Part shown: one piece after another, positions 1 through 64,000 of the stretch
Numbering within the stretch: the first letter of the stretch is position 1
How the letters are laid out: the number at the start of each line of letters is the position of its first letter
NCBI RefSeq assembly: GCF_900456975.1
Contig: NZ_UGYM01000002.1
Span: forward strand, 3,782,001-3,846,000
Length of the DNA: 64,000 bases
Reading direction: 5' to 3'
Source: Shewanella baltica
GTDB taxonomy: Bacteria; Pseudomonadota; Gammaproteobacteria; Enterobacterales; Shewanellaceae
Made by a program: the position numbers and the translations under genes
The notes under the pieces: model-generated
Told to the model about the DNA's origin: nothing
The model's input: only the letters and a program-made list of their open reading frames with translations
The model's database searches: none

Positions 1-150
1 GAAGTGTGCAAAATGTTAGATAAAACACCTGCGACCATCAAACGTTTCGCTCGGGAGAATTTACTCTCGAGTGTTCAAGATGGTGACGAATTGAAATTTC
101 CTGAAGCGGAAGTGAAACGCTATCTCGCCTTTTCACAACGCTTAGGCTAA
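1..150 (+). CDS. C-terminal end of a helix-turn-helix protein (partial)
   Basis: The frame is open from base 1 to a TAA at 148-150 and gives 49 residues. The stretch VCKMLDKTPATIKRFAREN followed by a beta-hairpin-like segment resembles the short MerR/excisionase-type helix-turn-helix (HTH_17 style) domain. That suggests a small DNA-binding protein, but the N-terminus lies outside the window, so family and length are unknown. Confidence 0.55.
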   Translation, partial: EVCKMLDKTPATIKRFARENLLSSVQDGDELKFPEAEVKRYLAFSQRLG

Positions 151-492
151 AACGCATTTGGCAATTAACGGCAAATAAAGCGGGGTAACCGCTGCTTAAA
201 TCGTTTGATTTTGAGTTTGAGTTTGAGTTTGTGAAAGTGGCTTGAATGTAAATGCGATGCTTAAGTTTAAATACAAGGCTTAAGTTTAAGTCGTCGATAG
301 CGAGTTAAAACAAACCTTGAATGCGATATGGACAGTGACGCTCAAAGGGATTTGAACTTAGCCATAGCGGTTTGTTGCGAGAGATTGCTTAGCCGGATTT
401 AGCATCCGGCCATTAAACTTACACCGCTAAACTTTAAGCTATTAAACGTTAAGCCATGAACTTTAAGCTTTTAATCCAACAAGATTGAACCA
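151..492. other. Non-coding gap with simple repeats and one hairpin
   Basis: No convincing gene is seen. The gap holds a short TTTGAG hexamer run (about 208-230), two copies of a GCTTAAGTTTA motif, several related AAACTTTAAGC-like words near 430-470, and a hairpin GCCGGAT/ATCCGGC at 392-410. The hairpin lies downstream of the minus-strand CYTH gene but lacks a T tract, so a terminator role is unclear. Confidence 0.5.
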
Positions 493-1080
493 TCACTGAT
501 CATTTAAAGCCTGCTGCAACTGCCGATAGGATAACAACTCCCGCTGCGTTTCACTTAAACCCAAATCGGCGGCGAGTTGTTGTAATTGCGCTTCATACTT
601 AGGCAACAAGGTTTCATCGTTAGTCATAATCGCAAGCTCGGCAAAATCTCCTAAGCCTTCGAGATGATCGATTGTTAGATGAAATTCACCGAGAAAATAG
701 ATACTGCGGCGCTTTTTAATTTCCAGTACGCACTCATAACCTAAGGTATGCAGCATACTTTTTGCCTTGGGCGCTTCAGTGATATTAACGGCTTCACAGC
801 GGTCTTTTTCCGGCCCTTTCACTATCCACAGCATAATCCCCGATGGCTGCATCTCACGGATACACAAGCTCTTGTGTTCGCCTTTAAGTGATTGTGATGG
901 CAGATCAAAGTAACAGTCATGCTCAAGATTATCTTCGAGCATGATCTCAGGATTTCTCATCTGTAAGGCAGAGAGAAAAGCGTGGCGATCCAATAAGCGA
1001 TATTTAAGCTCGACCTCAAATTTACCATTAAAATGGGCATTGATTTGTGGGGCTAATGCTTCTGGCATCGCAGGGTTCAT
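493..1080 (-). CDS. CYTH domain protein (class IV adenylate cyclase / thiamine triphosphatase-like)
   Basis: This 195-residue protein has the CYTH triphosphate-tunnel hallmark ExExK near residues 22-26 (EVELK), followed by charged strands expected of the tunnel (CIREM, WIVKGP, EIKKRRSIY, HLTIDHLEGLGDFAELAI). Family members hydrolyse or cyclise triphosphates (thiamine triphosphate, ATP, inorganic triphosphate) using divalent metal ions in the cytoplasm. The substrate cannot be told from sequence alone. It lies 93 bp downstream of cydC on the same strand and could be cotranscribed with it, but no functional link is evident. A start at Met5 is also possible. Confidence 0.8.
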   Translation of the reverse strand: MNPAMPEALAPQINAHFNGKFEVELKYRLLDRHAFLSALQMRNPEIMLEDNLEHDCYFDLPSQSLKGEHKSLCIREMQPSGIMLWIVKGPEKDRCEAVNITEAPKAKSMLHTLGYECVLEIKKRRSIYFLGEFHLTIDHLEGLGDFAELAIMTNDETLLPKYEAQLQQLAADLGLSETQRELLSYRQLQQALNDQ

Positions 1081-1173
1081 CGATTTATATCCGCTTTTAA
1101 TGGGTAAAATATATCGCTATTCATCATATTGAACGTCAAAGGTTTGAGCGTTAAAGGCTTGAATACAGGAGGC

Positions 1174-2925
1174 TTAAGCGAGTCTTTGGTATAAGGCCTG
1201 ATACTCTGCACTGTCTTCAATTAAGCTCTGGTGAGTGCCAGACGCAATAATCTTACCCTGACCGAGTAGATGAATGTGATCCATCTTCGCCATAGCAGTT
1301 AAACGATGGCTAATCATCAGCAAGGTTTTATCCTGAGCAAATTCAAATAGTAAACTTAAAATTTCCCGCTCGGTACGTTTATCTAGCCCTTCAGTCGGCT
1401 CATCGAGCAATAGCAGCGGCGCATCACGCAGCAGCGCTCTTGCAACACCAATTCGGCGCTGCTCGCCACCCGAAAGCTGACGTCCACCTTCACCAATCCA
1501 CATATCCAGCGGTTTATCACCCGTGAGTAAAGCGCCAAGTCCAACCCGCTGTAACACATCAATCAAGCGCGCGTCGTGGGCCGTGCGTTTCTCGTCTTCG
1601 ATAACAGGTAGCGCTAATACTAAATTTTCCCGCAAGGTGCCCGCAAACAGATAGATGCGTTGGCTAATCACAGTTATCGCATCCCTAAGGCCGCGCTCGC
1701 TGTAATCTGAAAGAGGAAGACCATCGAGCTTGATGTGCCCTTGCTGGGCTTGCCATTCGCGGGTAATCAGCGCCAGTAAGCTCGACTTACCGCAACCCGT
1801 TGGCCCAAGTAGCGCGACTTTTTGCCCCGCTTTTATCTCAAGGGACAAACCTTGCAGCACGTGTTGATCGTCTCGATAACCAAAGTGGATATCTTCAATC
1901 TGCAATGCGCCAGATTTTGCCCTCAGGCCAGTATCGGCAACAAATTGAATATCGGCCTCTTGTTCAGTGATTTCATTAATCCGTGTCGCCGCCAATACGC
2001 AGCCAGACAAATGCTGAAACGCGCCCGCAATCGGCATCATCATCTCAACGCAGGCCATAGTGGCAAACACCATAAGCGCAAACATGGGGCCCGGCGGCAC
2101 CGCATCACCCACACCTTGAGCGGCTAAATACAGCATCATGATCAAGGCTGAGCCAGTGGAGAGGATCAACATGGCTTGGCTGAGCGCTGTGATATTGGCC
2201 ATCGCACTTTGACTGCGAAACAGCTCTGTCTGCGCATCATTCAGTTTTTGCCTGAATCTGTCGTTGGCGCCAAATAGGCTGAGCTCGGCTTGGCCTTGCA
2301 ACATATCCAATAATTGCACCCGATAATGGCGCTTGGTTTCGAGCATAGTCCGGCTCGGCGCGTGTCCAAGGCGATAAAATAGCAGTGGTATCACCAGCCA
2401 AACGGCGACTAAAAATAGGCAAAGACTGAGGGCAAGTTTGGCATCGAACCAAGCGAGAAATAGATACAAGAGCCCAGTCATCAGCAGTGATGCCGCCATA
2501 GGCGTGAGCAGTCGCAGATATAGATGATCGAGGGTATCGATATCGGCAACTAAGCGATTAAGCATGTCGCCACGGCGTAGCCCCTGCAGATTTTTAGCAC
2601 TGAGCGGCAAGAGTTTACGCCACGCCCAAACACGAAGCTCAGTCAGCAACTTAAAGGTTGCCTCATGGGTCGCTAAACGCTCGCCATAACGACTGGCAGT
2701 ACGGGCAATTGATAAGAAACGCACGCCGCCCGCAGGAGTGAAAAAGTTAAAGGACTGCGCCGTGACTATCGTCAAACCCGCGACCGCGGTAGCAGAAAGA
2801 AACCAGCCCGACAGTGACAGTAAACCTATACCAGCCATCAAGGTGATGATGGTCAGCAGCAAGCCCACGGACATCATCAGCCATTGGCGCGAGAACAATC
2901 GAATAAAGGGGATTAGCACTTTCAT
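1174..2925 (-). CDS. cydC: CydC, ABC exporter subunit for cysteine/glutathione (cytochrome bd assembly)
   Basis: This is a 583-residue half-transporter with an N-terminal six-helix membrane domain (about residues 1-320) and a C-terminal ATPase. The ATPase has Walker A GPTGCGKS, signature LSGGEQRR and Walker B LLLLDEPTEGLD, followed by the switch histidine in MISHRL. With CydD it forms the heterodimeric inner-membrane exporter of cysteine and glutathione that keeps the periplasm reduced and is needed to assemble cytochrome bd oxidase. It starts inside the end of cydD with a 4-bp ATGA overlap, so the pair is translationally coupled. Length matches the family (about 570-590). Confidence 0.95.
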   Translation of the reverse strand: MKVLIPFIRLFSRQWLMMSVGLLLTIITLMAGIGLLSLSGWFLSATAVAGLTIVTAQSFNFFTPAGGVRFLSIARTASRYGERLATHEATFKLLTELRVWAWRKLLPLSAKNLQGLRRGDMLNRLVADIDTLDHLYLRLLTPMAASLLMTGLLYLFLAWFDAKLALSLCLFLVAVWLVIPLLFYRLGHAPSRTMLETKRHYRVQLLDMLQGQAELSLFGANDRFRQKLNDAQTELFRSQSAMANITALSQAMLILSTGSALIMMLYLAAQGVGDAVPPGPMFALMVFATMACVEMMMPIAGAFQHLSGCVLAATRINEITEQEADIQFVADTGLRAKSGALQIEDIHFGYRDDQHVLQGLSLEIKAGQKVALLGPTGCGKSSLLALITREWQAQQGHIKLDGLPLSDYSERGLRDAITVISQRIYLFAGTLRENLVLALPVIEDEKRTAHDARLIDVLQRVGLGALLTGDKPLDMWIGEGGRQLSGGEQRRIGVARALLRDAPLLLLDEPTEGLDKRTEREILSLLFEFAQDKTLLMISHRLTAMAKMDHIHLLGQGKIIASGTHQSLIEDSAEYQALYQRLA

Positions 2926-4874
2926 TGGGCCTCTCCTTTAGTAAGCTCTGCGGCACTGTCGAGTGGAGCATCACTGTTAAGCGGCGTATCACTGGCGCTG
3001 GTCGGTAAAGGCACAAGTTCAATATCCGCCACGGACTCAATATTCTCACGCAGCAAGGTTTGGAATAAGCCGTGCGTGTTAGACAAAGTGATAAAGTCGC
3101 CCCGCTGTACTATCAAGCCTTTATCGAGCACAAGAATAGTATCCATTTGATCTAACTGATCTAATCTGTGGGTTACCATAATGCACATCTTACCCGTCAT
3201 GGCCCGATTTAACGCAGAACTCACCGCCTGCTCACTCTGGCTATCTAAGCTGGCCGTAGGTTCATCAAGGACAAACAAACTCGCCTTTTGCCCAAGCGCC
3301 CTTGCCAAGGCAATACGCTGGGCTTGACCGACGGATAGACCGGAAGATTGCTCACCGACTGGCGAGTCTAAGCCCAAAGGCTGCGACTTAAAGAACTCGG
3401 CAATATTCGCCGCGGTCAGCAAGTGCCAAATCTTATCGTCAGACATAGTCGGATCTGCCAAGGCAACGTTATCCCGTACTGTGCCGTGGAATAACTGCGG
3501 CTCTTGTCCAAGCCAAGCTAAATGTTGTCGCCACTGGGATAAATCTAATGCCGATAGCTCATGACCATTAATCAGCAAATTACCCTTATAGGGCAAAAAT
3601 CCCAGTAAGGCATTAAGTAAACTGGTTTTCCCCGCACCGCTTGGGCCAACTAAGGCTAAACGTTGATTGTCTTTTAATTCAAAACTCAGCGGGCCGAGTA
3701 AACGCGTGCCATTAACACTAAACACTTCAAGATGATCAGCACTCAGGGTTTCTATGCTATTGATACGCACTTGGCCGACAAACTCAGGTTCAGGATGTTC
3801 GAGCAAGGTAATCAAGGCTTCCGCGGCGCCGATGGCCTGCGCCTTAGCGTGGTAATGAGTGCCCATATCCCGCAGCGGTTGATAAAACTCAGGGGCTAAA
3901 ATCAGAATAAACAGCCCAGTAAACAGGCTAAATGGAATACCGACTATTTGAGGATCTGTACTTGAGCTGATATTGGCATGGGCGCCATAGTGGCCAAAAT
4001 CTAAGTGACCTAAGTAACTGAAACCAAAATAAACCGCCAGCACAGCAATCGAAACCGCCGCAAAAAACTCTAATACCGCCGAGCTTAAAAAAGCCATGCG
4101 CAGTACCGACATAGTGCGACTACGGAACTCTTCCGAAGCAGTGGCGATTACCTTTAGCTCAGCATCACCACGGTGGAAGAGTTTCAACGTGCTTAAGCCT
4201 TTTAATCTATCCATAAAGTGGCCGCTCAATCTTACAAGCGCACTGAAATTCTTGCGATTGGCATCGGCAGCGCCCATGCCAACTAAGATCATAAACATAG
4301 GGATTAACGGCGCTGTGAGTAACAGAATTAAGCCTGCCGCCCAGTTAATTGGGAAAACCGCCGCTAAGATGAGGATGGGAATAAAACCAGCAAGGCTGAT
4401 TTGTGGGAGGTATCTGGCATAAAAGTCTTGTAAATCTTCGACTTGCTCTAACACTATGCTGGCCCAACTGCCTGCGGGTTTACCTTTAATAAATGCCGGA
4501 CCTAGCTTAGTCAACTTGTCCATCACTGCCGCGCGGATATGACCACGAAGGCGCTTACCCGCCTCAAAACTGGCGCGTTCACGTCCATAAGCCAGCAAGG
4601 CGCGCAGTAACATCAAGGCGATTAACGCAATAAAATGAGGAATATAAGTATCAATACTCACGCTGGAGCTGACCATTTGGGCATTGTCAGTTAGCGGTAC
4701 GACTTGCTGCCCCATGATCACGCCATCCAGAATCGTCGCGATAATATAAGCCTGCGCCACCATAGCGACGGCACTTATCATCCCAAGCCATAACGACAAT
4801 TTAAGGAACAAGCCACAAGCTTTTTTCTGGGCTTTAAGCCAAACAAGAAGGGATTTTTCTAACGACTTATCCAT
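2922..4874 (-). CDS. cydD: CydD, ABC exporter subunit for cysteine/glutathione
   Basis: First gene of the cydDC operon. It has an N-terminal membrane domain and an ATPase with Walker A GPSGAGKT, signature LSVGQAQR and Walker B FVLDEPTASLD. The start was set at the ATG of MDKSLEK because GGAG lies 4 bases before it; an in-frame ATG seven codons upstream has no such site. The 650-residue protein is longer than the roughly 590-residue Escherichia coli protein because of a Ser/Thr/Asp-rich C-terminal tail of about 45 residues, overlapped by the cydC start. It acts with CydC to export thiols to the periplasm. Confidence 0.95.
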   Translation of the reverse strand: MDKSLEKSLLVWLKAQKKACGLFLKLSLWLGMISAVAMVAQAYIIATILDGVIMGQQVVPLTDNAQMVSSSVSIDTYIPHFIALIALMLLRALLAYGRERASFEAGKRLRGHIRAAVMDKLTKLGPAFIKGKPAGSWASIVLEQVEDLQDFYARYLPQISLAGFIPILILAAVFPINWAAGLILLLTAPLIPMFMILVGMGAADANRKNFSALVRLSGHFMDRLKGLSTLKLFHRGDAELKVIATASEEFRSRTMSVLRMAFLSSAVLEFFAAVSIAVLAVYFGFSYLGHLDFGHYGAHANISSSTDPQIVGIPFSLFTGLFILILAPEFYQPLRDMGTHYHAKAQAIGAAEALITLLEHPEPEFVGQVRINSIETLSADHLEVFSVNGTRLLGPLSFELKDNQRLALVGPSGAGKTSLLNALLGFLPYKGNLLINGHELSALDLSQWRQHLAWLGQEPQLFHGTVRDNVALADPTMSDDKIWHLLTAANIAEFFKSQPLGLDSPVGEQSSGLSVGQAQRIALARALGQKASLFVLDEPTASLDSQSEQAVSSALNRAMTGKMCIMVTHRLDQLDQMDTILVLDKGLIVQRGDFITLSNTHGLFQTLLRENIESVADIELVPLPTSASDTPLNSDAPLDSAAELTKGEAQ

Positions 4875-5153
4875 GGTGCTCCAACAAGAAAACAATTAAG
4901 CGACTCGTAGCGGGGATCGGCTATCGATAACACTCAGTTTAAGGGGGCTTGCAACGGCTAAAAAGTTCCGATAGGGACGCAGTATCGCAGGCATCTAAAG
5001 CAGATGAAACCCTATTACAGACTTTTGCTAGCAGACTCACAAAAACGAGCTAAAGATAAACAAATCCCTGAGTTAACGGAACTTTCCCTAGCACTAGCCT
5101 GTTTGGGGAAACTTAGGTAGCATGAACATCTTTGTATTAATTATCCCCTACCT

Positions 5154-5672
5154 ATGCCAAATAAAAATGCCGGTTTTACCCTGATTGAACTCGTTGTGGT
5201 CATTATTATTCTAGGAGTATTAGCTGTAGTTGCTGCACCTAAATTCATTAATATACAATCAGATGCCTATAAGAGTCAGCTATCTGGTGCACTGGCTTCG
5301 ATGAAATCCGCCGTCACCCTATTCAAAGCTAAGTCGGAAATTGCTAACAGCGGCACCACCAATCGAGTCGTTTACGATGGGATCCGTGGCGAAAACTACC
5401 AACCTTGGGCAGCCAGTGCCAGCGGTACAGCACCAAGCGCCGCTTATACTACGCCGCCAGAGATCTTTAAGGCTGCTGGGCTCAATGTCGATGAATGGTC
5501 CTATCGAATCCATACTACTGGTGGTACCTACCAAGTCATTGCCACACCGAAGCAAAAACTGAACCTTGACACGCCGACTCAGGCGCAAGTCGAAGCGACA
5601 AATTGCTATATCGACTACAAGTGGGAAACGACGGGAATCCCCACCTATAACAAGGTCGACACAGGTTGCTAG
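5154..5672 (+). CDS. Orphan MSHA-like type IV pilin
   Basis: This 172-residue prepilin has a short class III leader, MPNKNAG, cleaved before FTLIELVVV, with the conserved Glu at position +5 of the mature protein. The hydrophobic N-terminal helix continues into AAPKFINIQSDA, as in MSHA-type pilins. Two cysteines near the C-terminus (NCYIDY and DTGC) could form the usual disulfide loop. No assembly, peptidase or minor-pilin gene is next to it; it stands alone between divergent cydD and a convergent DUF3626 gene, followed by a strong terminator. No clear Shine-Dalgarno sequence precedes the ATG, so expression may be weak or use other signals. Confidence 0.85.
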   Translation: MPNKNAGFTLIELVVVIIILGVLAVVAAPKFINIQSDAYKSQLSGALASMKSAVTLFKAKSEIANSGTTNRVVYDGIRGENYQPWAASASGTAPSAAYTTPPEIFKAAGLNVDEWSYRIHTTGGTYQVIATPKQKLNLDTPTQAQVEATNCYIDYKWETTGIPTYNKVDTGC

Positions 5673-5699
5673 AACGACCTTAAAGCTGAAATATAATAG

Positions 5700-5741
5700 A
5701 AAAACAGCGAGCTAACCTGAGGTTATCTCGCTGTTTTTGTT
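5700..5741. terminator. Bidirectional rho-independent terminator
   Basis: AAAACAGCGAG pairs with CTCGCTGTTTT around an inner AACC/GGTT stem and ends in T5. A runs on the left and T runs on the right make it suitable for both the pilin gene and the convergent gene at 5786. Confidence 0.85.
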
Positions 5742-5785
5742 AGCGCCACATCTTACAATCAAACGTTTTTTTAAAAACGTAACCC

Positions 5786-6832
5786 TTACTGCACTGCGCC
5801 GTATTTCACTAACACATGCCAGAGTAACTTAAGTTCGTGGGCTACTTGAGCACGGTTACCGCGTTCGCGCCAATGCTGGGGTGAATGATATAAATCCCGC
5901 GCGGCCACACCTATGGCATAGGCATCGACTCTGTCTTCTATGGCAATTCGATTTGCCAGCGATGGCATAGTCGGCCCGCGAAAATCGCTGGGGATCTGCG
6001 CCGTATGTAGGCTAAAGCCATCATGATATTGCAGCTCGATATCATATCTGTCGCAAATATTGCTTAAGCTGGCGCCAATATCAGTGCCTTTAAAACTTGG
6101 ATCGGCCACCAGCATGGCGATATCTTCATCGAGGGAAACATCACCGTGGATCTGCGCCTCGATATAATGATCGAGATTATTCGATAACGGCCGCTCGAAA
6201 CGTGACAGCAAGGAAGCATTGAGCTGATGCCCCAAATAATGAATCACATTCAGTGGCTTAAAGTCGGATTTGCCTAAGGCATAGTGACGCTCAAAACTCT
6301 CGGTCAGCAGCGCCGCTAACACATCATCGAAGCATGATAGCGTGCCCTTCTCTTTCGGATTGCGGTACGAGTCGAGATAACAAAAGGTTGAACGTGCCAT
6401 CACACTGGCGTGGGTCAGCAAATAACAGCTACCAAAACGCGGCGCGGGGCCGTCCTGCCACATGCCCAGATCGAGTGCGCCATATTTAGGCCGAGATTTA
6501 GTGCCCTTGTATACATCACCAAATAGCTGATTTTCCCAGTGATCCCGTGGACCGCCTAATTCAGGGGATAACTGACCGTTGGAAATATGGGTCTCAAACT
6601 GACTGCGGTATTGACCATCGCGCAGCAAACCTTCGGCCACTGTCATACCACGGCTGTCGATTCTATCGGGGTGAAAATGCAGCGCAATTCGGCCGCAGTT
6701 AAGTAATTGTTTGAGGGCGAGTTGCATCTCATGCATGGGGATGTTCGACATCTGCTGCACATTTTTAATCACAGCGACGGCCTGTTCACTGCGACCTCGA
6801 GCAAGGCGTTCAATATGCTGTATCGCTGTCAT
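5786..6832 (-). CDS. DUF3626 domain protein
   Basis: This 348-residue protein has the conserved blocks of the DUF3626 family: ALHFHPDR near residue 50, KYGAL and PRFGSCYLLTH in the middle, then EAQIHGDVSLDEDIAMLVADPSF. No signal peptide or membrane helix is present, so it is probably cytoplasmic. Biochemical function is not established. The invariant Arg, the FGSCY strand and the Glu-X-Gln/His segment recall the R-S-E layout of ADP-ribosyltransferases, but that is only an impression. It is monocistronic, convergent with the pilin gene and shares its terminator. Confidence 0.75.
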   Translation of the reverse strand: MTAIQHIERLARGRSEQAVAVIKNVQQMSNIPMHEMQLALKQLLNCGRIALHFHPDRIDSRGMTVAEGLLRDGQYRSQFETHISNGQLSPELGGPRDHWENQLFGDVYKGTKSRPKYGALDLGMWQDGPAPRFGSCYLLTHASVMARSTFCYLDSYRNPKEKGTLSCFDDVLAALLTESFERHYALGKSDFKPLNVIHYLGHQLNASLLSRFERPLSNNLDHYIEAQIHGDVSLDEDIAMLVADPSFKGTDIGASLSNICDRYDIELQYHDGFSLHTAQIPSDFRGPTMPSLANRIAIEDRVDAYAIGVAARDLYHSPQHWRERGNRAQVAHELKLLWHVLVKYGAVQ

Positions 6833-7416
6833 AATCCACCTATAAATGAGAGGCGTTTAACCGTTTCCCGCGTTAGCTCATCCTAAAATAAACACGAGAG
6901 TAATCGCAAGCTTGCAGAGAATAGATATTGATGAATTCTACTCCTATCTCCTTGAGTTTATACCACTCAAATTAATCTAGCGTGATCTACCGCTAACTCA
7001 CTCTAATTTTTAGATAAAAAGAGCAGACGAGTTAACTTTAAACCGGCCTGTTTAGTTGATTGAATCAGCCTGATAGCCATACTGTACATTTGGTGAGTCC
7101 ATTAGGCTCAACCGCACCCCAAAATAACAGTAAAAGTGCGCCCACAAAGCCTCTACCAATACAAAACGGGCACTTCGTAGGACGCAGATTCGCCCTCAAT
7201 AAGCTCAAATTCGGCTGAGGAAACTTGCGCCTAAAAGATAAGCGAGACCGAGTGAAAGCCGCTGACAAGCGATTTATGTGCCAATATGAATGAAACCCTA
7301 TGTAAAAGTCTTTATTAGATGGCACTTAAAGCCCTGATCCTGTAAGCTGCACGCCCGCCAGCAGACCTGGCTATTGACCATAAATGCAGCAAAGCGTTGC
7401 CACAAGAGACCAATCT
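6833..7416. other. Long intergenic region, possible rhlE leader
   Basis: No gene is supported in these 584 bases. A minus-strand open frame at 7065-7325 has no family resemblance and no ribosome site. The region separates the divergent DUF3626 and rhlE genes. Its length would allow a long 5' untranslated leader for rhlE, as is known for cold-induced helicase genes, but no defined structure was recognised. Confidence 0.35.
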
Positions 7417-8964
7417 ATGAGTTTTACCTCCCTGGGCTTATCGGCCCCGATACTTAAAGCCGTTGCCGAACAAGGCTACGACACACCTTCGCCAATCCAA
7501 GCTCAAGCAATTCCCGCTGTGCTTCAAGGCAAAGATGTGATGGCGGCCGCCCAAACAGGAACAGGTAAAACAGCAGGTTTCACCCTACCTATGCTCGAAC
7601 TCCTGAGTAAAGGTAACCGTGCCCAAGCAGGCCAAGTGCGCGCATTAGTGTTAACTCCGACACGCGAATTGGCGGCTCAGGTTGCAGAAAGTGTTGAAAC
7701 CTATGGTAAGAATTTACCACTGCGCTCAGCGGTAATATTTGGTGGCGTGCCTATCAATCCACAAATCGCGAAATTGCGCCACGGTGTCGATGTATTAGTC
7801 GCCACACCAGGTCGATTGATGGATCTGTACAATCAAAAAGCGGTGAAATTCAGCCAGCTTGAAATCTTAGTATTAGATGAAGCCGATCGCATGCTCGACA
7901 TGGGCTTTATCCGCGACATCCGTAAGATCCTGGCCATTTTACCTAAGCAACGCCAAAACCTGATGTTCTCAGCCACCTTCTCCGATGAAATTCGTGAACT
8001 GGCAAAAGGCTTAGTGAATAATCCGGTCGAAATTTCGGTTACGCCACGTAACGCGGCGGCGACCACAGTAAAACAATGGGTTTGCCCAGTCGATAAGAGC
8101 CAGAAATCGGCACTGTTGATCCAGCTCATCAAGCAAAACGATTGGCAACAAGTGCTGGTATTCTCGCGCACTAAACATGGCGCTAATCGTCTGGCGAAAA
8201 GCCTTGAAGATGCGGGTATTAAAGCCGCCGCTATCCACGGTAACAAGAGCCAAACAGCGCGTACTAAAGCCTTGGCCGACTTTAAAAATGGTCAAGCTCG
8301 CGTACTGGTTGCAACCGATATCGCTGCCCGTGGTTTGGACATTGACCAATTACCACAAGTAGTTAACTTCGACTTACCGAACGTGCCAGAAGATTATGTG
8401 CATCGTATCGGCCGTACTGGCCGCGCTGGCGCATCGGGTCAAGCCGTGTCACTGGTGAGTAACGAAGAAATCAAACTGCTGAACGATATCGAGCGTTTGA
8501 TCAATCGCGTATTAGACCGAGAAATGGTTGAAGGCTTTAACCATGTATTGCCTGAGTCACGTTTAGGTGGCGGCGGAAAAAGCAGCGGTAAATCAGTACC
8601 AAGCCGTAGAAATACCCGCAGCTCAAACCAACCTAGCTCACGCGATGGTGCCCCAAGAAGCGCCGAGCATAAAGACGGTCAACGCAGCGGTGACGTCGCG
8701 CGCGGCCACAAGCCGAACGACAAGAATCCAAGACACAGCGGTGAAGCCAGTAGCGCACCTCGTGCTGATTCAGCCAAACCACGTCCAGCACGTTCAAACG
8801 ATGGCCGTGCGAATAGCGCAGGCGCTAGTCGTCCAAGTGAAAGCCGTTCAGGCGCTGGCGAAAATCGTGGCCAAGCGGGTGAGAACCCTTACGCCAATGG
8901 CCCAAAGAAAAACACCCGTCGCCCAAATAACGGTGCGAGTCGTCCAAGAAATTCACAGGATTAA
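7417..8964 (+). CDS. rhlE: DEAD-box ATP-dependent RNA helicase RhlE
   Basis: A 515-residue helicase with the Q motif (SPIQAQAIP), motif I AQTGTGKT, Ia [22 protein letters not shown], and [12 protein letters not shown]. The first 380 residues are the two RecA-like domains. The rest is a low-complexity basic tail rich in Ser, Arg, Asn and Gly, typical of RhlE proteins and used for RNA contacts. RhlE remodels RNA in ribosome assembly and RNA decay. The start at MSFTSLGLS was chosen over an ATG 11 codons upstream because of a weak AAGAGA ribosome site and family alignment. A terminator follows. Confidence 0.93.
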
Positions 8965-9018
8965 TGCACACGCTGAGCGAACTCGCTTGGCGATTTAGCC
9001 GCATTAAGCCCTAAAAAG

Positions 9019-9056
9019 AAACGCCCAACTCCGCATGGAATTGGGCGTTTTTGTTT
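9019..9056 (+). terminator. Rho-independent terminator of rhlE
   Basis: AAACGCCCAA pairs with TTGGGCGTTT across a 12-base apical segment and is followed by a T-rich tail, 55 bases after the rhlE stop. Confidence 0.85.
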
Positions 9057-9173
9057 GTCTTTGTTTATATATTCAACAAGCTGCACAATACGTTTAGCGC
9101 GTTATCCACACTTTGACCAATAACTCGCTTGAACAATCACCACTTTAAACAACAGCCTAAACAATAAGCTAAG

Positions 9174-10259
9174 TTAATTCGCCTTAATATCTGGCAACTG
9201 CTGCAGGACTTCATCCGTAAAATAGGGTTCATCTTCAACCCAAAAAATGTAGTCTAGCCCTAGGTAGTTTTGTGCAAAATCCAGCAGATCAGGCACAGTA
9301 TTCTTTTTACCTGTCTTGGGATTAATCTGCCGCAAATTACCGTCTTGCACCGCCATACCTTTCACCAATGCCGCTGGATATTCTTTAATAAAGGCGTAAC
9401 TCTGTCCCATATGGCCTTTACGATATGGCATTAAATCTGGGCCACCTACGCCCATATTGAGCGCTTTGGCTTGCGCAAATAAGCCTCGCATATAGCCTTT
9501 GTCATTCCATGGTAGCCATTCGTCTGGTAAAAAGTTCAAATACACCATAGCGGTTGAATGCTGAAATGACTCAGCTAATACCTGCATGTTTTCGCCAATC
9601 GCATCGATATAGTCTTTAGGATTAAAATCACTGGGGAACGTGGTTGTTCCGTCGGCGTTTTCAGTCCCCACTTCAATTGAGCTTTCACTAAAGTTAATAC
9701 CAGTGATTTTCCCATCAAACTCTTGGCCTAGCTGGCGCACCAATTGCTGATAACGCGCACGTACTGCAGGCTCCCACATTTTGGCAGACCAACCATATTC
9801 GTCATCCGTCACAGGTTTATTGGGATCACGCTCTGGCGCGCTCAGCATGCTTTGCTTCAACACACCGCCTTGATAAATCGGATCATCGAGTAAATACTGA
9901 GGCACGTTAAACCTCGGCGTAAAAGATTTATCTTGCAGCTGGATCCACAATTTTTTGCCTATCGAATCGAGATACGCAATATCGGCCTTAATCGCGCTGA
10001 AATCATATTCGCCCTGCTTAGGCTCTAAACTGCGCCAAGTATAAACAATCTGCGCACCGCCAAAACGGGGATCGCGCAGCGCCTTGTCGGCACGAATATT
10101 TTCTCCGTTGGCCTCACGATGGTTAATGTAGATGAAGTGCTGTAACGGTTGCGACGCTGGCTGAGACTCTAATTGCCGCTCTGGTTGCAACTCTGGTTGA
10201 ATTGATGCACCGCTCGCTGCGCTCAAGAAGATACTTAGTAAAATAGTCCTTCGAAACAT
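9174..10259 (-). CDS. Putative secreted TIM-barrel (glycoside hydrolase-like) protein
   Basis: The start was placed at MFRRTILLSI because GGAG lies five bases upstream; an ATG seven codons earlier has none. The 361-residue product begins with a signal peptide (FRR, then a hydrophobic run, then AASGAS), a Gln/Pro/Glu-rich linker with repeated QPE/QPA words, and a domain with strand-helix blocks such as YTWRSLEPKQGEYDFSAI, KKLWIQLQDK and GKITGINFSESS. The W-x-x-LEP-x-x-G-x-YDFS pattern is common in clan A glycoside hydrolase-like barrels, and the Glu in NFSESS may be a catalytic acid. Substrate and family number are unknown. Confidence 0.55.
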   Translation of the reverse strand: MFRRTILLSIFLSAASGASIQPELQPERQLESQPASQPLQHFIYINHREANGENIRADKALRDPRFGGAQIVYTWRSLEPKQGEYDFSAIKADIAYLDSIGKKLWIQLQDKSFTPRFNVPQYLLDDPIYQGGVLKQSMLSAPERDPNKPVTDDEYGWSAKMWEPAVRARYQQLVRQLGQEFDGKITGINFSESSIEVGTENADGTTTFPSDFNPKDYIDAIGENMQVLAESFQHSTAMVYLNFLPDEWLPWNDKGYMRGLFAQAKALNMGVGGPDLMPYRKGHMGQSYAFIKEYPAALVKGMAVQDGNLRQINPKTGKKNTVPDLLDFAQNYLGLDYIFWVEDEPYFTDEVLQQLPDIKAN

Positions 10260-10462
10260 AAATACTCCAAACCGATGCACGCCTTATCACCTGACAAAGC
10301 TGTTAATCTGCTCATTTATTTTTTACTCAGAATCACTTCTACCACAGGCAAGCTGAGGGGCATATTAATTAAGCAGGCGAATACAAAGTGTTACTTAACT
10401 GCCCACCTTAATTAGCATTTAAAAAACAAAAAGACTCAGTCATTGCATTAATCACACCCAAT

Positions 10463-10500
10463 AAAAAAGGGAATAAACCTGAGTTCATTCCCTTTAAAGG
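10463..10500 (-). terminator. Terminator downstream of dbpA
   Basis: On the minus strand AAAGGGAAT pairs with ATTCCCTTT and a T6 run follows, about 45 bases after the dbpA stop. Confidence 0.8.
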
Positions 10501-10542
10501 TGAAGTGAATTAAATCGAGGTACGATTCAACTCAAGCTAAGC

Positions 10543-11952
10543 TTACTTCATTGGCCAAGCGCGGTAAGATTTACCTTTAATGCGGCCGCCAGTAATTTTG
10601 TTCAGTGCTTTCTTGGCAACCTTACGATTAACGGCCACATAGGCGCGGTAATCGGTCACTTGGATTTTACCCACCTGCGAGCCTTCGATACCGTTTTCGC
10701 CCGTCAGCGCGCCTAAGATATCCCCTGGACGCAGTTTTTCCTTCTTACCGCCATCGATCTGCAGAGTGATCATGGTTGGCGCTGCAGGCGTGTTGCCGAG
10801 CAGGCTTTCTGATGGTAGTGATTCGCTGGTGATTTCGCGCTCTAAATACTCTTCTAACAAGGCAATTTTGTAACCGTCTTGGTCGTTATAGAAGGTATAA
10901 GCGGCGCCTTTACTGCCCGCGCGGCCAGTACGACCGATACGGTGAATGTGCACTTCGGTGTCGTAGGCGACGTGATAGTTAAACACGGCATCCAGTGCAT
11001 CGATATCTAAACCACGGGCGGCAACGTCGGTCGCCACTAATACACAGGCACTCTTATTAGCAAATTGCAGCAGGGTTTCGTCCCTGTCTCTTTGCTCTAA
11101 ATCACCGTGCAAAGCCAATACGCTGAAGCCTAAGCCTTCAAGCTCATCGGCCACTTTTTGGGTTTCGCGTTTAGTGTTACAGAACACCACAGCGCTTTCA
11201 GGCTTATGTTCTAACAACAATAATTGCAGCGCTTGCATGCGCGCCTTGTCATCGTCTAAGTGATAAAAATGTTGGGCGATGCTTAAGCTGTCGTGATTAC
11301 CTTCAACTTTAACCATGCTTGGGTCATACATGATTTGCTTAGCAATCGATTGAATTTGCTCCGGGAACGTCGCGCTGAATAGCAACGTCTGACGCTCACG
11401 TGGCGCTTGTTCGATGATCGCATCGAGGGCGGGTTGGAAACCCATTTCTAACATGCGATCGGCTTCATCGAGTACTAACATGTTGAGATTGCTTAAATCT
11501 AAGCGATTGCGATCTAAGTGATCGACGATACGACCAGGCGTACCCACAATAATGTGTGCGCCGTGTTCCAGAGAGCCAACCTGTGGCCCCATAGGCACGC
11601 CGCCGCAAAGTGTCAGTACTTTAACGTTATGAATACCACGGGCAAGGGTACGGATTTCCTGCGCCACTTGGTCGGCCAACTCGCGGGTTGGGCATAATAC
11701 TAAAGTTTGAATACGAAAGCGTTTAACGTCTAACTTGTTCAGTAATCCTAAGCCGAAGGCGGCCGTTTTACCCGAGCCAGTTTTACCCTGACCTATCACA
11801 TCCTGCCCCGCTAAAATGGGTGGCAAACTTTGCGCCTGAATTGGCGTCATCTCGTTGTAGCCCATAGAAGAAAGGTTCTCAAGCAGTTCGGGTTTTAGCT
11901 TAAGAGTCGAAAAAGCCATTGATGGATTAGGCTTAGTATCAGAGTTGCTCAA
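10543..11952 (-). CDS. dbpA: DEAD-box RNA helicase DbpA
   Basis: A 469-residue helicase with motifs GKTGSGKTAAFG, PTRELADQ, DEADRMLEMG, SATFP and [10 protein letters not shown], plus the C-terminal DbpA RNA-binding domain (IDGGKKEKLRPGDILGALTGENG, KITGGRIKGKSYRAW). That domain targets hairpin 92 of 23S rRNA in Escherichia coli, where DbpA helps late large-subunit assembly. The reading frame starts at a TTG that has AGGA eight bases upstream; the next in-frame ATG (MAFSTLKL) lacks a ribosome site. It is monocistronic and followed by a terminator. Confidence 0.93.
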   Translation of the reverse strand: MSNSDTKPNPSMAFSTLKLKPELLENLSSMGYNEMTPIQAQSLPPILAGQDVIGQGKTGSGKTAAFGLGLLNKLDVKRFRIQTLVLCPTRELADQVAQEIRTLARGIHNVKVLTLCGGVPMGPQVGSLEHGAHIIVGTPGRIVDHLDRNRLDLSNLNMLVLDEADRMLEMGFQPALDAIIEQAPRERQTLLFSATFPEQIQSIAKQIMYDPSMVKVEGNHDSLSIAQHFYHLDDDKARMQALQLLLLEHKPESAVVFCNTKRETQKVADELEGLGFSVLALHGDLEQRDRDETLLQFANKSACVLVATDVAARGLDIDALDAVFNYHVAYDTEVHIHRIGRTGRAGSKGAAYTFYNDQDGYKIALLEEYLEREITSESLPSESLLGNTPAAPTMITLQIDGGKKEKLRPGDILGALTGENGIEGSQVGKIQVTDYRAYVAVNRKVAKKALNKITGGRIKGKSYRAWPMK

Positions 11953-12164
11953 GGTGAATATCCTGTGGTGGGTAACGAAGCGGCTGCTAGGTTACTGAAA
12001 TTGCGTTACTTATCGATTTAACTGGTCTATCAAGATTCAGGCTAGCTTGAGTTAAGAATAAAGCGCTAGGCTCGCTCAACCCAAAAGCATGGCTATTGTA
12101 GCAACAAAGCGCGGCTTTTGCCTCAAGTCCTTAAGCAATAGAAATAGCGGGCGTGAACAGCAAC

Positions 12165-12193
12165 AAAAAAGCCCTGTAGGAATACAGGGCTTA
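12165..12193 (-). terminator. Terminator downstream of the pirin gene
   Basis: On the minus strand AAGCCCTGTA pairs with TACAGGGCTT around a four-base loop and ends in T6, about 55 bases after the pirin stop. Confidence 0.85.
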
Positions 12194-12246
12194 GGGCTAA
12201 TTTAGGTTTGGGTTTAGAATTAGCTCAGCGCGGCTGATTTAACAAA

Positions 12247-13104
12247 TTACGCGATTTGGCCGAAACGCCCTTCTTGATAATCGCGAATCGCCTGCTGAAT
12301 TTCCGCTTGGGTGTTCATTACAAATGGACCCATCTGGACGATTTTTTCACGGATAGGTTTACCGGCAAACAGTAGCATCCCAGCGCCGCGCTCATCGGCT
12401 TTAAGCTTAAGCACACTTTGACTATCGACCACTAAAAACTCGCCCTCATGGTATGACCACTGTGAATCTTCACCCTTGCTTAAGTCACCTTGGTACAAGT
12501 ACAAGGCGACAAACTCATGTTGAGACAAATCAAGCGTGGCCTCAGCGTTTGGCGCTAGGCTCAAATCAGCAATGGCAGCCTCACCCGCTAATCCTTGGAT
12601 AGCCGCACTAATCAGTGGTTGATCTTTAAAGCCCCAATCACCCGCTAAGGCTTTTAAGCTAGCGCCAGTGTTATTGGTCGCTTCAACGCTCGCGCTACCC
12701 GCAGTATCTTGATACTTCGCTGGACGCAGCTTGTCTTTGGCGGGCATGTTGACCCAAATTTGGAATCCATGCAGACCATCGACAGCATCGGCCAGCGGCA
12801 TTTCAGAGTGCACTACTCCGAACCCCGTACTCATCCACTGCACATCGCCGGCACGAATCGCCTTCACATTGCCCATTTGGTCACGGTGCTCAAAACCGCC
12901 CTTACGAATATAAGTGAACGTCTCCATTCCGCGATGGGGATGTGCAGGGAAACCGCCAATAAAGTCTTGTTCATCATCGGATTTTATTTCGTCGATCATC
13001 AAGAAAGGATCAAATTTAGTCGTCACAAAATCGGCGACACGGCGAATATTGACCCCATCACCATCCATCGCGGCTTTAGCGGAAAACTGACTTAATACTT
13101 TCAT
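12247..13104 (-). CDS. Pirin family protein (bicupin, quercetinase-like)
   Basis: The start was set at MKVLSQFSAK, with AGGAG seven bases upstream; the frame stays open 59 codons further but without a matching ribosome site. The 285-residue product has the pirin metal-binding signature FPAHPHRGMETFTY, then GFEHRDQMGN and the HSEM histidine (VVHSEMP), and ends with the pirin C-terminal cupin (GAGMLLFAGKPIREKIVQMGPFVMNT). Bacterial pirins are cytosolic metal cupins; some oxidise quercetin in vitro. The natural substrate is unknown. It is the chromosomal gene bordering the accessory patch at 13.3-15.8 kb. Confidence 0.88.
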   Translation of the reverse strand: MKVLSQFSAKAAMDGDGVNIRRVADFVTTKFDPFLMIDEIKSDDEQDFIGGFPAHPHRGMETFTYIRKGGFEHRDQMGNVKAIRAGDVQWMSTGFGVVHSEMPLADAVDGLHGFQIWVNMPAKDKLRPAKYQDTAGSASVEATNNTGASLKALAGDWGFKDQPLISAAIQGLAGEAAIADLSLAPNAEATLDLSQHEFVALYLYQGDLSKGEDSQWSYHEGEFLVVDSQSVLKLKADERGAGMLLFAGKPIREKIVQMGPFVMNTQAEIQQAIRDYQEGRFGQIA

Positions 13105-13315
13105 TGCTGCTCTCCTATCGGTTGAGCAAAGCGGTGCATGAAAAGCCAAGATCATACGGCTAAGACAAGACGCAAACGCTTTGCTGATGGAGGCAGAATA
13201 ACAAGGAAGTTTACAAAAGAATAACGCGAAATCACGGCCTAAACATTCGATAAAATAGAACGGTAGGCAGTTGATATCCACTCACACAGGTTGGCCATAG
13301 CATTGACTCGTCGAC

Positions 13316-13435
13316 TCACAGACTGTCCGTTCTTGGATGCTCGACCGCCCTGTCTGATGTGAAAGGATTCACAAATGCCGCGATGGCATGGACGCCAAAG
13401 AGCGGCCATCGGGCGGTCGCCTCGCTAATCACCAT
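13316..13435 (-). CDS. Candidate 39-codon small ORF on a complex palindrome
   Basis: An ATG with GGTGA three bases upstream opens a 39-codon frame (begins MVISEATARWPL, ends EHPRTDSL). I do not recognise the peptide. The frame coincides with an unusual nested inverted repeat (13342-13419), so its openness could be a by-product of structured DNA. It points toward the pirin gene 211 bases downstream and follows the attC-like site at 13557. Treat as a weak candidate. Confidence 0.25.
   Translation of the reverse strand: MVISEATARWPLFGVHAIAAFVNPFTSDRAVEHPRTDSL
13342..13419. repeat. Nested inverted repeat able to form a three-way junction
   Basis: An outer 9-bp stem CGACCGCCC (13342-13350) pairs with GGGCGGTCG (13411-13419). 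It encloses two hairpins: TGTGAA/TTCACA with an AGGA loop (13358-13373), and CGATGGC/GCCATCG (13381-13411). All arms are perfect. The shape resembles a folded RNA or a recombination or transposition signal, but I cannot name it. Confidence 0.7.
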
Positions 13436-13556
13436 GGCTCACCGTTTTGGCTTTAGCGTAACCTGTAGATTTAAAAGACATACGCAACACACTTTTTGGA
13501 CGAAAGCTTCTTAGTGCGAATACTCTAATATGTAACTTTCGGATTAAGATTTCTAT

Positions 13557-13616
13557 GGGTAACGCTCGCCATCAGCCGAGCGATGTACGAGCGTCGGTTG
13601 CATGGCATTGTTATAG
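13557..13616 (-). repeat. attC-like site 1 (end of the SDR/Ada-like segment)
   Basis: Read on the plus strand: TAAC (13560-13563), spacer, GCCAT, CAG, CCGA, an apical segment, TCGG, TTGC, ATGGC, ATT, GTTATAG. GCCAT/ATGGC and CCGA/TCGG pair, with three unpaired bases opposite four (CAG versus TTGC), as in the extrahelical-base architecture of integron attC sites. TAAC/GTTA form the outer R boxes. The stop codon of the Ada-like gene lies inside the R box, as is frequent for cassettes. Confidence 0.6.
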
Positions 13617-14453
13617 CGCAACCGGTTCATCACGCATTTTTTCCCATGTTTGAACCATCAGCTTCTTGGTTGGTCCCCAGCGATACCCCCCCAGCGCGCC
13701 ACTTTGCTGGATAACCCGGTGACAGGGGATCAGCAAAGCAACTGGATTTGCTCCAATAGCGTTACCAACAGCCCTTGCAGACCTAGGTGCGCCGAGTGAT
13801 CTGGCGACTTCGGCATAGCTGGCCACAGCGCCCGGTGGTATTTTCAACAAAGCACGCCACACGGCGATCTGGAAATTTGTCCCTGTCACATGGAGCGACA
13901 GCGGACCTTGCCCGGAAGCTGTGTCACTGCTAAAAAAGGCATCAATAGCGTGTCGCGTAGATGCCAAATTTTCTCTGATCGAACTAAGAGGCCAATCGTT
14001 ATGCAAGTCATCCAGTAACTCTTCCATGCTATTGAAGTCCATAAACGCTGCCCGGCAAACACCACGCAGGGTTACAGCCACAAACATGGGCCCCAGTGGG
14101 GTCGGATGGACTCCATACTCGATCTGTACGTCCTTACCTCGATTTTTATACTCGCCAGGTGTGACGGCTTCCAGCTGCACAAAGTGATCATGCAACCTTG
14201 AACTGCCGCTTAATCCAAGCTCATGTGAGACATCAAGCAAGGAGCGGGAATTATCCAGCAATCCTTTGCCCCGCTCCAATGTCAGGACCTGTAAAAAGCG
14301 CTTCGGCGTAGTACCTGCCCAACGACAAAACAGCCTTTGAAAGTGATAAGGACTCAGATGCACATGGGCGGCTATCTCTTCAAGGCTAGGCTGATCAATT
14401 GCCCGCTCAACCAAATAGGCCATAGCGCTTGCGATTCGGTCATAGTCTGACAT
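13611..14453 (-). CDS. Ada-like AraC-type regulator / methylated-DNA-cysteine methyltransferase
   Basis: A 280-residue fusion. The N-terminal AraC-type helix-turn-helix (about residues 1-105; SLEEIAAHVHLSPYHFQRLFCRWAGTTPKRF) is joined to an O6-alkylguanine-DNA alkyltransferase with the active-site motif IPCHRVI near residue 245 and the FQIAVWRALLKIPPG block. It lacks the zinc-cysteine phosphotriester domain of full Ada, so it would repair O6-methylguanine but not sense phosphotriesters in the Ada way. The ATG start has GAGAGG upstream; a TTG five codons earlier is the alternative. It starts 11 bases after the SDR stop on the same strand. Its stop codon is embedded in an attC-like site, pointing to an acquired cassette. 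Confidence 0.85.
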   Translation of the reverse strand: MSDYDRIASAMAYLVERAIDQPSLEEIAAHVHLSPYHFQRLFCRWAGTTPKRFLQVLTLERGKGLLDNSRSLLDVSHELGLSGSSRLHDHFVQLEAVTPGEYKNRGKDVQIEYGVHPTPLGPMFVAVTLRGVCRAAFMDFNSMEELLDDLHNDWPLSSIRENLASTRHAIDAFFSSDTASGQGPLSLHVTGTNFQIAVWRALLKIPPGAVASYAEVARSLGAPRSARAVGNAIGANPVALLIPCHRVIQQSGALGGYRWGPTKKLMVQTWEKMRDEPVAL

Positions 14454-14464
14454 GGGCCGGCCTC

Positions 14465-15229
14465 TCAAACACGATTTATAGATACACCGCCATCGACCAG
14501 CATTGCAGATCCCGTGGTGAAGCTGGAGGCATCGGAGGCAAGGTACAAGGCAGATTGGGCAATTTCATCTGGTGTCGCCATACGCTTAAGAGCATGCAGA
14601 TTATGCACAAATGCCAATGCTTCTGGCGTATTGGCAAACTCACGTCCTGCCGGCGTATCAGTACCACCGGGCAAAAGGGCATTGACCCGGATATTCTGGG
14701 GGCCGTGCTCGGATGCCAGCACCTGAGTAAGTCCAATCAATCCCGCCTTACTGGCTGCGTAGGCTGCCATGCCTGGCATACCTGCGGTGTAACCAACGAA
14801 GGTAGAGGTGAAAATTAACGAACCTCCTTTTCGGGCAGCCATGGCAGGCAACTGGTACTTTGCGCCCAAAAATGCGCTGGTTAAGTTGATCGCAATAACT
14901 TGATTCCAGTCCGTGAGCGACATCTCCGGGACAGGGCCCATAGCACCCAGAATGGCAGCATTGTTAAAAGCGATATCCAGGCCTCCAAAGTGGCTTACTG
15001 CCTTATCTACCAAAGCCTTGGCAAAAGCTTCTTCGCTAACATCACCGGCAAGCGCCAGTGCCTGCCCACCTTCCGTGATGATTAAGTCCACCAGGTCATC
15101 AAGCTCCTTCTGTCGCCTTGCAGCCACCACTACGGCAGCACCTTCTCTGGCAAAAAGCTTCGCGGCTGCGTAACCAATGCCGGTACTGGCACCGGTAACA
15201 ATAGCGACTTTGTTGGCAAGTATGTTCAT
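14465..15229 (-). CDS. SDR family NAD(P)-dependent oxidoreductase
   Basis: A classical 254-residue short-chain dehydrogenase with cofactor motif TGASTGIG (residues 13-20), NNAA near residue 88, catalytic Ser in the TSTFVG segment and YAASK near residue 156, ending in GSAMLVDGG. The Arg pair after the second strand (AARRQ) suggests NADP(H) preference. The substrate is unknown. The ATG has AGAGG upstream. It is followed closely by the Ada-like gene, and both lie between two attC-like palindromes, so this may be a two-gene cassette about 1.8 kb long. Confidence 0.85.
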   Translation of the reverse strand: MNILANKVAIVTGASTGIGYAAAKLFAREGAAVVVAARRQKELDDLVDLIITEGGQALALAGDVSEEAFAKALVDKAVSHFGGLDIAFNNAAILGAMGPVPEMSLTDWNQVIAINLTSAFLGAKYQLPAMAARKGGSLIFTSTFVGYTAGMPGMAAYAASKAGLIGLTQVLASEHGPQNIRVNALLPGGTDTPAGREFANTPEALAFVHNLHALKRMATPDEIAQSALYLASDASSFTTGSAMLVDGGVSINRV

Positions 15230-15340
15230 CGTTATTCCTCTAGGGTCTGCTTGCTATAAAAGGGCATCTGCCCGAACAGAAGCTATATTAGGAGGCGAAA
15301 TAATTACTGCCGACCCGAATCTTGCTGTATTTCAATTGCG

Positions 15341-15395
15341 CTATAACGCCCAAAGCCGCTGCGCGGTACACGTCAGTTGCCTTTGTTTGTTATAT
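15341..15395 (-). repeat. attC-like site 2 (end of the small membrane protein cassette)
   Basis: Plus-strand order: CTATAAC, GCC, CAAAG, CCG, CTG, an apical segment of 12, CAG, TTGC, CTTTG, TTT, GTTATA. CTATAAC/GTTATA, CAAAG/CTTTG and CTG/CAG pair, with three bases (CCG) opposite four (TTGC). This is the same layout and even the same TTGC bulge, eight bases from the R box, as site 1. It begins 19 bases after the stop of the 62-residue gene at 15414. Confidence 0.7.
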
Positions 15396-15413
15396 ACCTT
15401 GCGTAAAAACTTA

Positions 15414-15602
15414 TCAGGCTTTTGATTTGCCATTTTTTGCCAATAAAAATAAGCCAGTTATTGGCGCAAAAAACCATCCCATAAAAAACCATAACCAAGC
15501 ACTTCGTTTAGTATTTTGTGCCCAATGAGCGCAAAAAATACCAAATAGGAATTGAACCAAGCTAACCGTTGCGTAGGCATTTTCTGCAAAACTAACTTCC
15601 AT
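15414..15602 (-). CDS. Small hydrophobic membrane protein, cassette-type
   Basis: A 62-residue protein with two likely membrane segments: VSLVQFLFGIFCAHWA (about 14-29) and AWLWFFMGWFFAPITGLFLL (about 35-54), ending in a basic NGKSKA tail. The pattern Y-A-T-V-x-L-V-Q-F...F-C-A-x-W-A-Q-N-T-x-R-x-x-W-L-W-F-F is one I associate with small hypothetical proteins in integron arrays and elsewhere. No function is known. The gene sits between two attC-like sites on the minus strand with little spare sequence, which fits a single-gene cassette. Confidence 0.6.
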   Translation of the reverse strand: MEVSFAENAYATVSLVQFLFGIFCAHWAQNTKRSAWLWFFMGWFFAPITGLFLLAKNGKSKA

Positions 15603-15630
15603 TTAAAAAGTACTCCTAATCTCATTGGTA

Positions 15631-15723
15631 TATAACGTCTTAGTATTTATGCGCTGCGCTGTTTACCTCATTAGGCCGGTGAAAACGCGCACAGTTAACT
15701 GATTGTATTGCAAAGAAGTTATC
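15631..15723 (-). repeat. Degenerate attC-like site 0
   Basis: On the plus strand TATAAC (15631-15636) and GTTATC (15718-15723) form outer boxes, TCTT pairs with AAGA inside them, and a TTGC lies six bases before the right box, as in sites 1 and 2 (eight bases there). Inner pairing is poor and the apical part is longer. This could be an eroded attC or an attI-like left boundary. Confidence rests mainly on position and the shared boxes. Confidence 0.35.
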
Positions 15724-16288
15724 AGCTTTACTTTAAATACGCACCTAGAAAAACGCTCATGCGCGTTTTTCAAACCTAACACCCACTTAATTAAATATGC
15801 AAGACATTGATTTTGATAGAATTAACTTGAGAAAAAATGAGAAGACGCGCACAAGTGCAGGATAAAAATCGTTCAAAATCCTTATGATTTGAATACGACT
15901 GTATAATTATCCAGTTTTTTGATGGGCAGTAGTGAATTACATCACACAGGCGTAACGATGAAAATGTCTAAGACAGAAAGTACGTTCGTTATAGCTCTAC
16001 TGACAACTTGTTAACTCGTTTTGGGGCAATAACTTTTTAGCTGAACGAACAGCCAAAGGGTTAGTGTAGATTGGTATTGTTGCACCAGTGACCTTCTAAA
16101 ACAGGAATGCTCTAGTTGAGTCCTCAGGGATACTTCTTTTAAAAGAAATAGGCGGCGAGTCACTGGGAAACAATAACAATTCATGCTGCACAACTGACGA
16201 GACCGTTATCTTGAATGGTTAGCCAAGCTTTAGAATGTGACCTTAAAAGTGGTCACATTCAGATTCTCACTTGAATTGAATCTTCAAC
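15724..16288. other. Non-coding stretch at the edge of the accessory patch
   Basis: I see no supportable gene. An AAAAACGC/GCGTTTTT hairpin lies at 15749-15770, followed by ACCTAAC (15774-15780), which matches the integron RYYYAAC box but has no partner. A 60-codon minus-strand frame at 16011-16193 looks random. The region is A+T-rich compared with its neighbours and may be an eroded cassette or insertion remnant. Confidence 0.4.
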
Positions 16289-16492
16289 CTAATCCGGTTT
16301 AAATACGCCGATTACAGCGCCGGTGGCTTTTTCTGTGACCTTTTCATCGGTTTGCTGTTCACGGTAATCACACTCAGTACATTCAACGGTTTCGATGCCG
16401 TTTTCCTTGTAGAGTAAAATGCTGTCTTTGGCGCTGCATTTTGGGCACTTAGCACCGGCTACGAAACGCTTTTTGATTTTAGTGTTTGTCAT
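16289..16492 (-). CDS. yheV: YheV family zinc-ribbon protein
   Basis: The 67-residue product from MTNTKIKKRF matches the YheV family: RFVAGAKCPKCSAKDS, then VECTECDYREQQ, ending IGVFKPD. Four cysteines (CPKC and CTEC) form the zinc ribbon. The start was chosen at the ATG because the longer frame begins with an unsupported TTG; the Escherichia coli homologue is 66 residues. Function is unknown. It is divergent from yheS, as expected from the yheV...yheS neighbourhood of enterobacteria. Confidence 0.85.
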   Translation of the reverse strand: MTNTKIKKRFVAGAKCPKCSAKDSILLYKENGIETVECTECDYREQQTDEKVTEKATGAVIGVFKPD

Positions 16493-16745
16493 AATAGATA
16501 GAGGACCAGATAGCAGGGCCAAGGGACTCGGCCGAAGAAATTGCCGCTATTTTGCCACACTGATGATTGAATACCAGCGTTACCTGAAAGTATGAGGCCT
16601 TAGGTCGATGTGATGCAATTCGCTGAAGATCGTCCTGAAAAGTCGAATAATTGTCCGAGTTATCGGGTCAGGCTGTGGTTTGAAACTGGGTTGTACGCTA
16701 TTATCTGTGCCCTGACGAATTCACGTTCTAACCAAGTTGTAGTCA

Positions 16746-18659
16746 ATGATCAGCATCAACCAAGCGCAATTAATCCGTGGCAGCAAAACCCTGCTAGATG
16801 AGACCTCTCTCACGATTTATCCCGGCCATAAGGTCGGTTTAGTCGGTGCCAACGGCACAGGCAAATCTTCACTGCTCGCATTAATTTTAGGTCACTTAAG
16901 CCTAGATAAAGGTGAATTTAGTCTGCCTTCTGGCTGGCAAATTGCCACTGTGGCCCAAGAAACCCCTGCGCTCGACGTCTCGGCACTGGAATATGTGATC
17001 GATGGCGATAGCGAATATCGTCAATTAGAAGCGCTATTACACAAGGCCCAAGAAGATAACGACGGCAATGCCATCGCACTCTTACACGGTAAAATCGACG
17101 CTATCGGTGGTTATGCGATTCATTCGCGCGCGGGTTCATTGTTAGCGGGTCTGGGCTTTAGTGAAGCCGATCAAAGCAATCCAGTGAAAAGCTTTTCGGG
17201 CGGCTGGCGTATGCGCCTCAACTTAGCCCAAGCGTTACTGTGCCGCTCTGACTTATTGCTCCTCGACGAACCCACCAACCACTTAGACTTAGATACCATG
17301 TACTGGCTCGAAGGTTGGATTAAGTCCTATCAAGGCACGCTGATTTTAATCAGCCATGATAGGGACTTTATCGATGAAATCGTTGATGAAATCGTCCACG
17401 TTGAAAATCAAAAACTCAATTTCTACAAAGGCAATTACAGTGCCTTTGAGCGCATTCGTGCCGAACGTATGTCGCAGCAACAGGTTGCCTTCGAACGCCA
17501 ACAAAAAGAACGTGCGCACATGCAGTCTTTCGTTGACCGTTTCCGTTATAAGGCGAGTAAAGCCAAACAAGCGCAGAGCCGCTTAAAAGCGCTAGAACGC
17601 ATGACTGAGTTGTTGCCGTCTCAAGCCGATAGCCCCTTTTATATGGAGTTTCGTGCTCCAGAAGCCCTGCCCAATCCGCTGATTAAGATGGAGCAAGTCG
17701 CGATCGGTTATAGCGATAAGCCAATCCTGAGCAAGGTGCATTTAAACTTAGTACCGGGTGCGCGTATTGGTTTGCTTGGCCGTAACGGCGCAGGTAAATC
17801 GACATTAATCAAGCTGTTATCGGGTCAGTTATCGCCAATGACAGGTTTGTATGAACCTAATCCTGGCGTCAATATCGGTTACTTTGCCCAGCATCAAATC
17901 GAATTTTTGCGCCTCGACGATACGCCGATGCAGCATTTAGTGCGTCTGGCGCCCAATGCCAGAGAGCAAGAGCTACGCAACTTCTTAGGCGGTTTTGGTT
18001 TTAACGGCGATATGGCTCTCTCACCTGTACGCCCCTTTTCTGGCGGCGAGAAAGCCCGTTTAGTGTTGGCGCTATTAGTTTGGCAACGCCCTAACCTATT
18101 GCTGCTCGATGAACCCACCAACCATTTAGACTTAGAGATGCGCCACGCTCTAACGATGGCATTGCAAACCTTTGAAGGCGCTATGGTTGTCGTCTCGCAT
18201 GATAGGCATTTACTGCGTTTAACCTGTAGTGATTACTACCTGGTCGATCAAGGTGAAGTGCGCGCCTTCGACGGTGACTTAGACGATTATCACCAATGGT
18301 TGCTCGATGCGGCGAAAGCCAACTCGAATCAAAACAGCACCAGCGACGAGATCAAACCTGCCGCCGATAAAAAGCAGCAAAAACGCCTCGAGGCCGAAAT
18401 CCGCCAAAAGGTATCGCCGCTCAAGCGCAAACAAACTAAGTTAGAAACCGAACAGCAAAAGCTGAGCGAACGCCTCGCCGAGCTTGAACACTTGCTGGCC
18501 GATAGCGAATTGTATGATCAAGATAACAAAGCCAAGCTAACCTCGGTACTAACCGAACGAACGAGCTTGACGCAAACCTTAGAAGACAGTGAAATGCAAT
18601 GGCTCGAGTTGCAAGAAGAGATAGATGCAATGGAACTTGAGGTCATGGAGCAACAATAA
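16746..18659 (+). CDS. yheS: ABC-F family ATPase YheS
   Basis: A 637-residue protein with two ABC ATPase domains and no membrane segment. Domain 1 has Walker A GANGTGKSS, signature FSGGWRMR and DEPTNHLD; domain 2 has GRNGAGKST, FSGGEKARL and DEPTNHLD. Between them is the charged interdomain linker of ABC-F proteins (about 240-310), and a C-terminal coiled-coil extension (about 530-637, rich in Lys, Gln and Glu) follows. ABC-F factors bind the ribosomal E site and relieve stalls; YheS is reported to act on particular nascent-chain arrests. TIGR02444 follows after 54 bases, probably in the same transcript. Confidence 0.93.
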   Translation: MISINQAQLIRGSKTLLDETSLTIYPGHKVGLVGANGTGKSSLLALILGHLSLDKGEFSLPSGWQIATVAQETPALDVSALEYVIDGDSEYRQLEALLHKAQEDNDGNAIALLHGKIDAIGGYAIHSRAGSLLAGLGFSEADQSNPVKSFSGGWRMRLNLAQALLCRSDLLLLDEPTNHLDLDTMYWLEGWIKSYQGTLILISHDRDFIDEIVDEIVHVENQKLNFYKGNYSAFERIRAERMSQQQVAFERQQKERAHMQSFVDRFRYKASKAKQAQSRLKALERMTELLPSQADSPFYMEFRAPEALPNPLIKMEQVAIGYSDKPILSKVHLNLVPGARIGLLGRNGAGKSTLIKLLSGQLSPMTGLYEPNPGVNIGYFAQHQIEFLRLDDTPMQHLVRLAPNAREQELRNFLGGFGFNGDMALSPVRPFSGGEKARLVLALLVWQRPNLLLLDEPTNHLDLEMRHALTMALQTFEGAMVVVSHDRHLLRLTCSDYYLVDQGEVRAFDGDLDDYHQWLLDAAKANSNQNSTSDEIKPAADKKQQKRLEAEIRQKVSPLKRKQTKLETEQQKLSERLAELEHLLADSELYDQDNKAKLTSVLTERTSLTQTLEDSEMQWLELQEEIDAMELEVMEQQ

Positions 18660-18713
18660 CTCCAGCATTCTTTTAAATAAAAGTCAGTAGCAGCGGCAAT
18701 ACAAGGAAATAGT

Positions 18714-19175
18714 ATGGCGGTTTTAACCCAGTTCGACAGTCAACTCTGGCAATGGTGTGATATGAGCTATGCGCAAAACAAAGCGCTCTGTCTCGAATTG
18801 CAAAATAGCTGTCAGGTGAACGTCAATCTACTGCTACTGGCACAATATTTAGATATCACTATGGATGTGTCTGGGCCGCAGCAATACAGTACAGACCAAT
18901 GGCAAACGCTGATGAGCGCCGTGGGTGAATGGGATGAAAGATTTCTCATGCCCTACCGCAAATTACGTAAACTCGCTAAGTCCAGCTTGAATGAGCAAGA
19001 GTATCAGCAGATGCTCGCCGTTGAGCTGATGATGGAACGTAAAGCGCAGCGAACCATCTCAAATAAACTCAATGAACTCAGCCCATGCGGCCAAGCAACG
19101 AATCTGGTGAGCTACTTAAGCTTGTTTGGACTCAGTGACATGGACGCCAACGAAATCGGCCTCACCGCGCCCTGA
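18714..19175 (+). CDS. TIGR02444 / DUF2390 family protein
   Basis: A 153-residue alpha-helical protein with the family features LWQWCDMSYAQ near the N-terminus and CLELQNSCQVNVNLLLLAQYLD, followed by WRE-like DERFLMPYRKLRKLAK. Such proteins often sit immediately after yheS in gammaproteobacteria. Function is unknown. Ribosome site AAGGAAAT precedes the ATG. No signal peptide. Confidence 0.8.
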   Translation: MAVLTQFDSQLWQWCDMSYAQNKALCLELQNSCQVNVNLLLLAQYLDITMDVSGPQQYSTDQWQTLMSAVGEWDERFLMPYRKLRKLAKSSLNEQEYQQMLAVELMMERKAQRTISNKLNELSPCGQATNLVSYLSLFGLSDMDANEIGLTAP

Positions 19176-19259
19176 CCTAATCTAAAAAAACAAATTCAAA
19201 TCAATCACATACAAGTAATAACAAGCTGAATCAAATTAACACTATGATCATCTGAACCG

Positions 19260-19670
19260 CTAACAGCTGCGGCCTTGTGGATAGCGTTGACAGTCATCCT
19301 TGATCACCAACCAATTCAGCTGACTCTCAGTATAAATATGGTACCTAGGCTGAACTTGGTTAGCGTCGTCCAGACTCGCTATGCTCAAGGTCGAGTAATC
19401 GGGATATTGAGTATGTCGGTAGGTTAACGATGTACCGCATTGGTCACAAAATCCACGGCGAATAAACTCAGACGATGCAAACTCAGTCACCAGACCTTTC
19501 AACCATCTAACTTGGCCTGTTTTAAAATCCATCCAAGCCCCAAATGCAGAGCCCGTGCTTTTTTGGCACGAACGGCAGTGGCAATAATCCGCATCGAAGG
19601 GTTCACCTTCAATCTGATAACGAATCGCGCCGCATAAGCAGCCACCTTCACGTACTCTATTTTTAGGCAT
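19260..19670 (-). CDS. GFA (CENP-V/GFA domain) family zinc protein
   Basis: A 136-residue protein with the GFA zinc motifs: GGCLCGAIRYQI, CHCRSCQKSTGSAFG and FCDQCGTSLTY. The seven or so cysteines bind two structural zinc ions in this fold. The name comes from glutathione-dependent formaldehyde-activating enzyme, though the activity of most members, including this one, is untested. The ATG of MPKNRVREG was chosen because GGGAG lies just upstream; an ATG four codons earlier overlaps that ribosome site. Confidence 0.85.
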   Translation of the reverse strand: MPKNRVREGGCLCGAIRYQIEGEPFDADYCHCRSCQKSTGSAFGAWMDFKTGQVRWLKGLVTEFASSEFIRRGFCDQCGTSLTYRHTQYPDYSTLSIASLDDANQVQPRYHIYTESQLNWLVIKDDCQRYPQGRSC

Positions 19671-19783
19671 ACACACTCCCATTTCCGACTACCCGCATGC
19701 TCCCTTGAGTAGCGCTTCATCTCGATAAAATAAACCGCTGCGATTTACCTTACCGACATTGAACCGCTACAAAGGAAAGTTAA

Positions 19784-20119
19784 TTAAGCATCGATTTCTT
19801 GCTGTAACTTTTCCAGCTCATCCAAAATATGCAGAAATTTTTGGCCAAACTCAGTCACTTGATACTCGACACGCGGCGGCAGCTCGTTATAAATGACCTT
19901 ATCTAAGATGCCAAATTCTATGTTCTTTTTTAAACATTGATTCAATACCTTAGTTGAGAGCCCCTCAACGGAGCGCACCATTTCCCCCGGTCTTTGTACC
20001 CCACTGGCCAACAGCTGATAAACCGTTAATGACCATTTACAGCCATAAATCGTCTCGACCATACGCGCTGAACGCTCAGGGGGCGATTTGCGTGAAATAA
20101 ATTTTTCATTGTTATTCAT
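19784..20119 (-). CDS. HxlR family transcriptional regulator
   Basis: A 111-residue winged helix-turn-helix protein of HxlR type: GCKWSLTVYQLLASGVQRPGEM, LSTKVLNQCLKK, FGILDKVIYNELPPRVEYQVTEFG. It lacks the N-terminal sensing cysteine seen in redox-responsive members such as YodB or HypR; its single Cys residues are in the first helix (GCKW) and the recognition region (NQCLK). It is divergent from the SDR gene at 20222, and the intergenic region carries GTAC-containing repeats likely to be its operator. Confidence 0.85.
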   Translation of the reverse strand: MNNNEKFISRKSPPERSARMVETIYGCKWSLTVYQLLASGVQRPGEMVRSVEGLSTKVLNQCLKKNIEFGILDKVIYNELPPRVEYQVTEFGQKFLHILDELEKLQQEIDA

Positions 20120-20124
20120 AAAGA

Positions 20125-20160
20125 TGTACCAAAAAGTACCTGCCTTACCTATTTGTACTT
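20125..20160. promoter_or_regulatory. Putative HxlR operator with GTAC repeats
   Basis: GTAC occurs at 20126, 20136 and 20155. The first two flank an A-rich centre (GTACCAAAAAGTAC), and the third is in TTTGTACTT. Such spaced GTAC half-sites between an HxlR gene and its divergent target are typical of this family. Inferred only from pattern and position. Confidence 0.45.
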
Positions 20161-20221
20161 ACTGTTCAGACAGTTATTGAGTTCTTAAGATTACCACCTT
20201 GATAATACTTAGGAGTAGAAA

Positions 20222-21004
20222 ATGCAATTTAATACCTCAAATCTCGCCATTATTGTCGGTGGTAGCAGCGGCATAGGTTTCGAAACGGCGAAACAACTGG
20301 CCGAACAAGGCGTATCAGTACTCATCGTCAGTAATCAGCAAGATAAACTCACCGCAGCCGTTGCTGCGATCAAACATGCCCATCCAGCAGCCGAGTTACG
20401 CGTCGACGGTTTTCAAGCCAACCTTTACCAAGCTGCCGATCTTAATCGGTTGATTGCACACATCACCCAGCTTGAGCAAAAGGTTGGCTACCTCGTCAAT
20501 GCGGCGGGGTATTTCAATCCCAAATCCTTTATCGACCACTCAGAGGCTGATTACGATCTCTATATGGCGTTAAATAAAGCCCTATTCAAAATCACCCAAG
20601 CCGTAACCCACAAGATGATTGATGCGGGCGGTGGTAGTATAGTGAACATAGGTTCTATGTGGGCAAAACAAGCGGTTAAAGCCACACCTTCGTCAGCGTA
20701 TTCCATGGCCAAAGCAGGATTACACGCATTAACCCAGCACTTAGCGATGGAACTGGCGGACAAGCATATTCGCGTCAACGCGGTTTCACCCGCCGTGGTT
20801 AATACGCCCATCTATAACGCTTTTATCCCAGAGGCAGAGCTAGACCAAGTGATTGAAAGCTTCAACGCTTTTCACCCGATTGGTCGAGTCGGCACGCCGA
20901 GCGATGTGGCGAACAGCATTTGTTTTCTTTTATCCAATGACACCAGCTGGGTGACCGGCGCGATTTGGGATGTTGATGGCGGCGTGATGGCTGGACGCAA
21001 CTAA
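20222..21004 (+). CDS. SDR family oxidoreductase
   Basis: A 260-residue short-chain dehydrogenase with GGSSGIG cofactor loop (residues 13-19), NAAG near residue 91, catalytic Ser in NIGSMW, YSMAK, and C-terminal [14 protein letters not shown]. The TGxxxGxG variant starting with Val-Gly-Gly is normal for the class. The ribosome site TAGGAG precedes the ATG. It is divergent from, and probably repressed by, the HxlR regulator, and is followed by a cupin gene on the same strand. Confidence 0.88.
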
Positions 21005-21140
21005 TATTGCAGACACAGCAAGTATGCTAATACACAGCTAACATCGCAGAGCGCAGCTCGCACACTGTTAGCGCAGCAAGACGCAACGAACACAGTAAAC
21101 AATCACTATTCTAAGTTAAGGTTAAATAAGGTCTAACACT

Positions 21141-21806
21141 ATGCTCAATATGAACTTTAGCGAACGTGTCGTTATTGATACACAGCAGCAACCCTGGCTG
21201 CCAAGTCCTGCTCAAGGCGTTTGGCGCAAACCACTCGAGCGGGAGGCTAAAGAGTCTGGACACACCAGCAGCATAGTGAAATACGACGCGGGTTCGCAGT
21301 TTGCGACTCACAAGCATCCGCTAGGCGAGGAAATTTTTGTACTCGAAGGGGTATTTTCCGATGAAAACGGCGATTACCCCGCGGGCAGTTATCTTCGCCA
21401 TCCGCCAGGGAGCCAACACGCGCCGTTTAGCCAAGAAGGCTGCGTTATCTTAGTCAAACTCAATCAATTCAATCCGCGAGATCTTGATGTGGTCAAGATT
21501 AATACTCAGCAGACTCCTTGGTTACAAGGCATAGGCGGCTTGCAAGTGATGCCGCTACATGAATTCGAGCATGAACATACCGCGTTAGTGAAATGGCCTA
21601 AGGGTGAAACCTTTCAACCCCATCGGCATTTTGGCGGCGAAGAAATATTGGTGTTATCGGGCAAGTTTCAAGATGATCAAGGGGAATATCCGCGCCACAC
21701 TTGGATACGCAGTCCGCACATGAGCGGTCATTTTCCTTTTGTCGAAGAGGAAACCATTATCTTAGTGAAAACAGGACATTTACCCATTAGCACCATTCAG
21801 CCCTAA
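21141..21806 (+). CDS. Bicupin, ChrR-type cupin protein
   Basis: A 221-residue protein with two tandem cupin domains. The first has HKHPLGEEIFVLEGVF and PPGSQHAPF (about 55-100). The second has PHRHFGGEEILVLSGKF and SPHMSGHFPF (about 155-205). Each carries the His/Glu metal ligands of the ChrR C-terminal-type cupin, but no N-terminal anti-sigma zinc domain is present, so it is a stand-alone metal cupin and not a ChrR anti-sigma factor. It lies 136 bases after the SDR gene, likely in the same HxlR-controlled unit. Substrate unknown. Confidence 0.8.
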   Translation: MLNMNFSERVVIDTQQQPWLPSPAQGVWRKPLEREAKESGHTSSIVKYDAGSQFATHKHPLGEEIFVLEGVFSDENGDYPAGSYLRHPPGSQHAPFSQEGCVILVKLNQFNPRDLDVVKINTQQTPWLQGIGGLQVMPLHEFEHEHTALVKWPKGETFQPHRHFGGEEILVLSGKFQDDQGEYPRHTWIRSPHMSGHFPFVEEETIILVKTGHLPISTIQP

Positions 21807-21887
21807 GCCACGGCGAGCATTGTCTTAAGCTACATACATTTCTGCAGCTGAGCCCTCTGCAACAGAATCATTGGCTAGAATAAAAAA

Positions 21888-23483
21888 TCACCCTTTGCCC
21901 TCGGTGAGCTTTTGCGCAAGTGCGGTGGCATTACGCGCTGTGATGCCATAAATCGACAGCTGCGGGTTAGCGCCAAGGCTGGTAGGGAAGATAGACCCAT
22001 CCATTACAGACAGATTTTCTAAATAGTGCGACTGGCCATAACTGTTGACCATAGAAAGCTTTTCATCTTCGCCGAAGGGACAACCGCCCATCACATGGGC
22101 CGATGCGACGATAGTACGCAGTGGCGCGAGTGACATCTGCGCAATGCTCTCTTTGGCGTCCTTCCACGAAGATAAGTAAGGCATACCATCGCTGATCGGC
22201 AACACTTTTAATGCGCCCGCCGAGAATTGTAACTCCGCCATACTAGCAAAAGCGCGTCTCGCGGCCCGCCAAAAGGCATCGGTCAGCGGATAATCTAGGG
22301 TAAATCCCTTAGGGGTTAAGTGTACTTCACCGCCCTGACTGTCGGGATGATAACCATCGCGGATTAAGGCAATCGTCACTTGCAACTGATTGAACTGCGC
22401 CATTAACTCGGCATGACTCGCGCCATAACCTAAGGTTTTAGAGGCGATTAAAATCGGATGCACTGGTGGCACTTCGAGTTTATAACCGAGCTCCCCATCG
22501 GCGTCATTCTTCCACACAAACTCATCGGAATAGATAGATTGCGGCGCGCCACTATGGCCGTTTATCGAATCGGCAAACACGCCGCCGGATAACAAAGTCG
22601 GATGTAAAAAAGTGCGTTTACCCAAAAGTTTGTGGGGATCTGGCACCTGCGAGCGCATCAAAATCGTCGGCGTATGGATAGCGCCCGCACTCAAAATATA
22701 ATGTTTAGCCTTAAATAACAGCTCAACGTCAGTGGGTCGTAAATTCACATCCAACGCCTGCGCTTTTAACGCAAACACTTGGCCATTATGGTGCTCAATC
22801 TTAGTCACTTTAGCGCGGCTGATCAGTTGCGCGCCTTTCTCAAGTGCCGAGGGAATCGTGGTGACTAACATAGATTGCTTCGCATTAACCGGACAACCCA
22901 TGCCGCAATAGCCGGTATTCCAGCAACCCGCCACATTGCGTTTAATGACTGTGTATTCCCAGCCAAGATTGATACAACCTTGCTTCAGGGCGGCATTATT
23001 ACGGTTAGGCTCATAGTTCCATTCATGGATATTGAGCCGCTGCTCCATTTGCTCAAACCAAGGGTCTAAGCTCTCGCGATTAAGCCCTGCAACCGACTTA
23101 TGTTGCGCCCAAAAAGCTAACGCCTCGGTCGGCGTGCGAATAGAAGTGGTCCAGTTAACTGTGGTTGAGCCACCGACTGCGCGGCCTTGAAAAATCCCAA
23201 TCGCCTTGTCGGCGGTTTTCATCGCAGCGGCTTGTTGATACAAGTTGGGATAAGCGACCCGCTCTTCCATATTAAAATCGCTGGAGGATTTTAGCGGCCC
23301 CGCCTCAATCATGATCACGCTTAGCCCTGCTTGGGTGAGGATTTCGGCCGCCACACCGCCACCAGCACCCGTGCCGACAATAATCACATCGGCTTCAAAC
23401 TGTTGGTTTTCTTGCAATTGGCTCGCGTCGGTATGTAACCAACCTGAGTTTAAACCATTCACTATGGGATCTATGACTGCCAA
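21888..23483 (-). CDS. GMC family FAD-dependent oxidoreductase
   Basis: A 531-residue flavoprotein with dinucleotide motif VGTGAGGG (near 35-42), RAVGGSTTVNW, the Cys-rich GYCGMGCPVNAK segment, AGAIHTPTIL, and the C-terminal active-site region SAHVMGGCPFGED with GANPQLSIYG. It resembles GMC long-chain alcohol or gluconate-type dehydrogenases. It has no signal peptide of its own. The gene upstream encodes a small protein with a twin-arginine leader, so the two could be exported as a complex. The start is TTG with GGAG eight bases upstream. Electron acceptor and substrate are unknown. Confidence 0.85.
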   Translation of the reverse strand: MAVIDPIVNGLNSGWLHTDASQLQENQQFEADVIIVGTGAGGGVAAEILTQAGLSVIMIEAGPLKSSSDFNMEERVAYPNLYQQAAAMKTADKAIGIFQGRAVGGSTTVNWTTSIRTPTEALAFWAQHKSVAGLNRESLDPWFEQMEQRLNIHEWNYEPNRNNAALKQGCINLGWEYTVIKRNVAGCWNTGYCGMGCPVNAKQSMLVTTIPSALEKGAQLISRAKVTKIEHHNGQVFALKAQALDVNLRPTDVELLFKAKHYILSAGAIHTPTILMRSQVPDPHKLLGKRTFLHPTLLSGGVFADSINGHSGAPQSIYSDEFVWKNDADGELGYKLEVPPVHPILIASKTLGYGASHAELMAQFNQLQVTIALIRDGYHPDSQGGEVHLTPKGFTLDYPLTDAFWRAARRAFASMAELQFSAGALKVLPISDGMPYLSSWKDAKESIAQMSLAPLRTIVASAHVMGGCPFGEDEKLSMVNSYGQSHYLENLSVMDGSIFPTSLGANPQLSIYGITARNATALAQKLTEGKG

Positions 23484-23552
23484 CTTGAGTGCTCCACTGT
23501 CGCGGGTAAGATGCTTATTATTGGACGTTTTATTCGGTTACAAACGGGCGAG

Positions 23553-24059
23553 CTATTTGAACAGTTCAGGTTTGGCATAATGCAGGCGGCTCCAATGTTC
23601 AGGGCAAGCGTAATAACTGGCCATCACTAATTCCCGCAACCCGAGATAAGCGGTTTGTAACAGCGCAAAATAACTGTGGCGCCAGGTTTCTAGCATTTCA
23701 GTTAACTCGGCGGGAGAGCGCATCAATAACGGTGTCATGCTTGAGGTCAGTACGAGTAAGCCGAGGCGATTTTCGAGCATATCGAGCAGTTCAAATAACT
23801 CGGTTTGCTGCTCCTCGGGTAGCACAGAAATTGACTGTTTGATGGCATCTAAAGTGCGATTTTGCGCCGCGAGCTTGTGAGTTGCCACATCGGGCAAAGC
23901 GCCGTCGAGCATCACAGGTAAAAGCACGCTAAACAACAAACGATAATCTTTGCCTTCGCTGTCCTCGGGCAAACTAAACTCAGGAGAATAAAGATTGACT
24001 CCTAAGGCTAACGCCGCCGTACCGGCAAACGCGCCCATCAAAAAGGTTCGTCGCTTCAT
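23553..24059 (-). CDS. Tat-exported small subunit, gluconate 2-dehydrogenase subunit 3-like
   Basis: A 168-residue protein starting MKRRTFLMGAFAGTAALALG, a twin-arginine leader (RRTFLMG), followed by a helical domain with no cysteines in cofactor motifs. Size, leader and position directly before a GMC flavoprotein match the small gamma or third subunit of membrane gluconate or alcohol dehydrogenase complexes, which carries the flavin subunit to the periplasm. The cytochrome subunit of such complexes is not in this window. AGGAG lies upstream of the ATG, and the GMC gene starts 69 bases after its stop. Confidence 0.7.
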   Translation of the reverse strand: MKRRTFLMGAFAGTAALALGVNLYSPEFSLPEDSEGKDYRLLFSVLLPVMLDGALPDVATHKLAAQNRTLDAIKQSISVLPEEQQTELFELLDMLENRLGLLVLTSSMTPLLMRSPAELTEMLETWRHSYFALLQTAYLGLRELVMASYYACPEHWSRLHYAKPELFK

Positions 24060-24136
24060 CTCTATCTCCTAAATATCAATCTAAATGTCGGCCTAAATAT
24101 CAGCATAAAAAACAATTGTGCTACACTGCCCACGCG

Positions 24137-24196
24137 TTTATATCCAAGCGACCTCAAAATAAGAATTTCAGCATTTTGAAGTCGCTTGGATATAAA
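24137..24196. repeat. 24-bp inverted repeat between divergent genes
   Basis: TTTATATCCAAGCGACCTCA... (24137-24160) is matched by its reverse complement at 24173-24196 with one mismatch in 24, across a 12-base spacer. It could extrude a long hairpin. It lies in the intergenic region between the divergent Tat-leader gene and yheT. It is A+T-rich at its ends and not a usual terminator; a dispersed palindromic or MITE-like repeat is likely. Confidence 0.8.
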
Positions 24197-24247
24197 TTAA
24201 ACACACGTTTTAATTTTCAGCAATAGCCGATACCAAGATAAACACCC

Positions 24248-25291
24248 ATGCCAAATTCCTTTATGCCGCCTTGGTGGGCCAAGAGTCCCCATGTACAAAC
24301 GATTTTACCCGTATTCACTAAGGTGGCCAAACCAGCATTACAGCGGCAGCGCTTAGAGTTGCCCGATGGCGATTTTGTCGATTTAGATTGGCAGGATTTT
24401 CCGCAGTCTGGCAAACCGATAGTGGTGATCATCCACGGCTTAGAAGGAAGTGCTCAGTCCCATTATGCGCGGCGGATACTGCAAGCCTGTAAAGAACAGC
24501 AACTCGCAGCCGTCGTGCACCATCACAGAAGTTGCTCGGGTGAGGCCAATCGCCTCGCGCGCAGTTATCACAGTGGTGACACGGACGATTTACAGTTTAG
24601 TCTATCGACACTGAAAAGCGCGTATCCGCAATCGCCATTATTCGCCGTAGGTTACAGCTTAGGCGGCAATGTGCTGACTAAGTATCAGGGCGAATATCAG
24701 GATGACAGTTTATTAGCCCGCGCAGTGGTTGTCTCGGCGCCGCTGCAATTGTCCGCCTGCGCAAAACGTTTAGAAAATGGTTTTTCGAAGGTATATCAAA
24801 GCTATTTAATCAAACAGTTGCAGCAAAAAATCAGCCATAAGCTGAACGATCCCGACTTAGCCATCTCTATGCCGCTGAGCCAGTTGCAGGTCGACCGTTT
24901 AAATACCTTCTATGATTTTGACGATAAAGTCACAGCGCCATTGCACGGCTTTGACGGCGTCGACGATTACTATACGCGTGCCAGTGGTTTACCCTTTGTC
25001 AGCCGCATTACTAAACCGACGCTTATCATCCATGCCAAGGACGATCCCTTTATGACCGATGAAGTGATCCCCCAGCCAAACCAATTATCGGGTTATGTAG
25101 AATACGAACTGCATCCCTATGGCGGTCATGTTGGCTTTATCGAAGGCGGTACACCTTGGAAACCGCGCTTCTATCTTGAGCGACGGATTTTACACTTTTT
25201 ACTCGGCGATCAAAGTGTTGACCCACTTAGCGTAGACCCCATCACCAGCGGCAATATTCTCCAAGGAAGCACCGATGCTCATTCCATATGA
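24248..25291 (+). CDS. yheT: YheT family alpha/beta hydrolase
   Basis: A 347-residue alpha/beta hydrolase with HGLEGSAQSHYAR near the oxyanion region, nucleophile motif GYSLGGNVLTKY (Ser about residue 140), and the catalytic Asp/His near DDPFM and GGHVGFIEGG. YheT and its ABHD1/3-like relatives are predicted esterases whose natural substrate in bacteria is unclear. The gene order yheT-yheU-prkB matches Escherichia coli. Its last 17 bases overlap the yheU start. Confidence 0.92.
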   Translation: MPNSFMPPWWAKSPHVQTILPVFTKVAKPALQRQRLELPDGDFVDLDWQDFPQSGKPIVVIIHGLEGSAQSHYARRILQACKEQQLAAVVHHHRSCSGEANRLARSYHSGDTDDLQFSLSTLKSAYPQSPLFAVGYSLGGNVLTKYQGEYQDDSLLARAVVVSAPLQLSACAKRLENGFSKVYQSYLIKQLQQKISHKLNDPDLAISMPLSQLQVDRLNTFYDFDDKVTAPLHGFDGVDDYYTRASGLPFVSRITKPTLIIHAKDDPFMTDEVIPQPNQLSGYVEYELHPYGGHVGFIEGGTPWKPRFYLERRILHFLLGDQSVDPLSVDPITSGNILQGSTDAHSI

Positions 25292-25520
25292 AACCCTATT
25301 ACAACTCCCGAAGGAAACGCTCGCCAATTTGATCCGCGAATATCTCTTCGGTCAAGTGGAGGATGGCAGCTTTGCCAGTCTCGATGAACAGGAACTGGCT
25401 CAGGCGATAGTCCAATGTCAACAAGCACTTAAACAAGGTAAGCTGAAATTAGAGTACAGTGAGGACGATGAGTCCTTCGCGATACGCTCGGCAGATCAAA
25501 TAGCACAGCAGCAAGATTGA
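25275..25520 (+). CDS. yheU: YheU family protein
   Basis: A short acidic 81-residue protein beginning MLIPYETLLQLPKETLANLIREYL, the YheU signature, with no membrane or signal segment. Function unknown. Translation is coupled to yheT by a 17-bp overlap. The C-terminus is longer than the 72-residue Escherichia coli protein. Confidence 0.88.
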   Translation: MLIPYETLLQLPKETLANLIREYLFGQVEDGSFASLDEQELAQAIVQCQQALKQGKLKLEYSEDDESFAIRSADQIAQQQD

Positions 25521-25610
25521 CCAGTCCTACCTCTGTACCGTATAAATAGTACTCGCGTTTTTATCGCTTCCCCATAAGCGGCTCTTTTGGTTCCTAGCTA
25601 GGTAGAAAAA

Positions 25611-26498
25611 ATGTCAGCAAAACATCCCATTATTGCAGTTACAGGCTCATCAGGCGCGGGAACCACTACGACGACCACCGCCTTTAGCCATATTTTTCGC
25701 CAACTAGGGATTAACGCCGCCTTTGTCGAAGGCGACAGCTTTCATCATTTTACCCGCGCTGAAATGGAAGTGATGATCCGTAAATCCCAAGCTGAAAACC
25801 GCAACCTCAGTTATTTTGGTCCAGAGGCCAATAACTTTGCCCGCTTGGAACAATGCTTTCGAGATTACAGCGCCACAGGCCAAGGCGAAACCCGCAGCTA
25901 TTTACACACCTTCGATGAGGCCGTGCCTTTTAACCAGATGCCCGGCACTTTTACCCAATGGCGACCCTTGCCAGAAAATACCGACATGCTTTACTACGAA
26001 GGCCTGCATGGCGGCGTGGTTACCGGTGATGCCAATGTCGCCCAGCATGTCGATCTATTGATCGGCATGGTGCCCATAGTCAACTTAGAGTGGATCCAAA
26101 AAATTATCCGTGACACTTCGGAGCGCGGCCACAGCCGTGAAAAAGTCATGGGCTCGATTGTGCGCAGTATGGATGACTATATTAAGCACATGACGCCACA
26201 GTTCTCCCGCACTCACATTAACTTTCAGCGGGTGCCAACGGTCGATACCTCTAACCCCTTTAGCGCCAAAGATATTCCGAGCCTAGACGAGAGCTTTGTG
26301 GTGATCCGCTTTCGCGGCATCAATAATGTCGATTTTCCCTATTACCTTAATATGATCCAAGGATCATTTATGTCACGGGTTAACACCTTAGTGGTGCCCG
26401 GCGGTAAAATGTCGCTAGCCATGGAGCTTATCCTCACGCCTTTGATTAAAGATTTGATGGAAAAACGCCAGCAACTCAATACTCCAGAAGCGAACTAA
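25611..26498 (+). CDS. prkB: Phosphoribulokinase-like protein PrkB
   Basis: A 295-residue P-loop kinase with Walker A GSSGAGTTT (residues 12-20), EGDSFHHFTR, HTFDEAVPFN and YEGLHGG, as in the PrkB/YhfB family of proteobacteria. It resembles photosynthetic phosphoribulokinase, but these organisms have no Rubisco, so the physiological substrate is uncertain. The third gene of the yheT-yheU-prkB set; in Escherichia coli crp lies nearby, here the downstream region instead holds a degenerate tandem repeat. Confidence 0.9.
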   Translation: MSAKHPIIAVTGSSGAGTTTTTTAFSHIFRQLGINAAFVEGDSFHHFTRAEMEVMIRKSQAENRNLSYFGPEANNFARLEQCFRDYSATGQGETRSYLHTFDEAVPFNQMPGTFTQWRPLPENTDMLYYEGLHGGVVTGDANVAQHVDLLIGMVPIVNLEWIQKIIRDTSERGHSREKVMGSIVRSMDDYIKHMTPQFSRTHINFQRVPTVDTSNPFSAKDIPSLDESFVVIRFRGINNVDFPYYLNMIQGSFMSRVNTLVVPGGKMSLAMELILTPLIKDLMEKRQQLNTPEAN

Positions 26499-26646
26499 AC
26501 CCTAGCGGATTGGGGCGGGTTTGACTAAAGGCTAAGGAAATAAAGTCTTTTTTTGCAATAGATTAAGTTTGATTTAAGCCATTAGCGCTAATCTTGTCGG
26601 CATCGGGATTTCAGGCGAAAGAACGATAGTTGGCATACTCTTGGGA

Positions 26647-27104
26647 GTTAATTCCCCCATCTTGATCTGTTGATTTCCTTGAGTATGTCAGCAACCTCTT
26701 ATGAACAGTTAATTCCACATCCATGCTTGATCTGTTGATTTCCTTGAGTATGTCAGCAACCTTTTAACGTAACGTTAAGTCTTCAAAGTTAATTCCATAT
26801 CCGTGCTTGATCTGTTGATTACCTTAAGTATGTCCGCAACCTTATCTTAAATTCTAAGTTTTCAGAGTTAATTCCACATCCATACTTGATCTGTTGATTT
26901 CCTTGAATATGTCAGCAACCTTTAAGTCTTCAGCGTTACTTCCGCATTCATGCTTGATCTGTTGATTTCTTTGAGTATGTCAGCAACCTCATCTTAAGCT
27001 TTAAGTCTTCAGAGTTAATTCCACACCAATACTTGATCTATTGATCACCTTAAGTTTACCAACAACCACTTAACAAACAGTTAACTCCATACCTGTGCTT
27101 GATC
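26647..27104. repeat. Seven-copy degenerate tandem repeat
   Basis: The word CTTGATCTGTTGATT, or a close variant, recurs at 26661, 26726, 26806, 26885, 26953 and 27032, with a truncated copy at 27098. Each copy is preceded by GTTAATTCCACAT... and followed by TTCCTTGAGTATGTCAGCAA. Spacings are 65, 80, 79, 68, 79 and 66 bases, so two unit lengths differ by about 13. The conserved part is about 55 bases and the variable part 10-25. No protein frame follows the period. It fills the gap between convergent prkB and the GNAT gene. Confidence 0.9.
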
Positions 27105-27115
27105 CAGCCTGAATT

Positions 27116-27625
27116 TTAAACTGATTTTCTACGTACGAGATTCTTGTACATCACCATGCACTCTAAGGCTATGCCTCTGGGCGAGCAGTAGATGGATTCC
27201 TCTTCTAAACCTTCACCACCAAAACCGCAGTGGCGATAGAAATCCACCGCATTCAAAGTCGATTCTAACCTCAGCTGGGCAATACCTTGATTAAAAGCCA
27301 TGGTTTCAATAAATTGCAGTAGCACTTTACCGACCCCAAGCCCCATAGTATCGGGGGAGACAAACAGCGCTTCTAACTGTGCGTAGGGTTCATCCAACAT
27401 AACCATACCGACCACTCTCTTAAGCGGCGGCTCGTCATTGGATTGTTCTGCCACATAAAAATGCGCATCGACGATACGACTAAATTGCTCAGTCAGTTCG
27501 CCTTCGGTCCAAATAATCAGATCGCCCGCATCATAAAATCCGGCGCAGCCTTTATTGATAGCAGCATTGCGGATATCCCAGCAGGCCTGAGCATCTGCTT
27601 TCGTTGCTTTTCGTATAGTTATCAT
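27116..27625 (-). CDS. GNAT family N-acetyltransferase
   Basis: A 169-residue protein beginning MITIRKATKADAQACWDIRN, a typical GNAT N-terminus, with the acetyl-CoA loop LFVSPDTMGLGVGKVLLQFIE (about 88-108) and the C-terminal LESTLNAVDFYRHCGFG segment. It would acetylate an amine or protein substrate that cannot be told from sequence. It is convergent with prkB across the repeat array. Confidence 0.88.
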   Translation of the reverse strand: MITIRKATKADAQACWDIRNAAINKGCAGFYDAGDLIIWTEGELTEQFSRIVDAHFYVAEQSNDEPPLKRVVGMVMLDEPYAQLEALFVSPDTMGLGVGKVLLQFIETMAFNQGIAQLRLESTLNAVDFYRHCGFGGEGLEEESIYCSPRGIALECMVMYKNLVRRKSV

Positions 27626-27714
27626 AATGTTTCCCGATTAAAAACGCTCAGCCATAACATGCCATGAAGCCGCTGAAACACCAAGTAAACTATCGGCCTA
27701 GTATTTCACCCAAT

Positions 27715-27738
27715 AAAAAACCGCCCGTAGGCGGTTTT
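27715..27738 (-). terminator. Rho-independent terminator downstream of pepB
   Basis: On the minus strand AAAACCGCC pairs with GGCGGTTTT around a short loop and ends in T6, about 77 bases past the pepB stop. Confidence 0.85.
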
Positions 27739-27814
27739 AATCCAGTCAGCAGAACCTTAATGGATCTGCGCAGACTTATCTAACTGAGTCTTAGCGCTAG
27801 ACTTAAATCTAGGC

Positions 27815-29107
27815 TTAGCCTTTGATCAATTCACTAATGGTCAATACGCCGTGGGTCGTTGCACCCGCGCCCCACATGGCAGAAGCTGAATCTTCAAAGG
27901 CGCCCGCTAAATCAACGTGCAACCATTTAGCTTCTGGTGAAACAAAGCGCCATAGGAAACCAGCCGCATTAGAAGCACCACCTGCACCGCCGCCTTTCAT
28001 TGCGCGGCTGTTGGCTGTGTCAGCATAGGCAGATGGACACATTTCTTTGTGCCAAGGATCCAATGGCAACGGCCATACACGCTCGGCAACACTCGTGGCT
28101 TTTTGCTGGGCCAGTTGCAACACATCAGTCTGTGGCGAGAAAATCGCGTTGTAGTTAGAACCCACTGCCATCACAGCGGCGCCTGTAAGGGTCGCTGCAT
28201 CGATAATAAAAGGAGCGCCTGTCGCAGAAGCGGCTTGCAGACCATCTGCCAACACTAAGCGCCCTTCCGCATCTGTGTTCACCACTTCAACTGTTATACC
28301 ATTTTTGTAGGTCAGAATATCACCTAACTTATAGGCGCGGCCGCTGATCAAGTTTTCAGCGCAACATAAGAAGAGTTTAACCCGTTTGTTTAGGCCAGAT
28401 TTAATTGCTAAACCAAGCGCTGCAGTCACAGTCGCCGCGCCGCCCATGTCGCATTTCATGCCTAACATGCCTTCAGAGGCTTTGATGCTGTAACCGCCAG
28501 AATCAAAGGTAATCCCTTTACCCACAAGCGCCACAGACACGGGTGCATCGGCGGCTAATGGGTTGAAGTCTAACGCTAACATTGCCGGTGGACGCTCACT
28601 GCCGCGGCCCACTGCATGGATACCAATCCACTGTTCTTCGAGCAGCGCTTCGCCTTCGATAATCCGATAGCTCACCTTATCGCCACCGATTTCAGCCAAC
28701 CATTTCGCCGCTTGTTGGGCAAGCTTCACTGGCGATAGGTTTTCAGGCGTATCGTTGATCAGTTGACGGGCAAAGGTTGCCACATCGAGTCGACGTTGCA
28801 ATTCAGCTTGTACAGCTTCATCACCACACCAATGGATTTGATAACCTGGTTTTGCCGTCGCGAAACCTTGGGCAAACACCCACTGACTATTGAGATCCCA
28901 AAGCTGCCCAGCTAACATCACACTGCTAATACCTTGGCTGCGCAGTTTACGGGCCGCCATTTGAATTTGACGCAGCTCATCGCCACCCGCTAAATGAATT
29001 TGCGCACCGTCGGCGGTATAAGTCACATCGGCTTTGCCCCAGTGGGCGGCCGGCGCTTCTTTGGTTAATTGCACTTTCATTAATTCAGTTACTTTTAGTT
29101 CACTCAT
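27815..29107 (-). CDS. pepB: Aminopeptidase PepB (M17 leucyl aminopeptidase family)
   Basis: A 430-residue M17 metallopeptidase with the family signature NTDAEGRLVLAD (about residue 275), metal-binding GKGITFDSGGYSIK, and the catalytic region CDMGGAATV. The length fits Escherichia coli PepB (427) rather than the longer PepA. It releases N-terminal residues from short peptides in the cytoplasm and forms hexamers using two divalent metal ions. Monocistronic, followed by a terminator, and divergent from sfsA. Confidence 0.93.
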   Translation of the reverse strand: MSELKVTELMKVQLTKEAPAAHWGKADVTYTADGAQIHLAGGDELRQIQMAARKLRSQGISSVMLAGQLWDLNSQWVFAQGFATAKPGYQIHWCGDEAVQAELQRRLDVATFARQLINDTPENLSPVKLAQQAAKWLAEIGGDKVSYRIIEGEALLEEQWIGIHAVGRGSERPPAMLALDFNPLAADAPVSVALVGKGITFDSGGYSIKASEGMLGMKCDMGGAATVTAALGLAIKSGLNKRVKLFLCCAENLISGRAYKLGDILTYKNGITVEVVNTDAEGRLVLADGLQAASATGAPFIIDAATLTGAAVMAVGSNYNAIFSPQTDVLQLAQQKATSVAERVWPLPLDPWHKEMCPSAYADTANSRAMKGGGAGGASNAAGFLWRFVSPEAKWLHVDLAGAFEDSASAMWGAGATTHGVLTISELIKG

Positions 29108-29284
29108 TAGGGATCCTTATTTTTCGATTCGTTTTAGAACAATCAGAACAAACTTTATGGCGGCAGTTTACTGCTAGCAGGCGATGACGCAAAGCGATTG
29201 GCTAAAGTTACTCAGGTAAAATCTGTAAACATTTGCGAAATTTGCTAGGCTTTGCGGCCTAGAACAGCCGATATAGGTCTACCG

Positions 29285-29989
29285 ATGGAATTTACTCCGC
29301 CACTACAACAGGGCATTTTACTGCGCCGCTATAAACGTTTTCTGGCCGATGTGCAGCTAAGCGACGGCAGTGAGATCACTCTGCATTGCCCCAATACAGG
29401 TTCTATGCGTAATTGCTTGTATCCCGGTGAAACCGTATGGTTTTCTACCTCTGATAACCCTAAACGTAAGTACGCCCATACATGGGAACTGATGACCACG
29501 CCAGATGCTGGCCTAATCGGTATCCACTCGGGTCAAGCGAACACCTTAGCCGAAGAAGCCATCAATAAAGGTATCATCAAGGAGCTCACAGGTTATGACA
29601 GCCTAAGCCGTGAAGTTAAATATGGTGATGAAAATAGCCGCATCGACATCCTGCTACAGGGTGCTCAAAAACCCGCCTGTTATATAGAAGTCAAAAGTTG
29701 TACTTTGCTTGAGGATGGCCAAGGTTATTTTCCTGATGCGGTGAGCCTACGAGGTCAAAAACATTTACGTGAATTGATGCACATGGTCAGTCAAGGCCAC
29801 AGAGCCGTATTGCTGTTTGTGGTGCAGCACAGTGACATATTCAGTGTTGCCCCCGCAGCACATATCGACCCTGAATATGCTAAGTTACTGAAAAAAGCAG
29901 TGTTAGCTGGAGTTGAAGTCCTTGCCTATCGCTGCGAAATGTCCCCGACTGAGATTCACCTAGCCCAAGCCTGTGTTGTCCGAGTATGA
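29285..29989 (+). CDS. sfsA: SfsA, DNA/RNA nuclease (sugar fermentation stimulation) family
   Basis: A 234-residue protein, exactly the Escherichia coli SfsA length when started at [20 protein letters not shown]. The longer frame begins with TTG and no ribosome site. Family blocks are [45 protein letters not shown] and [16 protein letters not shown], which include the nuclease-fold Asp/Glu-X-Lys residues. SfsA was first linked to maltose metabolism and later shown to be a nuclease. It sits directly before dksA, as in enterobacteria. Confidence 0.92.
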
Positions 29990-30152
29990 TGTTAAGGCTG
30001 AGTTAAATTTGATTTCATTTGAATTAGCGAACATAGTCAAAAAATTCAATCAAAGCAGAATGAAAAGTTTGCCTCGATGTGAAGATTCTGCTATAGATAG
30101 CGGCCGTTCTTAAGGACGCCCTACAAACGCAAATGATTACAGGAGATGCGTT

Positions 30153-30596
30153 ATGCCTGAAGGCACCAAAAAACTTGGCGTACTCGCTATCGCAGGTGTA
30201 AATCCTTACCAGGAAAAACCGGGTGAGGAGTATATGAACGCTAAGCAACTGGGTCACTTCAAGACAATTCTTGAAGCTTGGCGCAATCAGTTGCGTGAAG
30301 AGGTCGACCGTACTCTTAGCCACATGCAGGACGAAGCCGCAAACTTTCCCGATCCTGTTGACCGTGCAGCACAAGAAGAAGAGTTCAGCCTCGAACTTCG
30401 TGCTCGCGATAGAGAACGTAAGCTGATCAAAAAAATCGAAAAAACACTGCAAAAAATTGAAGAAGACGATTTCGGCTTCTGTGATTCTTGCGGTATCGAA
30501 ATCGGCATCCGCCGTCTCGAAGCGCGTCCAACAGCCGATCAATGTATCGACTGTAAAACGCTTGCAGAGATCAAAGAGAAACAAATGGCTGGTTAA
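30153..30596 (+). CDS. dksA: RNA polymerase-binding transcription factor DksA
   Basis: A 147-residue protein with the coiled coil (about 30-110) carrying the tip [11 protein letters not shown] with the conserved Asp-x-x-Asp-x-Ala, then the four-cysteine zinc finger [25 protein letters not shown]. DksA binds the secondary channel of RNA polymerase and, with ppGpp, controls rRNA and amino acid promoters. The ATG has AGGAG seven bases upstream. A TATAGAT word at about 30092 could be its -10 element. Terminator follows, then gluQRS. Confidence 0.96.
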
Positions 30597-30608
30597 TCAA
30601 GCATACTG

Positions 30609-30634
30609 GGCGGGGATTTCCCCGCCTATTTGTT
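30609..30634 (+). terminator. Terminator of dksA
   Basis: GGCGGGG pairs with CCCCGCC around a four-base loop and is followed by TATTTGTTT. It starts 12 bases after the dksA stop. Confidence 0.8.
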
Positions 30635-30759
30635 TCTAACAACACCTTGACTCTTAGAGTTGAAGCCAAGCTCACTCCAATTTACCCCGATTCGCTTTTA
30701 TCTTTGTATCCCTCTAAAATACGCCCACTTTGACTGACACTAGCTGCTAACTCAGTAAT

Positions 30760-31674
30760 ATGGCGACTTTATCCTCCCCAACTTCAATTTATCGCCCCTA
30801 TGTCGGACGTTTTGCGCCTTCGCCTTCGGGTGCCTTGCACTTTGGCTCGCTTATCGCCGCCCTTGGCAGTTATCTGCGTGCGCGTTCGCAACAGGGTAAA
30901 TGGTTAATTCGCATTGAAGACATCGATCCTCCACGGGAAGTCAAAGGCGCCGCCGATGATATCTTGCGCACCTTAGAAGCCTATGGATTTGAGTGGGATG
31001 ATGTGCCTCTGTATCAGAGCCAGCGCACTGCTGCCTATCAAGCACAAATTGATTCGCTTCTCGCCGAAAATAAAGCCTATTTCTGCCAATGTAGTCGCAA
31101 GCAAATTCAAGCCATGGGCGGCGTCTACGATGGCCGCTGTCACAGCTTGCCACAAACCCAAGCTGCAAATGTGGTTAAGTCTGGGGCGGTGCGGATAGTT
31201 AATACCGCGCAAGTGCAGCAATTTAACGATAACCTCATGGGGCATATTTGCGTCGATAGCCATTTTGCCGCCGAGGATTTCATCATCAAACGCAGCGATG
31301 GCCTGTACGCCTATCAACTGGCCGTGGTGCTCGACGATGCTTATCAAGGCATCACTGAAGTGGTTCGAGGTTGTGACTTAATCGAAGCCAGTTGTCGCCA
31401 ACTGAGTTTGTATCAAAACTTTGGCTTGGCGGCACCGCAATGGTTGCACTTGCCACTCGCCTGTTTAAGTCAGGGATTTAAACTTTCCAAACAGAATCAT
31501 GCGCAGGCGATTGATACGCTTAATCCACAGGCAAGCCTCAATGCGGCGCTGGCATTTTTAGGCCAACAACCTGTTGAGATCCAAGGTTCTGTGGCACAAA
31601 TGCTCGTTCAAGCCGTGGATCAGTTTCAATTATCCACTATACCGCAACAATCTGAGATACTGATCGAGCCCTGA
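30760..31674 (+). CDS. gluQ: Glutamyl-Q tRNA(Asp) synthetase GluQRS
   Basis: A 304-residue protein with the class I HIGH-like motif APSPSGALHFGSL (near 21-33), the adenylate-site Asp-Ile-Asp-Pro-Pro stretch, zinc-ligand YFCQCSRK, and the KLSKQN equivalent of KMSKS. It lacks the anticodon-binding domain of GluRS. It charges glutamate onto the queuosine base of tRNA-Asp. The order dksA-gluQRS-pcnB-folK is conserved in gammaproteobacteria. Confidence 0.93.
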   Translation: MATLSSPTSIYRPYVGRFAPSPSGALHFGSLIAALGSYLRARSQQGKWLIRIEDIDPPREVKGAADDILRTLEAYGFEWDDVPLYQSQRTAAYQAQIDSLLAENKAYFCQCSRKQIQAMGGVYDGRCHSLPQTQAANVVKSGAVRIVNTAQVQQFNDNLMGHICVDSHFAAEDFIIKRSDGLYAYQLAVVLDDAYQGITEVVRGCDLIEASCRQLSLYQNFGLAAPQWLHLPLACLSQGFKLSKQNHAQAIDTLNPQASLNAALAFLGQQPVEIQGSVAQMLVQAVDQFQLSTIPQQSEILIEP

Positions 31675-31753
31675 TATACTCATTAGGCTGCATTTGGTAT
31701 ATGATAGCCGCCAGATTTTTAATCAAATAACAGATCATATTTCGAGGTGTCCC

Positions 31754-33235
31754 ATTTTTCGCCGTATCAGCCAATTCTGCAAACAGCTATTTGAAGACGC
31801 GCCTAAAACGACCGCTCCGACTCAAGCTCAGATTGAACCAACAACACCTGAACAAAGTTCCGGTGCGTTAAGCTTAGAGTTAGTGCCGAGAGATGCCCAT
31901 ACCATCTCGCGCAAACAAATCAGCGAAAATGCCCTTAAGGTATTATACAGACTGAATAAATCAGGTTTTAAGGCCTATTTAGTCGGCGGCGGTGTACGCG
32001 ATTTACTCTTAGGGATTGAACCGAAAGATTTCGACGTAGTGACCAATGCGACACCGGAAGAAATCAAAAAACTATTCCGCAACTGCCGAGTCGTCGGTCG
32101 TCGTTTCCGTCTGGCGCATATCGTTTTCGGCCGCGATGTTATCGAAGTGGCGACCTTTCGTGGTCACCATGGCGAAAGCAATGAGAAAGTTTCCAAAGCC
32201 AATGCCGAAGGGCGTTTGCTACGTGATAACGTCTATGGCGAAATCGACGAAGATGCTGAGCGCCGCGACTTTACCGTCAATGCCCTCTATTACGATATCA
32301 GCGATTACTCGATCCGCAGCTACGGCGGCGGTATGACAGATCTTAAAGCGGGCACGCTGAGACTCATTGGCGATCCAGAAACCCGTTACCGTGAAGATCC
32401 CGTACGTATGTTAAGGGCGGTGCGTTTCGCCACTAAACTCAACATGGGTATCGAAACCGTCACTGCGGCGCCGATTAAACAATTAGCGCCACTGCTAAAA
32501 GATATTCCTGCTGCGCGTATGTACGAAGAAGTGCTGAAACTCTTCTTTGCAGGCAAAGCCTTAGCCAACTTCGAACTGATGCAAGAATACAAGCTATTTG
32601 CGCCGCTGTTTCCGCAAGTGGCCGCTCTGCTAAAAGATGATCCTAAAGGCACGACCATGAAAATGGTGCAAGCCATCATGAAGAGCACAGATCAAAGAGT
32701 TAACGAAGATAAGCCGGTGACGCCTTCATTCTTCTATGCTTCGCTTCTCTGGTATCCACTGCGTCAACGCGCCGAAGATATTGCCGTTGAAAGTGGCCTG
32801 ACGTTATACGATGCCTTCTTTGCTGCTATGGGCGATGTGATGGAGCAGCAATGTCAAACCATTAGCATTCCACGCCGTTTTAGTACGCCAGCAAAAGACA
32901 TTTGGCAGTTACAGTTACGCTTTGACCGTAGCCAAGGTACTCGTGCCTTTAAACTAATGGAACACCCTAAGTTTAGAGCCGCATACGATTTGCTATTGCT
33001 CAGGGGCGAAGTCGAAGCAGGTAATGTCGCTAAGAGTGCCGCTTGGTGGCAACAGTTTGTTGAAGCCGATGAAACGGAACGCTTAGCCATTGCGCGTAGC
33101 GGCAGTAAATCGCCAAATCGCAACCGTAATGCCACTCAACGTCGTCGCCGTCCTCGCGCGCCGAATGCCGATGGTTCAGCTGCGACGAGCGCACCTAAAA
33201 CAAGTGGCACGCCAAAAGCGAAAGCGGCGGAATAA
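31754..33235 (+). CDS. pcnB: Poly(A) polymerase PcnB, apparently initiated at ATT
   Basis: A roughly 493-residue protein with nucleotidyltransferase motif VGGGVRDLLLG (after residue 65), DFDVVTNATPEE, RRFRLAHIVFG and RRDFTVNALYYD, and a basic Arg/Ala tail. It adds poly(A) to RNA 3' ends and promotes decay. The best start is ATT at 31754 (Ile-Phe-Arg-Arg-Ile-Ser-Gln-Phe-Cys) with GAGG six bases upstream, matching Escherichia coli pcnB, known to start at AUU. The longer frame begins with a TTG at 31694 lacking a ribosome site. It overlaps folK by one base. Confidence 0.92.
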   Translation: MFRRISQFCKQLFEDAPKTTAPTQAQIEPTTPEQSSGALSLELVPRDAHTISRKQISENALKVLYRLNKSGFKAYLVGGGVRDLLLGIEPKDFDVVTNATPEEIKKLFRNCRVVGRRFRLAHIVFGRDVIEVATFRGHHGESNEKVSKANAEGRLLRDNVYGEIDEDAERRDFTVNALYYDISDYSIRSYGGGMTDLKAGTLRLIGDPETRYREDPVRMLRAVRFATKLNMGIETVTAAPIKQLAPLLKDIPAARMYEEVLKLFFAGKALANFELMQEYKLFAPLFPQVAALLKDDPKGTTMKMVQAIMKSTDQRVNEDKPVTPSFFYASLLWYPLRQRAEDIAVESGLTLYDAFFAAMGDVMEQQCQTISIPRRFSTPAKDIWQLQLRFDRSQGTRAFKLMEHPKFRAAYDLLLLRGEVEAGNVAKSAAWWQQFVEADETERLAIARSGSKSPNRNRNATQRRRRPRAPNADGSAATSAPKTSGTPKAKAAE

Positions 33236-33723
33236 TGCCTCGCGTCTACGTCGCATTAGGCGCGAATCTCGACGATCCCAAGGCGCAATTGGACAATGCC
33301 GTCACGGCATTGTCCGCATTAGCCTTAGGCAATAGTCTACTGGTTTCTCCTTATTATCATTCGACGCCTATGGGCGATGTCGTGCAACCCGATTATGTTA
33401 ATGCGGTGGTCAGTTTCGATACTGATCTTGAGCCATTAGCCTTACTCGATGCATTGCAGCATATCGAAAACACCCAAGGTCGAGTGCGCCTTGAGCGTTG
33501 GGGACCCAGAACCTTAGATCTCGATTTACTCTTGTATGGCAATGAGAACATTGACATTCCCAGACTCCAAGTGCCCCACTACGGCATGAAAGAGCGCAGC
33601 TTTGTGCTCGTGCCTTTAGCCGCAATCGCACCGAATCTTATTCTGCCGTGCAACACTGCAATCGGCAGTCTTATCGATACAAAAATGTTGGCCGAGTTAC
33701 AACAACTGGGCATTGATCATTGA
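33235..33723 (+). CDS. folK: FolK, 6-hydroxymethyl-7,8-dihydropterin pyrophosphokinase
   Basis: A 162-residue protein with the HPPK signature RWGPRTLDLDLLLYGN (about residues 85-100) and YHSTPMGDVVQPDYVNAVV near the pterin-binding loop. It transfers pyrophosphate from ATP to the pterin in folate synthesis. Its ATG shares a base with the pcnB stop (TAATG), so it is translationally coupled. panB follows after 56 bases. Confidence 0.96.
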   Translation: MPRVYVALGANLDDPKAQLDNAVTALSALALGNSLLVSPYYHSTPMGDVVQPDYVNAVVSFDTDLEPLALLDALQHIENTQGRVRLERWGPRTLDLDLLLYGNENIDIPRLQVPHYGMKERSFVLVPLAAIAPNLILPCNTAIGSLIDTKMLAELQQLGIDH

Positions 33724-33779
33724 AGTCCGTCCCCAGTTAGCTTATAACACCACTTCTATTTGGTTTGAAGATCATCCAT

Positions 33780-34574
33780 ATGTCTAAAATTACTAGCTCA
33801 ACCCTGTTGAAATACAAACAGGAAGGTAGAAAATTCACGGCACTGACAGCCTATGATGCCAGTTTTGCCAGCGCGTTCGATAGCGAAGGTGTAGATGTGC
33901 TGCTCGTCGGCGATTCTCTAGGAATGGTTCTCCAAGGCCATGACGATACCCTACCCGTCTCTACGGCGGATATCGCTTACCATACTCGCTGTGTCCGTCG
34001 CGGTATCGAACGTGCCCTGCTGATCGCCGATATGCCCTTTATGAGTTACGCCACACCAGAACAAGCTATGGTTAACGCCACTGAGTTGATGCAGGCTGGC
34101 GCGAACATGGTCAAAGTCGAAGGTGGCCACTGGTTACTCGAAACGGTCACTAAGCTAACCGAACGCGGTATTCCCGTGTGTGCTCATTTAGGCTTAACGC
34201 CTCAGTCAGTCCATGTGTTTGGTGGTTTTAAAGTGCAAGGCCGCGACGCCGAAAATGCCCAACGCATCCTCGACGAAGCAAAAGCATTAGAAGCAGCCGG
34301 TGCTCAACTATTGGTTGTGGAATGCATTCCTGCGCCACTCGCAGCGGCGATCACTCAAGCCTTAACGATTCCGGTTATTGGGATTGGCGCGGGCGCATCG
34401 ACCGATGGCCAAATTTTGGTTATGCATGATGTGTTAGGTATTTCAAGTGGTTATATTCCACGTTTCTCGAAAAACTACCTAAAACAAACCGGTGAAATTC
34501 GTTCTGCCGTGCGTGCTTATATCGACGAAGTTGCCCAAGGAACATTCCCTGGCGAAGAACACACTTTTAACTAA
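33780..34574 (+). CDS. panB: PanB, ketopantoate hydroxymethyltransferase
   Basis: A 264-residue protein from [11 protein letters not shown], the exact Escherichia coli length. A TTG five codons upstream extends the frame but is not needed. Motifs include [38 protein letters not shown] and [18 protein letters not shown]. It makes ketopantoate from alpha-ketoisovalerate using methylenetetrahydrofolate, the first committed step to pantothenate, and is followed by panC. Confidence 0.96.
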
Positions 34575-34601
34575 TAACCGATTTATGCAAGGTAAGGCTC
34601 A

Positions 34602-35447
34602 ATGATCACTAGCGCCCATATTGATGATATTCGCACCCAAGTGCGTGCATGGCGTGCCAAGGGCGAAACTGTCGCCTTTGTGCCTACCATGGGTAATCTC
34701 CATCAGGGACACATTACTTTAGTCAAAGAAGCCGCGAGCAAGTGCGACCATGTGGTGGCCTCTATTTTCGTTAATCCAATGCAATTTGGTCAGAACGAAG
34801 ATCTGGATGCTTACCCACGCACACTCGCTGCCGACAGCGAAGCCCTCACGGCCGCTGGCGCTGAGCTATTATTCACCCCAACGCCAGCCGTGATGTATCC
34901 CAAGGGTCTAGAGCAACAAACCTATGTCGAAGTCCCAGGGATTTCCGACGTGCTTTGTGGTGCTAGCCGTCCGGGGCATTTCCGTGGCGTTGCGACTATC
35001 GTTTGTAAACTGTTTAACATAGTACAGCCCGATGTGGCGCTATTCGGTAATAAAGACTATCAACAGCTATTCGCGATCAAAACTATGGTTGAAGACTTGT
35101 CATTACCGATTGAAATTATCGGTGTAGATACCATACGTGAGGACTCAGGTTTAGCCATGAGTTCACGCAATGGTTACCTCACTGCCGCAGAAAAAGCCGC
35201 AGCGCCTGCACTAAAACAAGCCATAGATGCCATGGCCGCAGGGATCAAGCAGGGTGAGAGCTTTGAGCAAGTAACTGAGCAAGCAAAAGCCAGTTTAGTC
35301 GCAGCAGGTTTTACGCCGGATTACCTCGAAATTCGCCACGCTCACACGCTTGAACAAGCCCAAAATCAAGATCAAACCTTAGTGATTTTAGCCGCGGCCT
35401 ATATAGGCAAAGCGCGGCTTATCGATAACTTAAGGTTCGATCGCTAA
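34602..35447 (+). CDS. panC: PanC, pantothenate synthetase
   Basis: A 281-residue class I-like nucleotidyltransferase with [12 protein letters not shown] (the HxGH motif near residue 32), [19 protein letters not shown] and MSSRNGYL. It ligates pantoate and beta-alanine using ATP. It ends the operon-like run dksA-gluQ-pcnB-folK-panB-panC, followed by a strong terminator. panD is not here. Confidence 0.96.
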
Positions 35448-35468
35448 CACTTAGCGTTATCAATCAAT

Positions 35469-35494
35469 AAAAAGGAGCGCTCGCTCCTTTTTTT
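35469..35494 (+). terminator. Rho-independent terminator after panC
   Basis: GGAGCG pairs with CGCTCC around CT, preceded by A5 and followed by T7. Confidence 0.9.
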
Positions 35495-35783
35495 ATGTTT
35501 TCAATCTCCCTAGCATCCTCAATTTTCTTGTTTAGAATCAACCCTAGCGCCAAAAAATTGAATCGTCAAAAAACTGGTTTTATCCCTAAACTTACGCCAT
35601 AGTATGATGCAGATGTTAACGCTAAGTAAAAAGCTGACCGCAACAATAAACGCAGTAAATTTGCCCCTTTACTGATATATGGCTAATACTTTAATGCCTT
35701 AGGTTTAATGGCTCAAGAACCCAGCGTCCCACCAGGACGAGACATAAATCACTGGTTGAACAGACTTAATAACGCGAGCATTA

Positions 35784-36063
35784 ATACCAATCGTATTAAA
35801 TATCTGTTCATTCAGCGGGAGTTCAACGCGCTTTAGACAAGGCGAAGGCTTGAAGGCATAGTGGTGCTCTGTCGAAAGCCTTAAACGCAGTATTAAGCGC
35901 GTTGCCATGTAGTGAACATCAGCCGCCCTTCGGGAGCCACACAGGCACCCCACTCCGGTGTTGCATTGACTTAAAAGGGAATAACCATTTCTGCGTCAAT
36001 GCGCCTTGGATTGAGATGCCTGTGAGGCTCTGAACTGATTAGATATTTAATGTGATTGGTATA
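35784..36063. mobile_element. MITE-like non-autonomous element, about 280 bp
   Basis: Imperfect terminal inverted repeats bound this segment: left ATACCAATCGTATTAAATAT (from 35785), right ends ATATTTAATGTGATTGGTAT. The interior also folds: GAGCCACACAGGCA-like against TGCCTGTGAGGCTC, CGCGCTTTAGA-like against TTAAGCGCG, and TGCATTGAC against GTCAATGCG. There is no gene inside; an 82-codon frame at 35705-35953 is accidental. The TA at each edge fits a TA target duplication. I associate this terminal sequence with Shewanella and Vibrio, from memory only. Confidence 0.75.
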
Positions 36064-36139
36064 AGCTGACTTTTTATCAATTGTAATCAAATAACTAAAT
36101 CATAATCGCTATGCTAGTGTACAAAGGATTTGTGGCCTA

Positions 36140-36652
36140 ATGGCAAGACTGATACTCACCCTAATTTGTGTTATGTTGCCTAGTGCAGTACAGGCAAATA
36201 CCATTTATAAATGCCGTAAAGATGACAAAATTGTCTTTAGCCAAACCGCTTGCCCGCAGGAATTTAGCCAACATAAAATCGAATATCAGCTGGGGATCAC
36301 CACAGAAGTCGACTCAGATAAAAGGGACATTCCAGTCGATCCCCTGCAAGCGCTACTGAATCGCCAAACCATTTCTAAAGAGAAATTATTGCAATTACTC
36401 GATGGCGAGATCTATCGACTTAAACAGGAGAACAGCTATTTTGAAATCCTGCGCGCCAGTGAATTACAAAAACTAGAACGTAAGCGTTACTGGCAGAATA
36501 AAGAGAAAAGCGATCCTGAATACATTAACGAAATGGACGATATCAATACTCGCTTCAATGCGTTAACCGTGAGCAATAACAGTGCGATGCAGCAACTGAA
36601 AGATCGTAAAAGCCAAATCAGTACTGAGGTATCCCCTGAAGAATCAAAATAA
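36140..36652 (+). CDS. DUF4124 domain periplasmic protein
   Basis: A 170-residue protein with a signal peptide (MARLILTLICVMLPSAVQA) and a DUF4124-type N-terminal motif, TIYKCRKDDKIVFSQTACPQ, with a cysteine pair in a short beta hairpin. The rest is charged helix with coiled-coil character (EKLLQLLDGEIYRLKQEN, SELQKLERKRYWQNKEKS). Function unknown. Monocistronic with a terminator downstream; the MITE-like element lies just upstream and may supply or separate its promoter. Confidence 0.75.
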   Translation: MARLILTLICVMLPSAVQANTIYKCRKDDKIVFSQTACPQEFSQHKIEYQLGITTEVDSDKRDIPVDPLQALLNRQTISKEKLLQLLDGEIYRLKQENSYFEILRASELQKLERKRYWQNKEKSDPEYINEMDDINTRFNALTVSNNSAMQQLKDRKSQISTEVSPEESK

Positions 36653-36713
36653 CCAGAAAAACACTGATCTCATATAAAAGGTTAATGCTCAGCTTGCCAC
36701 TCATTCACCAAGG

Positions 36714-36739
36714 AATTCGACCACTATGGTCGAATTTTT
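36714..36739 (+). terminator. Terminator after the DUF4124 gene
   Basis: AATTCGACC pairs with GGTCGAATT around ACTAT and ends in T5. Confidence 0.85.
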
Positions 36740-37228
36740 CTACTCATCAAACCGCTCATTGACTCTTCATCCTCTTTAAGGACTGCTGTAGATAAAACCT
36801 CCTAGTTCGCCTTTGAACACGCTGTAATACCGCTAAATAGCCCTTGAATTGAGTCAATCCACACACCAGTATTCCCACCATATTTTCTATAATTTGTTTC
36901 CCCGAAAAATATCACGTGACAGTCGATGCATTGCTTGATTTTGTTGCAGCATTGTTTAAAAACTGAAGAATAACTTAGCAACGAGTACGACTTAACTACT
37001 AGACCAACTAGACTACTCTACCTAAAAAAATACTCTCTAAAAAACAGATAAACATAACTGAATCAATTGGATGACAATAAATCCATCATTTATCTACTGT
37101 GAATCCTTTGTGTAATAAATACCCTTTTGGCCAATTGCGGCATATTAACGGGACTCGTATCTTCAGGGCTGAATTTGGAGTGTCTGTTGTTTTAGACACC
37201 CCAAGATATTTGATGCAAGGAGTCACCC
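36740..37228 (+). promoter_or_regulatory. Long upstream region of the curli genes
   Basis: About 490 non-coding, A+T-rich bases precede csgB, typical of a heavily regulated curli promoter. A hairpin GTGTCT/AGACAC at 37180-37199 lies about 30 bases before the csgB start and could shape the messenger leader. No CsgD site is defined well enough to mark. No small gene is seen here. Confidence 0.45.
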
Positions 37229-37648
37229 GTGCCAAATACCTCTATACGCTTTTTGGTACCGCTGATCTTGCTCTGTAGTTGTATGACCTCAGCACAAGAG
37301 CTGAATGTCAATGAGTTACCCGTAACCCTGCAGGCATTAATGGAACGTTCCGGTCGCGATAACCTTATCGAACTGGTGCAACAAGGCAATGCTAACCAAG
37401 GATTACTGTTCCAATCAGGCAACGATAACAAGGCCGATGTGACACAAGTGGGCAATGATAACGATGCGCTAATCACGCAGATTGGTTCAAACAATGAGGT
37501 GCAACTACTGCAGGTCGGCAGTCGCAATACGGCTTCAGTGACACAAATTGGCAACAACAATCTAGTGCAACTGAACCAACTAGGAAGCGGCAATTTTTCG
37601 ATTCAACAGATTGCAGACGGTGCTGCAATCTCAATAACTCAATATTAA
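37229..37648 (+). CDS. csgB: CsgB-like curli nucleator (minor curlin)
   Basis: A 139-residue secreted protein, starting at GTG with AGGAG six bases upstream. The signal peptide is followed by about five imperfect 22-residue curlin repeats of the form Q-x-G-x-x-N-x-A (QQGNANQG, QSGNDNKADV, QVGNDNDA, QIGSNNEV, QVGSRNTA). The last repeat ends ISITQY. CsgB nucleates CsgA polymerisation on the outer membrane. It is 14 bases upstream of csgA; csgEFG are not in the window. Confidence 0.9.
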   Translation: MPNTSIRFLVPLILLCSCMTSAQELNVNELPVTLQALMERSGRDNLIELVQQGNANQGLLFQSGNDNKADVTQVGNDNDALITQIGSNNEVQLLQVGSRNTASVTQIGNNNLVQLNQLGSGNFSIQQIADGAAISITQY

Positions 37649-37662
37649 ACAGGGAGCGTCAC

Positions 37663-39153
37663 ATGAAATCACAAGCTAAAAAATCACTTATTGCTTTAGC
37701 CATTGCAACGGGTTTAAGCGGTCAAGCTTTTGCCGCCAGTACTGTAAGCGAGATTAGCGTATTGCAAGCGGGTCAAGCCCAAGACACGTTAGTCTCACAA
37801 ACGGGTGTCATTAACGCTGCAGCGGTTGTGCAAACGGGCACAGATCAAACCGCAACCGTTATCCAAGACGGTGTGTGGCATGAAGCCGCGATTAATTCGA
37901 CGGGTGTTGATAACAAAGTCCAAATAACGCAACAAGTTGACTGGCATGTGGCAAGCGCAAATGTTGTAGGTGACAACAACAATGTCAATGTGTCGCAAGA
38001 CGGTTTCTTTAACCAAAGCAGCAATGATGTTACTGGCAACGATAACACGGTAATCATTAACCAATTAGGCGAAGTCAACGAAAGCCAAGTTGAAATCACT
38101 GGCGCTGAAAACAGCGTATTTGTTGAGCAAGAAGGCGATGCTAACTTTGCAGTATTCCGCGTTGAAGGCAGCAACAACGATGGGAAAATAACCCAAGTGG
38201 GTGACAACAACCAAGCGGGTTTAATCGCTCTCGACTTAACCGCTAACGTAGGGAACAACAACGACGTTTCTGTTAATCAAGCGGGTAACAATAACTTTGG
38301 CGCGGCTAAAGGTATTGCAGGCGACAACAACACAGTAGACATGGTCCAAAAGGGTGATAACCATGTTGGTTTCGTTTACGCACTTGCAGGCAGCGACAAC
38401 GATATTTCAATGGATCAAAAAGGTAACGGCAACACGGCTTATCTTGCTATGACTACGGGTAATGACAACACTGTCGATATTACCCAAAATGGCAGCGGCA
38501 ACACTATCGGTGATACTTTAGTGGCCGATATCCAAGGTAATGATAACGATATTACTATCACCCAAAAAGGCGATGTCAACGGTGCAGAGTTCCAAGTATG
38601 GGGCGATAGCAACGATGTTGACTTGAAACAAAAAGGCGATGCTAACTTCGCGACCTTTGGCGCATACGGCACAGATAACGACTTCGATTTATCTTCTAAA
38701 GGCGATAACAACGAAATCGTTGCCTTCGCATCAGGTGAAGACAACAGCATTGAAGTGAGCCAAGAAGGCGATATCAACTTTGCCTATGTCGATGCAGTGG
38801 GTAGCGATAACGAAGTTGATGTTGAGCAAGATGGCGCTCAAAACGAAGCCGTCATTTCCATTGCTGGCAACAATAATGCCGATGTCACGGCACTGCAAGA
38901 TGGTGATCTTAACCTTATCGATTTGATTATCGAAGGTGATGAAAACACTGCACAAATTGCTCAATCAGGTAACGGTAACTGGGTCGGTGGTGACGCAAGT
39001 AGCTCATTCGCAGTTAGCGGTGATAATAACAGCCTGTTGATCACTCAAACGGGTAATGACAACTTAGTATTAGGTTCTCAAGCTGGCAATAACAACAGCA
39101 TCAGCGTTAATCAATCAGGCAATATGAACGTTGCTACTGTAGTACAATACTAA
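37663..39153 (+). CDS. csgA: CsgA-like major curlin, unusually long
   Basis: A 496-residue secreted amyloid subunit, about three times the 151-residue Escherichia coli CsgA. After a signal peptide (ending AFAAS) roughly 20 curlin repeats follow, with the core Q-x-G-x-x-N and many G-D/N-N-N and acidic residues (for example QKGDNHVG, QNGSGNTIG, QSGNMNVATVVQY). Asp content is high, which should make the fibre acidic. The ATG has a GGGAG site. Polymer assembly needs CsgG and CsgE/F, not found here. A strong terminator follows. Confidence 0.93.
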   Translation: MKSQAKKSLIALAIATGLSGQAFAASTVSEISVLQAGQAQDTLVSQTGVINAAAVVQTGTDQTATVIQDGVWHEAAINSTGVDNKVQITQQVDWHVASANVVGDNNNVNVSQDGFFNQSSNDVTGNDNTVIINQLGEVNESQVEITGAENSVFVEQEGDANFAVFRVEGSNNDGKITQVGDNNQAGLIALDLTANVGNNNDVSVNQAGNNNFGAAKGIAGDNNTVDMVQKGDNHVGFVYALAGSDNDISMDQKGNGNTAYLAMTTGNDNTVDITQNGSGNTIGDTLVADIQGNDNDITITQKGDVNGAEFQVWGDSNDVDLKQKGDANFATFGAYGTDNDFDLSSKGDNNEIVAFASGEDNSIEVSQEGDINFAYVDAVGSDNEVDVEQDGAQNEAVISIAGNNNADVTALQDGDLNLIDLIIEGDENTAQIAQSGNGNWVGGDASSSFAVSGDNNSLLITQTGNDNLVLGSQAGNNNSISVNQSGNMNVATVVQY

Positions 39154-39213
39154 CGAGTGCAGTTAAGTCGTCACAGTTAAATTCTTTAGCTGTGACATTT
39201 AAACGGCAATCAA

Positions 39214-39255
39214 AAATAAAGCGGGAATGTTTATTTAAACATTCCCGCTTTATTT
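39214..39255. terminator. Long bidirectional terminator between csgA and csgD
   Basis: AAATAAAGCGGGAATGTTTA (39214-39233) pairs perfectly with its reverse complement at 39236-39255 across two bases, and is A-rich on one side and T-rich on the other. It serves csgA and possibly the convergent csgD-like gene. Confidence 0.85.
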
Positions 39256-39341
39256 ATATTGATGAATCACCAAATGAGCTAATAATCATAAAAAAAATCA
39301 ACAGTAACGACAAAAGACTCATTACAAAAACCTTTTACTGA

Positions 39342-40007
39342 CTAGCTGCATAACTCAAAGTGGGTCTGATAGGTTTGCGCCCAACGCAACAATTCAACAC
39401 GATTACGGGACTGGGTTTTACGGAAGATAGAGGAAATGTGTGCCTTCACCGTATGTTCGCTGATGCACAATCGGTGGGCGATTTCTTTATTCCTTGCGCC
39501 ACTCGACACAAATTGAATAATAGTGCGCTCACGGGATGTCAGCATCTGCAGCATAGCCACTGAATCGGAGGGCATCTCATTATTGCCATCGAGCTTTTGT
39601 ACTACCCGACGGAACACCTTACTCAGTAGTGTTCTATCGTACCACAGCTCCTCTGCCACCATTTTACGTAAACCCGTCAACATCAAATCCAAACGTTGAT
39701 CGGCAAACAACAGGCCACGAATACCGAGTAACATAGCCGACTCTTGATCTAAAGAGTCTCGCTCGACTTGGTACAGCGCCACGGGGAAATGTGATACTAA
39801 GCGCGAAGCCAGTAAAGGTATTCCCTTGTTATCGAGTGCAGAGCCTTTTTGGGTGATCAAATAGAAACTTCGACGACTTTTATCTAAATCCAATTCCGCC
39901 GCATGTTTAACGACGCGAGTTTTCAAACCTATGGATTCAGCGAGTAACGCTAAATGACATGGCGCCGCCATTTGGTGTAAAAAAACTAACTCATTAATTG
40001 TGCTCAA
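39342..40007 (-). CDS. csgD: CsgD-type LuxR family regulator
   Basis: A 221-residue protein with an N-terminal receiver-like segment and a C-terminal LuxR helix-turn-helix (LTSRERTIIQFVSSGARNKEIA, ISEHTVKAHISSIFRKTQSRNRVELLRWA). The start was set at TTG (40007): GGGAGGAG lies directly upstream, whereas the ATG 28 codons earlier has a poor site. Length and layout match CsgD (216 in Escherichia coli), which activates csgBA and other matrix genes. It is convergent with csgBA, unlike the divergent arrangement in enterobacteria, so it must act in trans. Confidence 0.8.
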   Translation of the reverse strand: MSTINELVFLHQMAAPCHLALLAESIGLKTRVVKHAAELDLDKSRRSFYLITQKGSALDNKGIPLLASRLVSHFPVALYQVERDSLDQESAMLLGIRGLLFADQRLDLMLTGLRKMVAEELWYDRTLLSKVFRRVVQKLDGNNEMPSDSVAMLQMLTSRERTIIQFVSSGARNKEIAHRLCISEHTVKAHISSIFRKTQSRNRVELLRWAQTYQTHFELCS

Positions 40008-40393
40008 TGACTCTCCTCCCTGAAAAGTATTATCTATTAGCAAAATGGTATGTTTGACCAGCCTCTTTAGTTTGATTTTTAAACATTCCATTAACCTAGT
40101 TGATTCTGACTAGTTAAAGACTGAAAAACATCACCCAAATGTACTATTCCCTCTTTAATCCTAGTAAGTTCGACTAACTGACCGAAGACAATTGGAATAA
40201 CAGTAGAAAATACTATTGAGCTTAACCGACTCACGAAACCTAGTACTTTCAAACTATGAAGACATCACCCCCAAAGTTGCAACAAAAAACTAACACCATA
40301 GTGTGACAGCTAAATGCCATCACACTCACGCCAAATGTTTTATGGAAGGATGAACTAATGATTCGAGTAGAAACAATCAGCAGCTCACTGCCA
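40008..40393. other. Intergenic region with a palindrome and a short candidate ORF
   Basis: Upstream of the csgD-like gene. It contains an inverted repeat AGTGTGA-N13-TCACACT (40300-40326). A 29-codon plus-strand frame at 40358-40447 starts at ATG with AAGGA upstream and runs into the antisense of the yjdF end; I cannot support it as a gene. No other feature is seen. Confidence 0.35.
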
Positions 40394-41002
40394 CTAGCTC
40401 CTGAGTTTAAGTGCCGCTATTTGTTTATCTTGAAAACGAGACAATAAAACGAGTGCGACAACCGCGCCAATTAATGCCATCAACATGTCTGATTGAGTGT
40501 CCCATACATAGCCTTGGGTACCCAAAAAGGCTTCGGCACCTTCACCTGTTGCCACGGCAACCCACCATTCGATGAGTTCATAAAACGCCGAAAACGCGAG
40601 CACAAAACACGTGACTAAAAAAGCACACCAAGCACCGGGTTTGACCGCTTGATTACGCAGCATAATTTCACGCGCTAACATGGCAGGGATAAAGCCTTGA
40701 GCAAAATGACCTAACTTGTCGTAATTATTACGTTCTGAGCCCATCCAATGGGCAATAGTGTCGAATAATGGCACTTCGGCGTAGGTGTAATGCGCGCCGA
40801 CAAACAACACACAGCAATGGGCTAACACTAAAACATACACCAGCGGCGTTAATGGGAAGCGTTTGCGGGTAAAAAATAGCAGTGGCACAGCCACTAATGC
40901 GGGAACCGCTTCGAGCCACCAAGTGAAAGGATCTGCGGGATTTATCACCGACCACACGAGCACTAAGAGGTAAATAGCACACCACGCGATTTTGTTATTC
41001 AA
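40394..41002 (-). CDS. DUF2238 (YjdF-type) membrane protein
   Basis: A 202-residue inner-membrane protein with about six hydrophobic segments and the DUF2238 motifs YDKLGHFAQGF, FSAFYELIEWW and QGYVWDTQSDMLMALIG. Charged and acidic residues inside the helices suggest a transport or enzymatic role, but none is known. Monocistronic. Confidence 0.88.
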   Translation of the reverse strand: MNNKIAWCAIYLLVLVWSVINPADPFTWWLEAVPALVAVPLLFFTRKRFPLTPLVYVLVLAHCCVLFVGAHYTYAEVPLFDTIAHWMGSERNNYDKLGHFAQGFIPAMLAREIMLRNQAVKPGAWCAFLVTCFVLAFSAFYELIEWWVAVATGEGAEAFLGTQGYVWDTQSDMLMALIGAVVALVLLSRFQDKQIAALKLRS

Positions 41003-41156
41003 TGTTTCTTCCTCTTATGCGATATTGTTCTTAATTTAGAATATTAACTTTAGCCATCTAGCCCTCCACACTGAGTAAAAAAAGTGCTATTTTGGTGGGT
41101 GAAGGTTGTCAGCATATCATAAGAAACATTTCTATTAATTAGAGGGTACCCATATC

Positions 41157-42386
<1,230 letters not shown>

Positions 42387-42434
42387 GAGTTAAGCCGAAT
42401 CGCATTAAGCGTTTCGGCTAAAGTACACAGACTG

Positions 42435-42476
42435 AGGCGCACATATCATTCACAGATATGTGCGCCTTATGCTTTT
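42435..42476 (+). terminator. Terminator of serA
   Basis: AGGCGCACATATC (42435-42447) pairs perfectly with GATATGTGCGCCT (42455-42467) across seven bases; the tail TATGCTTTT follows. Confidence 0.8.
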
Positions 42477-42539
42477 GAGCCAACAGGAATTCCGTTACAA
42501 TCTAGCCTCTCACATCGCCTTCATTTTCAGGATCTCGCT

Positions 42540-43502
42540 ATGACTATTTCAGTTTCTACGCCCCATTGGGATCTGGACGCTTCTTTGCCTCCACTCATGC
42601 TTGCCAACTTATCTCATATGGGCCTTATTAAAGTGGTTGGAGAACAAGGCCGCAGTTTCATCCATGGCCAAGTGACCACTGACATCAGCTCATTAGCCGA
42701 TAACCAATGGCGCTGGGGTGCACATTGCGATCCAAAAGGTAAAATGCTGGCCAGTTTCAGGACCTTTGCCATCCAAGATGCGCTCTTTATGCTGATGCCA
42801 AAGGATGCCATCGAAGTCGATTTACCCCAGTTACAAAAATATGCCGTGTTTAGCAAAGCCACCTTAAGCAATGCATCCGCTGAATGGACTTTGCTCGGGG
42901 TCGCCGGTGAACAAGCAAGCCAGTTCGTGAGCGAACATTTTGGCGACATTCATCAAAAATTCACGCCAATTGAACATGGCGCGATTTTAAAAGACGCTGA
43001 CCGTTTCATTTTAATGTTAACCCCAGAAGCTGCTGCAGCTTTAGTGGCCAAATCAAAGCTGAGCGTATTTGATGCCAGTGCTTGGCAAGCGTTAGAAATT
43101 ACCGCGGGTTATCCCAACCTTGCCGCCAGCCATGCCAGCCAATACGTACCGCAGATGTGCAATCTACAAGCGGTTAACGGTATCAGCTTCAACAAGGGCT
43201 GTTACATGGGACAAGAAACCATAGCGCGGATGAAATATCGTGGCGGCAATAAACGCGCCCTGTATATTTTGCATGGTCATACTAACCTGCAAATCAGCCC
43301 AGAGTCAGGCCTTGAAATCGCGATGGAAGATGGCTTCCGCCGTGGCGGCCATATTATTGAGTTTGTACAACGTGGCAACCAAGTGTTGTTAACTGCGGTG
43401 CTTGCCAACGATACCAGCAACGATACTAAACTGCGTTTTGCTGACGATAAGCAATCAAGCTTAACCATTCAAGCCCTGCCCTACTCATTAGACGAAGCAT
43501 AA
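42540..43502 (+). CDS. ygfZ: YgfZ, folate-binding Fe-S cluster/tRNA modification protein
   Basis: A 320-residue GcvT-like protein with the diagnostic motif NKGCYMGQETIARMKYRG (KGCYxGQE, near residue 222), and FIHGQVTTDIS and HCDPKGKMLASFR in the N-terminal half. YgfZ binds tetrahydrofolate and supports Fe-S enzymes such as MiaB. The conserved cysteine is present. A convergent terminator lies downstream. Confidence 0.93.
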   Translation: MTISVSTPHWDLDASLPPLMLANLSHMGLIKVVGEQGRSFIHGQVTTDISSLADNQWRWGAHCDPKGKMLASFRTFAIQDALFMLMPKDAIEVDLPQLQKYAVFSKATLSNASAEWTLLGVAGEQASQFVSEHFGDIHQKFTPIEHGAILKDADRFILMLTPEAAAALVAKSKLSVFDASAWQALEITAGYPNLAASHASQYVPQMCNLQAVNGISFNKGCYMGQETIARMKYRGGNKRALYILHGHTNLQISPESGLEIAMEDGFRRGGHIIEFVQRGNQVLLTAVLANDTSNDTKLRFADDKQSSLTIQALPYSLDEA

Positions 43503-43542
43503 GGCTTTGATTTAATAACACGGTATAGAGATTGAAACAGAA

Positions 43543-43565
43543 TAAAGGCGCCAATGGCGCCTTTA
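43543..43565. terminator. Bidirectional terminator
   Basis: TAAAGGCGCC pairs with GGCGCCTTTA around AAT, between convergent ygfZ and the HD-GYP regulator gene; the short tail suggests modest efficiency. Confidence 0.65.
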
Positions 43566-43601
43566 GCTTATCTTATACTCAAGCCCTCGAGCATTCGAGC
43601 A

Positions 43602-44618
43602 TCAGTTTTCCAAATAAGTATCTCGAATAGCGATCGCCTCAGGCAGGATTTCTTTAAACATTTCCACCAGCTTAGGATCAAAATGTTTTCCCGCTTGATT
43701 GTCAAATAACTCCATCGTCGCTTCGATCGTCCAAGCCTGTTTATAGGGCCTTTGCGAAGTCAAGGCATCGAACACATCGGCAATCGCAGTGATACGCCCT
43801 TCAAGGGGAATATCCTCTCCCACCAAGCCATTAGGGTAACCTGAACCATCCCACTTCTCATGGTGAGTTAAGGCGATGCGACGGGCCATCTGCAATAACG
43901 GATCGCTATGTTCCCCGATAATTTCGGCGCCGATAGCGGCATGTTGCTGCATGATGCGCCACTCCTCGGCATCAAGCTTACCCGGTTTTTTCAGCACAGC
44001 ATCGGGGGTGCCGATTTTACCGATATCGTGCATCGGCGCCGCATTAAAAATTAAGTCGCAGAAAGTACTAGGTAACCCAAGCTTTATCGCCAATATTCGG
44101 GCGTAGTGGCTCATGCGTACCACATGTAAACCTGTCTCGTTGTCCTTATATTCGGCGGCGCGGCCAAGACGGCGGATGATTTCGAAGCGGGTTTCTTCTA
44201 ATTCGTGGGTACGTATTTTAACTTGTTGTTCGAGTAGGCGTTTTTGATCATAGAGCGCAAGATGGGTTTTAACTCGCGCCTTAACCACAGGCGCACTCAC
44301 GGGCTTAGTGATGTAATCCACTGCGCCCAAAGCAAAACCTTGGGCTTCATCGGAGGATTCAGATAAAGCAGTCACAAAAATGATTGGAATATGACTGGTC
44401 AGCGGATCTTGCTTTAGCAGCTTGCATACCTCATAGCCATTCATTCCCGGCATCATCACATCAAGCAGAATTAAGTCGGGCCGCGACTTTGCCACTAAGG
44501 CTAATGCCCTTGGCCCGTCGATCGCCACTTTGACTTTATAGTCATCACCCAAAATACCGATCAAAATATCGATATTCTCCGGTGTGTCATCGACGACTAA
44601 TATTGTTGCCTTTTCCAT
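43602..44618 (-). CDS. Response regulator with HD-GYP domain (putative c-di-GMP phosphodiesterase)
   Basis: A 338-residue two-domain protein. The N-terminal receiver has phosphoacceptor Asp53 (LILLDVMMPGMNG) and acidic pocket DD. The C-terminal HD-GYP domain has MHDIGKIGTPD and HHEKWDGSGYPNGL with the GYP tripeptide; family members degrade cyclic di-GMP. The ATG was chosen with GGAG seven bases upstream; the longer GTG start overlaps that site. It lies 48 bases after the interrupted hybrid kinase on the same strand and may be its partner. Confidence 0.9.
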   Translation of the reverse strand: MEKATILVVDDTPENIDILIGILGDDYKVKVAIDGPRALALVAKSRPDLILLDVMMPGMNGYEVCKLLKQDPLTSHIPIIFVTALSESSDEAQGFALGAVDYITKPVSAPVVKARVKTHLALYDQKRLLEQQVKIRTHELEETRFEIIRRLGRAAEYKDNETGLHVVRMSHYARILAIKLGLPSTFCDLIFNAAPMHDIGKIGTPDAVLKKPGKLDAEEWRIMQQHAAIGAEIIGEHSDPLLQMARRIALTHHEKWDGSGYPNGLVGEDIPLEGRITAIADVFDALTSQRPYKQAWTIEATMELFDNQAGKHFDPKLVEMFKEILPEAIAIRDTYLEN

Positions 44619-44666
44619 TAACAGCTCCACTTCATGTCATGCGTTTGAATTCAGTGTGCTACTTTT

Positions 44667-47111
44667 TTAACCTAACTGAGCAATGACATCATCAATCAAG
44701 TCGATCGCCTCATCAAACTGGTACTGATTAATCATAGACAAGGCAGGGCTTAACGCTTGCCACATTGCACTGCTCACCTGCGGCTTTAAGGCATCAATTT
44801 TTGCCACTGCGCTGGCATCGGCATCATCTAAGTTCTGCCGCAAGGCCTGTAATGCCGCCCTTAAATCTTCAGCAGATAATAAATCAGCGGCTTGGGGTTC
44901 GGCTTGATTCACCGCTGCGGGTTTGGCGTATTCAATCGCATCGCAAATAGAAGCCACTAGCGGTTGAATTTGAACTAACTCATCTTCACAAGGCGCATTT
45001 TCAGTTAAATGCAACTCAAGTAAACGCGCTAACTCCACCAATTTAGCCGAGCTTAAATTGCCCGCTAAGCCTTTAAGGGTATGGGCAATACGCACCGAAT
45101 CTTCGATTTGATTCGCCGCGATGGCTTTGCGAACCTGTTCCACCACATTACGCTGACTGCTCACAAAACGATCAAATATGCGTTGATAAAGCCGCGTCGA
45201 GTGTTGCACCAGTTGCAAACCTCTATCGATATCCAGCTCTGGGTGCTCTGGCCACTTAAGCAATACGGTTTGTTCTGCACTATTGCCTGCCTCACCCTTG
45301 GTGTTACTCAATATCGATTGAGTAAAGGTATCTACTGCAGCCGTGTCAGATGCGGGAGCGAGATATTTCAACAGGGTTTGATAAAGAACATTCACTTCTA
45401 TCGGTTTGGCGATATGGTCGTTCATGCCCGCCCTGATGCACATGTCCCTATCGCCCGCCATCGCATTAGCCGTCATGGCGACGACAGGTAAATTTGCCAA
45501 CTCAGGCCTTTTTCTTATCGCCTGAGTGGCTTGATAGCCATCCATCACCGGCATTTGGCAGTCCATTAATACTAGATCGAAATGCTGCTGCGACAGTTTG
45601 TCTAAGGCGATTTGACCATTGGTCGCTATGGATAGAATAATCCCCACTTGCTCTAAAAACTCGCTGGCGACTTCGAGATTCATCTCGTTATCTTCCACTA
45701 ACAGGATACGCTTCCCTTGCAGTGGCAATAACAACTGTGGTGCCAGCTCTTCGGTACGGCGCCTTACTGGCAAAATGCCTTCGCGGCCAATCGCATTCAT
45801 TATGCCGTCGAGTAAGCGTGAGGCACTGATGGGTTTACTGATGTATCCCGCTAAAGCCAGTTGCTCAATTTGAGTGAGGAACTCATGATCCGCATGGGCA
45901 GATACCATTAAAATTTTGGGCTGAGACTGAGGTTGTGATTGTGATTGAGATTGCGACTGAGCCTGCAATTGGATTTGACGCGCGGTTTCCAGCCCATCCA
46001 TGTTAGGCATTTTCCAATCAATTAACGCCACTTCATAGGCTTGCAATAAGCAGCGGCTTATCGCTTCTTCACCCGAGCGAACCGTATCGACCCTAAAGCC
46101 CATACTTTCAAGCGTAGTACGCATAATATCTCTGGCGGTCGCGTTATCATCGACCACCAGCACAGACATGCCTTCAAGCTCTTGTTCGAGTACTAATTTC
46201 TGACCATCGGAAATGTGCAACTTGACCGTGAAATAGAAAGTGCTGCCATGACCGAACTGACTTTCTACCCCTATCTTCCCGCCCATGAGTTCAACTAGCT
46301 GCTTACAGATAGCTAAACCTAAACCTGTGCCACCGTATTTACGGGTGGTTGAAGTATCCGCTTGGGTAAAAGATTTAAACAATTTTGCTTGCTGCTGCTC
46401 AGTTAACCCGATGCCGCTGTCACGCACGCTAAAACGCAGCACGACATCATCATCTTGCTGCTCAACTAAACTGAGCGACAGTAGCACCTCACCGCGTTCA
46501 GTGAACTTAATGGCGTTATTCATCAGGTTAATCAACACTTGGCCTAATCGCAGCGAATCCCCTAACAGATAACGAGGCACATTGGGCGCAACGGCGAACA
46601 ATAATTCAATCTGTTTGTGGGCAGCTTTCTCAGAAAACATATCGCTGAGATCTTCCAACATAGTATCGAGCTGAAAGGGTACTGAATCTATGTCTAGCTT
46701 ACCCGCTTCAATCTTAGAGAAATCCAGAATGTCATTGATAATCGACAGCAAAGACTGCGATGCCCGCTCAATCTTCTCTACATAATTCTTCTGTTTTTTA
46801 TCTAATTCGGTCTGCAAGCACAGCTGGGACATGCCGATAATGGCATTCATTGGAGTACGGATTTCGTGGGACATATTCGCCAAGAAGTCACCCTTGGCTT
46901 TACTGGCCGCATCGGCTTGCTCTTTGGCGAGTAACAGCTCATCTGAGAGCAATTTAAGCTCTGTCATATCGACCATGCTGATCACGGCCGATTCAAATTG
47001 TCCTTGGGCATCAAGCAGTGCCGACACATTGACTGTCATCCACAAAGGCGCACCGGAAGGACGAATAAAACTGCGCTCGCCGCGATAATGGTCAATCTTA
47101 CCTTCAACCAA
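44667..47111 (-). CDS. C-terminal part of interrupted hybrid sensor kinase (HisKA-HATPase-REC-REC-HPt)
   Basis: This is the same reading frame as the gene at 47145, separated from it by one TAA. It carries the end of a PAS domain ([23 protein letters not shown]), HisKA with [11 protein letters not shown], HATPase with [12 protein letters not shown] and GGTGLGLAI, two receivers ([11 protein letters not shown] and [11 protein letters not shown]) joined by a Gln/Ser repeat ([17 protein letters not shown]), and an HPt domain with [10 protein letters not shown]. Whether it is made alone is unclear: the TTG at 47111 has AGGAG directly against it, which is too close to be a good ribosome site. Without the N-terminal sensor it would be a soluble hybrid kinase. 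Confidence 0.8.
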
Positions 47112-47144
47112 CTCCTGAAATTGCGCCTTAGCTATGGGTTGATC

Positions 47145-50021
47145 TTACTCACTGAGAACCTCAAAAATAGCAGTATTACGTAAATGGTTACGTGACAGCG
47201 CCATATCGGCACAGAATTGGTCATTACAATCTAAAATAACGCCTTTAATATCAACATTGACTATGCCAATGGTCGCCCCATCGAACAGCGCCTTAAAGTG
47301 CGCCTCACTGAGGGCTAACTCTTGCTCTATGGTTTTGCGTTGGGTAATGTCCATCACATAACCATTCCACGTGATGGCACCCTCTTCACCCAAATGACCG
47401 CTCGCGCCCGCTTCCATCCAACGTATGCTGCCATTAGGGTGGCGATAGCGAAACTCGCGTATCCATTGCAGTCTGTCTTCACTCTGACCCGACAAGGCCC
47501 GCACAACATCGGGCCTTTCTTCATCAAAAATCCGCTCGGCTATGATGTCAAAATTACTCATCAGATCATCGCGATGCAGCCCAAGCATCTTCATTGCCGC
47601 ACCAGAGAGGAAGGTAAATCTTCGGTCTATAGGCGAGTGCCACTGCAATTGATACACAGTGCAAGGAATAGACTCAGTAATATTGGTCATCTGTTGACGC
47701 GATTGCTCTAACTGTACCAGCGCGAGTTTACTCTCGGTAATATCGTCGATACTGCCGTCAAACCAGAGTGGAATGCCCTCTTCGGTATAACTCGCCTTAC
47801 CTTTCTCATGTACCCAGCGAATACTGCCATCGCGGTGGCGAATACGATATTCCACTTCAAAGGTTTCTTGCTGCGCGAGTGCTCTATCAATATGCAAATG
47901 ACATGTAGGCCTATCCTCCTCTAAAATCAGCGAAGCAAAGGTACGTTGGCGATTTTCAATAAACTGACTCGCTGCATAACCCGTAATCTCGGCAATATTG
48001 TCACTGATATATTCCATGAACCATACATCCCCGATGCGAGTCCGATAAACAGCGCCGGGAATATTCGTCACTAGCCCACGAAAACGCTGTTCGCTATCAC
48101 GGATTTTCTGCTCAACGGCCAGTTTTTGTGTCATATCGCGTATTGAAGCCGCCACTTGCCTCTGTCCATCAAAGGCGGTGGGAAGAATACTCAGCGCTAT
48201 TTCCGCAATAAATTCATTACCATCGGCTTTTAACGCCCGCACATGACGGGCATTTGCCATGCTTCTATCACGGCCTTCTCGCAGGAATGTTTGCCGTTCA
48301 AGTACATGCCTTTCTCCCAATTCTTGCGGCAATAACGCCTCAACCTGCAACCCCAGCATAGCGCCCGTTTCGTATCCAAAGAGCTGTAGACAGCGACTGT
48401 TAGTGAACACGATTTGCCCTAGCTCATCGACAATCAACATGGCCTCGGGCGCGGCTTCCAGTACCGCATTTGACCAGACCGCCGCTGAGAACTGCTCTGT
48501 CACATCGGTAAATAACATCTCGACCGACATTAACTCACCTGTGTCAGACATTAATGGCTGCATAAACACATCGAGCCTTCTTAAATGCCCTTGATCATCC
48601 AGCATTTCCACTTGATGCGAAGGAACATTTTGGCCTTTCAAAGCCAAATCAGTGTATTGCCAGTTTTTCTCATTGAGGGGATTGGCCGAAAACAGTCTTT
48701 GATATTTGCGCTTGAGCAGATCAGGGGAGATCCCCAGCACCTTAGTCACGCCCTCGCTCACTTGTGCTAGTTGGCCGTCGGGATCGAGGGAACAATAGAA
48801 AGACTTATCGCTCATACCATCAATCAAACGAGCAAAGCGGTTGCCACGGGAATCAAGAATGGCTTGCTCACGTTCGGCGAGTAATTCCGCCATTTGATTG
48901 AAGGTATTGCTCAGCGTCACAATCTCACTCACAGCACCTTTAGGTACAATGAGCTGCTGGGTTTTACCCTGTCCAAAAGACAAGATACCCGACTCGAGTA
49001 GCTCTAATGGCCGAGTCAGCCGCTTAGCGGCCAGATAGCAAGTCAACAATAATAAGAGGGTTAGCAAACTCAAATTGAGTATTATGGATGCCACATCATC
49101 GAGCAGTGAGCTGAATAATTCTTGCTCTGGTGCTAGCACTATGACGCGCCATTTTAGCTGCGGAACGGTTGCAATACTCGCGAGGTAAACCACATCCTTA
49201 TCGTCAACAAACCTTGCCTGACCATCAAGTCCTTTCGCTTGTAAGGCCCAAAAGTCAGCATTCCTGTATTTATTTTTATCGAGCCACTGTGTTGAAGTGG
49301 TGGCCAACACTTTTTCCCTATCGACATGATAAATAAGTCGCCCTTGATCGTCTAAAACCACCAGCCGATTAGGCGCAATTCCTAATTGCTTTGGCAAGCC
49401 ATCTAGCGCTAAGTCAACCGTCGCGACACCAAAATAATGCTCCGCCTCACCAAAAGGAGCCGAATAAGTCACCATCAGAATATTGCCCGCCCCCTCATCA
49501 AAGTACGCCTTTGACCAGTAGCCCGCCGCTTGATTGATGGCATTGTTCCACCAATCCCAAGTGCCATCGGTATAATCGTAACCCTCGGCGCCAATATCGA
49601 GATAATGGAGATCGTCGCTACCACTGGTGTCGCGGTAAACATAGGGAGAAAAGAGTTTGCGATTGGGGAAGGTGTTGGGTTTAAACGCGACTGCGGAGCC
49701 AAAGAAATCAGGATTACGTTTGAGTCGATTCATCAAGACACTTTTAACGCTCTCAGCGTCATTCATATCTTCTTTGCTTGACAAAAAACCAATAAAATCA
49801 GCAAGGCCTTGGGTATTGGCTTGTGCGTGCTCGAGTAACAATTGCAGACGAGAAGCCGAGTGACTCGCCTCCTGCGTAAGGCTATGGTAGAGCCGTTTCT
49901 CCGAGGAGAGATAACTAAACCAAGCATTAACAGCATAAACACTCGCCATGATTAAAATGAGAGGCAAGGCTATGTGGGATAAGATTCTGCTGCGAAAAGT
50001 ACGAAGTTTACTTTTGTCCAT
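47145..50021 (-). CDS. N-terminal part of interrupted hybrid sensor kinase (dCache, HAMP, PAS repeats)
   Basis: A 958-residue product with membrane segment 1 (about 15-33), a periplasmic dCache-like sensor (about 35-305; WWNNAI, GAGNILMVTYSAPF, TVDLALDG), membrane segment 2 (about 311-331), a HAMP (about 332-385) and four complete PAS/PAC domains, then a PAS cut at EVLSE by TAA. The frame continues after the stop to encode the kinase, receivers and HPt (44667-47144), so the full protein would be about 1780 residues. The stop removes the catalytic half. The ligand is unknown. Either a recent nonsense mutation, an assembly error, or a readthrough case. Confidence 0.85.
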   Translation of the reverse strand: MDKSKLRTFRSRILSHIALPLILIMASVYAVNAWFSYLSSEKRLYHSLTQEASHSASRLQLLLEHAQANTQGLADFIGFLSSKEDMNDAESVKSVLMNRLKRNPDFFGSAVAFKPNTFPNRKLFSPYVYRDTSGSDDLHYLDIGAEGYDYTDGTWDWWNNAINQAAGYWSKAYFDEGAGNILMVTYSAPFGEAEHYFGVATVDLALDGLPKQLGIAPNRLVVLDDQGRLIYHVDREKVLATTSTQWLDKNKYRNADFWALQAKGLDGQARFVDDKDVVYLASIATVPQLKWRVIVLAPEQELFSSLLDDVASIILNLSLLTLLLLLTCYLAAKRLTRPLELLESGILSFGQGKTQQLIVPKGAVSEIVTLSNTFNQMAELLAEREQAILDSRGNRFARLIDGMSDKSFYCSLDPDGQLAQVSEGVTKVLGISPDLLKRKYQRLFSANPLNEKNWQYTDLALKGQNVPSHQVEMLDDQGHLRRLDVFMQPLMSDTGELMSVEMLFTDVTEQFSAAVWSNAVLEAAPEAMLIVDELGQIVFTNSRCLQLFGYETGAMLGLQVEALLPQELGERHVLERQTFLREGRDRSMANARHVRALKADGNEFIAEIALSILPTAFDGQRQVAASIRDMTQKLAVEQKIRDSEQRFRGLVTNIPGAVYRTRIGDVWFMEYISDNIAEITGYAASQFIENRQRTFASLILEEDRPTCHLHIDRALAQQETFEVEYRIRHRDGSIRWVHEKGKASYTEEGIPLWFDGSIDDITESKLALVQLEQSRQQMTNITESIPCTVYQLQWHSPIDRRFTFLSGAAMKMLGLHRDDLMSNFDIIAERIFDEERPDVVRALSGQSEDRLQWIREFRYRHPNGSIRWMEAGASGHLGEEGAITWNGYVMDITQRKTIEQELALSEAHFKALFDGATIGIVNVDIKGVILDCNDQFCADMALSRNHLRNTAIFEVLSE

Positions 50022-50044
50022 GGCGTCGCCCTAAAGTCCTCGAT

Positions 50045-50079
50045 TTTATATGCACTATTTTTTAAATAGTGCATATAAA
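50045..50079. repeat. Perfect 16-bp inverted repeat
   Basis: TTTATATGCACTATTT (50045-50060) is followed by TTT and its exact reverse complement AAATAGTGCATATAAA (50064-50079). It sits between the symporter stop (50151) and the start of the interrupted kinase (50021). It is A+T-rich, so it is more like an operator or cruciform than a terminator, though a hairpin in the alsT 3' end is possible. Confidence 0.8.
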
Positions 50080-50150
50080 GTAAACGAAGAATCCAGTGGC
50101 GACAATGTCAAAGTTAAAATAATGTGAAGTAATTTATTGTTTTAAAAACA

Positions 50151-51509
50151 CTAATAAGCGGTATCTAAGGTTTGATTTGGCAAGATACGGGCAAAATAGC
50201 TTTGGGTTTCGGCGATAATGATATGCCTCAAGCCTACAATCGCGATCAAGTTTGGAATCGCCATCAAGCCATTAACCGTATCGGCCAACAACCAAATCAC
50301 ATCGAGCTTGATAAAAGCGCCACCGGCGATCAGTACTAAAAACACCACTTGATACAAGCGTAAACCGCGCTCGCCGACCAAGTAATACCAACAGCGTTCA
50401 CCGTAATAATGCCAGCCTAGAATCGTCGTAAATGCAAAACACACCAGCGCAATGGTCACCAGATACTGACCCACAACCGCAGAGCCACCGAGGGCGAACG
50501 CCGCGCTCGTCATCGCCGCGCCCGCAGTTTCACCACTCCATACTCCTGTGATGATCAGCACTAAGCCCGTCATAGTACAAATAATGATGGTATCGAAAAA
50601 GGTGCCCGTCATGCTGACTAAACCTTGCTCAACGGGTTCATTGGTCTTAGCGGCAGCCGCTGCAATCGGCGCACTACCAAGGCCTGATTCATTGGAGAAC
50701 ACGCCGCGAGCAATACCGATTTGAATCGCCTGCGCAACTGTCGCCCCTAAAAATCCTCCCGCTGCCGAGAGTGGCGTAAAGGCCGATTCAATCACTAAAC
50801 CTAAGGCGGGTAAAATTTGCTCAGAAAATCCCACTAAAATCCACACGCAGGCCAGCACATAACCAATCGACATGGCAGGCACGAGCTTTTGCGCCACATT
50901 CGAAATGCGCTTAACCCCACCTAAAGTGACGGCGGCAACTAGCACAGTCAACACAGTCGCGGTCAACCAAGTCGGCACCTCAAAGGCAATCGTCAGCGCA
51001 TCGCTGATAGCGTTAACTTGTGCAAAAGTACCTATGCCGAAAAAGGCCACACCAACCCCGAAGATAGCGAACAATTTCGCCATCCAAGGCAGACCAAGTC
51101 CGCGCTCGATATAGTACATTGGGCCACCCGCAATCTGCCCGCGCGCATCGGTCGTGCGATATTTTACCGCCAACATACACTCGGCATATTTAGTCGCCAT
51201 GCCAAAAAATGCCGCCAGCCACATCCAAAATAATGCGCCTGGTCCACCCATTTTGATGGCTGTCGCTACACCGACAATATTACCGGTACCGATAGTGGCG
51301 GACAGCGCAGTACAGAGCGCTGCGAAGGAAGATAAATCCCCATGACCTTTTGCCGGTTTGAATAATAATCCCAGCGCCATAGGCAGACGGATAACTTGGA
51401 TAAGCTTGAGGCGTGCAGTGAGATAAATCCCCGTGCCCACCAGCAAACAAAGGGTGATTGGGCCCCAGACGATGCCATTAATGCTGGCAAGAAAAGCTTG
51501 AAAACTCAT
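50151..51509 (-). CDS. AGCS family alanine/glycine:sodium symporter
   Basis: A 452-residue protein with about 10 or 11 hydrophobic segments and the AGCS signature GTGNIVGVATAIKMGGPGALFWMW near residues 70-95, plus FSNESGLGSAPIAAAAAKT and GWHYYGERCWYYL. Members couple alanine or glycine uptake to Na+. The long 5' leader carries a tandem glycine riboswitch, which supports glycine as substrate or as the signal. The ATG has an AGGAAT site. Confidence 0.93.
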   Translation of the reverse strand: MSFQAFLASINGIVWGPITLCLLVGTGIYLTARLKLIQVIRLPMALGLLFKPAKGHGDLSSFAALCTALSATIGTGNIVGVATAIKMGGPGALFWMWLAAFFGMATKYAECMLAVKYRTTDARGQIAGGPMYYIERGLGLPWMAKLFAIFGVGVAFFGIGTFAQVNAISDALTIAFEVPTWLTATVLTVLVAAVTLGGVKRISNVAQKLVPAMSIGYVLACVWILVGFSEQILPALGLVIESAFTPLSAAGGFLGATVAQAIQIGIARGVFSNESGLGSAPIAAAAAKTNEPVEQGLVSMTGTFFDTIIICTMTGLVLIITGVWSGETAGAAMTSAAFALGGSAVVGQYLVTIALVCFAFTTILGWHYYGERCWYYLVGERGLRLYQVVFLVLIAGGAFIKLDVIWLLADTVNGLMAIPNLIAIVGLRHIIIAETQSYFARILPNQTLDTAY

Positions 51510-51759
51510 GATATTCCTCGAATATTAAACAACAAAATTAATAAACGGAGGAGGAAAAGAAATGGCTGTGACGCGCCGCAGTCGGACGCTATTGCAAACT
51601 ATTTCTAGCCTGTGCTCGACTGAGATTCACCCCAGCTGAACGCGAAATGCGCAGTAAGCGATGACTCAAACGAGTGCTTTTAATAGATGCAAAAGTGCGC
51701 TATCTCAAGCAAAGGGTAAAAATAGCCCACGACGACAAACGACAGGGACTGTGCAGTCA

Positions 51760-52026
51760 TCCTCTCCTCTGTCCTTTTGCCTGAGCGTTTCGCGTCGCGG
51801 TTCAATAACACCACGACACTTTCGCCTTCGGCGCCACCTGATCACACTTTAAATTAAGTGCAATTGGCAGTCTCTCCAGAGGCTCGTCCAGTAACAGTCC
51901 ACGCCTATCGGCACCTGAAAGAGTGCTTTGTTTTTATGGGAAGATTCGATTCAATAAAACCGTCGCTTCAAATAAAACCAAAGTTGCCTCGTCGGTGTGG
52001 GGTCAATTCCCCACTCTCCTGCTACC
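51760..52026 (-). promoter_or_regulatory. Tandem glycine riboswitch in the leader of the symporter gene
   Basis: Two aptamers are visible on the minus strand. Aptamer I (about 52025-51893) has GGAGAGTGGGG...CCCCACACCGACGAGGCAAC, then CTTTCAGGTGCC and GGACTGT. Aptamer II (about 51885-51760) has CTCTGGAGAGACTG, GGCGCCGAAGGCGAAA, then CTCAGGCAAAAGGACAGAGGA. These are the glycine class core blocks in the right order. The symporter start is about 250 bases further on. No strong terminator was identified as expression platform. Confidence 0.9.
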
Positions 52027-52352
52027 TTCATCCGAACGGATTGTTAGATTGAGATTGACTCCCAAGCTAACAGGACGCACAGAATGCAACAAACGCGGCT
52101 TCAGCTCAAGCCGTTTGCTCACAGTTCGTCGAGGATTTAATTCAATTGACTATTTTTACGGCAAGTGACGATTTATGTTTTGTGATCCCGTTTATGATCC
52201 CATTACAGGAAAAATCAGTATCTATCTGAATAGAAAATGCTTTATCTTGAACACGGGATTGCAATGCTAAATTGCAGCCAGGATATGTTGGAGCCACAGC
52301 TTGAAACACTGCTTACCACATAAGCCGCCAATGGATATAAAGGAGTTGCTCA

Positions 52353-53063
52353 ATGGCCGACGTCGCTAAACCAAATCCTGTCGACAAGCTCCACCCAGTC
52401 GCCAAGCTTAACCAAATCAGCAAGTGCTTTCGCGATGGCGAGCAATATCATCAAGTGCTGCAAGCAGTAGATCTACAGATCCATAGAGGCGAAACCGTAG
52501 CGCTCACCGGTCCCAGCGGCAGCGGCAAAAGCACCTTACTTAACCTTATCGCCGGTTTTGAAATGCCTGACTCGGGCGAGATCTTGCTAGAACAAGCGTC
52601 CACCTCAAATTGGCAAGACAAAGATTGGAGCCGTTTCAGGCGCAATTCCTTAGGTGTTGTATTTCAGCAATTTAACTTACTTACGCCACTCAACGTGAAA
52701 GATAATATCGCCTTCTCCTTAAGTTTAACCGCGCAGCCGTGGTCAGCCTGGTGTGACTATCTGGTTGAAAAACTTGGACTGATGCCATTACTTCACCGCC
52801 AAGTTGAAGCCCTGTCCGGCGGTCAACAACAGCGGGTCGCCATCGCCCGCGCCTTAGCCCACAAACCGACGTTACTGCTGGCCGACGAACCCACAGGCAA
52901 CTTAGATGATGTATCGGGTAAGCAAGTCATGGCATTACTGTGTGAACTGGCACGGGAAAGCCAAACCAGTATCTTGATGGTGACCCACAGCGAAGAGTGC
53001 GCCGCCTTTATGCAAAAACGTTGGCACTTATCCCAAGGTGCAGTCGCTATCTATGAACAATAA
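52353..53063 (+). CDS. ABC transporter ATP-binding protein, AttE/LolD type
   Basis: A 236-residue ATPase of the LolD/MacB group: Walker A GPSGSGKST, Q-loop FQQFNLLTP, signature LSGGQQQRVAIARAL and Walker B LLLADEPTGNLD. It pairs with the FtsX-type permease that follows with an 11-bp overlap. AAGGAG precedes the ATG. By context with the AttH-like lipoprotein it forms an AttEFGH-type exporter. Confidence 0.88.
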   Translation: MADVAKPNPVDKLHPVAKLNQISKCFRDGEQYHQVLQAVDLQIHRGETVALTGPSGSGKSTLLNLIAGFEMPDSGEILLEQASTSNWQDKDWSRFRRNSLGVVFQQFNLLTPLNVKDNIAFSLSLTAQPWSAWCDYLVEKLGLMPLLHRQVEALSGGQQQRVAIARALAHKPTLLLADEPTGNLDDVSGKQVMALLCELARESQTSILMVTHSEECAAFMQKRWHLSQGAVAIYEQ

Positions 53064-55677
53064 ACCGCTCACGAAAGCAACATCTGCTGGACTTCAGCAG
53101 ACTGGGCTGAGGCTGACGTGGCTCAGCCTAAAGGTGTTTATCGCCCATTATCGTCATGCGCCCTTGCAGGCGTGCGCGATTCTACTCGGTATCGCCTTGG
53201 CCGTGACTCTGCTGATTGGGGTTAAAGCGACCAACGACAATGCGGTGCGCAGTTATAGCGATGCGACTGAGCTTTTGAGCCAGCGTGCCGATGTACTACT
53301 TACTCCGCCCCTTGGACAAAACACCTTAGATGAATCTGTTTATTTCGCCTTAAGACGAGCCGGATTAAGTCAGGGTCTCGCCGTGGTGAATGGCAAAATT
53401 TCCGGTAAGAATGGTCAGTTTTGGCAACTGGAAGGCAGCGATTTGATTGCCGCATTAACGCTACAAAAATCGAGAAGTCACGCCTCGACTGAAACGCAGT
53501 CAACGACCTCGCCGCAGATGAATGAGTTACCGCTTGCCGATCTCCTCAACGGCGCCCCCACAGTAATAATGAGCCGCAGTCTAGCCGCCAAAGTTGCGCC
53601 CGACGGTAAACTTGTTTTAGAAAATAACACCTTAGATGTCATTGCAATTGATGATAATTTTGGCCTCGGCAGCGCCATCTTGGCCGATATTTCCCTCGCC
53701 CAGCAATTACTGAACATGCAAGGCCGATTAAGCTATATCGCCATGTTCAGCGAGCGAGAAAACTTACCTCAACTAAAATCCCAACTCGACGCTTTAGGGA
53801 TTACGCCGCAAAAGGCCAGTTTTAGCCAGCAAGATCAAGGCCAAGCACTGATAGCGCTGACCCGCAGTTTTCATCTTAATCTCAATGCCATGAGCATGTT
53901 AGCCTTCGTTGTCGGCCTTTTTATCGCCTACAACGGTGTGCGCTACAGCCTAATGAAACGGCAAAAACTGTTAGTGCAGTTATTACAACAGGGAATCGAG
54001 CGCCGCGCCTTGATGACGGCGCTGATGTTAGAATTAATTTTGTTGGTTGTCATAGGCTCAAGTTTGGGCTTTATCAGTGGCTTGCAACTCAGCCACTGGC
54101 TGCAACCTATGGTCGCCATGACCTTAGAGCAAATGTATGGCGCCCACTTACTCCCCGGTATTTGGCAATGGACTTGGCTTATCGAGGCAATTGCCCTCAC
54201 CTTAGGCGCTGCGTTCGCCGCTTGCTTGCCCTTGTATTTAGATCTTACGCGCCAAGCATTGGCACAAGGGGCGAATCGTTATCAGCAAATGCAGGCACAC
54301 CGCAAAACCCATAGCATTCAATTTGCCTTAGCCTGTGGTTTACTGACCGTAGCGGCGCTGCTATTTCCCTTCAGTCAAAGCTATAACATCAGCTTAGTGT
54401 TGCTCGGTATCGTCGCTATCGCGATCCCCTTGTTGTTGCCGCAATTATTACATTGGGGCGTCAGTGCGTTAATGCCCTTGGCGCGCCCCGGATTATGGCA
54501 ATATTTGCTCGCCGAAACCCGCGAGCTTATCGCACCGCTTTCCTTGGCTATGATGGCAATCTTGCTGGCGCTCAGTGCCAATGTGTCGATGAACACCCTA
54601 GTGGGTAGCTTCGAGCAAACCCTGCGGACTTGGCTAGAAACCCGCTTGCATGCCGATCTCTATATCCGTCCACCGAGCCAGCGCATCGACACGATTCAAA
54701 CCCAACTAATGCACGATCCAAGAGTCAGCGGTCTTTATCAACAATGGCAAATTGAAGCCCAGCTTTCACTCCCAGTATCGACGGATAATTCGAGCGAGTT
54801 GACGATTCCAATTAGCCTACTTAGCCGTGATGAATATTCGATTCGCCACACCAGCGCCCTGAAAGAAAGCCTACCGACTCTGTGGCAATCCTACTTTAAT
54901 GCCCCCGTGATCTTAGTGAGCGAGCCCTTAGCCATCAAATACCAATTGCAGCTTGGCGATAGCGTGTCATTGGATGCGCTTAAGCAAACCGGTAACAGCC
55001 AAGCCATTATCGGCGGCATTTATTATGACCACGGCAATACCCGCAACGAGGTAATTATCAGCCAGCCATTATGGCAAAAGGCACAATTACCTGTGCTGCC
55101 AATCAGTTTGGCGGCGAATTTTTACGGTAAAGAGCGAGGCAGCAAGATCAGTGAAACGGATCTCGATGAACTGCAAATCCAACTGGCTGCCGAGTTAGGC
55201 TTATCGCAAGCGCAAATCTACAGTCAAACTAAGATTAAAACCCAAGCTATCGCCATGTTTAAGCGGACTTTTTCAATTACCTTAGTGCTGAATAGTTTGA
55301 CGCTGATTGTCGCCGCGATTGGGCTCTTTAGTGCCTGTTTAATGTTAACTCAGGCACGGCAAGCGCCACTGGCACGACTGTATTCCCTAGGCGTGAGTCG
55401 TAATGCGCTGCGCGGTATGGTGTTTATGCAGATGCTGATTGTAGTGCTGATCACTTGTCTGCTCGCTATGCCAACGGGTGCACTGCTAGGTTACCTGCTC
55501 ATCAACAAGATCACCTTGCAAGCCTTTGGCTGGACGATAAAAATGATTTGGGATTGGCAAGCCTATGGCAAAGCAATACTGATTGCCTTAACCACCTGCA
55601 CCTTAGCCGTGCTCTTGCCGCTGTATTGGCAAACCCGCAAGCCACTGGTCGCCAGTCTGCAGCAGGAGACCCTATGA
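53053..55677 (+). CDS. FtsX-like ABC permease, AttF/AttG type
   Basis: A permease of about 874 residues with an N-terminal membrane segment (LLGIALAVTLLIGV), a large periplasmic domain, a central bundle of membrane segments, a second periplasmic domain and a C-terminal membrane trio (LTLIVAAIGLFSACLMLT, MQMLIVVLITCLLAMP, AILIALTTCTLAVLLPL). It therefore looks like two FtsX-type modules, AttF and AttG, in one chain. The first of two candidate starts (53038, GTG) lacks a proper site; ATG 53053 was preferred. It moves an unknown lipophilic substrate or extracts a lipoprotein. Confidence 0.82.
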   Translation: MNNKPLTKATSAGLQQTGLRLTWLSLKVFIAHYRHAPLQACAILLGIALAVTLLIGVKATNDNAVRSYSDATELLSQRADVLLTPPLGQNTLDESVYFALRRAGLSQGLAVVNGKISGKNGQFWQLEGSDLIAALTLQKSRSHASTETQSTTSPQMNELPLADLLNGAPTVIMSRSLAAKVAPDGKLVLENNTLDVIAIDDNFGLGSAILADISLAQQLLNMQGRLSYIAMFSERENLPQLKSQLDALGITPQKASFSQQDQGQALIALTRSFHLNLNAMSMLAFVVGLFIAYNGVRYSLMKRQKLLVQLLQQGIERRALMTALMLELILLVVIGSSLGFISGLQLSHWLQPMVAMTLEQMYGAHLLPGIWQWTWLIEAIALTLGAAFAACLPLYLDLTRQALAQGANRYQQMQAHRKTHSIQFALACGLLTVAALLFPFSQSYNISLVLLGIVAIAIPLLLPQLLHWGVSALMPLARPGLWQYLLAETRELIAPLSLAMMAILLALSANVSMNTLVGSFEQTLRTWLETRLHADLYIRPPSQRIDTIQTQLMHDPRVSGLYQQWQIEAQLSLPVSTDNSSELTIPISLLSRDEYSIRHTSALKESLPTLWQSYFNAPVILVSEPLAIKYQLQLGDSVSLDALKQTGNSQAIIGGIYYDHGNTRNEVIISQPLWQKAQLPVLPISLAANFYGKERGSKISETDLDELQIQLAAELGLSQAQIYSQTKIKTQAIAMFKRTFSITLVLNSLTLIVAAIGLFSACLMLTQARQAPLARLYSLGVSRNALRGMVFMQMLIVVLITCLLAMPTGALLGYLLINKITLQAFGWTIKMIWDWQAYGKAILIALTTCTLAVLLPLYWQTRKPLVASLQQETL

Positions 55678-56861
55678 TGAAAACACTCAGTATTGTATGG
55701 GCAGTGGTTGGGTTAATGCTTATCGGCGGCTGTGATAAAACGCCATCGACGCAAAACACTCAGTCCAAATCCATTGCCAATGTGGTGGGGAAAACCTCTA
55801 CTAATCAAGATGATTTGGCCTTTACCCCTGTCGTTCCCGGCTATAGATTTGAATTTCCGCGAGATCACTTGGCGCACAATAACTTTCGCCAGGAATGGTG
55901 GTATCTGACCGCCAATTTAACTACAGAAACAGGTGAGCAACTCGGCGCCCAGTGGACGCAGTTTAGAGTCGCCCTAAAACCCACAGATTTGCAAGCAACA
56001 GTACCGCAAGCAACAGATGTGGTTCCTCAAAGTGAATCCACTTGGGTGACTCAGCAGCTTTACTTAGCCCATAGCGCATTAACCTCGAGTAATGCTCACC
56101 TCGCCCATGAAAAATGGTCACGCCGTCATAGCGAGTTTGCCGAGGTTAAATTGGAACCCTATCAAATCCGCCTTGATAACTGGCGCTGGCAGAGCGAAAC
56201 CAATGCACTCTTTCCCGCGACCTTAACGGTGGAGAATCCTGATTTTAGCTATCGACTTCAGCTTAATAGCCAAGCGCCACTGCAATACCAAGGCGTTAAC
56301 GGCTATAGCCTTAAAAGCCGCGATGGCCAAGTGGCCTCTTACTACTACAGCCAGCCCTTTATTGAAATTTCAGGTGAAATCAACCGCAATGGCAAAGTGG
56401 AGCGAGTCACAGGCCAAGGTTGGCTCGACAGGGAATGGAGCTCGCAATTTCTCACTAAAACGCAACAGGGCTGGGATTGGTTCGCGCTCAGATTAAACGA
56501 TGGCTCGACGCTGATGTTGTTTCAGTTACGGGATCAGTCTCCAGCAGAGAATACAAAGAATGCGCCTATCTCGGCATTTTATAGCGCCAGAAGAATGTTT
56601 GCCGATGGCACTGGGCGCAGTATTAATTCCACCGACAATCCTAATGACATACAGATGACGCCACTGAAATGGCAACACACAGTCAATGGCGACTATCCCG
56701 TCAGCTGGCGGGTAAAAATCCCCAGCGAGAATATCGATCTCACCATCACCCCGCTCAATCCTAATAGCGCTATGCCATTATCGACGCCCTACTGGGAAGG
56801 ACCAGTGCAACTCTCTGGCAGCCATACTGGTACAGGTTATATGGAACTGACGGGCTATTGA
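55674..56861 (+). CDS. AttH-like lipoprotein (carotenoid 1,2-hydratase/CrtC fold)
   Basis: A 395-residue protein with a lipoprotein signal (MLIGGCDKT; Cys at the lipobox) followed by the AttH/CrtC lipocalin-like double barrel: HNNFRQEWWYLTANLTT, QWTQFRVALKP, GYSLKSRDGQVASYYYSQPF, GQGWLDREWSS. The start ATG overlaps the permease stop (ATGATGA) with AGGAG just upstream. It is an envelope lipoprotein working with the preceding ATPase and permease. The function of Att systems remains unproven. Confidence 0.85.
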   Translation: MMKTLSIVWAVVGLMLIGGCDKTPSTQNTQSKSIANVVGKTSTNQDDLAFTPVVPGYRFEFPRDHLAHNNFRQEWWYLTANLTTETGEQLGAQWTQFRVALKPTDLQATVPQATDVVPQSESTWVTQQLYLAHSALTSSNAHLAHEKWSRRHSEFAEVKLEPYQIRLDNWRWQSETNALFPATLTVENPDFSYRLQLNSQAPLQYQGVNGYSLKSRDGQVASYYYSQPFIEISGEINRNGKVERVTGQGWLDREWSSQFLTKTQQGWDWFALRLNDGSTLMLFQLRDQSPAENTKNAPISAFYSARRMFADGTGRSINSTDNPNDIQMTPLKWQHTVNGDYPVSWRVKIPSENIDLTITPLNPNSAMPLSTPYWEGPVQLSGSHTGTGYMELTGY

Positions 56862-57085
56862 GCCCAAACATAGTTCTTATAACCAGAAATGCTAAGTCAG
56901 CGCGAAGTAACATAACAAGATCGTTATTCAGAGAATGATCTTAAGCTGCTGTTGTATAAAGACATCGCAACACGCAATACGTGACCAAGCCCACAATAAC
57001 ACCCTATTTGCGATCGAGTTCAAGACTAATAATCAACCAATTGTTGCATTTTAATGTCAACCCAAATACATTATCATAAATTGAA

Positions 57086-57101
57086 ATGACAACGTTGTCA
57101 T
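57086..57101. promoter_or_regulatory. 16-bp palindromic operator-like site before pilE
   Basis: ATGACAACGTTGTCAT is a perfect palindrome in the 317-base gap (56862-57178) between attH and pilE, 78 bases upstream of the pilE ATG. Its ACGT centre and symmetric arms look like a LacI/GalR-type operator, but no regulator is next to it. The rest of the gap shows nothing else. Confidence 0.45.
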
Positions 57102-57178
57102 AACGTACAGATAACAGTTTAACTCTCACGTTAATGAGTAACTGCAATACGCATCAACCAGCACAAATGGAGTTGTGA

Positions 57179-57559
57179 ATGAGTTCTATCATCCGCATAG
57201 AGAAAGGTTTTACCTTAATTGAACTCATGATCGTCGTAGCCATCATCGGCATTCTCGCCGCTATCGCTATCCCTTCTTTTTCCGAATACCTAAAGCAAGG
57301 TCGTCGTTTCGATGCCCAGCAATATTTGATGACGAGCGTGCAAGCATTAGAACGCAATTATTCCCGTCAAGGTAAGTATCCTGCTGCGCAAACCTTAACC
57401 AACAGTCCTTACTACACTTTTAGCTACACACCGGCGGACGACAAGTTAAGTTTCTCCCTCTCGGCAGTCCCAACCAGCCGCCAATCGGATAGCTGTGGCA
57501 CCTTAAGCATTAATCAGAAAGGCGTGCGAACTCCTGCTGCCAATTGTTGGACAAATTAA
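57179..57559 (+). CDS. pilE: PilE-type type IV minor pilin
   Basis: A 126-residue prepilin with a short leader ending in EKG before [33 protein letters not shown], Glu at position 5, and two C-terminal cysteines (DSCGTL and ANCWTN). This matches PilE of gammaproteobacterial minor-pilin clusters. The ATG has GGAG six bases upstream. First gene of a five-gene minor pilin operon in the order pilE-fimT-pilV-pilW-pilX; pilE usually ends such clusters. Confidence 0.88.
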
Positions 57560-57997
57560 ATGTCGAACACGTGGAATCAAGGATTTACCTTAGTTGAGCT
57601 TATGGTTACCGTCGCGATTATCGGTATTTTAGGCAGCTTAGCACTCCCTTCGTACCGCGATGTTATGGCACGTGAACAGCTAACCGCTGCCGCGAATGAA
57701 TTGGTCTCTAGCTATAAATTTGCCCGCAGCGAAGCGATAAAACGCAGCACTTCAATTACCCTCACGGCAACAGAAGCGGGACTTTGGGTCATTAAAGATA
57801 GCGACGATAACGAATTGAAGGTTTTTACGCCCCCGACACGTGGGGTTGCTGTAACAGGACTGGCTAGTATCAGTATCAGTGCCACGGGCAATACAGCCAA
57901 AACCAGTATTTCATTGGCGAACAGTCAAGGTGAAAACATGAATTTATGCATTTTACCGAGCGGCCAAAGTCAGCTTCAGAGCGGGGATTGTGCATGA
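57560..57997 (+). CDS. fimT: FimT/GspH-type minor pilin
   Basis: A 145-residue prepilin with leader ending NQG before [33 protein letters not shown], then [17 protein letters not shown], the conserved FimT/GspH motif, and two cysteines at the C-terminus (LCILPS, GDCA). FimT-type pilins have been linked to DNA binding and uptake in some species. Its ATG follows directly after the pilE stop with no gap. Confidence 0.88.
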
Positions 57998-58404
57998 AAG
58001 CCTTTAATCACATAGGTAAAAAACACCTTGGCTTTACCATGACAGAAGTTTTAGTCTCACTCGTGGTATCAGTCACTTCATTGCTTGCACTGGCAAAAGC
58101 GCAGCTATCATCGCTACAACATGCCACCAATAGCTTTCAATACACAGTTGCCACAGTGCAAGCGCAAAATGTCATTGAACAGATTTGGCCAAGGTTATGC
58201 GAAGTGCAAAAGCAACCCGCCCGCTTCGAAGATATCAATTTTAGAGCCAGTTTAAGCCAAGATTTCCCCGTAGGCTTTGACTTAGTGTTACCCGCCACTT
58301 ATCAAGACAACATGGCAATTACTGTGACTTGGCAAGATGGTCGAGTCGATACCGATAATAGCGTCAGTCTTAACGCCAGTTTTCCCCATCTGTGTAAGGC
58401 CTAA
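57994..58404 (+). CDS. pilV: PilV-type minor pilin
   Basis: A 136-residue prepilin with N-terminus ...[28 protein letters not shown], in which the leader ends in Gly and the +5 Glu is present (FTMTE). The rest ([21 protein letters not shown]) is PilV-like. The start ATG overlaps the fimT stop (ATGA). An upstream ATG at 57946 lies inside fimT and is not used. Confidence 0.85.
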
Positions 58405-58406
58405 CT

Positions 58407-58976
58407 GTGATTTCAGCTCATCACACTCAATGGAGACACATTAAACCCGCCTTAAGACAATCGGGGTTTAGCTTATCCGAACTGATGATTGCCATGGTAT
58501 TAGGGCTGATCATCATGATCGCTGTGATCAATTTCTTTGCGCCACTTAAGGCCACCGTTGAGGAAAGTAAACGTCTAGAAAATGCCGCTGACGCCTTAAG
58601 ATACGCCACGCTAACGCTCAGTAAAAGCATCAAACAGGCTGATAACGTCGCAAATGTATCGGCTAACGAACTCGTCTTAAGCACGCTCGCCTCTGCAAGC
58701 CAACCGAGTATTAGCTGCTTAGGCCAAAGTAAAACCGCTGATTACATTGAAACATTTAGCTTTATGGCACCTAACTTATCCTGCAACGATGGTGATGGAG
58801 CGCAAACACTCCTCACCGGGCTAGAAGCGGTTCACTTCTCGCAAGCTGGTGAACTCGTCAGTATCAATCTGAAGCCCTTAGCTTCGCCGACGCAATATGG
58901 TCAGGGTATTAGCTTGCAGGTCGCACTGCGTAAACCCCTTTGGCAACAAGCCATTAATTCACAACAAGTGCCATAG
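58407..58976 (+). CDS. pilW: PilW-type minor pilin
   Basis: A 189-residue prepilin starting at GTG two bases after the pilV stop. Leader ends QSG before FSLSELMIAMVLGLIIMIAVINFF with the +5 Glu. Two internal cysteines (ISCLG, LSCND) may pair. PilW works with PilV, PilX and FimT to prime pilus assembly. Shorter than the typical PilW of about 300 residues, so this is a compact form. Confidence 0.8.
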   Translation: MISAHHTQWRHIKPALRQSGFSLSELMIAMVLGLIIMIAVINFFAPLKATVEESKRLENAADALRYATLTLSKSIKQADNVANVSANELVLSTLASASQPSISCLGQSKTADYIETFSFMAPNLSCNDGDGAQTLLTGLEAVHFSQAGELVSINLKPLASPTQYGQGISLQVALRKPLWQQAINSQQVP

Positions 58977-58994
58977 GCACGAGGAAGCACAGAC

Positions 58995-60638
58995 ATGCAC
59001 ACGGAACGTTCATTTGCTCACGCTTCGCCACCTCGCGGCAGTATCAATAAGCAAAAGGGTGCAGTGTTACTTATCGTCTTAGTCTTCAGCCTATTAGCCA
59101 GTTTATTAGTCGTGACATCACTGCGAGATAACTTAGTACAAGAGCGACTGAGCGGGAACTTCCAGAAACAAGTCAATGCACAACTCACCGCCGAACAAGG
59201 CATGTATGAAAGCTATAACACCCTCAAAGCGACTTTAATTAAAGTGCCCCAAAGCACGGCAGCCTCTTTAAATGACAGCCTGCCAAAAAGTGCCTCAGGC
59301 AGTATCGACAGCAGCGCTTATACGTTGACAAAAACCGTGACCCCGAGCGCCGAACTCAGCGTCAACAGCACAGGGCAACACTTAGAAGGTCAGGCCAAAC
59401 TCAATGCACTCTTCGCCCTAAAAGGCGCAAAGGGCAATAACATTTTTAACGATGCTATCGTTTCCTGCGAGAGCCTCAATCTCACCGGCAGTAGCACAAT
59501 CGATGGTTACGACTCACGTAAAGGCGCCTACGGCGATAGCTTCAACAATGCTCAAGGCAACAACCAACTCAATAAGCATGGCAAAGGCAATGTAACGACG
59601 GTTGAACCGAATGCCGATGTAACCTTGTCGGGCAATTCGCCGATTTACGGCGATGTCAGTGCAACGGGAAATGTCACCCTAACAGGCTCATCGTCCCTAA
59701 TTGGCAATATTCAAGGCAATAAAGATGTCATCTTAGGCACAGGTACTGTCGGGGGAAATATCGCTGCGGGTCAGAATTTCGAGCTAAAGAATAGTGGGAC
59801 AGTTGAAGGCTCAGTGCAAGCCAATAACAACGCATCAACGGCTCCCGGTGCCAAAGTGAATGGGACACTTCAATATGGCGGCGATGGGACCTTTCATCAA
59901 AATAGCAGCATTGGCCAAACGGTGAATCTAGCACCCAATGTCCCTCCCGTTCCCACTAAGTCCTGTGATCCATTAGATATTGGTGCCGTAATGGGAGGGT
60001 TTAAAATGCCCAACAATGGCGCAAGAACAATTGCATCAACCCAGAATGTTACCCTTTCCCCAACGGGTTCGACTGCGAGTTCAGGCAACAGTAATGCATT
60101 TCCAGCACTGTCCTCAAGCTCCGAAAACATCTTCGGTTCTGAAACCCCAGTATTTAATCTCGACAGTTTAGTCATGAGTAGCGATGGTGTATTAAACATC
60201 AGCGGTGGGGATGTCACACTGATTATCAATGGTGACTTTAAAATGAGTGGCGCAAACCAACTCAATATCGCCCCGGGCTCAAGCCTAACGCTATTTGTGA
60301 ATGGTGAGATTTCCTTTACGGCGGGTACCAACAACGGTAATAACATTAAAAGCCAAACCCTAACCAGCAGCAATAAACCGCCGTTAGCGATTTATTCGGG
60401 TTCAAATAAAGATGTGACTGTCAGTGGAAGCGTGCCGATTTACGCCGCGCTTTATGCGCCTAAATCCAAAGTCAATCTGCCCGGAGGTCCCGAAATCTTC
60501 GGTTCAGTAAGAGGAAAATCCATTACCGCCACGGGCAATGGCAAGATCCATTATGACAATGCCCTAGGCGAAGCCGATTTGGGCAGTGACAATGCCATTC
60601 CGCCTGCGATAGTGCTTAAAGGTTGGCAATATTTATAA
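58995..60638 (+). CDS. pilX: PilX-type minor pilin with long repetitive extension
   Basis: A 547-residue protein with the PilX N-terminal segment KQKGAVLLIVLVFSLLASLLVVTSLRDNLVQERLSGN (leader cleaved after Gly) lacking the usual +5 Glu, then a long domain rich in Gly/Asn/Thr (NVTLTGSS, GNIQGNKDVILGTGTV, VEGSVQANNNAS) that repeats like a bactofilin or polymer-forming beta-helix, and a C-terminal half similar to the DUF7305 class. Ordinary PilX is about 200 residues, so the extension could be a pilus-tip adhesin. No pilY1 follows. Confidence 0.75.
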   Translation: MHTERSFAHASPPRGSINKQKGAVLLIVLVFSLLASLLVVTSLRDNLVQERLSGNFQKQVNAQLTAEQGMYESYNTLKATLIKVPQSTAASLNDSLPKSASGSIDSSAYTLTKTVTPSAELSVNSTGQHLEGQAKLNALFALKGAKGNNIFNDAIVSCESLNLTGSSTIDGYDSRKGAYGDSFNNAQGNNQLNKHGKGNVTTVEPNADVTLSGNSPIYGDVSATGNVTLTGSSSLIGNIQGNKDVILGTGTVGGNIAAGQNFELKNSGTVEGSVQANNNASTAPGAKVNGTLQYGGDGTFHQNSSIGQTVNLAPNVPPVPTKSCDPLDIGAVMGGFKMPNNGARTIASTQNVTLSPTGSTASSGNSNAFPALSSSSENIFGSETPVFNLDSLVMSSDGVLNISGGDVTLIINGDFKMSGANQLNIAPGSSLTLFVNGEISFTAGTNNGNNIKSQTLTSSNKPPLAIYSGSNKDVTVSGSVPIYAALYAPKSKVNLPGGPEIFGSVRGKSITATGNGKIHYDNALGEADLGSDNAIPPAIVLKGWQYL

Positions 60639-60891
60639 TCTTGAATTATTGGCCGTATCCCATATACGGCCAAGTACAACACACCTCATCAGCAATAAAC
60701 TCACCGCTTAAATTTCAAACTGAGAGTTAGATCACTCGCAAAACTTTGATCCGGATCGACTATCGCTTGCAATACCTCTTGTGAGGTATACCCACATTTT
60801 TCATCAGGTCTAGACTCACCAGTATCAGTACTCGGTTGCTCTCCTTTTTAATATTAAGCAACCGAGTTAACGCCACTACAGGTCAGCCCTT
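60639..60891 (+). promoter_or_regulatory. nap operon control region
   Basis: The 253-base gap holds an FNR-type box TTGATCCGGATCGA (60746-60759; consensus TTGAT-N4-ATCAA with one mismatch), a 7-2-7 NarP/NarL-type pair TACCTCT-TG-TGAGGTA (60773-60788), and TAGACT (60811-60816) as a possible -10 element. That would put the NarP site near -43 and the FNR site near -71. No napE gene was found here. Confidence 0.6.
60830..60867 (+). promoter_or_regulatory. 11-bp hairpin in the nap leader
   Basis: ACTCGGTTGCT (60830-60840) pairs with AGCAACCGAGT (60857-60867) around a 16-base loop, ending 24 bases before the napD ATG. It could regulate translation or stability of the nap transcript. Confidence 0.6.
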
Positions 60892-61161
60892 ATGAGTCAG
60901 GAATACCACGTCACCAGCCTTGTGGTGCATGCCGCACCTAAAGTCTTACAGCAGGTTGAAGACAATATCCGCTCATTAATGGGCGCCGATATTCATGCTG
61001 TTACGCCCGAAGGGAAATTGGTTGTCACCCTCGAAGGGAGTAGCCAAAGGGCGATACTCGACAATATTGAAGCCATTAATGCCCTGTCCGGCGTGTTATC
61101 TGCCAGTTTGATTTACCACCAAGTCGCACCTTTAGAACAAGAGAGTAAGGAAAGATTATGA
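60892..61161 (+). CDS. napD: NapD, NapA signal-peptide chaperone
   Basis: An 89-residue protein matching Nap[25 protein letters not shown] and [12 protein letters not shown]. It binds the twin-arginine leader of NapA until the molybdenum cofactor is inserted. Ribosome site AGGT precedes the ATG. First gene of napDAB; the last four bases overlap the napA start (ATGA). Confidence 0.93.
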
Positions 61162-63653
61162 GCATAAGCCGCCGCGAGTTTCTCAAGGCCAACGCAGCGG
61201 TTGCCGCCGCAACAGCCGTTGGTGTCACGCTTCCCATTAAAATGGTTGAAGCCGCCGAACAGCCAGACAATATCAAATGGGATAAAGCCCCTTGCCGCTT
61301 TTGCGGTGTGGGTTGTAGCGTATTAGTCGGCACCAAAGCGGGTAAAGTCGTTGCTACTAAGGGCGATCCTGAAAGTCCAGTCAACCGTGGCCTTAACTGT
61401 ATCAAGGGCTATTTTTTATCGAAAATCATGTACGGCAAGGACAGATTAACCACGCCATTACTGCGGATGAAAGACGGCAAATACCATAAAGAAGGCGAGT
61501 TCACCCCAATCAGCTGGGATATGGCCTTTGATACTATGGCGGCTAAATGGAAACACAGTCTCGCCACCAAGGGCCCGACATCAGTGGGTATGTTTGGCTC
61601 TGGCCAATGGACCATTTGGGAAGGCTACGCCGCCTCTAAACTCCATAAAGCAGGTTTTCTAACGAACAATATCGACCCTAATGCGCGCCACTGCATGGCC
61701 TCTGCCGTTGGCGGCTTTATGCGCACCTTCGGTATCGATGAGCCCATGGGGTGTTATGACGATTTAGAAGCCGCCGATCAGTTTGTGCTTTGGGGCGCGA
61801 ACATGGCCGAGATGCACCCAATTCTGTGGGCACGTTTATCCGATAGACGTTTAAGCAGTCCAACGTGCCGCGTGCATGTGCTGTCGACCTTTGAAAATCG
61901 CAGCTTCGATTTAGCCGATAATCCTATGGTGTTCCGCCCGCAATCGGACTTAGTGATCCTCAACTTTATTGCCAATTACATTATTCAAAATAACGCGGTT
62001 AATAATGACTTTGTAACTAAACACACTAAGTTTGCCTTAGGCGTTGACGATATCGGCTATGGCCTGCGTCCAGATCATCCATTAGAGAAAAAAGCCAAAA
62101 ATCCAGGCAATGGTAAATCGACACCGATTAGCTTTAACGAGTATGCCAAGTTTGTCAGCACATATACGCTGGAATACGCGGCTAAGATGAGTGGTGTTGA
62201 GCCCGAGAAATTAGAAACTTTAGCCAAGGCCTATGCCGATCCTAACGTTAAAGTGATGAGTCTGTGGACCATGGGCATTAACCAACATGTTCGCGGTGTA
62301 TGGGCAAACAACATGCTCTACAACATCCACTTACTCACGGGCAAAATTGCTACACCGGGTAACAGTCCATTCTCGTTAACCGGTCAACCTTCGGCTTGCG
62401 GGACTGCCCGTGAAGTGGGGACTTTCGCCCATCGTTTACCTGCCGATATGGAAGTGACCAACGACAAGCACCGCGCTATTGCCGAAAAACTGTGGCAAGT
62501 GCCTGCTGGGACTATTCCAGCCAAACCTGGCTACCATGCCGTACTCCAGAGCCGCATGCTCAAAGATGGCAAGCTCAACTGCTACTGGACCATGTGTACC
62601 AATAATATGCAGGCAGGCCCCAACATCAACGATGAGATTTACCCTGGCTTTCGTAACCCAGAAAACTTTATCGTGGTTTCAGATCCTTACCCAACCATCA
62701 CAGCTATGGCGGCAGATTTAATTTTGCCAACGGCTATGTGGGTTGAGAAAGAAGGGGCTTACGGCAACGCCGAGCGCCGCACCCACATGTGGCACCAACA
62801 GGTTAAAGCCCCCGAAGGCGCGACCTCAGATCTGTGGCAATTAGTCGAGTTTTCAAAACGCTTTAAAGTGTCTGAAGTCTGGCCAGCTGAGTTGATCGCT
62901 AAGCAACCAGAATATGCGGATAAAACCTTATATGAAGTGCTATTCGCCAACGGCGTGATCGACAAGTTCCCAACTTCCGATTGCAAAGCCGAATTAAACG
63001 ATGAGAGCGAACACTTTGGTTTCTATCTGCAAAAAGGCATTTTTGAAGAATACGCCACATTCGGTCGTGGCCACGGCCATGATCTAGCCGACTTTGACCG
63101 TTACCACGAAACCCGTGGCCTGCGCTGGCCAGTCGTTGATGGCAAAGAAACCCTGCGCCGTTTCGTTGAAGGTAGCGACCCTTATGTCAAAGCGGGTGAA
63201 GGCTTTAAATTCTATGGCAAACCCGATGGTAAAGCGGTGATCTTCGCCCTACCTTACGAGCCCGCCGCCGAAGAGCCGAATGAAGAATACGATCTGTGGA
63301 TGTCGACTGGCCGCGTGCTGGAACATTGGCACACAGGCTCGATGACAGCCCGCGTACCTGAGCTTTACCGCGCCTTTCCCGACGCGCAGATTTTTATGCA
63401 CCCAGAAGATGCCAAAGCCCGCGGTGTACAACGCGGTGATGAAGTCATAGTGGCATCACCACGGGGTGAAGTAAAAACTCGTGTCGAGACCAAAGGCCGT
63501 AACAAACCGCCACGCGGCGTGGTATTTATGCCTTTCTTCGATGCACGCCAGTTAGTCAACAAACTGATATTGGATGCGACCGATCCCCTGTCAAAAGAAA
63601 CTGACTTTAAAAAATGCCCAGTGAAAGTCTTCAAGGCGGAGAATAACCAATGA
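61158..63653 (+). CDS. napA: NapA, periplasmic nitrate reductase catalytic subunit
   Basis: An 831-residue molybdoenzyme with twin-arginine leader (SRREFLK), the N-terminal 4Fe-4S motif CRFCGVGC...GLNCIKG, and the molybdenum-ligating Cys in [12 protein letters not shown]. The C-terminal region carries the cofactor-binding [11 protein letters not shown]. It reduces nitrate to nitrite in the periplasm. Escherichia coli NapA is 828 residues. It is followed by napB with an ATGA overlap, so no napGH lies between, in contrast to the napDAGHB type. Confidence 0.96.
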
Positions 63654-64000
63654 GAAAAATACTCACCTTAACTGCGTTACTCGTCGCCATTACCGGCTGT
63701 TCCGGTCAGCAAACCGACACCAATGCAGCGCCAGTTAATATTCAATCCCTCGCAGGAAACATGGCGATCACCGACATTCGCCCAGCCGATGCCATGGCGA
63801 TTTATCCCAATCGCGGCACCGCCATTGAGCGCAGCTTTAGCGAGCAACCACCGCTCATCCCACATAAGGACGATTACAAGATCACCTTAGATAAAAATGG
63901 CTGTCTAAGCTGCCATAGTTGGGACAAAGCAAAACGCATGAAAGCCACGCCTGTTGCTAAGTCCCATGTGATTGATGATAAAGGCACAGTTAACGGGCAT
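63650..64000 (+). CDS. napB: NapB, diheme cytochrome c subunit (partial, runs off the window)
   Basis: The first 117 codons are present. The signal sequence [15 protein letters not shown] contains a lipobox-like ITGC, which would make this NapB a lipoprotein; ordinary NapB is soluble. The mature part has [22 protein letters not shown] and [25 protein letters not shown], typical of NapB with the first heme motif CLSCH. The start is ATG overlapping the napA stop, with GGAG eight bases upstream. It passes electrons to NapA. Confidence 0.9.

Follow-up and report, generated by a model that had tools for sequence, protein, structure and literature searches.

Two cassettes at predicted attC sites beside an integrase-less attI-like site, in a frame repeated across a Shewanella baltica genome

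Two gene cassettes in a Shewanella baltica genome form a predicted CALIN (a cluster of attC sites without an integron integrase), which probably stands on an orphan attI platform that lost intI, spread as a frame and has its cassettes moved by IntI in trans. The attC and attI identities of its sites, joins at G|TT, a relic LexA box, a frame repeated at other loci and different cargo at orthologous loci are documented below. Action of IntI in trans at this locus, and loss of intI before the frame spread, are what we infer from them.

The window is a 64-kb stretch (C2:3782001-3846000) of a 5.3-Mb genome (G000), and the docking site is chromosomal. Pfam places a pirin-family gene on one side of the locus and a DUF2387 gene on the other. 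The features are as follows.

12247..13104, minus strand: pirin-family gene, left host flank (Pfam PF02678/PF05726)
13277..13461, plus strand: LU, a dispersed palindromic repeat unit beyond the frame (nhmmer profile, 120.6 bits)
13486..13514, plus strand: left S site, a 28-bp dyad motif, here with a 1-bp indel (read by eye from the L2 alignment)
13515..13562, plus strand: L2, conserved flank up to the crossover AA|C of the last attC (L2 profile, junction table)
13557..13616, minus strand: predicted attC of the Ada-SDR cassette (rank 2 of 519, window scan)
13611..14453, minus strand: Ada-like gene (AraC-type HTH and O6-methylguanine methyltransferase domain)
14465..15229, minus strand: SDR oxidoreductase, gene 2 of the 1784-bp cassette (NF005681, over cut-off)
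15341..15395, minus strand: predicted attC of the 62-residue-protein cassette (rank 1 of 519, window scan)
15414..15602, minus strand: gene for a 62-residue protein, 289-bp cassette (136 homologues)
15636..15778, minus strand: attI-like site without intI, hybrid (AT profile, 137 bits)
15899..15914, plus strand: relic LexA (SOS) box CTGTATAATTATCCAG (offset from attI as in intI-linked attIs)
15915..16013, plus strand: X, a segment common to orphan attI copies at the place expected for intI (alignments)
16014..16041, plus strand: right S site (31.9 bits)
16019..16213, plus strand: RU, a dispersed palindromic repeat unit beyond the frame (nhmmer, 206 bits; window copy in profile)
16289..16492, minus strand: yheV-like DUF2387 gene, right host flank (Pfam PF09526)

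The Ada-like gene, whose start codon was picked by eye, encodes a product with no match to the N-Ada domain. Aeromonas caviae holds a relative of the SDR-Ada pair, in a record that is unannotated at that point. The 62-residue protein has no match in Pfam or NCBIfam and looks like a small membrane protein. The L2 profile spans 13461-13566 and scores 85.3 bits on the window copy, itself a profile member. The left S site was missed by the ungapped S matrix because of its indel. Further LU copies occur in the genome, some adjoining frames and some alone. Rfam gave zero matches at E≤1 in 13200-16290, RU included, and neither a sigma-70-like promoter nor a terminator-like site was found in 15400-16300.

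A sequence-only reading had placed attC-like palindromes on the minus strand at 13557-13616 and 15341-15395, and both are present there. The stop codon of the Ada-like gene (TAA, 13613-13611) overlaps an attC box, R'', as had been noted. Cassettes join at AA|C (= G|TT) and measure 1784 bp (13563-15346) and 289 bp (15347-15635) from crossover to crossover, in agreement with the earlier estimates of ~1.78 and 0.29 kb. Both window strands were scanned with a home-made attC score, which differs from IntegronFinder's covariance model and combines outer-box matrices with arm pairing. It was trained on 10 attCs of the genome's resident integron (L010), chosen by hand from 17 candidates at the loosest cut of a fold scan (one end was adjusted visually); an eleventh resident attC, seen by eye, was excluded because it lacks an AAC box. 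Among 519 candidates, 15341-15395 ranked first (43.5) and 13557-13616 second (41.7); the next independent candidate scored 38.8, and the training attCs score 43.1-51.3 with leave-one-out matrices. At a threshold of 40, these two alone pass in 64 kb. The ranks bear out the attC reading of both palindromes, which are predicted attC sites. One stretch, 15340-15392, is 81% identical to one attC of the resident integron.

Two other approaches to the resident attCs were set aside. In a fold-based scan of the resident array the strands were not separated, and array/control counts were 17/22 at the loosest cut and 11/8 at the strictest. RNAalifold, applied to 11 resident attCs aligned with MAFFT, predicted no consensus pairs on which to base a covariance model.

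The two sites lie 1.7 kb apart in one orientation, near enough to be counted as one CALIN cluster. No intI was found in the window by tblastn, and the single intI of the genome over the family cut-off lies 2.15 Mb away; the earlier remark that no integrase is visible is right for the window and wrong for the genome. A 314-residue recombinase near the genome's 2148113 copy was rejected as an integron integrase: it is 29% identical to IntI and adjoins a rep-type transposase, as in IS91-like units. The proposed cassette cluster without an integrase stands for two sites and falls for the third, a weaker site at 15631-15723, which the window scan did not recover as an attC and which is attI-like. 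That proposal was also incomplete, in that the frame around the cassettes recurs across the chromosome and the genome's integrase is elsewhere.

The third site, 15636-15778, is a predicted site of attI type with a relic LexA box. Its stretch 15644-15778 is 81% identical to the DNA that separates intI from the first cassette in the resident integron. It scores 137 bits with AT, a profile of the intI-to-first-cassette stretch that has 9 members, the window copy among them. In 12 of the 30 best-scoring intI loci fetched, AT has a match of more than 60 bits that lies upstream of intI and is oriented like it, a count that takes in the genome's own intI locus, an AT training member. On the S. decolorationis plasmid pNi1-3, AT adjoins an annotated integron integrase 91.7% identical to the G000 IntI. 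Intact attI copies carry AATAAAATGTTA, consistent with an attI2-derivative core, and their cassette-strand end is CTAATAAAATGTTAG. The core printed for attI2 derivatives in a passage of PMC12901181 is AATAAAATGTTRRRY. This intact core is kept in other copies of the genome (e.g. L117 and L120) and is absent from the window attI, whose core is a hybrid form: base for base, its innermost 29 positions (15636-15664) are those of half a recurrent attC-like site, which relatives (L043, L044) and other loci of the genome (e.g. L127, L128) also have. The recurrent site scores 37.7-38.4 in five copies (L043, L127, L128, L133, L124), just below the threshold of 40, and the attC label is therefore our own reading. 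By its sequence the window copy is a hybrid of attI and half an attC-like site, and this core may be non-functional.

A complete integron has intI beside attI; here X and RU occupy its place. The LexA box, CTGT..ACAG, is kept in all five intI-linked attIs tested. ACAG is kept in none of the 11 orphan attIs tested among the 13 in the genome, and in eight of these 11 the relic box sits at an unchanged offset of 119-121. Loss of the integrase gene followed by decay of its operator would leave such a box at the position of the intI start.

Flank searches of the genome gave 40 and 32 matches for the two flanks. The arrangement L2, cargo and AT, in one relative orientation, occurs at 10 loci, namely the window and nine others with different genes, and the cargo measures 0.7-8.7 kb. 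Five more stretches (two in L124, plus L127, L128 and L133) have the recurrent attC-like site as their right edge. Fourteen copies of AT at ≥49 bits were found in the genome stretches examined, one adjoining intI and 13 without it. On the cassette strand, 17 attC sites scoring ≥40 lie in the 50.5 kb within 17 L2-bounded stretches, spread over nine of them, and none in the other eight. Outside these stretches or on the other strand there are three in 431 kb, one of which belongs to a second frame of the same locus. Since copies from G000, that of the window among them, made up the training sets of the L2, AT, LU and RU profiles, matches to these copies are partly by construction; relatives, plasmids and intI loci other than the genome's own lie outside the training.

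The junctions were compared in a table in which 17 of 20 left rows (L047, L048 and L133 out) and 22 of 24 right rows (L047 and L119 out) were parsed. With the rows aligned on the crossover, the information content is 1.57 bits per base over the first ten bases of attI and 1.0 over the last ten of L2. On the cassette side it is 0.81 bits per base over the ten bases next to the crossover at either edge, a stretch that belongs to the recombination box and is constrained by it. Deeper in the cassettes it drops to 0.2-0.3 bits per base towards attI and to 0.5-0.3 towards L2. A cassette-free frame, with L2 joined to attI, was found neither as an exact pattern in 129 genomes nor with a joined query in 127 genomes (6 candidates scored in each). 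G102 and G109 overran the join as possible empty frames, and both proved to be occupied copies. Sharp match ends with the joined query are no evidence of a junction, because the query is itself joined there.

The same locus was fetched from 11 named relatives (L195-L205) with the pirin gene as bait. The best named match of the pirin protein is in S. glacialipiscicola, followed by S. morhuae, S. hafniensis and S. oncorhynchi, in a set of matches from which records of the nearest genomes may be missing. L2 lies beside the pirin gene in eight of the 11, with a weak match in L200. The AT profile matches in four of these eight and is absent from the other four; the recurrent attC-like edge is present in two of the eight, both among those without AT. 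Neither L2 nor AT was found at the pirin locus of S. glacialipiscicola or of strain HN-41, and in S. jiangmenensis the pirin-yheV distance is ~100 bp. Compared one by one with the window, the nine named loci with a yheV match have flanks, repeats and frame pieces in common with it but no cassette gene. Cassette-type boundaries, which the earlier reading had called for at orthologous loci, were found: common sequence runs up to G|TT and differs beyond it. No intI-like sequence was detected in the 11 loci by tblastn.

Of 127 genomes across the genus, 55 have a match to the attI region (window 15640-16010; E≤1e-8) and 78 have one to intI (E≤1e-60). Thirty of the 55 have intI and 25 have no intI match at that cut-off, so provision of IntI in trans would not be continuous in the latter. 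Copy counts from the genus-wide DNA searches are lower bounds, since 5-6 candidates were scored per genome. X is also matched in other Shewanella genomes. The frame occurs on plasmids as well. The IncC plasmid pN069_1 of Enterobacter hormaechei carries a unit of the order LU-S-L2-attC-cassettes-attC-attI-relic-S, and the frame can therefore leave Shewanella. No intI was found in the 8 kb fetched around this unit; for L330, L332, L333 and L334 the same result applies to tblastn of the fetched stretches, and the plasmid gene table is incomplete.

These data are probably best read as follows. A Shewanella integron with an attI2-like attI would have lost intI and kept attI, together with the SOS-controlled promoter of the integrase, now decaying, and L2 as a short 3' flank. 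This loss would precede the spread of the frame. IntI acting in trans, from the genome's own integron or from passing plasmids, would insert and excise cassettes at attI and between attCs, so that different cassettes would lie at one locus across species. At the window attI, too, recombination would be carried out by IntI. Several results weigh against this reading: eight of the 17 L2-bounded stretches are without an attC at ≥40, only part of the relatives match AT, an empty frame was not found in the searches above, many genomes with the attI region have no intI match, the window attI has a hybrid core, and 15400-16300 shows no sigma-70-like promoter. The first two lowered our confidence slightly.

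Four other explanations were weighed. That the palindromes are terminators or REP-like repeats rather than attC sites would fit their folding energy, which alone does not mark them out (z-scores -0.2 to -1.9), and the abundance of the palindromic repeats LU and RU nearby. The first and second ranks under an attC-trained score, the enrichment of attC on one strand within L2-bounded stretches and the lack of a terminator-like site in 15400-16300 speak against it, and we disfavour this explanation as scarcely credible. Cassettes are also reported to be inserted at attG sites (Loot 2024, cited in PMC11023631), and IntI might have placed the window cassettes at such an ordinary genomic secondary site. 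IntI is encoded in the genome, and CALINs and single attCs are dispersed in Shewanella genomes according to passages of PMC9229058; however, the site is not an arbitrary GTT, ~140 bp of attI adjoin it, and most of the 13 intI-less attI copies carry a relic SOS box. Capture of the attG type is disfavoured as highly improbable.

A complete integron between pirin and yheV might instead have lost intI by deletion on the spot, independently of other loci, and attI, the relic LexA box and the cassettes do still stand in the expected order. X, which replaces intI, is nevertheless common to orphan copies elsewhere in the genome and in other species. This suggests that intI was lost once, before the spread, and leaves local decay unlikely. 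Better placed, if still doubtful, is the possibility that cassette turnover is homologous recombination between L2, attI-X, LU and RU after transfer between strains, with IntI idle. Cargo differs also in G002, G006 and G029, which have no intI match at E≤1e-60, as such recombination would allow; alone, it gives no account of why common sequence stops at AA|C on both sides. Loss of intI, spread of the frame and movement of cassettes by IntI in trans is the explanation we prefer.

An outer layer of exchange may surround the frame. A comparison of L2 and X profiles for a terminal inverted repeat yielded a weak direct repeat instead, S, a 28-bp motif with dyad symmetry. Elsewhere in the window (60.6 kb, both strands) no S site reaches 12 bits. 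Within 3 mismatches S is present in 49 of 127 genomes and a reversed control pattern in 0 of 127; this count is its independent support, the S matrix having been refined on the loci it describes. Tandem LU and RU repeats are also bounded by S. Between S. morhuae and S. glacialipiscicola the two sides of an insert are 95.6% and 93.1% identical and the insert is completely different: one genome has a frame there, the other a gene of 470 residues with neither L2 nor AT. In each genome the two breakpoints are inside S. At a second locus (L120), G000 holds the frame and G002 a 291-residue gene between S sites (13.3 and 22.1 bits), with LU and one of two RU repeats retained.

The unit on pN069_1 adjoins three genes whose arrangement resembles the end of a GInt/SE operon. 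A recombinase match was seen in the 634-residue protein only, at 26.1 bits against a Pfam cut-off of 27.1. Four of 127 Shewanella genomes have a relative of this protein at E≤1e-30, distant in two cases (27-28% identity); none was found in G000. An S-like site (22.2 bits) lies ~2 kb past an operon of this type in G097, and none was found in the first 9 kb of the G112 contig. S is thus inconsistent near the two close relatives, and its role as a recombinase site is therefore hypothetical. Tentatively, and with the balance tilted slightly against it, we propose two nested exchange systems in Shewanella: an inner one of attC and attI, and an outer one in which a tyrosine recombinase, perhaps SE/GInt/Tn554-like, would swap modules at fixed intergenic loci through S. 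The integrase-less integron would then be one S-module among others that hold single genes or LU/RU only, and many orphan attI docks would share a single integrase acting in trans, as a 'distributed integron'.

Orphan cassettes are common, and dispersed docking frames suggest where some of them originate. If many sit on dispersed attI docks, CALIN counts would be dock counts, and tools could look for the dock besides attC. CALINs in Shewanella are already known; integrase-less attI frames and S-bounded modules did not turn up in a literature search by titles and abstract openings that took in few subscription papers, and the shared attI frame and S-bounded modules are apparently undescribed.

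CALINs, and SALINs (single attC sites without an integron integrase), are known in Shewanella, where passages of PMC9229058 report CALINs in 59 complete genomes and 115 single orphan cassettes. The window resembles these in its two attC-bounded cassettes, with intI not nearby and elsewhere in the genome. It differs in its setting, with a conserved attI and relic SOS box on one side of the cluster, a conserved 3' flank on the other, and repetition of this frame; section 3.4 and further passages of PMC9229058 make no mention of a common attI or flanks around CALINs. SEs, GInts and Tn554-type elements offer a likeness at the outer edge: S resembles the target of a recombinase, in that it has a pair of inverted half-sites around a short spacer, and pN069_1 has two S sites by a recombinase cluster of similar layout, as far as passages of PMC10214605 and PMC5385486 describe such elements. 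Shewanella has the highest SE discovery rate by genus in the text of PMC10214605. Unlike these elements, the window locus lacks the four-gene recombinase operon, and S is likened to their ends, which are paired motifs with a 6-bp spacer, by layout, not by end sequences. With class 2 and Shewanella-type integrons (attI2-like) the attI core of intact copies and the position of the LexA box are shared, and a passage of PMC3108266 groups class 2 and 4 integrons with the chromosomal ones of Shewanella. In contrast to them, the window locus lacks intI, the second half of its SOS box is gone, and its attI core is a fusion with half of an attC-like site. The delta-attI-type gene cassettes of PMC12901181 likewise have attI-derived sites away from the normal place. 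In those cassettes, as passages of that paper describe them, a piece of attI stands in place of attC, downstream of a gene and within arrays, whereas in the window a long attI with a relic promoter heads a stand-alone array.

The repeat units outside the frame, LU on the left (window 13277–13461) and RU on the right (window 16019–16213), are dispersed palindromic repeats, tandem in many cases and solitary in some. Profile searches located solitary LU at L131, L136 and L137, and solitary RU at L129 and L132. Neither unit had an Rfam match at E ≤ 1 in window 13200–16290. Pairs of S, a 28-bp dyad motif, recur about 40 bp apart at module ends: the right ends of L195 (the pirin locus of a relative) and of the plasmid stretches L330, L332 and L334, and the left end of L130. 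Elsewhere in the window, a glycine riboswitch lies on the minus strand (51759–51889, 58 bits).

IS91-like units, each with a tyrosine recombinase and a rep-type transposase, were identified by eye within the resident integron array (L010, 1503–3520) and within another frame (L130, 4709–8188). A reverse-transcriptase-like ORF in L130, also read by eye, perhaps belongs to a group II intron.

Outside Shewanella, an Enterobacter hormaechei IncC plasmid (L330, NZ_AP019818.1 65431–73576) carries a frame without an integrase that holds a cassette for predicted fosfomycin resistance. Further plasmid matches to the attI region were found in Citrobacter freundii (two) and Escherichia coli (one).

The 62-residue protein of the 289-bp cassette (window 15414–15602) has 136 homologues, most on short contigs; the matches listed include two whose names are those of bins from Anaerolineae and Planctomycetota. 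The attC of this cassette (window 15344–15392) matches 49 bases, at 88%, of Enterobacter cloacae plasmid MZ382872.1, under an aac(6′) annotation.
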